DNA from: a virus
IMG/VR virus record: IMGVR_UViG_3300002180_000059
Coordinates: 1-24,541 of that record
Length of the DNA: 24,541 nt
Direction: 5' to 3' (one strand)
The notes under the pieces were generated by a model. It searched no databases. It worked only from the letters and a program-made list of their open reading frames with translations, and had not been told where the DNA came from. Shown here in pieces: positions 1 to 24,541 of the stretch. The first letter of the stretch is position 1. Each line of letters begins with the position of its first letter. A program made the position numbers and the translations under genes.

Positions 1-299
1 TGGCCCTTGTCGGCGGATCGACAGGCCTCTCGATCAGCGAAGCCCGAGACAAGATAGATGAGATCGAGGCCAATGCCCCCCCCCCACAGAAAGTGAACGA
101 TGGCGACACGCTGCAAATCGACCTGGTTCCCGAAAGCGACCACGAAAAGGCGGTGCTGGCCACAATCCCCGAAGGTGCCACGCTGCGCGTTGGCAAGGCC
201 AGTGGCTACGCGAACTGCCGGGGTGGATATATGCGCCAGTTTGCGCATGACCACGCCCGAAAATTCACCTTCCTGACAACCGCCGAGAGCAAGGAATAG
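1..299 (+). CDS. Partial small phage protein, 5' end outside window
   Basis: The frame that begins at base 3 is open from the left edge to the TAG at 297-299, so about 98 residues are visible and the true start lies upstream. A GTG at 93 could serve as a start, but it has no well-spaced ribosome binding site, and the upstream codons read like normal protein, so I prefer a truncated gene. The visible part has an acidic stretch, a four-proline run encoded inside a ten-C homopolymer (76-85), and a C-terminal half with several His and Arg residues. I do not recognise a family. Its position upstream of gemA places it in the early region of a Mu-like phage, where small poorly conserved genes are usual. 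Confidence 0.55.
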   Translation, partial: ALVGGSTGLSISEARDKIDEIEANAPPPQKVNDGDTLQIDLVPESDHEKAVLATIPEGATLRVGKASGYANCRGGYMRQFAHDHARKFTFLTTAESKE

Positions 300-313
300 G
301 ACCGGATACCGAC

Positions 314-547
314 ATGACCCACGACCTGAGAACACCGGCAGAGATTGTCCAAAAAGTCCGCGATGAAATGCGCAGGCTGAAAGCGGAACGGAAGAACGCC
401 GCCAGCTACAACGGACCCGACCCGAACCCAGACAGATCCCGCGAAATCGAAGCGCGGCTCGTCGCCATGCAGGACGTCATGATTTGGATCGAAGACGCCG
501 AGATCGCTGCCGCGTCAGCCGCCGCCGTCAAGGCTCTCCAACTCTGA
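314..547 (+). CDS. Hypothetical phage protein (77 aa)
   Basis: This short gene begins 14 bases after the preceding stop and has a purine-rich AGGA (298-301) upstream of its ATG. It encodes a 77-residue soluble protein that is probably helical, with many charged residues in its first half (an RRLKAERKN segment) and an Ala-rich C-terminal helix. There is no signal peptide, membrane segment or recognisable enzyme motif. It lies in the same direction between a partial unknown gene and gemA, so it belongs to the early operon. I do not recognise a family. Confidence 0.55.
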   Translation: MTHDLRTPAEIVQKVRDEMRRLKAERKNAASYNGPDPNPDRSREIEARLVAMQDVMIWIEDAEIAAASAAAVKALQL

Positions 548-553
548 CAGAAA

Positions 554-571
554 GTGACCCTTTCTTGTCAC
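554..571. promoter_or_regulatory. Short inverted repeat upstream of gemA
   Basis: GTGAC (554-558) and GTCAC (567-571) form a perfect 5-base inverted repeat with an 8-base spacer. It lies in the 43-base gap between the preceding stop and the gemA start, immediately before the ribosome binding site. It could be a small operator or an mRNA hairpin affecting gemA translation. Five-base repeats occur by chance, so this is weak. Confidence 0.2.
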
Positions 572-590
572 CCCTAGGAGAGAAGCAACC

Positions 591-1031
591 ATGACCGAAG
601 CCCGTCGCCTTCAGAAACTGATCCATGTCGGATGCCGTGAGCTTGGCATCGACCGGGATACCCGTCAGGATCTGCAGCTTGTCGCCTGTGGCAAGTCCAG
701 TATGTCCGACATGAACGCCGCCGACCTGGGCAAGGTTGTCGACGCATTGAAAGCGCGCGGCTTTGCCCCCAGCAAGGGCGGCAAGCGGCCTCAGGCCTCG
801 CGAGCGGATGTCCGGTTTTGCCATGTGCTGTGGCGGCTCTTGGTGAAGGCCGGAGAGGCAAGGGAGCCGGGCGCAACCGGGCTCAACAAGTTCATCCGGT
901 CCCAGTTTGAAAACACCTGGGGTCATGTGCCGATCGACATCGACACGATGACGGACTGGAAAGAAATCGATCAGATTGTGCAAGCCCTGAAGGCATGGTG
1001 CGGTCGGGCCGGTGTGGAGCTTGAGAAATGA
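591..1031 (+). CDS. gemA: GemA-like regulatory protein (Mu gp16, DUF1018)
   Basis: This 146-residue protein fits the Mu gp16/GemA family (DUF1018). The N-terminal half has the family layout: RRLQKLIHVGCRELGI, then a Gly-Lys-Ser-Ser segment (GKSSMSDM) and a helix ending in LKARGF. In Mu, GemA modulates host gene expression and DNA supercoiling early in the lytic cycle. That role is family knowledge and is not shown here. The start has a good ribosome binding site (AGGAGAG, 576-582). The stop overlaps the next start as ATGA (1028-1031). The order gemA, small gene, mor parallels Mu gp16-gp17 and is one of the main reasons for calling this a transposable phage. Confidence 0.85.
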   Translation: MTEARRLQKLIHVGCRELGIDRDTRQDLQLVACGKSSMSDMNAADLGKVVDALKARGFAPSKGGKRPQASRADVRFCHVLWRLLVKAGEAREPGATGLNKFIRSQFENTWGHVPIDIDTMTDWKEIDQIVQALKAWCGRAGVELEK

Positions 1032-1285
1032 AAAAGCCTCGCATCGCCGTCTCTGATCATGCTCTCGTCCGTTACTTTGAACGGGTGCTTCAAATGGATA
1101 TTGAAGGTGTCCGCCGAGAGATCGGTCATAAGGTGGAGAATGGAGTTGATCTGGGCGCGAGTGGGGTGCGGATTGACGGGTTTACCTACAAGCTGAAAGG
1201 CGCAGTCGTCACGACCGTTACACCCGCCTGCACTCCTGAGCGGGGTCACTGCCCGCCTCGGGCAAAGGTAGGCGCCCATGGCTAA
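1028..1285 (+). CDS. Small DUF4258-like protein between gemA and mor
   Basis: This 85-residue protein starts inside the gemA stop codon (ATGA) and overlaps mor by 8 bases. Its core runs from SDHALVRYFER near residue 9 to a hydrophobic strand ending VVTTVTPA near residue 66. Similar small proteins are, in my recollection, common between gemA and mor in Mu-like prophages of alphaproteobacteria. The pattern of a Ser-x-His-Ala start, an Arg one turn later, a helix, and two or three beta strands ending in a valine-rich strand resembles DUF4258, a family assigned to the BECR nuclease/toxin fold. That link is from pattern only. The last 18 residues, with two cysteines, look like an unstructured tail reaching into mor. 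Confidence 0.7.
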   Translation: MKKPRIAVSDHALVRYFERVLQMDIEGVRREIGHKVENGVDLGASGVRIDGFTYKLKGAVVTTVTPACTPERGHCPPRAKVGAHG

Positions 1286-1652
1286 CCAACTCCCAGGCGT
1301 TGCAGGACAGATCGAGGAGCTGATCGGCCTGGAGCTTACCGTCAAGCTGCTGCAGGAGCGCGGTGGCACCCGCGTGAAGATCCCGGTGAATGCCAAGGGC
1401 ACCTTGCTGGCAGGGATCATTGGCGACAAGGCAACCGAGATCCTGATCAAGGACCTCGGGCACGGCAATCTCAATCTTCCCTGCTCCCATATGCGCGGTC
1501 AGGCTGGCCGGAAGCGGCAGGCGATGGCGATGCTGCGTGACGGGAAAAGCCAGCGCGTCGTTGCGTTGGAATGTGACCTGCACGAGCGGACGGTTGCGAA
1601 CTACACCGCCGAGATTGAAGACGACAGTCAAGGCGATTTATTCGACCTTTGA
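1278..1652 (+). CDS. mor: Mor-family transcriptional activator
   Basis: This 124-residue protein matches the Mor/C activator family of Mu. An N-terminal dimerisation part carries GGTRVKIP at about residues 30-37, followed by a Leu/Ile-rich helix and GHGNLNLP. The C-terminal 45 residues are a basic helix-turn-helix: an RGQAGRKRQA segment, a turn at DGKS, and a recognition helix near HERTVANY. In Mu, Mor turns on the middle promoter and its relative C turns on the late promoters. Only one such activator gene is visible here, so it may do both jobs. A palindrome 53 bases after its stop, repeated upstream of the I gene, is a plausible target. The ATG follows a purine-rich AAAGGTAGG. It overlaps the preceding gene by 8 bases. 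Confidence 0.88.
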   Translation: MANQLPGVAGQIEELIGLELTVKLLQERGGTRVKIPVNAKGTLLAGIIGDKATEILIKDLGHGNLNLPCSHMRGQAGRKRQAMAMLRDGKSQRVVALECDLHERTVANYTAEIEDDSQGDLFDL

Positions 1653-1777
1653 CAAGACGCCCGCTGCTCTGGCAGGGTGCGCTCACCCCCACCTCACCAT
1701 CATACCTGAAACCTTTCAGGGGCTAGTTCGCCTCTGGAACATGCGACTTTCCGAGGGAATTTCCCCCGGAGGTTGTC
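1653..1777 (+). promoter_or_regulatory. Regulatory gap between mor and the lysis operon
   Basis: This 125-base gap holds the interrupted palindrome described separately (1705-1720), a small near-palindrome GGGAA-T-TTCCC (1755-1765), and the endolysin ribosome binding site GGAGG (1768-1772). No good sigma-70 -35/-10 pair is visible, which would suit an activator-dependent promoter. A weak GACTTT at 1745-1750 sits 35 bases from the palindrome centre. The corresponding position of the second palindrome copy carries CATCTT. Confidence 0.45.
1705..1720. promoter_or_regulatory. Interrupted palindrome, copy 1 (candidate Mor target, Plys-like)
   Basis: CCTGAA-ACCT-TTCAGG is a perfect inverted repeat, seven bases per arm if the spacer is counted as CC, and is followed by GGC. 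The same CCTGAA-N4-TTCAGGGGC occurs at 9627-9645 in the other promoter-sized gap ahead of a structural operon. Mor and C of Mu bind interrupted palindromes upstream of late and middle promoters. By analogy this is the best candidate target of the mor product, positioned as the endolysin-operon promoter. Binding is inferred. Confidence 0.5.
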
Positions 1778-2641
1778 ATGCGTTTCAAGAACCACAAACT
1801 GGTCGATATCCCGTTCCAGAAAGCGCGCTGGACAGGCGGCGAAATCACCCCCGAGCTGGTGGTGCTGCATGACACGGCGAGCCGCCTGACCAAGGGCAAT
1901 GCGCGGGATTACCTAGCGAACAACGAGGTCAAGGTCAGCGTTCATTTTGTGATCGAACTGGACGGGACAATCACCCAGCAGGTGCCGATCAGCCGCCGCG
2001 CCAACCATGCCGGGCGCTCAAATTACCACGGCCGCAAGAACGTCAACGGGTTCTCTGTCGGGATCGAATTGGTGAACCCCGGCCGCATGTCGGCCAGCCA
2101 GCGGCACGGCAAAGCGCGTACCTGGTACGGTGAAGAGCTGGACATCGCCCTTTGGGATATCCACGAGGTCACGACCGCCGAGCACGGCCACGGGTTCTGG
2201 ATGGCCTATCCTGAGGCCCAGATGACCGCCTTGCTTGAGCTGCTCGAGGCGCTGTTTGCGCGGCGTGGCAACAAGCTGACTGACATCCGCCCGCATTGGT
2301 ATGTCTCACCTGGGCGCAAGGTGGACACGAACCCGCTGTTTCCGCTGGCCGAGGTTCGCTCGCACATCTTTGGCCGCGAGGATCCGTTGCAGTCGGTCGA
2401 AGATGCGGTCGCCATGGACGAAACAGAAGGCGGCACCGTCCAGATCGATGTCAACGACGACACGCTGAACATGCGCGCCTGGCCGTCCTTCAATCCCAAC
2501 ATCATCGCGAAGATCCCCGACGGCACCGTGGTGCCGGTTCTGGCGCATGGAGATTTCGACGGCCGCGAGTGGCTGAAGGTTTTCTATGCGGGCCAGGAAG
2601 GCTGGATCGTCGCCAACTACGCCAACGATTTCACGTACTGA
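1778..2641 (+). CDS. Endolysin: N-acetylmuramoyl-L-alanine amidase with SH3 domain
   Basis: This 287-residue lysis enzyme would cut the amide bond between N-acetylmuramic acid and L-alanine in peptidoglycan. Residues about 20-190 form an Amidase_2 (AmpD/T7 lysozyme-like) domain. The expected zinc ligands are H31 (in VVLHDTA), H173 (in RPHWYVSPGRK) and D183. K181 sits two residues before the Asp, as in AmpD, and the H173-D183 spacing of ten also fits. Residues about 216-287 are a bacterial SH3 domain (LNMRAWPS, then GREWLKV and GWIVANY), probably for wall binding. There is no signal peptide, so export needs the holin encoded next. GGAGG (1768-1772) gives a strong ribosome binding site. It is the first gene after the candidate activator site. 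Confidence 0.92.
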   Translation: MRFKNHKLVDIPFQKARWTGGEITPELVVLHDTASRLTKGNARDYLANNEVKVSVHFVIELDGTITQQVPISRRANHAGRSNYHGRKNVNGFSVGIELVNPGRMSASQRHGKARTWYGEELDIALWDIHEVTTAEHGHGFWMAYPEAQMTALLELLEALFARRGNKLTDIRPHWYVSPGRKVDTNPLFPLAEVRSHIFGREDPLQSVEDAVAMDETEGGTVQIDVNDDTLNMRAWPSFNPNIIAKIPDGTVVPVLAHGDFDGREWLKVFYAGQEGWIVANYANDFTY

Positions 2642-2656
2642 GTGCAGGAGAGCGCC

Positions 2657-3184
2657 GTGAACAAGCCTAATTTCAAGAACATCCTGGCCGAGGTTGCCCC
2701 TGTGTTGGCGACAGCCTTTGGCGGGCCGCTGGCTGGGGTGGCGGCAAAGGCCATTGCTGGCAAGATGCTGGGCCGTGAAGACGCCTCACTGGATGAAGTG
2801 ATCGCCGCCGTCGAAGGGGCAAGCCCCGCAGACCTGGTCAAGCTGAAGGATCTGGAGCTGGAGTTCGCCACCCAGATGCGGGACGCCGAGATCGATCTGG
2901 AACGTGTCGCCGCCGGAGATCGGGACAGCGCCCGCAATCGACAGGCCCGCATGAAGGACTGGACGCCTTCCGTCCTGGGCACGGCGATCGTGTTGGGGTT
3001 CTTCGGGCTGCTGGCCTACATCGTCAAATATGGGCTGCCCAGCGATGGCAGTGATGTGTTGCTGATCATGGTTGGTGCCCTGGCGGCAATGACCACACAG
3101 GTTGGCAACTACTTCTTTGGCAGCTCGACCGGCTCCAAAAACAAAGACGAGATCATCGCGGATCTGAAGGCGGGTGCCCAATGA
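2657..3184 (+). CDS. Holin, GTA-type three-transmembrane
   Basis: This protein fits the GTA_holin_3TM family. I chose the GTG at 2657, with AGGAG at 2646-2650 and a 6-base spacing, over the GTG at 2642, which has none; this gives 175 residues. There is a weakly hydrophobic, glycine/alanine-rich N-terminal segment (about 9-35), then a charged, probably helical middle with GDRDSARNRQ. Two clear membrane helices follow at about 104-126 and 133-155, and then a short polar tail. Holins of this type open the inner membrane to let out a signal-less endolysin, which suits the gene just upstream. The stop overlaps the next start (ATGA, 3181-3184). The function is inferred from topology, family pattern and context. 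Confidence 0.78.
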   Translation: MNKPNFKNILAEVAPVLATAFGGPLAGVAAKAIAGKMLGREDASLDEVIAAVEGASPADLVKLKDLELEFATQMRDAEIDLERVAAGDRDSARNRQARMKDWTPSVLGTAIVLGFFGLLAYIVKYGLPSDGSDVLLIMVGALAAMTTQVGNYFFGSSTGSKNKDEIIADLKAGAQ

Positions 3185-3483
3185 GACGCCGCGCCCTGCA
3201 GATGGGTGCTTTCGTTTGGATGCTGTGCCTGTCGCTCGCCTTTGCCACTGCCGCCTGGGCGGATTGCCAGCCGCGCGCTGATGTCATCCTGAAGCTGCGC
3301 ACTCAGTGGCAAGAGGAGCTGATCGGACAAGGCGAAGCAGCTGGCACCCGCTTGTTTGAGCTGCATGTTTCCCGCTGGGGAACCTGGACGCTGACCGAAA
3401 CCAGCCTCGACGGATGCACCAGCGTCGTCGGCCACGGCAATGATTGGCACGGCCAGGCCCCTAGATCGGGGGATCCGGCATAA
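3181..3483 (+). CDS. Small exported protein of unknown function
   Basis: This 100-residue protein has a clear signal peptide: MRRR, a hydrophobic core over residues about 8-24, and a predicted signal peptidase I site after AWA at residue 27. The mature part is about 73 residues with two cysteines (C29 and C78) that could form a periplasmic disulfide, and a GTWT...DGC pattern. I recall this pattern in a family of small secreted proteins common in Rhodobacterales. Its place right after the holin suggests a lysis role, such as an outer-membrane step. It has no lipobox and no coiled coil, so it is not an evident spanin. It overlaps the holin gene by 4 bases and the next gene by 1 (TAATG). Confidence 0.68.
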   Translation: MRRRALQMGAFVWMLCLSLAFATAAWADCQPRADVILKLRTQWQEELIGQGEAAGTRLFELHVSRWGTWTLTETSLDGCTSVVGHGNDWHGQAPRSGDPA

Positions 3484-3821
3484 TGCCTGACGTCGATACC
3501 CTGATCAAAATCGCCAGCTTCCTGATGTCGGTCGGAGCCATTTTCTATGCCTGGTTCGCCACGCGTCGAAAGGACGTTGATAAGCGCCTGAAAGAAGGTT
3601 CCGACAAGATGGATGGGCACGAGCTGCGCATCCAGGCGCTGGAGCAAGTGACCTCTCAGTTGCCCGACAAAGACCAACACCACGAACTGCGCCTAACCCT
3701 AGCTGAAATGGCCGGCGATATGAAGGCGATGCGAGCAACCATGCGGGGCATGTCTGAGAGCATGACCCGGACCGAAAGCATTGTCGGGCGACACGAAGAC
3801 CACCTCCGGGAGAACCACTGA
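3483..3821 (+). CDS. Mu gp25-like protein (DUF2730), membrane-anchored coiled coil
   Basis: This 112-residue protein has one N-terminal membrane helix (about residues 6-26), a basic stop-transfer segment (TRRKDVDKR), and then a long charged helix with heptad character to the end. That is the layout of DUF2730, the family of Mu gp25, which precedes the gp26 and gp27 genes as it does here. Its role is not established. An inner-membrane protein with a periplasmic or cytoplasmic coiled coil next to lysis genes could also act as an inner-membrane spanin, but that is a guess. The start overlaps the previous stop by one base, and its own stop overlaps the next start as TGATG. Confidence 0.75.
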   Translation: MPDVDTLIKIASFLMSVGAIFYAWFATRRKDVDKRLKEGSDKMDGHELRIQALEQVTSQLPDKDQHHELRLTLAEMAGDMKAMRATMRGMSESMTRTESIVGRHEDHLRENH

Positions 3822-4123
3822 TGAGCCACTATTCCAACACCCTGAACAAGCACCGCCGCCTGGCGATCCTGCGCCACCTTGAGAAATGCGCCGACTATAC
3901 CTCGAACGCCTCGATCCTCACCGACGTCCTGGCTGGCGTGGGCGTTCAGTCGACGCGCTCCCAAGTGGTCACGGAACTGGCCTGGCTGAAGGAAAACGGC
4001 TTTGTCACCTATGAGGATCGCGCCGGTGATTTCATCGTGGTTGAAGCCACCCTTAAAGGCGTCGAGATCGCCGACGGCTCCGCGCGCCACCCCGAAATCC
4101 AGCGCCCCAAGCCGAAGGCCTGA
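3821..4123 (+). CDS. Mu gp26-like protein, probable winged helix
   Basis: This 100-residue protein matches the gp26 position and type of Mu (databases also use the name VpaChn25_0724 family). The N-terminal 75 residues look like a winged helix: helices around HRRLAILRHLEKC and a SRSQVVTELAWLKENGF-type recognition region (it reads TRSQVVTELAWLKENGF here), then a beta wing (VTYEDRAGDFIVVEAT). The tail has GVEIADGSARHPEIQRP, which is typical for this family. The role is unknown. DNA binding linked to packaging is possible because terminase genes follow. It starts at a TGATG junction and ends 3 bases before the next gene. Confidence 0.8.
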   Translation: MSHYSNTLNKHRRLAILRHLEKCADYTSNASILTDVLAGVGVQSTRSQVVTELAWLKENGFVTYEDRAGDFIVVEATLKGVEIADGSARHPEIQRPKPKA

Positions 4124-4126
4124 GCC

Positions 4127-4666
4127 ATGCCCCCGCCCCGCAAGGTTGATCTGCTGCCCGCCGAGCTGAAGTCCTGGCTCCAGGACGCGCTGAAAGAGCG
4201 CGGCTTTGGTGGCTATGAAGAACTGGCCGACGATCTGAACTTCCGCCTGGAAGAGGAAGGCTATGCGCTTCGCATCCAGAAGACCGCGCTGCATTCCTTT
4301 GGTCAGGAATATGCAGAGTTCGTCAAATACCAGGATGAGGCAGCCGCCTGGGCAGCGGACTGGATGCAGGACCAGGGGCTGGAGGATGAAGCCAAGCGCC
4401 ACAACGTGCTGTTTCAGATGATCACCACGCTGGCCTTCAAGGTCATGAAGAACCAGATGACCAAAGAAGGTGACGAGATCGACCCCAAGGAACTGCACTT
4501 CCTGGGCAAAATGATGAAAGACATCATGGCCAGCTCGGGGATCCGCGAGAAGCTGGCTGAAGATGTGCGCAAGGCTGAGGGTCAGAAGCTGGATGCCGCC
4601 GTCGCTGACGGCTCGATCGACGAACAGGCCGCGCAGAAAGCGCGGGAAGTCATGGGTTGGGCATGA
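4127..4666 (+). CDS. Mu gp27-like protein (DUF3486), probable small terminase subunit
   Basis: This 179-residue protein fits DUF3486 (Mu gp27), the probable DNA-recognition or small subunit of the packaging motor. It starts with PPPRKVDLLPAELKSWL, typical of the family, then has a helix-turn-helix-like region (FGGYEELADDLNFRL through ALHSFGQEY), and a long charged helical C-terminal half. In Mu-like phages it lies just upstream of the large terminase. Here two small genes lie between. Its stop (TGA, 4664-4666) overlaps the next start in an ATGA junction. The family assignment is confident. The exact packaging role is family-level inference. Confidence 0.85.
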   Translation: MPPPRKVDLLPAELKSWLQDALKERGFGGYEELADDLNFRLEEEGYALRIQKTALHSFGQEYAEFVKYQDEAAAWAADWMQDQGLEDEAKRHNVLFQMITTLAFKVMKNQMTKEGDEIDPKELHFLGKMMKDIMASSGIREKLAEDVRKAEGQKLDAAVADGSIDEQAAQKAREVMGWA

Positions 4667-4983
4667 TGGATCGCGAGATCGCCTCTCTGACCTGCTATGG
4701 GTTCGCCGTCAAAGTGGATGCCGCTTTGGGCCACCTGTGGGTCGAACACGACGGCAATCTGACTTGGGACCAATTGCAGGAAATCAAGGCAGTGGCCTGG
4801 GGTCGCGAAGCACGTGCTATCGAAGTCTACCCTGCGGCGTCCAAACTCGTGAATTCGCGCAACTGTCGGCACCTGTGGCGCTTAGGGCCGATGGACTTCT
4901 GCCCAGACCTCCTTGGTTTGGATGACAGCTCGGATGGGCTGCAGGCGCGCCACGCTGTGGCCTGGTCGGAGGCGCGAGGCTGA
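4663..4983 (+). CDS. Small protein, DUF7694-like
   Basis: I start this gene at the ATG at 4663, which overlaps the upstream TGA, rather than at the in-frame TTG at 4657; this gives 106 residues. The centre reads HLWVEHDGNLTWDQLQEIK, then WGREARAIEVYP and NCRHLWRLG. This resembles DUF7694-type phage proteins, in which a predicted alpha/beta core carries an aromatic, His-containing strand. The match is from memory of the pattern and is moderate. No catalytic motif is evident. It sits between the small (gp27-like) and large terminase genes and joins the next gene at a TGATG junction, so it is probably translated with them. Confidence 0.65.
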   Translation: MMDREIASLTCYGFAVKVDAALGHLWVEHDGNLTWDQLQEIKAVAWGREARAIEVYPAASKLVNSRNCRHLWRLGPMDFCPDLLGLDDSSDGLQARHAVAWSEARG

Positions 4984-5195
4984 TGGCCACCCCCGCCGAA
5001 GTTCGAAACGATCTGATTGCGCGAGCGCGTTTGCTTGATCGCTCCCACATCAAAGATCACGCCCGAGCCATGCGTCGAGGTGCAGACGTGATTAGTGGGC
5101 TTCTTGATACCATCGCGCAGCTTGAGGCGGCGGCCCAGGCAGAAGCCGACCGGCATGAGACCTACGTGAACGGAGATGATCTCAATGGCCGTTGA
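4983..5195 (+). CDS. Small helical protein upstream of terminase
   Basis: This 70-residue protein is predicted to be almost wholly helical, with an Arg-rich first half (IARARLLDRSH, ARAMRRG) and a Leu/Ala-rich second half (ISGLLDTIAQLEAAAQAEA) that could form a coiled coil. I do not recognise the family. It begins at a TGATG junction and overlaps the preferred large-terminase start by 11 bases. It has no signal or membrane segment. Codon use looks like that of its neighbours. Confidence 0.6.
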   Translation: MATPAEVRNDLIARARLLDRSHIKDHARAMRRGADVISGLLDTIAQLEAAAQAEADRHETYVNGDDLNGR

Positions 5196-6621
5196 AGTCG
5201 CCCTTAACTGGCTGCCCTACCAGCGCGCCTGGCAACAGGATAACAGCCGCTTCAAGATCGGCATGTTCACCCGGCGTGGCGGCAAGACGTTTGGGTCCTG
5301 TGGTGAGATCGTCGCGGACCTGACCCAGGCCGAGATCGACGGGCGCAAGGAGCGCTGGACGATCCTGTCACGTTCCGAGAACACCGCGAAAGAGGCCCTT
5401 GAAGACGCGCTTAAACCGCTGACCCGCGCCTTCTATGCGGCCTATGGCGAGTTTGCCAAGATGCGCGAGCCGCAATTTGTCGAGGACGGTTTTCACGTTC
5501 CCGCCCACTACCGCGAGGTCACCCAGGGCGACCGCACGTTCAAGGTCGATGTGCCCGAGGCAACCTACAAAACCCACGAAGTGCGCTTCCCCAGTGGCGG
5601 TCGGGCCATCGCGCTTTCCGCCAGCCCAGACGCGGCGCGCGGCTTTGGTGGCAACCTGTTGCTGGATGAATTCGCCTTTCACCGTGACAGCCGCGCGATC
5701 TGGGCGTCGGCTTTCCCGGTCGCGGCGCGTGGTGGTCACAAGATCCGGGTGATCTCGACGCCCAACGGCAAGGGCAACAAGTTCTATGAACTGATGACCG
5801 TCGAGGACAATGGCTGGTCCAAGCACCATGTCGATATCTATGAGGCGGTGCGCCAGGGGCTGGACGTCAACATCGATGAGCTGCGATCGGGCATGGCTGA
5901 CGAAGATGCCTGGGCGCAAGAGTTCGAACTCAAGTGGCTGGACGAGGCATCATCCTGGTTGGGTTACGACCTGATCTCGGAATGCGAACGCGACTGGGTG
6001 GGCCAACCCAGCCAGTACGAAGGCGGGCCGTGCTTCATTGGCGTGGACATCGCGGCGCGCAATGACCTTTTCGTCATCTGGGTGGCCGAGCTGGTGCGCG
6101 GTCGCCTGGTGACGCGCGAAATCATTGCCGAGAAGCGGATCAAGTTTGCCGTCCAGGACGCGCTTTTGGCCAGTGTCTTTGATCGTTACCGCGTGGTGCG
6201 CTGCGTGATGGACCAGACCGGCATGGGGGAGAAGCCCGTTGAGGATGCCAAGGCGCGGCATGGCGAAGATCGGGTGCAGGGTGTGTTGTTCAGTGTGGCC
6301 TCAAAGCTCGAGATGGCAACCGAGCTGAAGAACCGGATGCAGGATCGCAGCTTCCTGATCCCGGCGGGCGATCCCCTGCTGCGCGCGGATCTCCACGCGA
6401 TTAAAAGTCAGGTTGGTGCCACCGGCATCCGCCGCCTGGTCGCTGATGGGGAAACCGATGGACACGCCGACCGCTTCTGGGCCGCAGCCATGGCCGCCAG
6501 CGCGGCGCAAACCGACTATCAACCTTATGCCTATCAGCCCGTGCGTCGTGGCGGCCGGGATGACATCGACCGCCCGATCAAGATCACCGGCGGGTTCAAC
6601 GCAAGAAAAGGAATGTGGTGA
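5185..6621 (+). CDS. Terminase large subunit (Mu gp28-like)
   Basis: This is the ATP-driven DNA packaging motor and nuclease. I prefer the ATG at 5185 (GGAG at 5172-5175, spacing 9) over the ATG at 5176, which directly abuts that GGAG; the product is 478 residues. The N-terminal ATPase has a Walker A variant RRGGKT (residues 30-35, K34) and a Walker B LLLDEF with D161 and E162. The C-terminal RNase H-like nuclease shows the expected acidic residues: D288 in GVDIAARND, D343 in CVMDQTGMGE, and D425/D429 in the DGHADRFW segment. In transposable phages this enzyme packages DNA headful from the integrated end, taking flanking host DNA. The TGA overlaps the portal ATG by one base. Confidence 0.93.
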   Translation: MAVEVALNWLPYQRAWQQDNSRFKIGMFTRRGGKTFGSCGEIVADLTQAEIDGRKERWTILSRSENTAKEALEDALKPLTRAFYAAYGEFAKMREPQFVEDGFHVPAHYREVTQGDRTFKVDVPEATYKTHEVRFPSGGRAIALSASPDAARGFGGNLLLDEFAFHRDSRAIWASAFPVAARGGHKIRVISTPNGKGNKFYELMTVEDNGWSKHHVDIYEAVRQGLDVNIDELRSGMADEDAWAQEFELKWLDEASSWLGYDLISECERDWVGQPSQYEGGPCFIGVDIAARNDLFVIWVAELVRGRLVTREIIAEKRIKFAVQDALLASVFDRYRVVRCVMDQTGMGEKPVEDAKARHGEDRVQGVLFSVASKLEMATELKNRMQDRSFLIPAGDPLLRADLHAIKSQVGATGIRRLVADGETDGHADRFWAAAMAASAAQTDYQPYAYQPVRRGGRDDIDRPIKITGGFNARKGMW

Positions 6622-8153
6622 TGGACCAGCTCGTTGACCAATTCGGACGCCCGATCAAAGCCAAGGAACTGATCCGGGAACAGGCCGAGCCGGGGATCAC
6701 CTCGGTGCGCCAAGCCTGGTCCCAGACCGTGGCCTCGGGCCTGACCCCGCAACGTCTGGCCAGCATCCTGCGGGCTTGCGATGAAGGCGACATCGAACAG
6801 TTCATGGTGCTGGCCGAGGAGATGGAAGAGCGCGAGCCGCATTACATGTCCGTGCTGGGCATGCGCAAGCGAGCCATCTCTGGTGTGCAGCCTGTGGTGA
6901 CCGCCGCCTCCGAGGATGCGTGCGACGAGAAGATTGCCCAGGCTGTACGCAATCGGATCACCGGGCACGACGGGTTTCACAATCTGATCGAGGACATGCT
7001 CGACGCCCTGGGTAAGGGCTTTTCCGCGACCGAGATCATGTGGAAGCGCAGCGCGACTGAATGGTGGCCTGACAAGTTCAAGCGCCGACCGCAGCAATGG
7101 TTCCAGTTCGACCAGGACACAGGTGAACAAATGCGCCTGCGTGATGAAGAGAACATGATCGACGGCGTGGACCTGAAGCCCGCGAAGTGGATTGTGCATC
7201 GCTCAAAGATCAAGTCTGGCTTGGTGTTCCGGGGTGGTCTGGCCCGCGTGGCTGCCTTCAGTTGGATGTGCAAAGGCTACGCGCAAAAGGACTGGATGGC
7301 CTTCATCGAAACCTATGGTCTGCCGCTGCGCCTCGGGCGCTATGGCCCTGAAGCGACCAAGGAAGACGTGCAGAAACTCTTCACCGCGGTTGCCAATATC
7401 GGCACCGACGCCGCCGCCGTTCTGCCCAATTCGATGGATATCGAGTTCACCGAAAATGCGCGCGGCACAGGTGCGAAGATCTTCGAGGATCTGGCGCGCT
7501 ATGTGGATGAGCAGATTTCAAAGGCGGTGCTGGGTCAGACCATGACCGCCGACAATGGATCGAGCCAAAGTCAGGCCGAGGTCCACAACGAGGTGCGCCA
7601 TGATATCGCGGCCTCAGACGCGCGGGCTGTCTGTGCCACCATAAACCGTGACCTGGTGCGTCCGTTTGTGTCTTTGAACTTCGGCGGCGACGCCTTCCCC
7701 AAGATCTCGATCGAAATCGAGGAGCCGGAAGACACGGACATGATCCTGAAGAACGTCTTCCGGATGGCAAGCGTCGGGGTGAAGTTCAGGCAGGAGGACG
7801 TGCGCCGCAAGCTGAAGATGTCAGATCCCGATGACAACGACGAAATCTTCGGTGACCTCCCAAAGACGGCGCCGGCCACGAACACTGCGCTGAACAACGC
7901 CCAACCCGTCGCTGACCCGATTGATGAGATCGAGGCGGAAATGCTGGACGACTGGGAGGAAGTGATGGGCGACCTGGTTGAGCCGCTCGAGGACGTGATC
8001 GCCGAGGCCACCAGCTACGAGGAGGCGCTGGAAAAGCTCAACGCCGCGATCCCAAGCATGCGTGACAGCAGGCTGATTAACACCCTCGTAAAGGGCATGT
8101 TTAAGGCCCGTTCAATCGGCGATACCGACACGGGCCTCCAGGGCGATGACTGA
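6621..8153 (+). CDS. Portal protein (Mu gp29-like, DUF935)
   Basis: This 510-residue protein forms the dodecameric portal through which DNA enters and leaves the head. It belongs to DUF935 (Mu gp29). The start MDQLVDQFGRPIK is typical, and the ATG at 6621 has AAAAGGA (6606-6612) eight bases upstream, better than the GTGs at 6615 and 6618. Other family marks are MRKRAISG near residue 90, ALGKGFSATEI near 133, the WMCKGYAQKDW and ETYGLPLRLG block, and QSQAEVHNEV in the stem/crown part. The C-terminal 90 residues are acidic. It overlaps the terminase by one base and the minor head gene by 8. Confidence 0.92.
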   Translation: MDQLVDQFGRPIKAKELIREQAEPGITSVRQAWSQTVASGLTPQRLASILRACDEGDIEQFMVLAEEMEEREPHYMSVLGMRKRAISGVQPVVTAASEDACDEKIAQAVRNRITGHDGFHNLIEDMLDALGKGFSATEIMWKRSATEWWPDKFKRRPQQWFQFDQDTGEQMRLRDEENMIDGVDLKPAKWIVHRSKIKSGLVFRGGLARVAAFSWMCKGYAQKDWMAFIETYGLPLRLGRYGPEATKEDVQKLFTAVANIGTDAAAVLPNSMDIEFTENARGTGAKIFEDLARYVDEQISKAVLGQTMTADNGSSQSQAEVHNEVRHDIAASDARAVCATINRDLVRPFVSLNFGGDAFPKISIEIEEPEDTDMILKNVFRMASVGVKFRQEDVRRKLKMSDPDDNDEIFGDLPKTAPATNTALNNAQPVADPIDEIEAEMLDDWEEVMGDLVEPLEDVIAEATSYEEALEKLNAAIPSMRDSRLINTLVKGMFKARSIGDTDTGLQGDD

Positions 8154-9345
8154 GTTCACCGACAAGCCGGACTATGCGTTTGACCCTGGACCGCCGCCGG
8201 AGGTCTCTCGCTACTTCCGCAACAAAGGGATGCGCCCGTCTTTTTCCTGGCTTGATGTCGAACCTGAGGAACATGCGGTCGCCTTCACTGTTGCCAAGGC
8301 CGCAAAGCTGGATGTGGTCGAAGCCATCAAAGTAGAGCTGCAGCGCTCGATCGACGAGGGGCTGCCATTTGAGACCTTCCAGAAGAACCTGCGCCCACGC
8401 CTGCAGACGCTTGGATGGTGGGGCAAGGCAGAAATGACCGACCCTGTCACCGGGGAACTGATCGACGCCCAGCTCGGATCGCCGCACCGCCTGCGCACCA
8501 TCTACCGGGCCAATCTGCGGACGGCGCGCGCGGCCGGGCAATGGGAGCGGATCCAGCGCACAAAGAACGCGCTCCCTTATCTGGAATATCGACTTGGTCC
8601 CAGCGAACGCCACCGGCCTCACCACGAGGACAAGGAATACCTGGTCCTGCCCGTCGATGATCCGTTCTGGCGCAAGTGGATGCCGCCCAATGGCTGGGGC
8701 TGCAAGTGTTGGGTGCGCCAGCTCACCCAGCGCCAGGCAGACGCGCGGGGAGGTGTGAGCGAAAGCCCCGCTGTGCCGACCTCGGAATTCCGCAACAAGC
8801 GCACCGGCGTTGTGACACAGGTCCCCCAGGGCATTGATCCAGGCTGGGATCGCAATCCCGGAGATCTGCGTCTGCGGGCGCTGGAACAGGTGACCGAAGG
8901 CAAACTGATCTCGGCCGACCCGGCTGTCGCGCAGGCAGCGATGCGGGACATGGCGACGAGCTGGCGCGCGGCGCGTGTGCTTTCGGGAAATGCGCCCGGC
9001 ACTGTTCCCGTCACTATGCTGGACGACACGCTTCGGGGTGTCCTGGGAGCGGACACAAGGCAGGTTCTTCTGTCCGATCAGACCGCCATCAAGCAAGGTG
9101 CAAGCCACCCCGAACTGTCGATCGAAGACTATGCCCGCCTAGAAGGCTTGATCCAGTCAGCAGCGGTCTACCAACAGGATGCGCGCAACCTGGTGTTTAT
9201 CGAGAAGGTGGAGGACTTGCCTTGGATCGCAGTAATCAAGGCAACAACCCAGCGTCATGAGCTCTTTTTGACGACTTTCTACCGAGCGAGTTCCGGCCGG
9301 TACGTTCGGCGGCTCCGGGAACGGGGAACTGTGGTAAGGGATTAA
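8146..9345 (+). CDS. Minor head protein F (Mu gp30-like) with probable C-terminal PBECR nuclease domain
   Basis: The first 200 or so residues match the Mu F head morphogenesis family (PF04233). Its hallmark lies at about 157-200: HHEDKEYLVLPVDDPFW, then PPNGWGCKCWVRQL with C186 and C188. Residues about 300-390 are a separate domain (VLLSDQTAIKQ, HPELSIEDYARL, NLVFIEKV, WIAVIKATT, ELFLTTFYRAS). It resembles the PBECR-type (phage barnase/EndoU/colicin/RelE-like) nuclease domains known on the ends of phage head and portal proteins. If so, the protein might carry a nuclease inside the virion or into the host. Bases 9181-9300 count 66 of 120 G+C, lower than the nearby core gene, which suggests an exchanged module. 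Family F is sure; the nuclease call is inferred from pattern. Confidence 0.88.
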   Translation: MTEFTDKPDYAFDPGPPPEVSRYFRNKGMRPSFSWLDVEPEEHAVAFTVAKAAKLDVVEAIKVELQRSIDEGLPFETFQKNLRPRLQTLGWWGKAEMTDPVTGELIDAQLGSPHRLRTIYRANLRTARAAGQWERIQRTKNALPYLEYRLGPSERHRPHHEDKEYLVLPVDDPFWRKWMPPNGWGCKCWVRQLTQRQADARGGVSESPAVPTSEFRNKRTGVVTQVPQGIDPGWDRNPGDLRLRALEQVTEGKLISADPAVAQAAMRDMATSWRAARVLSGNAPGTVPVTMLDDTLRGVLGADTRQVLLSDQTAIKQGASHPELSIEDYARLEGLIQSAAVYQQDARNLVFIEKVEDLPWIAVIKATTQRHELFLTTFYRASSGRYVRRLRERGTVVRD

Positions 9346-9678
9346 GCGCGCCCGGAGGGACGTCACATCCCCCGCGACCCTAGGCCGGTTAGACGGGATA
9401 CTTGGCTCGGGCGCATTCACGAAATAGCCCTTTTAGTGGGTAATTTCAAGCTCAGGCGGGAAATGTGAGGGACCGACCACTCTTAGCTTCGCCGTTAAAC
9501 ACCTATTAAAGGGGTCAGGAGAGGGGTGGACAGATTTTCCGGCCCACCATACCCTACGCCCAGGCGAGGCCAATTTTGACGCCTTGAGCGCGCGCGCCTT
9601 TTTCTCCACCACTCACAACCACCACCCCTGAATTCCTTCAGGGGCGATTGAGCGATCCCAGACGGGCATCTTCGTCCC
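9346..9678. other. 333-base non-coding gap between minor head and protease genes
   Basis: I see no convincing gene on either strand. The gap is lower in GC than its neighbours (30 of 60 at 9421-9480). It contains a GCGCGCGCGCC stretch followed by five T (9588-9603), which could be a weak terminator. A 5-base inverted repeat AGGCG/CGCCT (9562-9566, 9580-9584) overlaps it. The interrupted palindrome copy 2 is at 9625-9644. No clear sigma-70 promoter is visible. The likely content is the end of the lysis/packaging transcript and an activator-dependent promoter for the head operon. I found no tRNA, no attachment site and no remnant gene. Confidence 0.5.
9625..9644. promoter_or_regulatory. Interrupted palindrome, copy 2 (candidate Mor target, PI-like)
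   Basis: CCCCTGAA-TTCC-TTCAGGGG is a perfect 8-base inverted repeat with a 4-base spacer. Its core (9627-9645) has the same arms as copy 1 upstream of the endolysin gene, CCTGAA-N4-TTCAGGGGC, with a different spacer. It is centred about 44 bases before the I-protease ATG. In Mu the PI late promoter lies at the same place. No T run follows, so a simple terminator is less likely. Confidence 0.5.
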
Positions 9679-10650
9679 ATGGTGAACACGCTCGCAACCC
9701 AATTTCCAGTCATGGCTCTCAACTTCCTGGACGCAGATGTCCCGGAGTGGATCCAGCTCACCCCGCGCGGCCCCGGTATCGAGGGGCGCGACGGGCGCAA
9801 GTGGGTTTTGGCAAACCCTGAAGCTGTCGTCGCGGCCTTCCGTGACCACGGTGCAGATTTGCCCATCGACATGGAACACTCGACCCAGATCAAAGCGTCC
9901 AAGGGCGAACCTGCCCCGGCGGTTGGCTGGATCAAGGACATGGAAGTGCGCGAGGGCGAGCTTTGGGCGCGCGTTCACTGGACCGACGAAGGCCGCATGC
10001 GGGTTTCTGATCGCCAGTATCGCTACATCAGCCCGGCCTTCACCTTCGAAAAGGCCTCCGGCGAGATCCTGAAAATGGTCTCGGCCGGCCTCACCAACAA
10101 CCCGAACCTGCACCTGGCTGCCCTCAATCGTGAAGGCGCTGAAGAGGAGATTGAAATGGACAAAGCCGTCCTGGAGGCCCTGGGCCTCGCAACCAACGCC
10201 AGCGCCGCCGATGCGGTGGTGGCGATCAACAAGCTGAAGGAGGACAAGGCAACCGCTTTGAACTCCGCAGCGAGCCCTGACACCGACAAGTTTGTGCCGA
10301 TGGAAACCCATCAACTGGCGCTGAACAAGGTCGCCGGTTTCGAGAAGGTCGAAAAAGACCGCGAAGACGAGGCGGTCAACGCCGCCGTCGATCAGGCCGT
10401 CGCGGACGGCAAGATCGCACCGGCCAACAAGGACTTCTACCTGGCTGCCTGCCGGGCTGAAGGTGGGCTGGAACGGTTCGCCGCGACCATGAAGGACGCG
10501 CCGGTCATCGCCGCGCCGTCCGACCTGGACGAAGGCGGTCCCGCCAAAACCTCGAAGGCCCTGACCGACGAGCAGGTCGCCGCCTGCCGCGCCCTGGGCA
10601 TGGATGAAGATGACTATGCCACCGCGCTGGCAGAGGAGAAATCGGCATGA
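9679..10650 (+). CDS. Head maturation protease/scaffold, Mu I-like (gp32)
   Basis: This 323-residue protein matches the Mu I (gp32) family: IDMEHSTQI near residue 60, PAVGWIKDMEVREGELWA, then RYISPAFTF and VSAGLTNNPNLHLAALN before residue 155. It would cleave scaffold and head proteins during capsid assembly. The C-terminal half is acidic, Ala/Glu-rich and helical, as in scaffolds. No start has a strong ribosome binding site. I take the first ATG (9679); the ATG at 9712 is an alternative that keeps the whole family core. It ends in an ATGA junction with the major head gene (10647-10650). A second, in-frame start at 10156 is listed separately. Confidence 0.88.
   Translation: MVNTLATQFPVMALNFLDADVPEWIQLTPRGPGIEGRDGRKWVLANPEAVVAAFRDHGADLPIDMEHSTQIKASKGEPAPAVGWIKDMEVREGELWARVHWTDEGRMRVSDRQYRYISPAFTFEKASGEILKMVSAGLTNNPNLHLAALNREGAEEEIEMDKAVLEALGLATNASAADAVVAINKLKEDKATALNSAASPDTDKFVPMETHQLALNKVAGFEKVEKDREDEAVNAAVDQAVADGKIAPANKDFYLAACRAEGGLERFAATMKDAPVIAAPSDLDEGGPAKTSKALTDEQVAACRALGMDEDDYATALAEEKSA
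10156..10650 (+). CDS. Nested scaffold protein, Mu Z-like (internal start in I)
   Basis: An in-frame ATG at codon 160 of the I gene is preceded by AGGAG (10145-10149) with ideal 6-base spacing, better than anything at the full-length start. It would make a separate 164-residue protein beginning MDKAVLEALGL. The product is acidic and mostly helical, without the protease part. In Mu, the scaffold Z is made exactly this way, from an internal start in the 3' half of gene I. The position, just after the protease domain and before the major head gene, fits. Its production is inferred from the ribosome binding site and the Mu precedent. Confidence 0.72.
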   Translation: MDKAVLEALGLATNASAADAVVAINKLKEDKATALNSAASPDTDKFVPMETHQLALNKVAGFEKVEKDREDEAVNAAVDQAVADGKIAPANKDFYLAACRAEGGLERFAATMKDAPVIAAPSDLDEGGPAKTSKALTDEQVAACRALGMDEDDYATALAEEKSA

Positions 10651-11558
10651 TCGTTACCGCAGCAGCCGTTGCCGCCCTTCAGGTTGGCTTCAAGAAGAAC
10701 TTCCAGTCCGCCTTCGACGCCACGCGTCCCGACGCGGACTATACCAAGGTGGCCACCACCATCACCTCGACCTCCAAGTCCGAGACCTATGGTTGGCTGG
10801 GCAAGTTCCCGAAAATGCGGGAATGGGTCGGCGATCGTGTGATCAAGGACATGGAAGGCTTTGGCTATGCCATCGTCAACAAGGACTTTGAGGCGACGGT
10901 TGGCGTCAGCAAGACTGACATCGAAGACGACAACCTGGGCCATTATGCCCCGCTGTTCCAGTCGATGGGCCAAAGTGCCGCCGAACAACCCGACGATCTG
11001 ACCTTTGGTCTGTTGGGCAATGGCCGCACCGAGCTGTGCTTTGACGGTCAGTATTTCTTTGACACCGACCACCCCAGCCACAACGAGGCTGGTGGCGACA
11101 TCGTTGTCTCCAATGTCGATGCGTCGGGGGCCGTTGATAACCCCTGGTGGTATCTGCTGGATACGACCAAACCGCTGCTGCCCCTGATCCACCAGGAGCG
11201 CAAGAAGGCGCAGTTCGTGGTCAAGGCTGATCCCAACAGCTCGGACCATGTGTTCATGAAGAACGAGCTGCTCTACGGCGCTGACGCGCGCTGCAACGTG
11301 GGCTTCGGTCTGTGGCAGATGGCTTATGCTTCGAATGCCGCTCTGGATGGCGACAGCCTGGACGCTGCGATCGAAAGCATGCGCTCGCTGCGTGACACCA
11401 ATGGCCGGCCGCTGAACATCAAGCCCAGCCTGCTGGTCGTCGGCCCGAAACTGCGTTCCGCTGCCAACAAGACCGTCAAGGTCATGCTGGATGCGAACGG
11501 CGGCTCCAACGCAAACTACAATGCGGTCGACGTGCTCGACACCGCGTGGCTGGCATAA
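10647..11558 (+). CDS. Major head protein, Mu T-like (gp34)
   Basis: This 303-residue protein is the main capsid subunit, of the Mu gpT family. The beginning fits the family (AAVAALQVGFKKNFQSAFD), as do YGWLGKFPKMREWVGDRV, FEATVGVSKTDIEDD, and the later FDTDHPSHNE and LLVVGPKL segments. It starts in an ATGA overlap with the I/Z gene, which links the dose of scaffold and capsid. The gene ends 12 bases before the next. Length is close to Mu T (about 305 residues). Confidence 0.93.
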   Translation: MIVTAAAVAALQVGFKKNFQSAFDATRPDADYTKVATTITSTSKSETYGWLGKFPKMREWVGDRVIKDMEGFGYAIVNKDFEATVGVSKTDIEDDNLGHYAPLFQSMGQSAAEQPDDLTFGLLGNGRTELCFDGQYFFDTDHPSHNEAGGDIVVSNVDASGAVDNPWWYLLDTTKPLLPLIHQERKKAQFVVKADPNSSDHVFMKNELLYGADARCNVGFGLWQMAYASNAALDGDSLDAAIESMRSLRDTNGRPLNIKPSLLVVGPKLRSAANKTVKVMLDANGGSNANYNAVDVLDTAWLA

Positions 11559-11570
11559 GGAGAGGTTGAG

Positions 11571-11957
11571 ATGAGCAAGGTTCTTATCTGCGCCGCCGCC
11601 GTCACAGGGTTTCACCGCTGCGGCATGTTCTTCCCGAAGGATGGCAAGATCGTCGATCTGTCCAAGCTGGACGACGACGTGGTCAAGCGCCTGGAAGGCG
11701 AAAAGCAGCTGCATATTTCGGAGCCGTCCGAGGCCGACCTGGCACGCTTTGCCGGGGATGCTGATGGCGACACCGAGCTGCGCCACCAGGTGGCCGAGGC
11801 AATCCGCGATCTGACGATCGAAGATTTCCAGAAAGACGGCAAGCCCAAGGTCGATGCACTGAAAGTGCTGTTGCCCGACGCGAAGATCAAAGCCGCCCTG
11901 CGCGACGAGGTCTTTCAAACCATGGTCGAGGACGGGTTCACCGCCCCGGCCGCGTAA
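11571..11957 (+). CDS. Mu gp35-like head-associated protein
   Basis: This 128-residue protein sits where Mu gp35 does, right after the major head gene. It has a short N-terminal beta part (KVLICAAAVTGFHRCGMFFP and a D-rich loop) and an acidic helical middle. The C-terminal helix-loop-helix is VDALKVLLPDAKI followed by ALRDEVFQTM. That end resembles the small domain shared by gp35/HI1506-type proteins. The function is not established; capsid decoration or head-tail joining is possible. GGAGAGG (11559-11565) gives a strong ribosome binding site. It is the last gene before a 188-base gap. Confidence 0.7.
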   Translation: MSKVLICAAAVTGFHRCGMFFPKDGKIVDLSKLDDDVVKRLEGEKQLHISEPSEADLARFAGDADGDTELRHQVAEAIRDLTIEDFQKDGKPKVDALKVLLPDAKIKAALRDEVFQTMVEDGFTAPAA

Positions 11958-11972
11958 TACCCCAGGGTGTTG

Positions 11973-12003
11973 ACCTGGTCGCTTCGGGGGGCGGCGACCA
12001 GGT
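11973..12003 (+). terminator. Perfect 10-bp hairpin after gp35-like gene
   Basis: ACCTGGTCGC (11973-11982) and GCGACCAGGT (11994-12003) are exact complements with an 11-base loop. It lies 15 bases after the stop codon. No T run follows, so an intrinsic terminator is not certain; mRNA 3'-end protection or a protein site are alternatives. The left arm can also pair with CCAGG at 11962-11966, giving a competing hairpin. Confidence 0.45.
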
Positions 12004-12095
12004 AGCCCGCGACCCGACAGCCCCCCGCGATATTCGAATGAGCTAACCGTCGGGCGTGCAGACACCCCCATGAGGCCCACGGTTCGCTCTCACCA

Positions 12096-12125
12096 GCCGG
12101 CATCGGAGGCAGCACCGATGCCGGC
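12096..12125 (+). repeat. Perfect 11-bp inverted repeat upstream of gp36-like gene
   Basis: GCCGGCATCGG (12096-12106) and CCGATGCCGGC (12115-12125) are exact complements with an 8-base loop. It ends 20 bases before the next start codon and just ahead of the ribosome binding site. There is no T run. It could be a terminator of upstream transcription, a 5' mRNA stabiliser or an operator. Confidence 0.45.
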
Positions 12126-12145
12126 ACCCAACCACAGGGAAGCCG

Positions 12146-12586
12146 ATGGCCTACGCGACGAAAGATGACATCGTTACGCTTTACAGCGAGACCGCACTTT
12201 ATGTGGCGGATCGTGACGGCGACGGGCTGCCCGATGAGGCTGCGATTTCGCGGGCCCTGAGCGGTGCATCATCGGAGATCGACAGCTTCCTGGGCATTCG
12301 CTATCCGGTACCGCTGCCCCATGTCACAGACCTGGTCACGCAGATGACAGTCGATATGGCGCTCTACCGCCTGGCTTCCTCCAATGACGTTCTGACCGAT
12401 GAACACCGCCGCCGGTACGAAGATGCGATCGCGCATCTCAAACGCCTGGGAAAAGGTGAAGCCGCGCTGAACCTGCCCGCCGAGCCTGTGGCCGAGGGCG
12501 AAGAGCCACTTCCCGACGGGGTGCAACCCATCGTTTCGGGCGGACCAGAGAAGGTCTGGACCCGTGAAAAGATGAGGGACTTCTGA
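12146..12586 (+). CDS. Mu gp36-like head-tail connector (DUF1320)
   Basis: This 146-residue protein fits DUF1320 (Mu gp36). Its N-terminal part has the family pattern: MAYATKDDIVTLY, an acidic RDGDGLPDEAAISRALSGA helix, EIDSFLGIRYPVPL, then LVTQMTVDMALYRL and a charged helix with a proline-rich C-terminal end (GGPEKVWTREKM). Proteins of this type form the ring between portal and tail. The C-terminal 60 residues look disordered. Its stop overlaps the next start by one base. It is the first gene of the neck and tail block. Confidence 0.88.
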   Translation: MAYATKDDIVTLYSETALYVADRDGDGLPDEAAISRALSGASSEIDSFLGIRYPVPLPHVTDLVTQMTVDMALYRLASSNDVLTDEHRRRYEDAIAHLKRLGKGEAALNLPAEPVAEGEEPLPDGVQPIVSGGPEKVWTREKMRDF

Positions 12587-13035
12587 TGACGGGCGTCTCC
12601 TACAATCTTGAACTGCAAAACTATGACCAGGTCATGGCCCGCCTTGAAGGTCTCGGGGCTTGGGAAAAGGAAGATCTGGCGTTTGACCTAGGCGCGGTCC
12701 TGGAAAGCTCCACGAAAGAGCGGATCGCCACCGAAAAAGCCGGTCCCAATGGCGAAGACTGGGTTGCCTGGTCCGAAGCCTATGACGAGACCCGCAACCA
12801 TGGCGTCCATTCGCTGCTGGTTGGCGAGGGCAATCTGCTGGACAGCATCCAGAACTACTCGTCGGGCACCACTGTGCGCGTCGGGTCAAACCTGGTCTAT
12901 GCCGCCATCCATCATTTCGGGGGCGATGAGGTCGATATCCCGATCCCGGCCCGCCCGTATCTGGGCTTGTCTGCTGAAGACGAAGAAGAGATCCGCGCGC
13001 TGGTGCTGGGTGACTTCAAGGCGGTGCTGCAATGA
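12586..13035 (+). CDS. Virion morphogenesis/tail completion protein (Mu G / P2 S family)
   Basis: This 149-residue protein matches the phage virion morphogenesis family (Phage_tail_S, P2 gpS and Mu gpG). Typical marks are SSTKERIATEKAGPNGEDW, a LVGEGNLLDSIQ segment, VRVGSNLVYAAIHHFGG, and the end IPIPARPYLGLSAEDEEEI. Its role is to finish the tail or neck so the tail can join the head. In Mu the G gene lies directly after gene F, but here it lies after the gp36-like gene. It begins at a TGATG-type overlap (12584-12588) and ends in an ATGA overlap. Confidence 0.88.
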   Translation: MTGVSYNLELQNYDQVMARLEGLGAWEKEDLAFDLGAVLESSTKERIATEKAGPNGEDWVAWSEAYDETRNHGVHSLLVGEGNLLDSIQNYSSGTTVRVGSNLVYAAIHHFGGDEVDIPIPARPYLGLSAEDEEEIRALVLGDFKAVLQ

Positions 13036-13571
13036 GCGCGACGCTGAGCCTTCTGTCTGATCTTCCCGCCGCGATCGTGGCCGAGGTTGATCTGCTTCTT
13101 CCCGACCTGAAGGAATGCAAGGCGGTCGTCGGGCCGTTCGATCTGAAGAAGCTGAAGGCGGGCGGCTATCCCGCCCCGGCCGTGCTGATCTCTCGCATGG
13201 GCGCACGCCAGGGCAAAACCCTGGCTGGCAACCTGCCAACCTTTGAGTTCCGCATGGCAGCCTTCGTCATTACGCGCAGCGCACCGGGGCTCGATCGGGA
13301 CACCGCCGCTGCAAATATCTGCGCCGCCCTTTTAAAGCTCGTCCCTGAAAACCGCTGGGCCTTGGCCGGTGCGGGTGCCGCGCACACCGTGGGCACCGAG
13401 GTGCTGGTTGCCTCAAACGACGCCTCCGGCATTCACTTGTCGGCCGTGACCTGGTTGCAGCCGCTGATGCTGGCCGCTGTGCCGGCGCAAGAGATCGTGC
13501 CGATCGAGCTTTATGCCCGCGTCGAGCCCGGCCCTGGTGGCGATCACGTCGAGATCGGAGCGGACACATGA
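13032..13571 (+). CDS. Gp37-like neck/tail terminator protein
   Basis: This 179-residue protein probably corresponds to Mu gp37-type proteins that sit between connector and tail genes. An N-terminal helix (SLLSDLPAAIVAEVDLLLPDL) is followed by a beta-rich core: APAVLISRMGARQ, FEFRMAAFVITRSA, a helix TAAANICAALLKLVP, and GTEVLVASNDASGIHLSAVTW. The core pattern, a strand-rich fold with one long helix, suits tail-terminator proteins. The family match is by position and pattern and is moderate. It overlaps both neighbours by 4 bases (ATGA). Confidence 0.65.
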   Translation: MSATLSLLSDLPAAIVAEVDLLLPDLKECKAVVGPFDLKKLKAGGYPAPAVLISRMGARQGKTLAGNLPTFEFRMAAFVITRSAPGLDRDTAAANICAALLKLVPENRWALAGAGAAHTVGTEVLVASNDASGIHLSAVTWLQPLMLAAVPAQEIVPIELYARVEPGPGGDHVEIGADT

Positions 13572-13999
13572 GCCAGGCGACCGCAGAAAATGACCGCCGT
13601 CTGGGCAACGTGGTGCTGATCGGGGCCGTGACCTCGGTTGATGCTGGCAGTGCCACCGCCGTGGTGCAGCTTGGCGAACTCACTTCGCCCCCGCTTCCGG
13701 TTGGTCAGATGCGCGCCGGCGCGTTGCAGTTCTGGTGGATGCCCACGCCTGGTGAACAGGTCGTCGTGGTCAGCCCCTCAGGCGACGTTGCCCAGGGCGT
13801 GATCATTGCCTCGATCTATGCCGGCAACGCGCCCAGCTCAAACGAGGCCGAGCCCCAAATCAATCTGGCGGGCGGCAAGCTCGTCGTGAACGGGGACATT
13901 GAAGTTTCCGGAGATGTCGTGGCCTCAGGCGTTTCCCTGGTCACGCATACCCATGGCGGCGTTCTTCCGGGCGGCGCAAACACAGGAGAGCCGAACTGA
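13568..13999 (+). CDS. Baseplate spike protein, P2 V-like
   Basis: This 143-residue protein is a gpV-type baseplate assembly/central spike protein (Phage_base_V). The N-terminal OB-fold part has RRLGNVVLIGAVTSVD, then LPVGQMRAGALQFWW, MPTPGEQVVVVSPSGD, and GVIIASIYAGNAP. The C-terminal 50 residues form the beta-helix spike, with GDIEVSGDVVASG and an apex ending HTHGGVLPGG. H127 and H129 make the H-x-H motif that binds iron at the tip in P2 V. It is shorter than P2 V (about 211 residues), so the spike is short. It pierces the outer membrane when the tail contracts. It is the first gene of the P2-type tail block. Confidence 0.9.
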   Translation: MSQATAENDRRLGNVVLIGAVTSVDAGSATAVVQLGELTSPPLPVGQMRAGALQFWWMPTPGEQVVVVSPSGDVAQGVIIASIYAGNAPSSNEAEPQINLAGGKLVVNGDIEVSGDVVASGVSLVTHTHGGVLPGGANTGEPN

Positions 14000-14217
14000 T
14001 GACAGGCGTGAAGAAATACATGGTTCGGGCATCGGGCCGGATCGCAGGGACACCCCGCAAAGAAGGTGACATGGTCGAGATGACCCCGGCCCAGGCGAAA
14101 TATGAAAACGTCACCGAAGTGGTGATCGGCATCGATCTGGCCAAAGGCAAGGACGAAAGCGTGGTCACCCCGGTTCCCGCCCCCAAAACCACCAAACGGA
14201 GCCCGCGCAAGAAATGA
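13999..14217 (+). CDS. Small basic-tailed protein between V and W
   Basis: This 72-residue protein lies between the spike and gpW genes and joins both by overlaps (TGATG and ATGA). The first half has a small beta-type motif (YMVRASGRIAGTPRKEGDMV, then EMTPAQAKYENVTEVV). The tail is Pro/Lys/Arg-rich (TTKRSPRKK) and probably disordered. Short proteins with a GDxVEMTxAQAKY-like motif are, in my recollection, common in tail regions of alphaproteobacterial phages. The function is unknown. P2 itself has no gene here. Confidence 0.65.
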   Translation: MTGVKKYMVRASGRIAGTPRKEGDMVEMTPAQAKYENVTEVVIGIDLAKGKDESVVTPVPAPKTTKRSPRKK

Positions 14218-14537
14218 GCGGGATGAACCGGCATACGGGCCTGGCGGTCGAAGGATCTGCGCATCTGTCGCAGTCGATCCTCGACATCCTGACAACGCCG
14301 AAAGGCACCCGCGTCATGCGGCGTGACTATGGGTCCGACCTGCCGAACATCATCGACCAGCCGATCAATGGTGAAACGCTGGTCGATATTTACCAGGCGA
14401 CGGCCGAGGCGTTGGACGAATGGGAGCCGCGCCTTGAGCTGGCCCGCGTTCAACTGGCGCACGCCGAGGCTGGCCGGATCGAGATCGAACTGACCGATGC
14501 CGACGGGAATTCCCTGCTGGCCGAGGTGGCGGCATGA
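14214..14537 (+). CDS. Baseplate wedge protein W, gp25-like
   Basis: This 107-residue protein matches P2 gpW, the T4 gp25-like wedge protein. Marks are HLSQSILDILTTPKGTRVMR, then RDYGSDLPNIIDQPIN and a C-terminal beta hairpin with ELTDADGNSLLAEV. It helps build the baseplate wedge and probably starts sheath assembly. It overlaps both neighbours by 4 bases. Confidence 0.9.
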   Translation: MSGMNRHTGLAVEGSAHLSQSILDILTTPKGTRVMRRDYGSDLPNIIDQPINGETLVDIYQATAEALDEWEPRLELARVQLAHAEAGRIEIELTDADGNSLLAEVAA

Positions 14538-15439
14538 GCGGCTTTGACGTGATCAATCTGGCGAAGTTGCCAGCGCCGGCCGTCATCCAGGCCCCGAGCT
14601 TTGAAGAGCTGCTGGCCGAAATGAAAGCCCGCGCGATCGAAGAGATGCCCGAGCTGGAAGCCTATCTGGTTCTGGAAAGCGAACCGGCCACAAAGCTGCT
14701 CGAGGTGTGCGCCTATTTCCGTGTGCTGGACCGGGCCGAGTTCAACGATGGGGCCCGCGCCAATATGCTGGCGCTCGCAACCGGAACCGATCTGGAAAAC
14801 CTTGCCGCCTTCTGGGGCGTTGAGCGCCTGACCGTTCAGGTGGGTGATGACACCATCGACCCGCCGATCCCCGAGATCCTCGAAAGCGACGACGCCCTGC
14901 GCTCGCGCACCCAGCTTTCGCTTGAAGGCCACACGACCGCCGGTTCGCGTGGTGCTTACACTTTCCATGCATTGAGCGCCGACGGCACCGTGAAGGACGT
15001 CGATGTCGCCAGCCCGACGCCCGGTGAAGTTGCCATCACCGTGCTGGGCCATGACGGCGACGGAACGCCCTCTGCCGCACTGCTGCAAACCGTCACAGAT
15101 GCCTTGAGCCACGAGGACGTGCGCCCCCTGACCGATCTGGTCACTGTGGCTGGCGCGACGATCCTGACCTATTCGGTCGAGGCGGAGCTCACGCTCTACA
15201 ACGGCCCCGACGCCGCCCTTGTCCTGGCTGCTGCCGAAGCCGCGATCACGACTTATGTGACCGACCACCATCAACTGGGTCACGATATCAAGCTGTCGGG
15301 CATCTATGCGGCGCTTCACCAGCCCGGCGTTCAGGGTGTCGATCTGATCGCGCCTGGTGCTGACATCGCCGTCGCATCAACCGAAGCGGCCCATTGCGCT
15401 GCTGCCCCCATCATTACGGTGGGAGGGCGTGATGTCTGA
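14534..15439 (+). CDS. Baseplate assembly protein J, P2-like
   Basis: This 301-residue protein matches the Baseplate_J family, almost the length of P2 J (about 302). Marks are FEELLAEMKARAIEEMPELE, then LEVCAYFRVLDRAEFNDGARA, a RSRTQLSLEGHTTAGSRGAY block, and VASPTPGEVAITVLGHDGDG. It is the main wedge protein of the baseplate. It starts in an ATGA overlap with W. The gpI start at 15432 lies inside its last codons. Confidence 0.92.
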   Translation: MSGFDVINLAKLPAPAVIQAPSFEELLAEMKARAIEEMPELEAYLVLESEPATKLLEVCAYFRVLDRAEFNDGARANMLALATGTDLENLAAFWGVERLTVQVGDDTIDPPIPEILESDDALRSRTQLSLEGHTTAGSRGAYTFHALSADGTVKDVDVASPTPGEVAITVLGHDGDGTPSAALLQTVTDALSHEDVRPLTDLVTVAGATILTYSVEAELTLYNGPDAALVLAAAEAAITTYVTDHHQLGHDIKLSGIYAALHQPGVQGVDLIAPGADIAVASTEAAHCAAAPIITVGGRDV

Positions 15440-16001
15440 TCCGCTGTCCATCCTGCCCTCCAACGCCACCGCTCTTGAACTGGCCCTAGAACAGGGTGTT
15501 ACAGCGGGCACGCCCGATCTGGCCCCGATCGGTCAGCTCATGAATGCCGAGACCTGCCCGGCCGAGCTGCTCGGCTGGATGGCCTGGGCGTTTTCGATCG
15601 AGACCTGGGGCGCTGACTGGTCAGAGGAAGCAAAGCGCCAGGCAATCGCCGCATCGATCGAGGTTCACCGCCGCAAAGGAACCATCGGATCGGTTCGTCG
15701 CGCCCTTGCCGCTGCAGGATATGGGGATGCGGAAATCATCGAGCGGTTCGGGCACGAGACTTATGACGGAACGACCCTGCACGACGGTTCCTATGCCCAC
15801 AACGAAGCTGACCATTGGGCCGAGTACCGCTTGCGCCTGGCCCGCCCGATCACCTCGCAACAGGCCGCGCAGGTTCGCGAGATCCTCGCCAACGTCGCGC
15901 CCGCCCGCGCCCACCTGAAAGCGCTCGATTTCACCGAGGTCGCCCACACCTATAACGCTCGCATCACGCATGACGGGCAGTTCACACATGGAGTTGTTTA
16001 A
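15432..16001 (+). CDS. Tail protein I, P2-like
   Basis: I take the ATG at 15432, with GGGAGGG just upstream, as the start; upstream in-frame starts lie deep in gene J. The product has 189 residues. It matches P2 gpI: MSDPLSILPSNATALELALE, then CPAELLGWMAWAFSIETW, SEEAKRQAIAASIEVHRRKG, and GSVRRALAAAGYGDAEIIE. This baseplate wedge protein anchors the tail fibres, and the fibre gene follows directly. The stop overlaps the fibre start (TAATG). Confidence 0.9.
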   Translation: MSDPLSILPSNATALELALEQGVTAGTPDLAPIGQLMNAETCPAELLGWMAWAFSIETWGADWSEEAKRQAIAASIEVHRRKGTIGSVRRALAAAGYGDAEIIERFGHETYDGTTLHDGSYAHNEADHWAEYRLRLARPITSQQAAQVREILANVAPARAHLKALDFTEVAHTYNARITHDGQFTHGVV

Positions 16002-16915
16002 TGGCCGGATTGTTCGAAAACCCTGTCTGGGAAGACGAAGTTTATCAGCTTGAACAGACCGACCCGGTTTTGGGTGGGCCGCCTGATCTGGCGCAGGCCA
16101 AGGGCTTTACGAATGAGCCGCACCGCGCCCTGGCAAACCGCACCGCGTGGCTCAAGGCAGAGGTCGCAGCTTTGGCCGCGTCCTCGGTCACGCAAGCCGA
16201 CATCGACGCTACCGCCGCAATCCTGAGCGGTGACATCACCACGCTTGAAGGCAATATCCCCAGCATCATCCGCAACGAAATGCACTTCTCGGCCACGGTC
16301 GACCCGGACGAAGCCAACCCGACCGAAGTCGAGGGAGGCACATTCAACACGGTTGTCGCGGCGGTCGAGGCCGCGCCTGCGGGATCATTCGCGCAAATCA
16401 AGCTCCTGGCGGACAAGACTTACGTGATGGACACGAATATCCGCCAAAACAACGTGGCCACCCAGCTTGTCAAAGAAGGGGGCGGGGCAAACCCGATCCT
16501 GGACGTGCGCGCCGTTGCAACCGCGACATTCAACAGCCTGGTCGGGTTCACACAAAATGGGCTGTCCAGCCTGGAAACCGTGGACGTGGACATCCAGCTC
16601 CCTGCCGCCTTGCCAGATCCGAGCCTGCCGCTGTCGTCCTCCGACAGTTTGTTGCGGTATTCGCCGGGTGGGGAAATCTCCCTGACCATGCAGCGCGGCA
16701 CGATCACGGGCGGCGCGTTGTTTGGCCTGTGCAGCGCCCATGCGGGCACGATTGCCAAACTGAGCCTGTTCAATGTCACGCTTGATGGCACGATCTACGG
16801 CGTGACCAGCGCGGCCAACGGCGTTTCCCTGGTCTGCCCTTACACAACCACCCTGCTGAACGGCGCCACCCTGACCGAGGGCGGTGTGATCGGCACGAAC
16901 GTCCTGCAATCCTGA
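16001..16915 (+). CDS. Tail fibre / receptor-binding protein
   Basis: This 304-residue protein follows gpI, the place of the P2 fibre gene H. The first 60 residues carry a baseplate-attachment pattern (PVWEDEVYQLEQTDPVLGG, then NEPHRALANRTAWLKAEVA) seen in fibre N-termini. A helical stretch (about 60-95) may form a trimeric coiled coil. From about 95 on the sequence is rich in Thr, Ser, Gly and Val with strand-like repeats, as in beta-helix fibres. The C-terminal part probably contacts the host surface and sets the host range; it looks least conserved. It is short for a fibre, so a further fibre part may exist elsewhere. Confidence 0.82.
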   Translation: MAGLFENPVWEDEVYQLEQTDPVLGGPPDLAQAKGFTNEPHRALANRTAWLKAEVAALAASSVTQADIDATAAILSGDITTLEGNIPSIIRNEMHFSATVDPDEANPTEVEGGTFNTVVAAVEAAPAGSFAQIKLLADKTYVMDTNIRQNNVATQLVKEGGGANPILDVRAVATATFNSLVGFTQNGLSSLETVDVDIQLPAALPDPSLPLSSSDSLLRYSPGGEISLTMQRGTITGGALFGLCSAHAGTIAKLSLFNVTLDGTIYGVTSAANGVSLVCPYTTTLLNGATLTEGGVIGTNVLQS

Positions 16916-16925
16916 GGAACTCGCC

Positions 16926-17432
16926 ATGAACTTCACCATCACCGACGGCGCACGCACAACGGTTGGCGCGACCCGCGAGGACGCCCTGGCCCTTGGCTAT
17001 TCTCAGGCGGCTGTTGGCGCGGCAATGAAAGCGCAGGCCTCGGCCCTTGTGACGCAATTCGCCGACACCTACCGCGCCCAGATCGCCAGCGCCGCGCCGG
17101 GAAAGATCGCCGAATGGCTGTTCAAGGAACAGATTGCGCGTGACCCCGATGTGGCCCGCGCCGAGGAGCTGGCCATCATCGACCGCGAAGCCGCCGCACG
17201 CGGCATGGACCGCGCAGGCATGCTGGCCCTGATCCTCATCAAGGCAAATGCATTCCGGTCCATCGCCCTGCTGGTCGGGGCTATTGAGACCGAAGCAAAA
17301 GCGGCCGTTGAAGCCGTTCCCGCCGATGCTGACGACATCGAAACCCAACTCACCACCGCCCTGGCCAATGCAAAGGCCGAGGCAAACGCGGCCTTCACCG
17401 CCGCCCTTGCTCTGATTAACGGAGGTTCCTGA
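16926..17432 (+). CDS. Putative fibre-associated helical protein
   Basis: This 168-residue, almost all-helical, Ala-rich protein sits in the slot of a fibre assembly gene (P2 G) between fibre and sheath. The segment TYRAQIASAAPGKIAEWLFKEQIA resembles a motif I recall in tail-associated proteins of alphaproteobacterial phages. The last 55 residues are a possible amphipathic coiled coil (AIETEAKAAVEA to the end). It has no similarity that I can see to P2 G or Mu U chaperones. A fibre chaperone role is inferred only from position. AGGA (16915-16918) upstream provides a ribosome binding site. Confidence 0.68.
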   Translation: MNFTITDGARTTVGATREDALALGYSQAAVGAAMKAQASALVTQFADTYRAQIASAAPGKIAEWLFKEQIARDPDVARAEELAIIDREAAARGMDRAGMLALILIKANAFRSIALLVGAIETEAKAAVEAVPADADDIETQLTTALANAKAEANAAFTAALALINGGS

Positions 17433-17434
17433 CC

Positions 17435-18619
17435 ATGCCCGAGCAGTTTCTTCACGGCGTTGAAGTCATCCAGATCGATGACGGCATTCGCCCTATCGCC
17501 ACAGTCAATAGCTCTGTGATCGGCATCGTGGGCACCGCGCCCGCCGCCGACGCAGCGGTCTTCCCTGCTGACACGCCACTCCTGATTTCTGGCCCGCGCC
17601 AAGCCGCGACTCTGGGCAATGACGGCACCCTGAAAGACGCCTATGAGGCGATCTACGCCCAGGGCGCGACCGCCGCTGTGATCATCCGCGTTGATGAAGG
17701 CGTCGATGCGGCCGCAACGCTCGCCAATGTTGTGGGCGACGGGGCCGCCGGCACCGGCGTCTGGGCGCTCGAGGCCTCGCAAAGCGCGCTCGATATGACG
17801 CCGCGCATTCTGGTCGCGCCTGGCTTTACCTCGACCGTGCCTGGGGACCCGGCCAGCCCGGTGATCACCAACCTGATCGCGGTGGCTGAAAAGCTGCGCG
17901 CCTCAGTCGTTGGCGATGGCCCCAACACCAACGAAACCGACGCCAAGAACGACCGCGCCAACTGGGGCTCTGATCGCCTGTTCCTGGTCGACCCGGCTGT
18001 CCAGGTCTTTGACACGGACGCCGCTGACTATGCGATCCGCCCTGCCTCTGCCTATGTCGCTGGCCTGATTGCAAAACGCGACGTCGAGCGGGGCTTCTGG
18101 TGGTCGCCTTCCAACCAGGTGATCAACGGGATCACTGGCACCGCCCGGCCTGTGTCGTTCAACCTCAGCGCCTATGACACCGAAGCCAACCGGATGAATG
18201 AGGCCGAGGTCGCGACCATCATCCGCCGCGACGGGTTCCGCCTCTGGGGCAACCGCGCCACCGGGGCCGATGCGCAATGGGCCTTCCTGTCTGTGCGCCG
18301 CACGGCCGATGTCATCTATGAAAGCATCGAGCGCGCGCACCTCTGGGCCATGGATCGCCCGATCTCTGCACAGCTCATCCAGGACCTTCGCGACGGCGTG
18401 CAGGCCTTTGGCCAGGACCTGGTCAACAAGGGCGCTCTGCTGGGCTTCAACTGCTGGCTGGATCCTGAGCTCAACACCGAAACCAACCTGAAGGCCGGGA
18501 AGCTCTACCTGGACTTTGATTTTGAACCGCCCGCGCCGCTGGAGCGGCTGGTGTTCCGGGCTCACCGCAATGGCGACTATTACGACGAGCTGATCGAGCA
18601 AGTCGGCGCGGCCGCCTGA
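17435..18619 (+). CDS. Tail sheath protein, P2 FI-like
   Basis: This 394-residue protein matches the contractile sheath family and the length of P2 FI (about 396). Marks are FLHGVEVIQIDDGIRPI, VNSSVIGIVGTAP, the ILVAPGFT segment, and GFWWSPSNQVINGITG. Near the end come IRRDGFRLWGNRA, FLSVRRTADVIYESIE, and FDFEPPAPLERLVFRA. It contracts to drive the tube through the envelope. It has a strong ribosome binding site (GGAGG, 17421-17425) and begins 2 bases after the preceding stop. Confidence 0.94.
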   Translation: MPEQFLHGVEVIQIDDGIRPIATVNSSVIGIVGTAPAADAAVFPADTPLLISGPRQAATLGNDGTLKDAYEAIYAQGATAAVIIRVDEGVDAAATLANVVGDGAAGTGVWALEASQSALDMTPRILVAPGFTSTVPGDPASPVITNLIAVAEKLRASVVGDGPNTNETDAKNDRANWGSDRLFLVDPAVQVFDTDAADYAIRPASAYVAGLIAKRDVERGFWWSPSNQVINGITGTARPVSFNLSAYDTEANRMNEAEVATIIRRDGFRLWGNRATGADAQWAFLSVRRTADVIYESIERAHLWAMDRPISAQLIQDLRDGVQAFGQDLVNKGALLGFNCWLDPELNTETNLKAGKLYLDFDFEPPAPLERLVFRAHRNGDYYDELIEQVGAAA

Positions 18620-18634
18620 GGAAAGGACTGAACG

Positions 18635-19132
18635 ATGCAATACCCTCGCACCATTCGCAACTTCAACGGCTTCATCGACGGGTTCGGCTATGCCGGTCTG
18701 ATGATCGAGGCCAAACTGCCCGAGCTGAAGCTCAAGACCGGAGGCTTTCGCGGTGCCGGCATGGACGCCCCGATCGCTGTTGATCTGGGCATGGAAGCCA
18801 TGCAGGCCGAAGGCACCCTGGCCGAATGGCGACCCGAGCTGATCAAGATGTTCGGCACCCGCCAGCGCATGACCCTGCGCCCCACCGCCCAGGGGGAGGC
18901 GGATTTCAACGCCGACGAGATCGTCGCCACACTGGGTGGCCGGTGGTCGGTTGTGAACTTCGCCGACCTGAAGCCGGGCGATGACGTTCCCATGAAGCTG
19001 ACGCTGGAAATTGATTACTGGCGCATGCTGCACAATGGCGACGAATTGTTCGAGATCGACGTTCAGGCAGGCAAGCGCGTGATCGGCGGCGTCGATCAAC
19101 TGGCCAGCCAACGCAGCGCCATGGGGATCTGA
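18635..19132 (+). CDS. Tail tube protein, P2 FII-like
   Basis: This 165-residue protein forms the inner tail tube and matches P2 FII in length and pattern. It starts with YPRTIRNFNGFIDGFGYAG, followed by LPELKLKTGGFRGAGMDAPI, DLGMEAMQAEGTLAEW, and a late LTLEIDYWRMLHNGDELFEI segment. The GAGMDAPI...LGMEAM part is characteristic of the family. It follows the sheath gene after 15 bases with AGGAAAGGA as ribosome binding site. A strong hairpin lies 15 bases after its stop. Confidence 0.93.
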   Translation: MQYPRTIRNFNGFIDGFGYAGLMIEAKLPELKLKTGGFRGAGMDAPIAVDLGMEAMQAEGTLAEWRPELIKMFGTRQRMTLRPTAQGEADFNADEIVATLGGRWSVVNFADLKPGDDVPMKLTLEIDYWRMLHNGDELFEIDVQAGKRVIGGVDQLASQRSAMGI

Positions 19133-19147
19133 CCCCACTTCATAGTT

Positions 19148-19178
19148 CCGGGCGCGAAACTATACCCTTCGCGCCCGG
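19148..19178 (+). terminator. Strong 11-bp hairpin between tube and E genes
   Basis: CCGGGCGCGAA (19148-19158) and TTCGCGCCCGG (19168-19178) are exact complements with a 9-base loop. A TTTAAA follows directly, so it resembles an intrinsic terminator with a short T run. It may end or weaken transcription after the abundant sheath and tube genes, lowering the tail-assembly and tape-measure messages. It may instead only protect the mRNA 3' end. Confidence 0.6.
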
Positions 19179-19196
19179 TTTAAAGCCCCCTTTAAA
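19179..19196. repeat. TTTAAAG/CTTTAAA inverted repeat upstream of E
   Basis: TTTAAAG (19179-19185) and CTTTAAA (19190-19196) pair over a CCCC loop, directly after the terminator-like hairpin and 14 bases before the E start. It is AT-rich in a GC-rich genome. It might lie in a promoter or be a small regulatory hairpin for E. I see no clear -35/-10 pair. Confidence 0.3.
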
Positions 19197-19210
19197 ACCG
19201 GATTAAAACC

Positions 19211-19510
19211 ATGACCAAGACCGCTGCACCCTCCACCGCCACCCTGTCCAAGCCCGTGAAAATCGACGGCAAGGATGTGTCCGAAATTACCCTGCGCAAA
19301 CCCGCCACCGGCGAGATGCGCGGGCTGAGCCTGGTCAACATCCTGCAGATGGACATCAACACCATGATCAAGCTGCTGCCCCGGATCTCGAACCCACCGC
19401 TGAATGAACAGCAGGTCGCCGAACTGGAGCTTGAAGACTTCACCGAACTGGCGGGCAAGACCGTGCTTTTTTTCGCCAAGAAGGAGCAGCTCGAGGGCGT
19501 TACGACCTGA
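19211..19510 (+). CDS. Tail assembly protein E (zero-frame product)
   Basis: This 99-residue protein corresponds to P2 gpE and Mu gp41, a small cytoplasmic tail assembly protein made just upstream of the tape measure. Marks are DGKDVSEITLRKPATGEMRG, then LVNILQMDINTMIKLLPRIS and a C-terminal part with LELEDFTELAGKTVLFF. It ends at the TGA at 19508-19510. The slippery heptamer T_TTT_TTC at 19468-19474 in its codons 86-88 lets part of the ribosomes shift to -1 and make the longer form listed next. In other phages the shifted form is a chaperone that coats the tape measure. Confidence 0.85.
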   Translation: MTKTAAPSTATLSKPVKIDGKDVSEITLRKPATGEMRGLSLVNILQMDINTMIKLLPRISNPPLNEQQVAELELEDFTELAGKTVLFFAKKEQLEGVTT

Positions 19511-19662
19511 AGCTGCCCGAAGATGTGACCGACGCGATGGCTGATATCGCGTCGGTCTTTCATTGGCCCCCAGGGGTCATGGACGAAATGCCGCTCGAGG
19601 AGCTGGCGATGTGGCGCGAGAAAGCGCGCACCAGGGTAGAGGCCCAGAATGGCAAACGGTGA
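19211..19662 (+). CDS. Tail assembly fusion E+E' made by -1 frameshift
   Basis: Reading codons 1-88 of E to base 19474, then shifting -1 and continuing from 19474, gives a 150-residue protein that stops at TGA 19660-19662. The added 62 residues read as a normal P2 gpE' domain: DVTDAMADIASVFHWPPGVM, then DEMPLEELAMWREKARTRVE. The slip site is T_TTT_TTC (19468-19474) within a run of seven T. P2 E+E' has about 142 residues and uses a T-rich slip site, so this is the same device. A 6-bp stem (19486-19491 with 19511-19516) begins 12 bases downstream, a weak candidate stimulator. The E' end overlaps the tape measure start by 14 bases. The shift itself is inferred. Confidence 0.82.
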
Positions 19663-22441
19663 TCTGAACATTGCACTGGTCCTGAAGCTGGTCGACCAGA
19701 TCACCGGCCCGCATCGGGCTGCCATCAATGCCGTGCGCGATATTGGTCGTGTCACCGAGCAGACCGGCCGGGCGGGTGTTGCCTGGTCAAACCAACAGCT
19801 TGATGCCAACCGCGCCCGCCGCTCAGCCTTGATGGGTGAAGCCATGGGCGTGGCAGCCACAGGGGCCGCTCTGGTCGCCGCACTCGCCCCGGCCGTGAAG
19901 TTTGAAAGCTCCATGTCTGGTGTGCGCAAGGTCATCGACTTTGAGACGCCGGACGGCTTTGCCAACATGTCGCGCGACATTCTTGAGCTGACCACTTCAG
20001 GTGCCTTGCCGATGGCGGCCGAAGGAATTGCTGAGATCATCGAGGCGGCAGGCCAAGCTGGTGTCGTGGACAAGGCTTTGCCCGATGACGAAGAGCGTGC
20101 GCAGCTCATTGCCTTTGCTACAGACGCCGCGAAGATGGGTGTTGCCTTTGATATGGCAGCCGCCGACGCCGGGTCGGCGATGGCAATGTGGCGTAAGGCG
20201 ATGGGGATGAGCCAGGAAGAGGCGCTCGACCTGGGCGACGCGATCAACTTCCTGTCCAACAACATGAACGCCTCGGCCCCCAATATCGTGGACATTGTCC
20301 GGCGCCAGGGCGCGGTTGCCATGGCGGCAGGTCTGGCCACCAACGAGATCGCGGCGCTGTCGGCTGCATTCCTCTCTGGTGGGGCCTCGCCTGAAATCGC
20401 CGCCACTGGCCTGAAGAACTTCCTGGGCGCGCTGACCGATGGTGAAGCCATGACCGCCAAGCAGTCGGCCGTCATGAAAACACTGGGCTTTGACGCGACA
20501 GAGCTGGCAAAGCGGATGCAGGTCGATGCCAAGGGCGCGATCGTTGATGTGATGGAAGCCCTGGCTGAATTGCCTGCCCACGCCCAAGGCGCTGCCCTGA
20601 GCCAGCTTTTTGGCGAAGAAAGCAAGGGCGCGATCGCCCCGCTGCTGACCAACGTTGAGCTGCTGCGTGAGGCCTTTGGTCTGGTCGGTGATCCCACCCA
20701 ATACGCCGGATCAATGCTGGCGGAATATGCCACCCAAGCAGAGACAACGGCGAACGCGCTGATCCTGACCCAGAACTTCATGAAGGGCCTTTCGATTGCG
20801 GTTGGCAGCATCCTGTTGCCCGAGCTGAATGAACTTCTTCTGACCGTGCAGCCGCTGATCAAAATGATCACGGACTGGGCCGCTGCGCATCCGGAGCTGG
20901 TGACGATGGTCTTCCGCGTGGTGCTGGCGCTTGGGGCCATGAAGGCCGCATCGATCGCCCTGCGCTGGGGTATCTTCACCGCGCTGACGCCAATCCTTCA
21001 CCTGATCCGGGCCGGGTCCTGGTTGCTGGTTCTGCTGCCGCGTCTGGTGGGCGGGCTGCTGGCCCTGCTGAACCCCATGAAACTGGTCCGCGCGTCCATT
21101 ATCGCTCTCAAATGGGCCGTGATCTCGACCGGCATTGGTGCGCTTCTGGTTGGCATCGCCATGGCGGGGGTCTGGATCTACAACAACTGGGCCGGGCTGG
21201 GCGAGTTCTTCAAGGGCTTCTGGCAGGGGTTCAAGGACGCCCTGGGGCCAGCCGCTCCGATGCTCGAAGGCGTGATCGCATACGCCCGTGAAATCTGGAC
21301 CTGGTTCACCAACATCCTCGGCCCCATGGATGCCAGCAAAGAAGCGTGGCGCGCCTTGGGTGTTGATGCGGGCGGCGCGCTCGGCGGTATCGCTGGCAAA
21401 GTGGCCGAGTGGACGGGGGCCAATGGCTCCCTGATCGGCACCCTCCTGAAGGTCTACGGCGCGTTCCTTGCCTTGCGCCTGATCTGGCGTCTGCCCATGT
21501 CACCGATCCGCGCGGCCGGCCGCTTGATCGCCTGGATCGCAAAGGGACCAATTCTCTGGCTGATGAGAGGGGTTGGCCTGCTGGGCAAAGCCTTCCTGCG
21601 CCTTGGCGTCTTCATGCTGACCAACCCGATCGGTTTGACCATCATGGCGGTCGCGGCGCTGGCCTATCTCGTCTATCGCGCCTGGGACCGGATCACGGCC
21701 TGGATCAAAGAAAAGGTCGCCGCCGTCAAAGCCGCTTTTGATGAGGGCATCATCCAGGGCGTGTTCAAGCTGATTTCCGAGTTCAACCCTTGGACGTTGG
21801 CCATGGAAGGCGCCCAGATCCTGATCGCCGAGATCATGGAGCTGGTCGGGGTGCCTCAGAACATCGTGGACGCGTTCCGTGAGTTCAGCCTGTACGACAC
21901 CGGCGTGTCCCTGCTGCAAGGATTGTGGGACGGCATGGCCTCCCTCGTCGGGCCTATGGTCGATGCAATCAGCGCCAGCCTCAGCGCCATCATTCCTGCC
22001 TGGATGAAATCGGCCTGGAACTGGGTTGTCGGCGGCGGCGATCCTTCTGAAACCCCACCCGGCCGGGACGTTGGCGGCGCGGTCCGGGCTGGCCTGCCTT
22101 ATGTGGTCGGCGAGCGCGGCCGCGAAGTGTTCGTGCCTGGCGTATCCGGATCCATCCTGCCCGGCCGGGTGTTGAAAGCCGCCATGGCCGCCGGCGCAAT
22201 TGCCGCCCCCGCCGCCGCAATGCCCAGCCAGGAAGACATCATTGATCGCGTTGATCGCCGCCCGGCGCTGTCCATGCCAGCCGCCGCCCCCGTGGTTCAG
22301 CGCCAGGGCGACACAATCACAATCGCAATCCACCCCGCGCCTGGTCAGGACCCACAGGCCATTGCCCGTGCTGTCGCGGCCGAGCTGCAGCGGCGCGATG
22401 ACGCGCGGCGCGGGGATCTGCACGACGGAGGAGATTACTGA
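19649..22441 (+). CDS. Tape measure protein, P2 T-like
   Basis: This 930-residue protein is the tape measure that sets tail length. It begins with VLKLVDQITGPHRAAINAV, then has helical, Ala-rich regions with the PhageMin_Tail block (about 75-260, including a MGMSQEEALDLGDAINFLSN part and SGGASPEIAATGLKNFLGAL). Hydrophobic segments at about 420-520 and 655-675 could enter the membrane during DNA ejection. Near residue 810 a GLPYVVGERGREVFVPG motif, common at tape-measure ends, leads into a Pro/Ala-rich tail. It starts inside the last codons of E' and ends in a TGATG overlap with U. Length suggests a tail somewhat longer than that of P2 (T of about 815 residues). Confidence 0.93.
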   Translation: MANGDLNIALVLKLVDQITGPHRAAINAVRDIGRVTEQTGRAGVAWSNQQLDANRARRSALMGEAMGVAATGAALVAALAPAVKFESSMSGVRKVIDFETPDGFANMSRDILELTTSGALPMAAEGIAEIIEAAGQAGVVDKALPDDEERAQLIAFATDAAKMGVAFDMAAADAGSAMAMWRKAMGMSQEEALDLGDAINFLSNNMNASAPNIVDIVRRQGAVAMAAGLATNEIAALSAAFLSGGASPEIAATGLKNFLGALTDGEAMTAKQSAVMKTLGFDATELAKRMQVDAKGAIVDVMEALAELPAHAQGAALSQLFGEESKGAIAPLLTNVELLREAFGLVGDPTQYAGSMLAEYATQAETTANALILTQNFMKGLSIAVGSILLPELNELLLTVQPLIKMITDWAAAHPELVTMVFRVVLALGAMKAASIALRWGIFTALTPILHLIRAGSWLLVLLPRLVGGLLALLNPMKLVRASIIALKWAVISTGIGALLVGIAMAGVWIYNNWAGLGEFFKGFWQGFKDALGPAAPMLEGVIAYAREIWTWFTNILGPMDASKEAWRALGVDAGGALGGIAGKVAEWTGANGSLIGTLLKVYGAFLALRLIWRLPMSPIRAAGRLIAWIAKGPILWLMRGVGLLGKAFLRLGVFMLTNPIGLTIMAVAALAYLVYRAWDRITAWIKEKVAAVKAAFDEGIIQGVFKLISEFNPWTLAMEGAQILIAEIMELVGVPQNIVDAFREFSLYDTGVSLLQGLWDGMASLVGPMVDAISASLSAIIPAWMKSAWNWVVGGGDPSETPPGRDVGGAVRAGLPYVVGERGREVFVPGVSGSILPGRVLKAAMAAGAIAAPAAAMPSQEDIIDRVDRRPALSMPAAAPVVQRQGDTITIAIHPAPGQDPQAIARAVAAELQRRDDARRGDLHDGGDY

Positions 22442-22839
22442 TGTCAGCACTCGTCATGATGGCCCTGGGCGTGTTCCGGTTCGGCATGTCGGCCGAGGCA
22501 TATCAGAGCTTCAGCCATTCGGCCTCTTATCGCTGGGGCAAGGTTGATCGCATTGGTCGCGCGCCTGCGCTGCAGTTCACCGGCCCGGATGCCCAGGAGG
22601 TAACGATCGAAGGTGTGATCCATCCCCATTTCCGGGGCGGTCTGCGCCAGATGGAGTTCATGCGGCTGAAGGCTGGAACCGGCAAGCCGATGATGATGGT
22701 TGATGGTCTGGGCTGGGTCTGGAAACGCTGGGTGATCGTGCGCGTGGAAGAGCGCAAGAGCATCCTTATGCGGGACGGGGCCCCAAAGCAGATCGACTTC
22801 TCAATCACGCTGCAAAGCTATGGGAGGGACGGGCTGTGA
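22441..22839 (+). CDS. Tail protein U, P2-like
   Basis: This 132-residue protein matches P2 gpU. Marks are MMALGVFRFGMSAEAYQSF, then SYRWGKVDRIGRAPALQF, VTIEGVIHPHFRGGLRQME, and a C-terminal IDFSITLQSYG strand. It is part of the tail end or baseplate hub assembly. It starts at a TGATG overlap with the tape measure and ends in a GTGA overlap with X. Confidence 0.92.
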   Translation: MSALVMMALGVFRFGMSAEAYQSFSHSASYRWGKVDRIGRAPALQFTGPDAQEVTIEGVIHPHFRGGLRQMEFMRLKAGTGKPMMMVDGLGWVWKRWVIVRVEERKSILMRDGAPKQIDFSITLQSYGRDGL

Positions 22840-23042
22840 GCCTCTACCGCACCACCCAGGGCGACATGGTCGATGCGATCTGCCTGGGCCACTATGGCAG
22901 CACCGACATGGTCGAGGCCGTTTATGACGTGAACCCCGGTCTGGCCGCGCGTGGCCCGGTCCTGCCCGCTGGTGTGTTGATCACCTTGCCGGATGCCGCG
23001 CCGCAGCCTGTTGCCCGGCCGATCCGTCTCTGGGGGGCCTGA
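22836..23042 (+). CDS. Tail protein X, P2-like (LysM fold)
   Basis: This 68-residue protein matches P2 gpX (about 67 residues), a small LysM-like hub protein. Marks are TTQGDMVDAICLGHYG, then VEAVYDVNPGLAARG and LPAGVLITLPD. The GTG start overlaps the U stop (GTGA). A GGAGGGA (22823-22829) lies upstream as ribosome binding site. It probably stabilises the hub that joins tail tube and baseplate. Confidence 0.9.
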   Translation: MSLYRTTQGDMVDAICLGHYGSTDMVEAVYDVNPGLAARGPVLPAGVLITLPDAAPQPVARPIRLWGA

Positions 23043-23044
23043 TC

Positions 23045-24028
23045 ATGCGCGTGGCCTTCCAGATCCTCGCCGATGGCGAAGACGTTACAGCCCTGTTTAA
23101 AGATCGTTTAAAGAGCCTCACGATCGTTGATGAGGCCGGCATGAAATCCGACACGGCCGAGATCGTCATCGATGACCGCGACTATCGGGTCGAGCTGCCT
23201 GAAACCGGCGTTCGGTTGGAGATCTCCATCGGCTTCAAAGAAACCGGCCTCACCTTCATGGGGGCCTATACGGTGGATGAGCTGAGCGGCGACTATCCGG
23301 TCAAGACCATGACGATCAAGGCCAAGGCAGCCGATATGTTGCAAGGCATTCGCTCTCCCAAGACACGCGCCTGGGAAGGCAAAACGCTCGAGGATATCGC
23401 CGCCAAAATCGCTGGCGAACATGGCCTGCGCCTCGCCATCAGCGACAGCCTGAAACCCGCCTTCTTCGGATACCTGGCGCAGACGGCCGAGAGCGATCTG
23501 AACCTGCTGACCCGGATGGCCCGCGACCTCGACGCCACCGCAAAACCGGCGGGCGACGCCCTGGTCATTGTGAAGCGCGGCGAAGGGAAATCGGCTGATG
23601 GTCAGGACCTGCCCACGCCGGTGATCGCGGCCAGCGAGATCACGAACCTGACCTGGACCGCAACTGGGCGGGGTCGTTATGGCAAGGTCACGGCCGAGTG
23701 GTCCGAGCTGGGCTCTGCCGCTGTTCATCAGGTCAGCGCAGGCGACGGCAAACCCGCCCTCAAACTGCGCCACAGACACGCCACACAGGCCGAAGCGCAG
23801 CGCGCGGCCGAGAGTGCCCTGACACGCTCCAAGCGCGCCAGCGGCAAGCTCAGCGCCTCCCTGGCCGGGTTCTATCCCAGCCTGAGTGCTGAGGCCTATG
23901 CCGAGCTGCCAGACATCAAACCCGAGCTGACCGGCCAATGGCTGGTCAACCGTGTCGAACACCGCCTGGACGCCGTCCTGGTCACCAGTTTCGACAGCGA
24001 ACGCGACAACGAGGAGAAGAGCACATGA
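23045..24028 (+). CDS. Tail hub protein D, P2-like
   Basis: This 327-residue protein matches P2 gpD, the baseplate hub (T4 gp27-like). Marks are AFQILADGEDVTALFKDRLK, then TAEIVIDDRD, VDELSGDYPVKTMTIKAKAAD, a GIRSPKTRAWEGKTLEDIA segment, and AESDLNLLTRMARDLD. It is shorter than P2 D (about 387), mainly in the C-terminal part. It connects spike V to the tube. It starts 2 bases after X and overlaps the next gene (ATGA). Confidence 0.92.
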   Translation: MRVAFQILADGEDVTALFKDRLKSLTIVDEAGMKSDTAEIVIDDRDYRVELPETGVRLEISIGFKETGLTFMGAYTVDELSGDYPVKTMTIKAKAADMLQGIRSPKTRAWEGKTLEDIAAKIAGEHGLRLAISDSLKPAFFGYLAQTAESDLNLLTRMARDLDATAKPAGDALVIVKRGEGKSADGQDLPTPVIAASEITNLTWTATGRGRYGKVTAEWSELGSAAVHQVSAGDGKPALKLRHRHATQAEAQRAAESALTRSKRASGKLSASLAGFYPSLSAEAYAELPDIKPELTGQWLVNRVEHRLDAVLVTSFDSERDNEEKST

Positions 24029-24510
24029 GCGAGCAGCTGCGCCTGGCATTCTATCGCGGCGAAGGAAACCTTGCCGATCGGGTGATCCGCTGGGTGACCA
24101 GGTCCGAGTTCAGCCACGTTGAGCTGGTCCGCGAAGGTGTGGATCTGCCAAACGGCATCCACCGCACCGCTGCCATCTCGTCCTCTCCCCGCGACGGTGG
24201 CGTGCGGGTCAAACTGATCGACTTCAAGCCCGAGAACTGGGAGTTCGTGGAGATCAACGCCTGGGCACCGCTCAACATGTGGTCGCGCGCTGCCGTCCAT
24301 CTTGGCGATGGATACGACTATGCTGGTATTCTGTTTTCTCAGGCACTTTCGATCAGGCGACATGCCCCCGATCGCTGGTTCTGCTCCGAGCTTCTTGGAT
24401 ACGCCGCAGGCCTGCCTTCGCCCCAGACAATGGCCCCCGGTGATTTCATGGACCAGGTGAAGCTGCTGAACCAGGTCTGGCACCTAGCCGGTATCGAAGA
24501 GGCCTCCTAA
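24025..24510 (+). CDS. Papain-like (permuted NlpC/P60-type) peptidase at the tail operon end
   Basis: I take the ATG at 24025, which overlaps the D stop and has GGAG (24012-24015), not the upstream in-frame ATG at 23938 inside gene D; this gives 161 residues. The pattern is that of permuted papain-like YiiX/NlpC-type enzymes. It opens with LAFYRGEGNLADRVIRWVT and a SHVEL motif with H31, then YDYAGI, and later RWFCSEL with C120. His before Cys in sequence suits the circularly permuted class. Such enzymes cut peptides or amides in peptidoglycan or lipids. After the hub gene it may help the tail cross the cell wall, or act in lysis. It has no signal peptide. The family match is from motifs. Confidence 0.72.
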   Translation: MSEQLRLAFYRGEGNLADRVIRWVTRSEFSHVELVREGVDLPNGIHRTAAISSSPRDGGVRVKLIDFKPENWEFVEINAWAPLNMWSRAAVHLGDGYDYAGILFSQALSIRRHAPDRWFCSELLGYAAGLPSPQTMAPGDFMDQVKLLNQVWHLAGIEEAS

Positions 24511-24520
24511 CGAAAGGCCA

Positions 24521-24540
24521 GGGGGTGCTGAAACACCCCC
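24521..24540 (+). terminator. Terminator-type hairpin after the peptidase gene
   Basis: GGGGGTG (24521-24527) and CACCCCC (24534-24540) pair perfectly over a CTGAAA loop, 10 bases after the stop codon. The window ends one base later, so a T run cannot be checked. It probably ends the tail operon. Confidence 0.6.
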
Positions 24541-24541
24541 C

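What the first reader, a model, noticed from the sequence alone, without database searches (positions are those of the whole stretch)
9046..9345. Probable nuclease toxin domain fused to the minor head protein
Residues about 300-390 of the F-like protein are not part of the Mu F core. They resemble PBECR nuclease domains reported on phage head and portal proteins, with HPELSIEDYARL, WIAVIKATT and ELFLTTFYRAS as landmarks. A nuclease packaged in the head could be injected with DNA to attack host or rival phage RNA or DNA. I cannot name catalytic residues with confidence.
Basis: partly seen in the sequence, partly recalled or inferred. Interest (0 to 1): 0.6.

Follow-up and report, generated by a model that had tools for sequence, protein, structure and literature searches.

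The report
Predicted RNase tail on phage head protein
The minor head protein of this Mu-like phage ends in a swappable domain that looks like a small RNA-cutting enzyme with its predicted active site intact, so it could be packed in the virus head and injected with the DNA; this kind of fusion was already predicted in 2017, so it is a new example and not a new kind.

Summary
Residues 286-399 of the 399-aa F protein (window 9001-9342) form a separate domain outside the MuF core. It is a divergent member of the phage BECR (PBECR) RNase-like group, nearest PBECR3. Pfam finds PBECR3 at E 7e-4, below its curated cut-off. A profile built only from distant MuF tails, one of them a clear PBECR3 (66 bits), scores it at 61 bits, against at most 9 for 2,000 shuffles. 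AlphaFold gives pLDDT 92.7 and the BECR order of one helix then four strands. The best solved-structure matches are BrnT, RelE-type toxins, a CdiA toxin and colicin E5, with modest Z (up to 7.1).

The predicted active site is intact: His321, Lys365, Thr377. His321 is the most conserved column of 38 relatives. Related MuF proteins end after the core or carry other tails (at least 12 changes on a core tree), so the domain is accessory. No gene follows F that could encode an immunity protein. Some near relatives have lost the active site. Best reading: an injected RNase effector; activity, target and injection are untested. Iyer et al. 2017 predicted this architecture, so: a new member of a known kind.

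The parts
8146..9345 (+). F-like minor head protein gene, 399 aa
   Evidence: ORF; Phage_Mu_F E 6.4e-17; PHROG 220 'minor head protein and DNA pilot' E 4.7e-83; follows a Mu portal gene
8323..8715 (+). MuF core (Pfam PF04233 match, res 60-190)
9001..9342 (+). C-terminal PBECR-like (predicted RNase) domain, res 286-399
   Evidence: PBECR3 E 7e-4; leave-clade-out profile 93.7 bits; AF2 pLDDT 92.7; BECR-fold toxins top the VIA list; BFVD minor capsid / MuF tails E 8e-7
9106..9108 (+). His321, predicted catalytic, at the end of the N-terminal helix (helix 311-320)
   Evidence: most conserved column, H in 26 of 37; at least 90% in A4; position in the models
9238..9240 (+). Lys365 in strand 3 (358-366), probable active-site residue
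   Evidence: K in 29 of 38; invariant in A4
9259..9261 (+). Glu372 at the start of strand 4, possible accessory residue
   Evidence: E in 21, G in 11 of 38
9274..9276 (+). Thr377 in strand 4 (373-380), predicted catalytic Ser/Thr
   Evidence: S or T in 29 of 38; matches the strand-4 S/T of PBECR in PMC5512222
6615..8153 (+). portal protein gene just upstream, as usual for muf genes
   Evidence: Portal_Mu E 3.6e-103; PHROG 113
9346..9678 (+). 333-nt gap without an immunity-gene candidate; the place of the gyrase site in Mu
   Evidence: ORF lists; Mu annotation

Best explanation
The C-terminal domain of F is a PBECR-type, metal-independent endoribonuclease module carried by the minor head protein. 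Shown here: domain identity to the PBECR/BECR group, intact predicted active site (His321, Lys365, Thr377), fusion to the MuF core behind the portal gene, accessory and switchable status. Inferred: F sits at the portal in the head, as SPP1 gp7 does, is made late, and enters the cell with the DNA. There a few copies would cut host or rival RNA (mRNA, tRNA or CRISPR RNA) early in infection. Late expression and sequestration in the virion would explain why no immunity gene is needed.
For: PBECR3 hit E 7e-4. Profiles that leave the window's clade out score it at 93.7 and 60.7 bits against at most 9.3 for shuffles. The SuMu F tail of the same family is a clear PBECR3, 66 bits. AF2 pLDDT 92.7 with helix then four strands, and the same fold inside the full-length model. 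18 of the 20 best VIA rows are BrnT, RelE/HigB/YafQ/YoeB/MqsR-type, CdiA or colicin E5 toxins or RelE-like domains. His321 is the most conserved column and Thr377 is Ser/Thr in 29 of 38, the configuration that PMC5512222 gives for PBECR. The tail changes at least 12 times on the core tree and diverges faster than the core in all 11 pairs tested, as expected of a conflict domain.
Against: The Pfam score is below the curated cut-off (20 of 30 bits). Single PDB matches are modest (Z up to 7.1; no Foldseek hit at E under 0.001). Closest relatives include tails without the histidine (L092, L093) and one without either histidine or Ser/Thr (L002), so the fold can persist without catalysis. Injection of F and any RNase activity are untested. 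No immunity gene.
Confidence: 0.6

Rival explanations
1. The domain keeps the BECR fold but works without catalysis, as an RNA- or DNA-binding or portal-contact module of the head, as proposed for the inactive tail of Mu F.
For: Tails without the histidine or the Ser/Thr persist in intact ORFs: L002, L045, L046, L048, L092, L093, L077, L080, L081. Tail dN/dS stays below 1 where it can be computed, also in the inactive pair L046/L048 (0.11), although dS is near saturation. Mu F has a tail reported as inactive (PMC5512222).
Against: In the window all three predicted active-site residues are kept although the tail is only 37% identical to that of L001 and 49% to that of L076, and His321 is the most conserved column of the family. 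Many close relatives do without any tail.
Confidence: 0.25
2. It is a MuF polymorphic toxin for competition between bacteria, with a dedicated immunity protein.
For: MuF core plus a variable C-terminal effector fits the architecture of PMC5576092.
Against: No same-strand ORF of 20 aa or more starts between 9346 and 9647, and the relatives with tails of this family that were checked have no consistent small ORF there; the ORF read in one branch (L078) is gene G, Phage_tail_S E 6e-26. [quoted passage not shown]
Confidence: 0.08
3. The C-terminus is ordinary MuF structure, a constant part of the protein.
For: Mu F also has a distantly related tail (family profile E 7e-4; hhalign E 6.5e-4 but probability 27%).
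Against: Relatives with 44-62% identical cores stop after the core; five tail classes lie on one core tree.
Confidence: 0.04

Closest known systems
PBECR3 (Pfam PF18812), phage BECR-like nuclease 3
   Same: Aligned over model positions 29-110 of 115; fused to MuF, as in Haemophilus phage SuMu (66 bits)
   Different: Scores below the curated cut-off (20 against 30 bits); about 24% identical to the SuMu tail; SuMu lacks the histidine (REGQDF), the window keeps it
MuF_C (PF18819), tail of phage Mu F (gp30)
   Same: Same position behind the MuF core; weak profile similarity
   Different: Mu's version is reported as inactive (PMC5512222); the window keeps His, Lys and Thr; 13 bits against a cut-off of 27.6
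MuF polymorphic toxins (Apk2, Bxa, EFV toxin)
   Same: MuF core plus a swappable C-terminal effector domain in phages
   Different: Different effector activities (alarmone synthetase, ADP-ribosyltransferase); Apk2 and Bxa have neighbouring immunity genes (PMC11699363), this one has none
RelE, BrnT, colicin E5 and CdiA toxins (BECR fold)
   Same: Fold arrangement in the predicted model (VIA Z up to 7.1)
   Different: No detectable sequence similarity, no antitoxin gene, part of a virion protein

Membership tests
PBECR clade (Iyer et al. [quoted passage not shown]
   AF2 models, pLDDT 92.7; helix 311-320 then strands 340-345, 348-355, 358-366, 373-380
PBECR clade (Iyer et al. [quoted passage not shown]
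   His321 directly follows helix 311-320; most conserved column
PBECR clade (Iyer et al. 2017, PMC5512222) | Threonine or serine in the C-terminal strand | tested here: met
   Thr377 in strand 373-380, S/T in 29 of 38
PBECR clade (Iyer et al. 2017, PMC5512222) | Fusion to MuF, portal or other virion proteins | tested here: met
   Phage_Mu_F at res 60-190, gene behind the portal gene
PBECR clade (Iyer et al. 2017, PMC5512222) | RNase activity | not testable with these tools
   needs a bench assay
PBECR3 (PF18812) | Score at or above the curated cut-off of 30 bits | tested here: not met
   20.0 bits, E 7e-4
MuF_C (PF18819) | Score at or above the curated cut-off of 27.6 bits | tested here: not met
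   13.3 bits
MuF polymorphic toxin (PMC5576092) | MuF N-terminal domain with a variable C-terminal extension of at least 100 aa | tested here: met
   tail of 149 aa behind the core; five tail classes on the core tree
MuF polymorphic toxin (PMC5576092) | Small ORF for immunity just downstream | tested here: not met
   333-nt gap without a candidate
MuF polymorphic toxin (PMC5576092) | Temperate phage | tested here: inconclusive
   Mu-like head and tail module; related genes lie in bacterial contigs, but the window was not searched for integration genes
RelE/BrnT toxin-antitoxin toxins | Small free-standing toxin gene with a cognate antitoxin gene | tested here: not met
   domain of a 399-aa head protein, no antitoxin gene
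RelE/BrnT toxin-antitoxin toxins | BECR (RelE-like) fold | tested here: inconclusive
   VIA Z 7.1 to BrnT and 4-6 to many RelE-type chains, below the level of a sure match

The most novel reading that the evidence does not exclude
A capsid-delivered RNase that needs no immunity gene because it is made only late and sealed in the head, and that is repeatedly inactivated, lost and regained as phages meet different hosts, for example to cut CRISPR or other defence RNAs on entry.
Probability: 0.15. Interest if true: 0.6.

Novelty: new member of a known kind. Interest (0 to 1): 0.32.

Why it matters
MuF tails of the PBECR group were predicted to be RNases in 2017, and I found no experimental test of one in the papers searched. 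This subfamily sits below the Pfam cut-off and so is missed by routine annotation. It offers intact and naturally eroded versions on closely related head proteins, a ready-made comparison for testing what such tails do.

Tried and rejected
PDB by sequence: no relative of F; the tail profile gave only two weak, unrelated matches. NCBIfam and PHROGs: no hit for the tail alone except a weak phrog_36985. Foldseek against PDB: no hit under E 0.001. An immunity gene was looked for downstream in the window and in relatives, none found; the downstream ORF read in one branch is gene G. My first reading of minus-strand genome loci used the wrong strand and was redone. Two Pfam calls failed on frame errors. 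dN/dS values are mostly near saturation and only indicative. The gap after F has no DNA match in the phage collection. An association between losing His and losing Ser/Thr looked weak by eye and is not used.

Full report
Observation. F is one ORF at 8146-9345, 399 aa, directly behind a Mu-type portal gene and before the I-type protease gene. Pfam's MuF model covers only residues 60-190.

Identity of the tail. Pfam-A lists PBECR3 (PF18812) for the tail at E 7e-4, 20 bits against a cut-off of 30, and MuF_C at E about 0.1. The evidence is stronger at family level. Relatives were gathered from viral contigs, named phages, bacterial genomes and 395 genomes of one bacterial family, 23 of which carry a match. 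A profile of relatives outside the window's clade finds the tail at 93.7 bits; one from five distant sequences, at least three of them with a Pfam PBECR3 match, finds it at 60.7 bits; the best of 2,000 shuffled tails reaches 9.3 bits. One of those five, the F tail of Haemophilus phage SuMu, is a clear PBECR3 (66 bits). The same family profile touches the tail of Mu F itself at E 7e-4, and hhalign aligns the two families colinearly but weakly (probability 27%).

Fold. AlphaFold gives the tail pLDDT 92.7 and pTM 0.86: a strand and helix, then strand, helix, helix and four strands. The same elements reappear at pLDDT of about 72-91 in the full-length model, whose core is poor. Foldseek against PDB has no match under E 0.001. 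The VIA second look ranks BrnT first (Z 7.1), followed by RelE-type toxins, a CdiA toxin, colicin E5 and others. No single Z reaches 8, but 18 of the first 20 rows are toxins or domains of the BECR kind. Against viral models the five matches under E 0.001 include minor capsid, MuF C-terminal and 'nuclease' proteins.

Active site. Iyer et al. [quoted passage not shown] In 38 aligned tails the most conserved column is His321 (26 of 37). Lys365 is K in 29 of 38, and Thr377 is S or T in 29 of 38. In the model these lie just after helix 311-320, in strand 358-366 and in strand 373-380. The distances between them in the model could not be measured, as coordinates are not given. The window keeps all three. 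Near relatives do not all: in the starred clade of six core sequences, L001 and L076 are intact, L092 and L093 have lost the histidine, and L002 has lost the histidine and the Ser/Thr.

Accessory status. Of the related MuF proteins, many stop 10-40 residues after the core; others carry a MuF_C-type tail or tails with HSH or SHNHPGG motifs. On a tree of the core alone the tail class needs at least 12 changes (quick tree, and the genome hits were chosen for having this tail, so frequencies mean nothing). In all 11 pairs compared the tail is less conserved than the core.

No immunity gene. The 333 nt after F hold only the start of a 57-codon TTG ORF that overlaps the next gene. The gap is similar in L001, L076, phage POA1180 and phage B23. 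In a second branch the next ORF is gene G. [quoted passage not shown] In Mu the same place, behind gene G, holds the gyrase cut site.

Mechanism. I favour an RNase effector packed at the portal vertex and injected with the DNA. Domain identity and intact predicted active site are shown; RNA cleavage, injection and target are inferred from the fold and from the papers named. A non-catalytic role is the main rival, because the fold persists without the active site in several relatives.

Novelty. PMC5512222 already predicted that active PBECR tails of MuF orthologues are RNases. This is a new, divergent member below the Pfam cut-off. The mixture of intact and eroded sites on closely related head proteins is the useful part.

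Noticed in passing
window 9346-9678; L001 4204-4582; L051 4265-4266: A gap without clear genes between F and I in several relatives, at the place where Mu has its gyrase cut site (there after gene G); gene G is missing here.
   Followed up: partly
L038, L039, L053 (tails of MuF); L073: MuF tails with HSH...S..D or SHNHPGG.SFS.ED motifs, resembling JAB-type metalloprotease signatures (by eye); no Pfam hit for L038 and L073.
   Followed up: partly
L040, L041, L070, L071: A further MuF tail class of about 180 aa in Pandoraea and viral contigs, without a Pfam hit for L040.
   Followed up: no
L094 1405-1794; L091 1405-1848; L090; L097: Free-standing short proteins of the same tail family in bacterial genomes (L094 lies between a rimP-like and a proline iminopeptidase-like gene, names by eye); no phage genes or antitoxin seen around L094.
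   Followed up: partly
L098 (G300:C12) and L002/L003/L074/L075: Eroded tail copies: L098 has an in-frame TGA in the matched stretch; Halocynthiibacter namhaensis carries two copies of the prophage gene whose tail has lost the predicted active site.
   Followed up: partly
L054 (PP511318.1, Dulem virus 31): A 35.8-kb record with portal and major capsid genes that is labelled Microviridae, probably a taxonomy error.
   Followed up: no
L052 2501-3610: Unannotated MuF gene with an intact tail of this family in a Helicobacter pullorum prophage record.
   Followed up: no

Follow-up and report, generated by a model that had tools for sequence, protein, structure and literature searches.

A conserved internal start in a Mu I-type head protease gene, predicted to yield a separate scaffold protein

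The window analyzed here, the whole of a 24,541-base virus record (IMG/VR IMGVR_UViG_3300002180_000059), carries a Mu-like head block with genes for a terminase, a Mu-type portal, an F-type minor head protein, an I-type protease, and a gpT-type major head protein. One open frame in this block very probably gives two products in the manner of Mu gene Z, the full protease-scaffold from a start at 9679 and the scaffold alone from a start at 10156 (Table 1). The internal start and its conservation are read from the sequences of the gene and its relatives, and its place at a domain boundary from a predicted structure; by analogy with Mu gene Z, we infer that the short product is made, that it is the more abundant one, and that it is a capsid scaffold. 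Judged by its sequence, the gene is a nested protease-scaffold of the Mu I/Z type, an arrangement already in print for Mu, KS10, and PaMx73; what is added here is how strongly, and in which respects, the internal start is conserved.

Table 1. Features of the protease-scaffold locus (positions in the window)
Feature	Position	Strand	Basis
Mu F-type minor head protein, upstream	8146..9345	+	PF04233 6.4e-17; PHROG 220 4.7e-83
F-I gap preceding the outer start; weak outer ribosome-binding site	9346..9678	+	SD energy -2.5, outer ATG
Outer gene, Mu I-type head maturation protease fused to scaffold, 323 aa	9679..10650	+	open frame; Pfam PF10123 Mu-like_Pro 5.3e-63; PHROG 328 head maturation protease 2.3e-91
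Protease domain (model residues 21-153)	9739..10137	+	AlphaFold2 model; VIA-align; H67, D64, S135 conservation
Internal Shine-Dalgarno-like AGAGGAG	10143..10149	+	sequence; signal kept at junction in relatives
Nested scaffold gene (Z-type, predicted), 164 aa, ATG, stop codon common to outer gene	10156..10650	+	open frame; PHROG 15607; helical model; conserved start
Major head protein (gpT type), ATG overlaps I/Z frame end	10647..11558	+	PF10124 2.7e-111

The internal site reads GAAGAGGAG ATTGAA ATG GAC. Direct reading confirmed what the first-pass annotation had reported, an AGGAG (10145 to 10149) separated by a 6-nt spacer from an in-frame ATG (10156 to 10158) at codon 160, and this is the only AGGAG-N4-10-start found in frame in the outer open reading frame (ORF). 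Synonymous shuffles of the gene keep AGGAG at codon 160 in 33% of cases, and 13% of codon-order shuffles carry some in-frame site of the kind; within this single gene, the codon-160 site is not significant. Since chance is not excluded by the gene alone, conservation was used as the test. The PF10123 match spans ORF residues 25 to 314 and profile positions 1 to 329 of 330, and residues 4 to 155 of the inner product match PHROG 15607 (profile length 167, “unknown function”) at 2.5e-32. PHROG 15607 may comprise scaffold-only annotations, and a name could be given to it. The inner product had been described as a 164-residue helical, acidic protein, which agrees with its 164-aa frame, its 31 D+E versus 18 K+R residues (computed pI 4.4), and its helices in the AlphaFold2 model. 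The protease part of the window protein is also acidic (pI 5.0), and among the 72 genes of set 1 (described below) the inner part has a median pI of 4.8 (below 6 in 69 of 72) and the protease part one of 5.4, so acidity does not set the scaffold apart.

The full protein as modeled by AlphaFold2 (67 aligned sequences, mean pLDDT 88, pTM 0.51) consists of a β-rich part, whose last strand spans residues 129 to 139, a stretch of low confidence (mean pLDDT 57 over 151 to 160), and helices from 162 to 322. With VIA-align, the top match was the varicella-zoster virus (VZV) protease (1vzv; Z 9.6, 105 residues aligned, 2.7 Å), and T4 gp21 reached Z 8.3; among the matches listed, rows 1 to 36 comprised T4 gp21 and otherwise herpesvirus proteases alone, followed by a drop to Z 4.4 in the next row. 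Foldseek gave no match at E ≤ 0.001, its best being the human cytomegalovirus (HCMV) protease at 0.026, and a profile sequence search of solved structures yielded two matches (E up to 1), neither of them convincing. H67 and D64 are invariant and S135 is nearly invariant in the 67 sequences; H67 and S135 are candidates for two residues of a Ser-His-His active site as in herpesvirus assemblins. The part matched by VIA-align comprises residues 21 to 153, which puts codon 160 just beyond the protease domain. The model thus supports a position of codon 160 between a predicted assemblin-like protease domain and an all-helical part, and the earlier wording that the start comes “exactly after” the protease part is borne out by the ends of the modeled strands and helices.

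Two sets of relatives were scored for the internal start. Set 1 was drawn from 58 of 394 genomes of the family of the Aliiroseovarius strain that carries L002 (matches fetched in part) and from phage and plasmid records, with two from profile-free scans; its 78 loci plus the window were reduced to 75 by removal of L003 to L005 (repeats of the window, L002, and L001) and L028 (frame interrupted by stop codons), and then to 72, window and Mu included, by removal of L011, L038, and L067 (>85% identical). Set 2 consists of the best 80 of at least 586 IMG/VR relatives, of which 64 were left after removal of near-copies within the set. Overlap with set 1 was left in (the upstream 24 bases of L098 and L117, for example, are those of L006 and L008), and set 2 is closer to the window than set 1 is and not fully independent. 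The score takes the best ATG, GTG, or TTG in the 24 codons before a conserved LGL motif and its upstream hybridization with the anti-Shine-Dalgarno (anti-SD) sequence, with GTG and TTG penalized; the rule and the pass threshold of -5.5 were fixed before set 2. Control windows were taken elsewhere in the same genes and overlap one another, and the two sets share near-copies, so that p-values are nominal.

In set 1, 60 of 72 genes have a start with an SD-like signal at the protease/scaffold junction, versus 214 of 2,152 control windows; the junction site is the best of all windows in its own gene in 39 of 72, and its SD exceeds the synonymous-shuffle mean in 65 of 72, an effect that is weak gene by gene (Fisher's combined p 0.018; Wilcoxon 3e-11). 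Set 2, from the best 80 of at least 586, passes in 64 of 64 genes versus 154 of 1,838 control windows, with the junction site the best of its gene in 56 of 64, an SD beyond the shuffle mean in 60 of 64, and 59 ATG, 4 GTG, and 1 TTG as starts. Twelve of the 72 set 1 genes fall below the threshold: L070, L045, and L072 have a GTG, L018, L022, L051, and L077 have an ATG with a weaker SD, and in L014, L031, L037, L048, and L054 no convincing internal start was seen. By its conservation, the internal site goes beyond chance at the level of sequence, and the check in relatives that had been asked for came out in its favor.

Clear sites were seen in 124 of 136 genes of the two sets (set 2 from the best 80 of at least 586), 115 with ATG, 8 with GTG, and 1 with TTG, a list that is partly built in because site picking admitted start codons only, with control windows under the same rule. 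A recognized SD core is present in 122 of the 124, and the core lies 5 to 10 nt from the start in 120 of those 122. Among Glu codons at -15 to -6 of the clear sites, the GAG:GAA ratio is 133:36 versus 1,755:1,455 elsewhere. Around the inner start (-25 to +20), mRNA folding is weaker than elsewhere in the gene in 118 of 124 cases and weaker than in synonymous shuffles in 83 of 124, the latter being the smaller effect. The linker peptide varies among relatives while the SD and start codon stay; L002, for instance, keeps CAGGAGG upstream though its linker peptide differs. These sequence patterns are nucleotide-level signs of selection beyond the protein at the internal start.

The outer start is the weaker one. 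Median anti-SD hybridization is -2.7 for the best outer ATG and -7.4 for the inner start; where an outer ATG lay within range (114 genes, the set 2 part from the best 80 of at least 586), the inner SD is stronger than that of the best outer ATG in 112, and the inner start is less folded than the outer in 89. The corresponding values are -2.5 and -9.0 in the window, in keeping with the earlier remark on a poor outer ribosome-binding site, and -1.9 and -7.4 in Mu. A weaker outer start as predicted from sequence fits an excess of scaffold over protease, and it is plausible that the inner product is more abundant than the full protein. Across the family, start codon, SD strength, low folding, and the weakness of the outer start point to scaffold being made in tuned excess over protease, an excess open to direct measurement.

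Self-cleavage is a known route of scaffold release in P2 gpO. The scaffold here might likewise be released solely by cleavage of the linker in the full protein, leaving the internal ATG incidental; the protein has its own predicted protease domain, and herpesvirus pUL26 cuts its own linker at the release site (PMC4498786). We consider this improbable: the SD and start codon are kept where the linker peptide changes, and cleavage leaves the GAG bias, the low folding, and the SD beyond synonymous expectation unexplained; self-cleavage and an internal start may both coexist. Still less probable is that the site is a functionless by-product of a Glu-rich linker. The third of synonymous shuffles of this gene that keep AGGAG would suit such an origin, but the passing fractions of both sets (set 2 from the best 80 of at least 586) against about 8 to 10% of control windows, together with the synonymous-level SD excess, already make it unlikely. 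That the site is mainly a ribosome pause in the full protein, letting the protease domain fold first, would accord with its position exactly at the modeled domain boundary, yet it is hardly credible, because pausing would not call for a start codon at a fixed spacing, whereas the core lies 5 to 10 nt from the start in 120 of the 122 clear sites with a core and every clear site is ATG, GTG, or TTG (partly built in; of the control windows scored in this way, 8 to 10% pass).

In the favored reading of one frame with two products, ribosomes starting at 9679 would make the full protein, protease plus scaffold, and those starting at AGAGGAG-ATG (10156) would make the scaffold alone. The scaffold-only protein and the full protein would associate by way of their shared helical part and, with the major head protein, form the prohead core, and the fused protease domains, fewer in number, would then digest the scaffold.

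Mu I/Z (Mup32/Mup33) is of the same Pfam family, lies before T, and has an in-frame internal start with AGGAG upstream and a shared stop; the Z start (Mup33), annotated inside I in the Mu record, aligns with the internal start of the window, and the Z-like arrangement proposed from the sequence at first pass has its match in Mu. Pfam matches put the I/Z frame after an F-type gene and before the major head gene T, as in Mu. The two are distant (phmmer 58 bits), and Mu has gene G between F and I, whereas the gap after F in the window (9346 to 9678) holds no clear gene. In the Burkholderia phages KS10 (gp28/gp29) and BcepMu (gp32/gp33), the scaffold is embedded in frame in the protease gene, and KS10 combines a weak outer site with an AGGA ahead of the inner ATG (PMC2628397); compared by that description, the KS10 inner product differs in length (148 aa versus 164 aa in the window). 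An internal start with an SD, at a Val codon, is in print for gene 27 of the Pseudomonas Mu-like phage PaMx73 (PMC4378225), at the same relative place as in the window. PaMx73 belongs to the MP22/DMS3 group, and a GTG internal site was seen here in MP22; the group differs from the window in using GTG instead of ATG and in being a siphophage group of about 29% identity. A phage search with the scaffold part alone matched 18 records; wherever annotation was present, the match fell within a single protein (I, protease, or hypothetical) and not in a free-standing scaffold gene. The nested scaffold start is often missed by automatic annotation and should be annotated across this phage group.

Outside phages, the closest parallel is herpesvirus UL26/UL26.5, with a resembling protease fold (in the model) and a shared-3'-end layout; no sequence similarity to the herpesvirus protease was detectable in the profile search of solved structures. 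Herpesviruses make the inner product from a separate transcript and not from an internal start of the bacterial type. A scaffold-tailed protease combined with a nested scaffold that has its own start could be an ancestral device common to Mu-like phages and herpesviruses, which we regard as rather doubtful; if so, the assemblin-like fold and the in-frame layout with a common stop would have been kept, and only the start of the inner product would have changed (internal ribosome site versus separate transcript). Lambda C belongs to a different protease family. Protease and scaffold are encoded by one gene in lambda C/Nu3 as well (PMC8508860), and UL26.5 is an in-frame, 3'-coterminal scaffold gene (PMC4498786).

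Upstream of the outer start, a scan of 9300 to 10700 called no + strand terminator and no sigma-70-type promoter; a terminator before I had been suspected by eye, and the scan called none on the + strand. By eye, a stem-loop without a T run (CCCCTGAA-TTCC-TTCAGGGG, 9625 to 9644) lies about 35 bases 5' of the outer start, and a resembling stem-loop precedes I in some relatives (L007, L065, and L066). Searching phage records by blastn with 9346 to 10660 found no near DNA relative; what it returned, a 38-base match within capsid maturation protease genes of 11 Mycobacterium phage records, is uninformative for the upstream gap.

The F-I gap also contains TTAAACACCTATTAAA at 9495 to 9510, one case of an 11-bp-phased TTAAA element. 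Of 134 non-redundant I-upstream stretches, 50 contain the pattern TTAA[AT]-N4-10-TTAA[AT] versus 1.65 expected from dinucleotide shuffles, with a repeat distance of 11 bp in 42 of 57 counted pairs; with copies retained, a near-identical pattern is present in 64 of 150 I-upstream stretches versus 1 of 150 inside the I gene. It is absent from Kp4866-3, POA1180, and MP22 (three of the seven phage records tested) and lies at 0.497 to 0.508 of the record in martha 12B12, MuM16-2, B23, and 1.028.O. A candidate gyrase site has been published for Ab30 (PMC5977238); it failed as a match, the element being absent. Going by its sequence, the TTAAA element is possibly a conserved strong gyrase site, a candidate whose mid-genome place comes from the phage records, the window itself being a fragment; alternatively, it is a putative binding site of a late-gene activator. 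Mu, which has its strong gyrase site mid-genome, agrees in place and loosely in sequence: its TTAAACCGGTATTTAAC, too loose a match to be caught by the pattern, stands at 0.488 in the arm right of the annotated gyrase cut site, about 36 bp from the cut.
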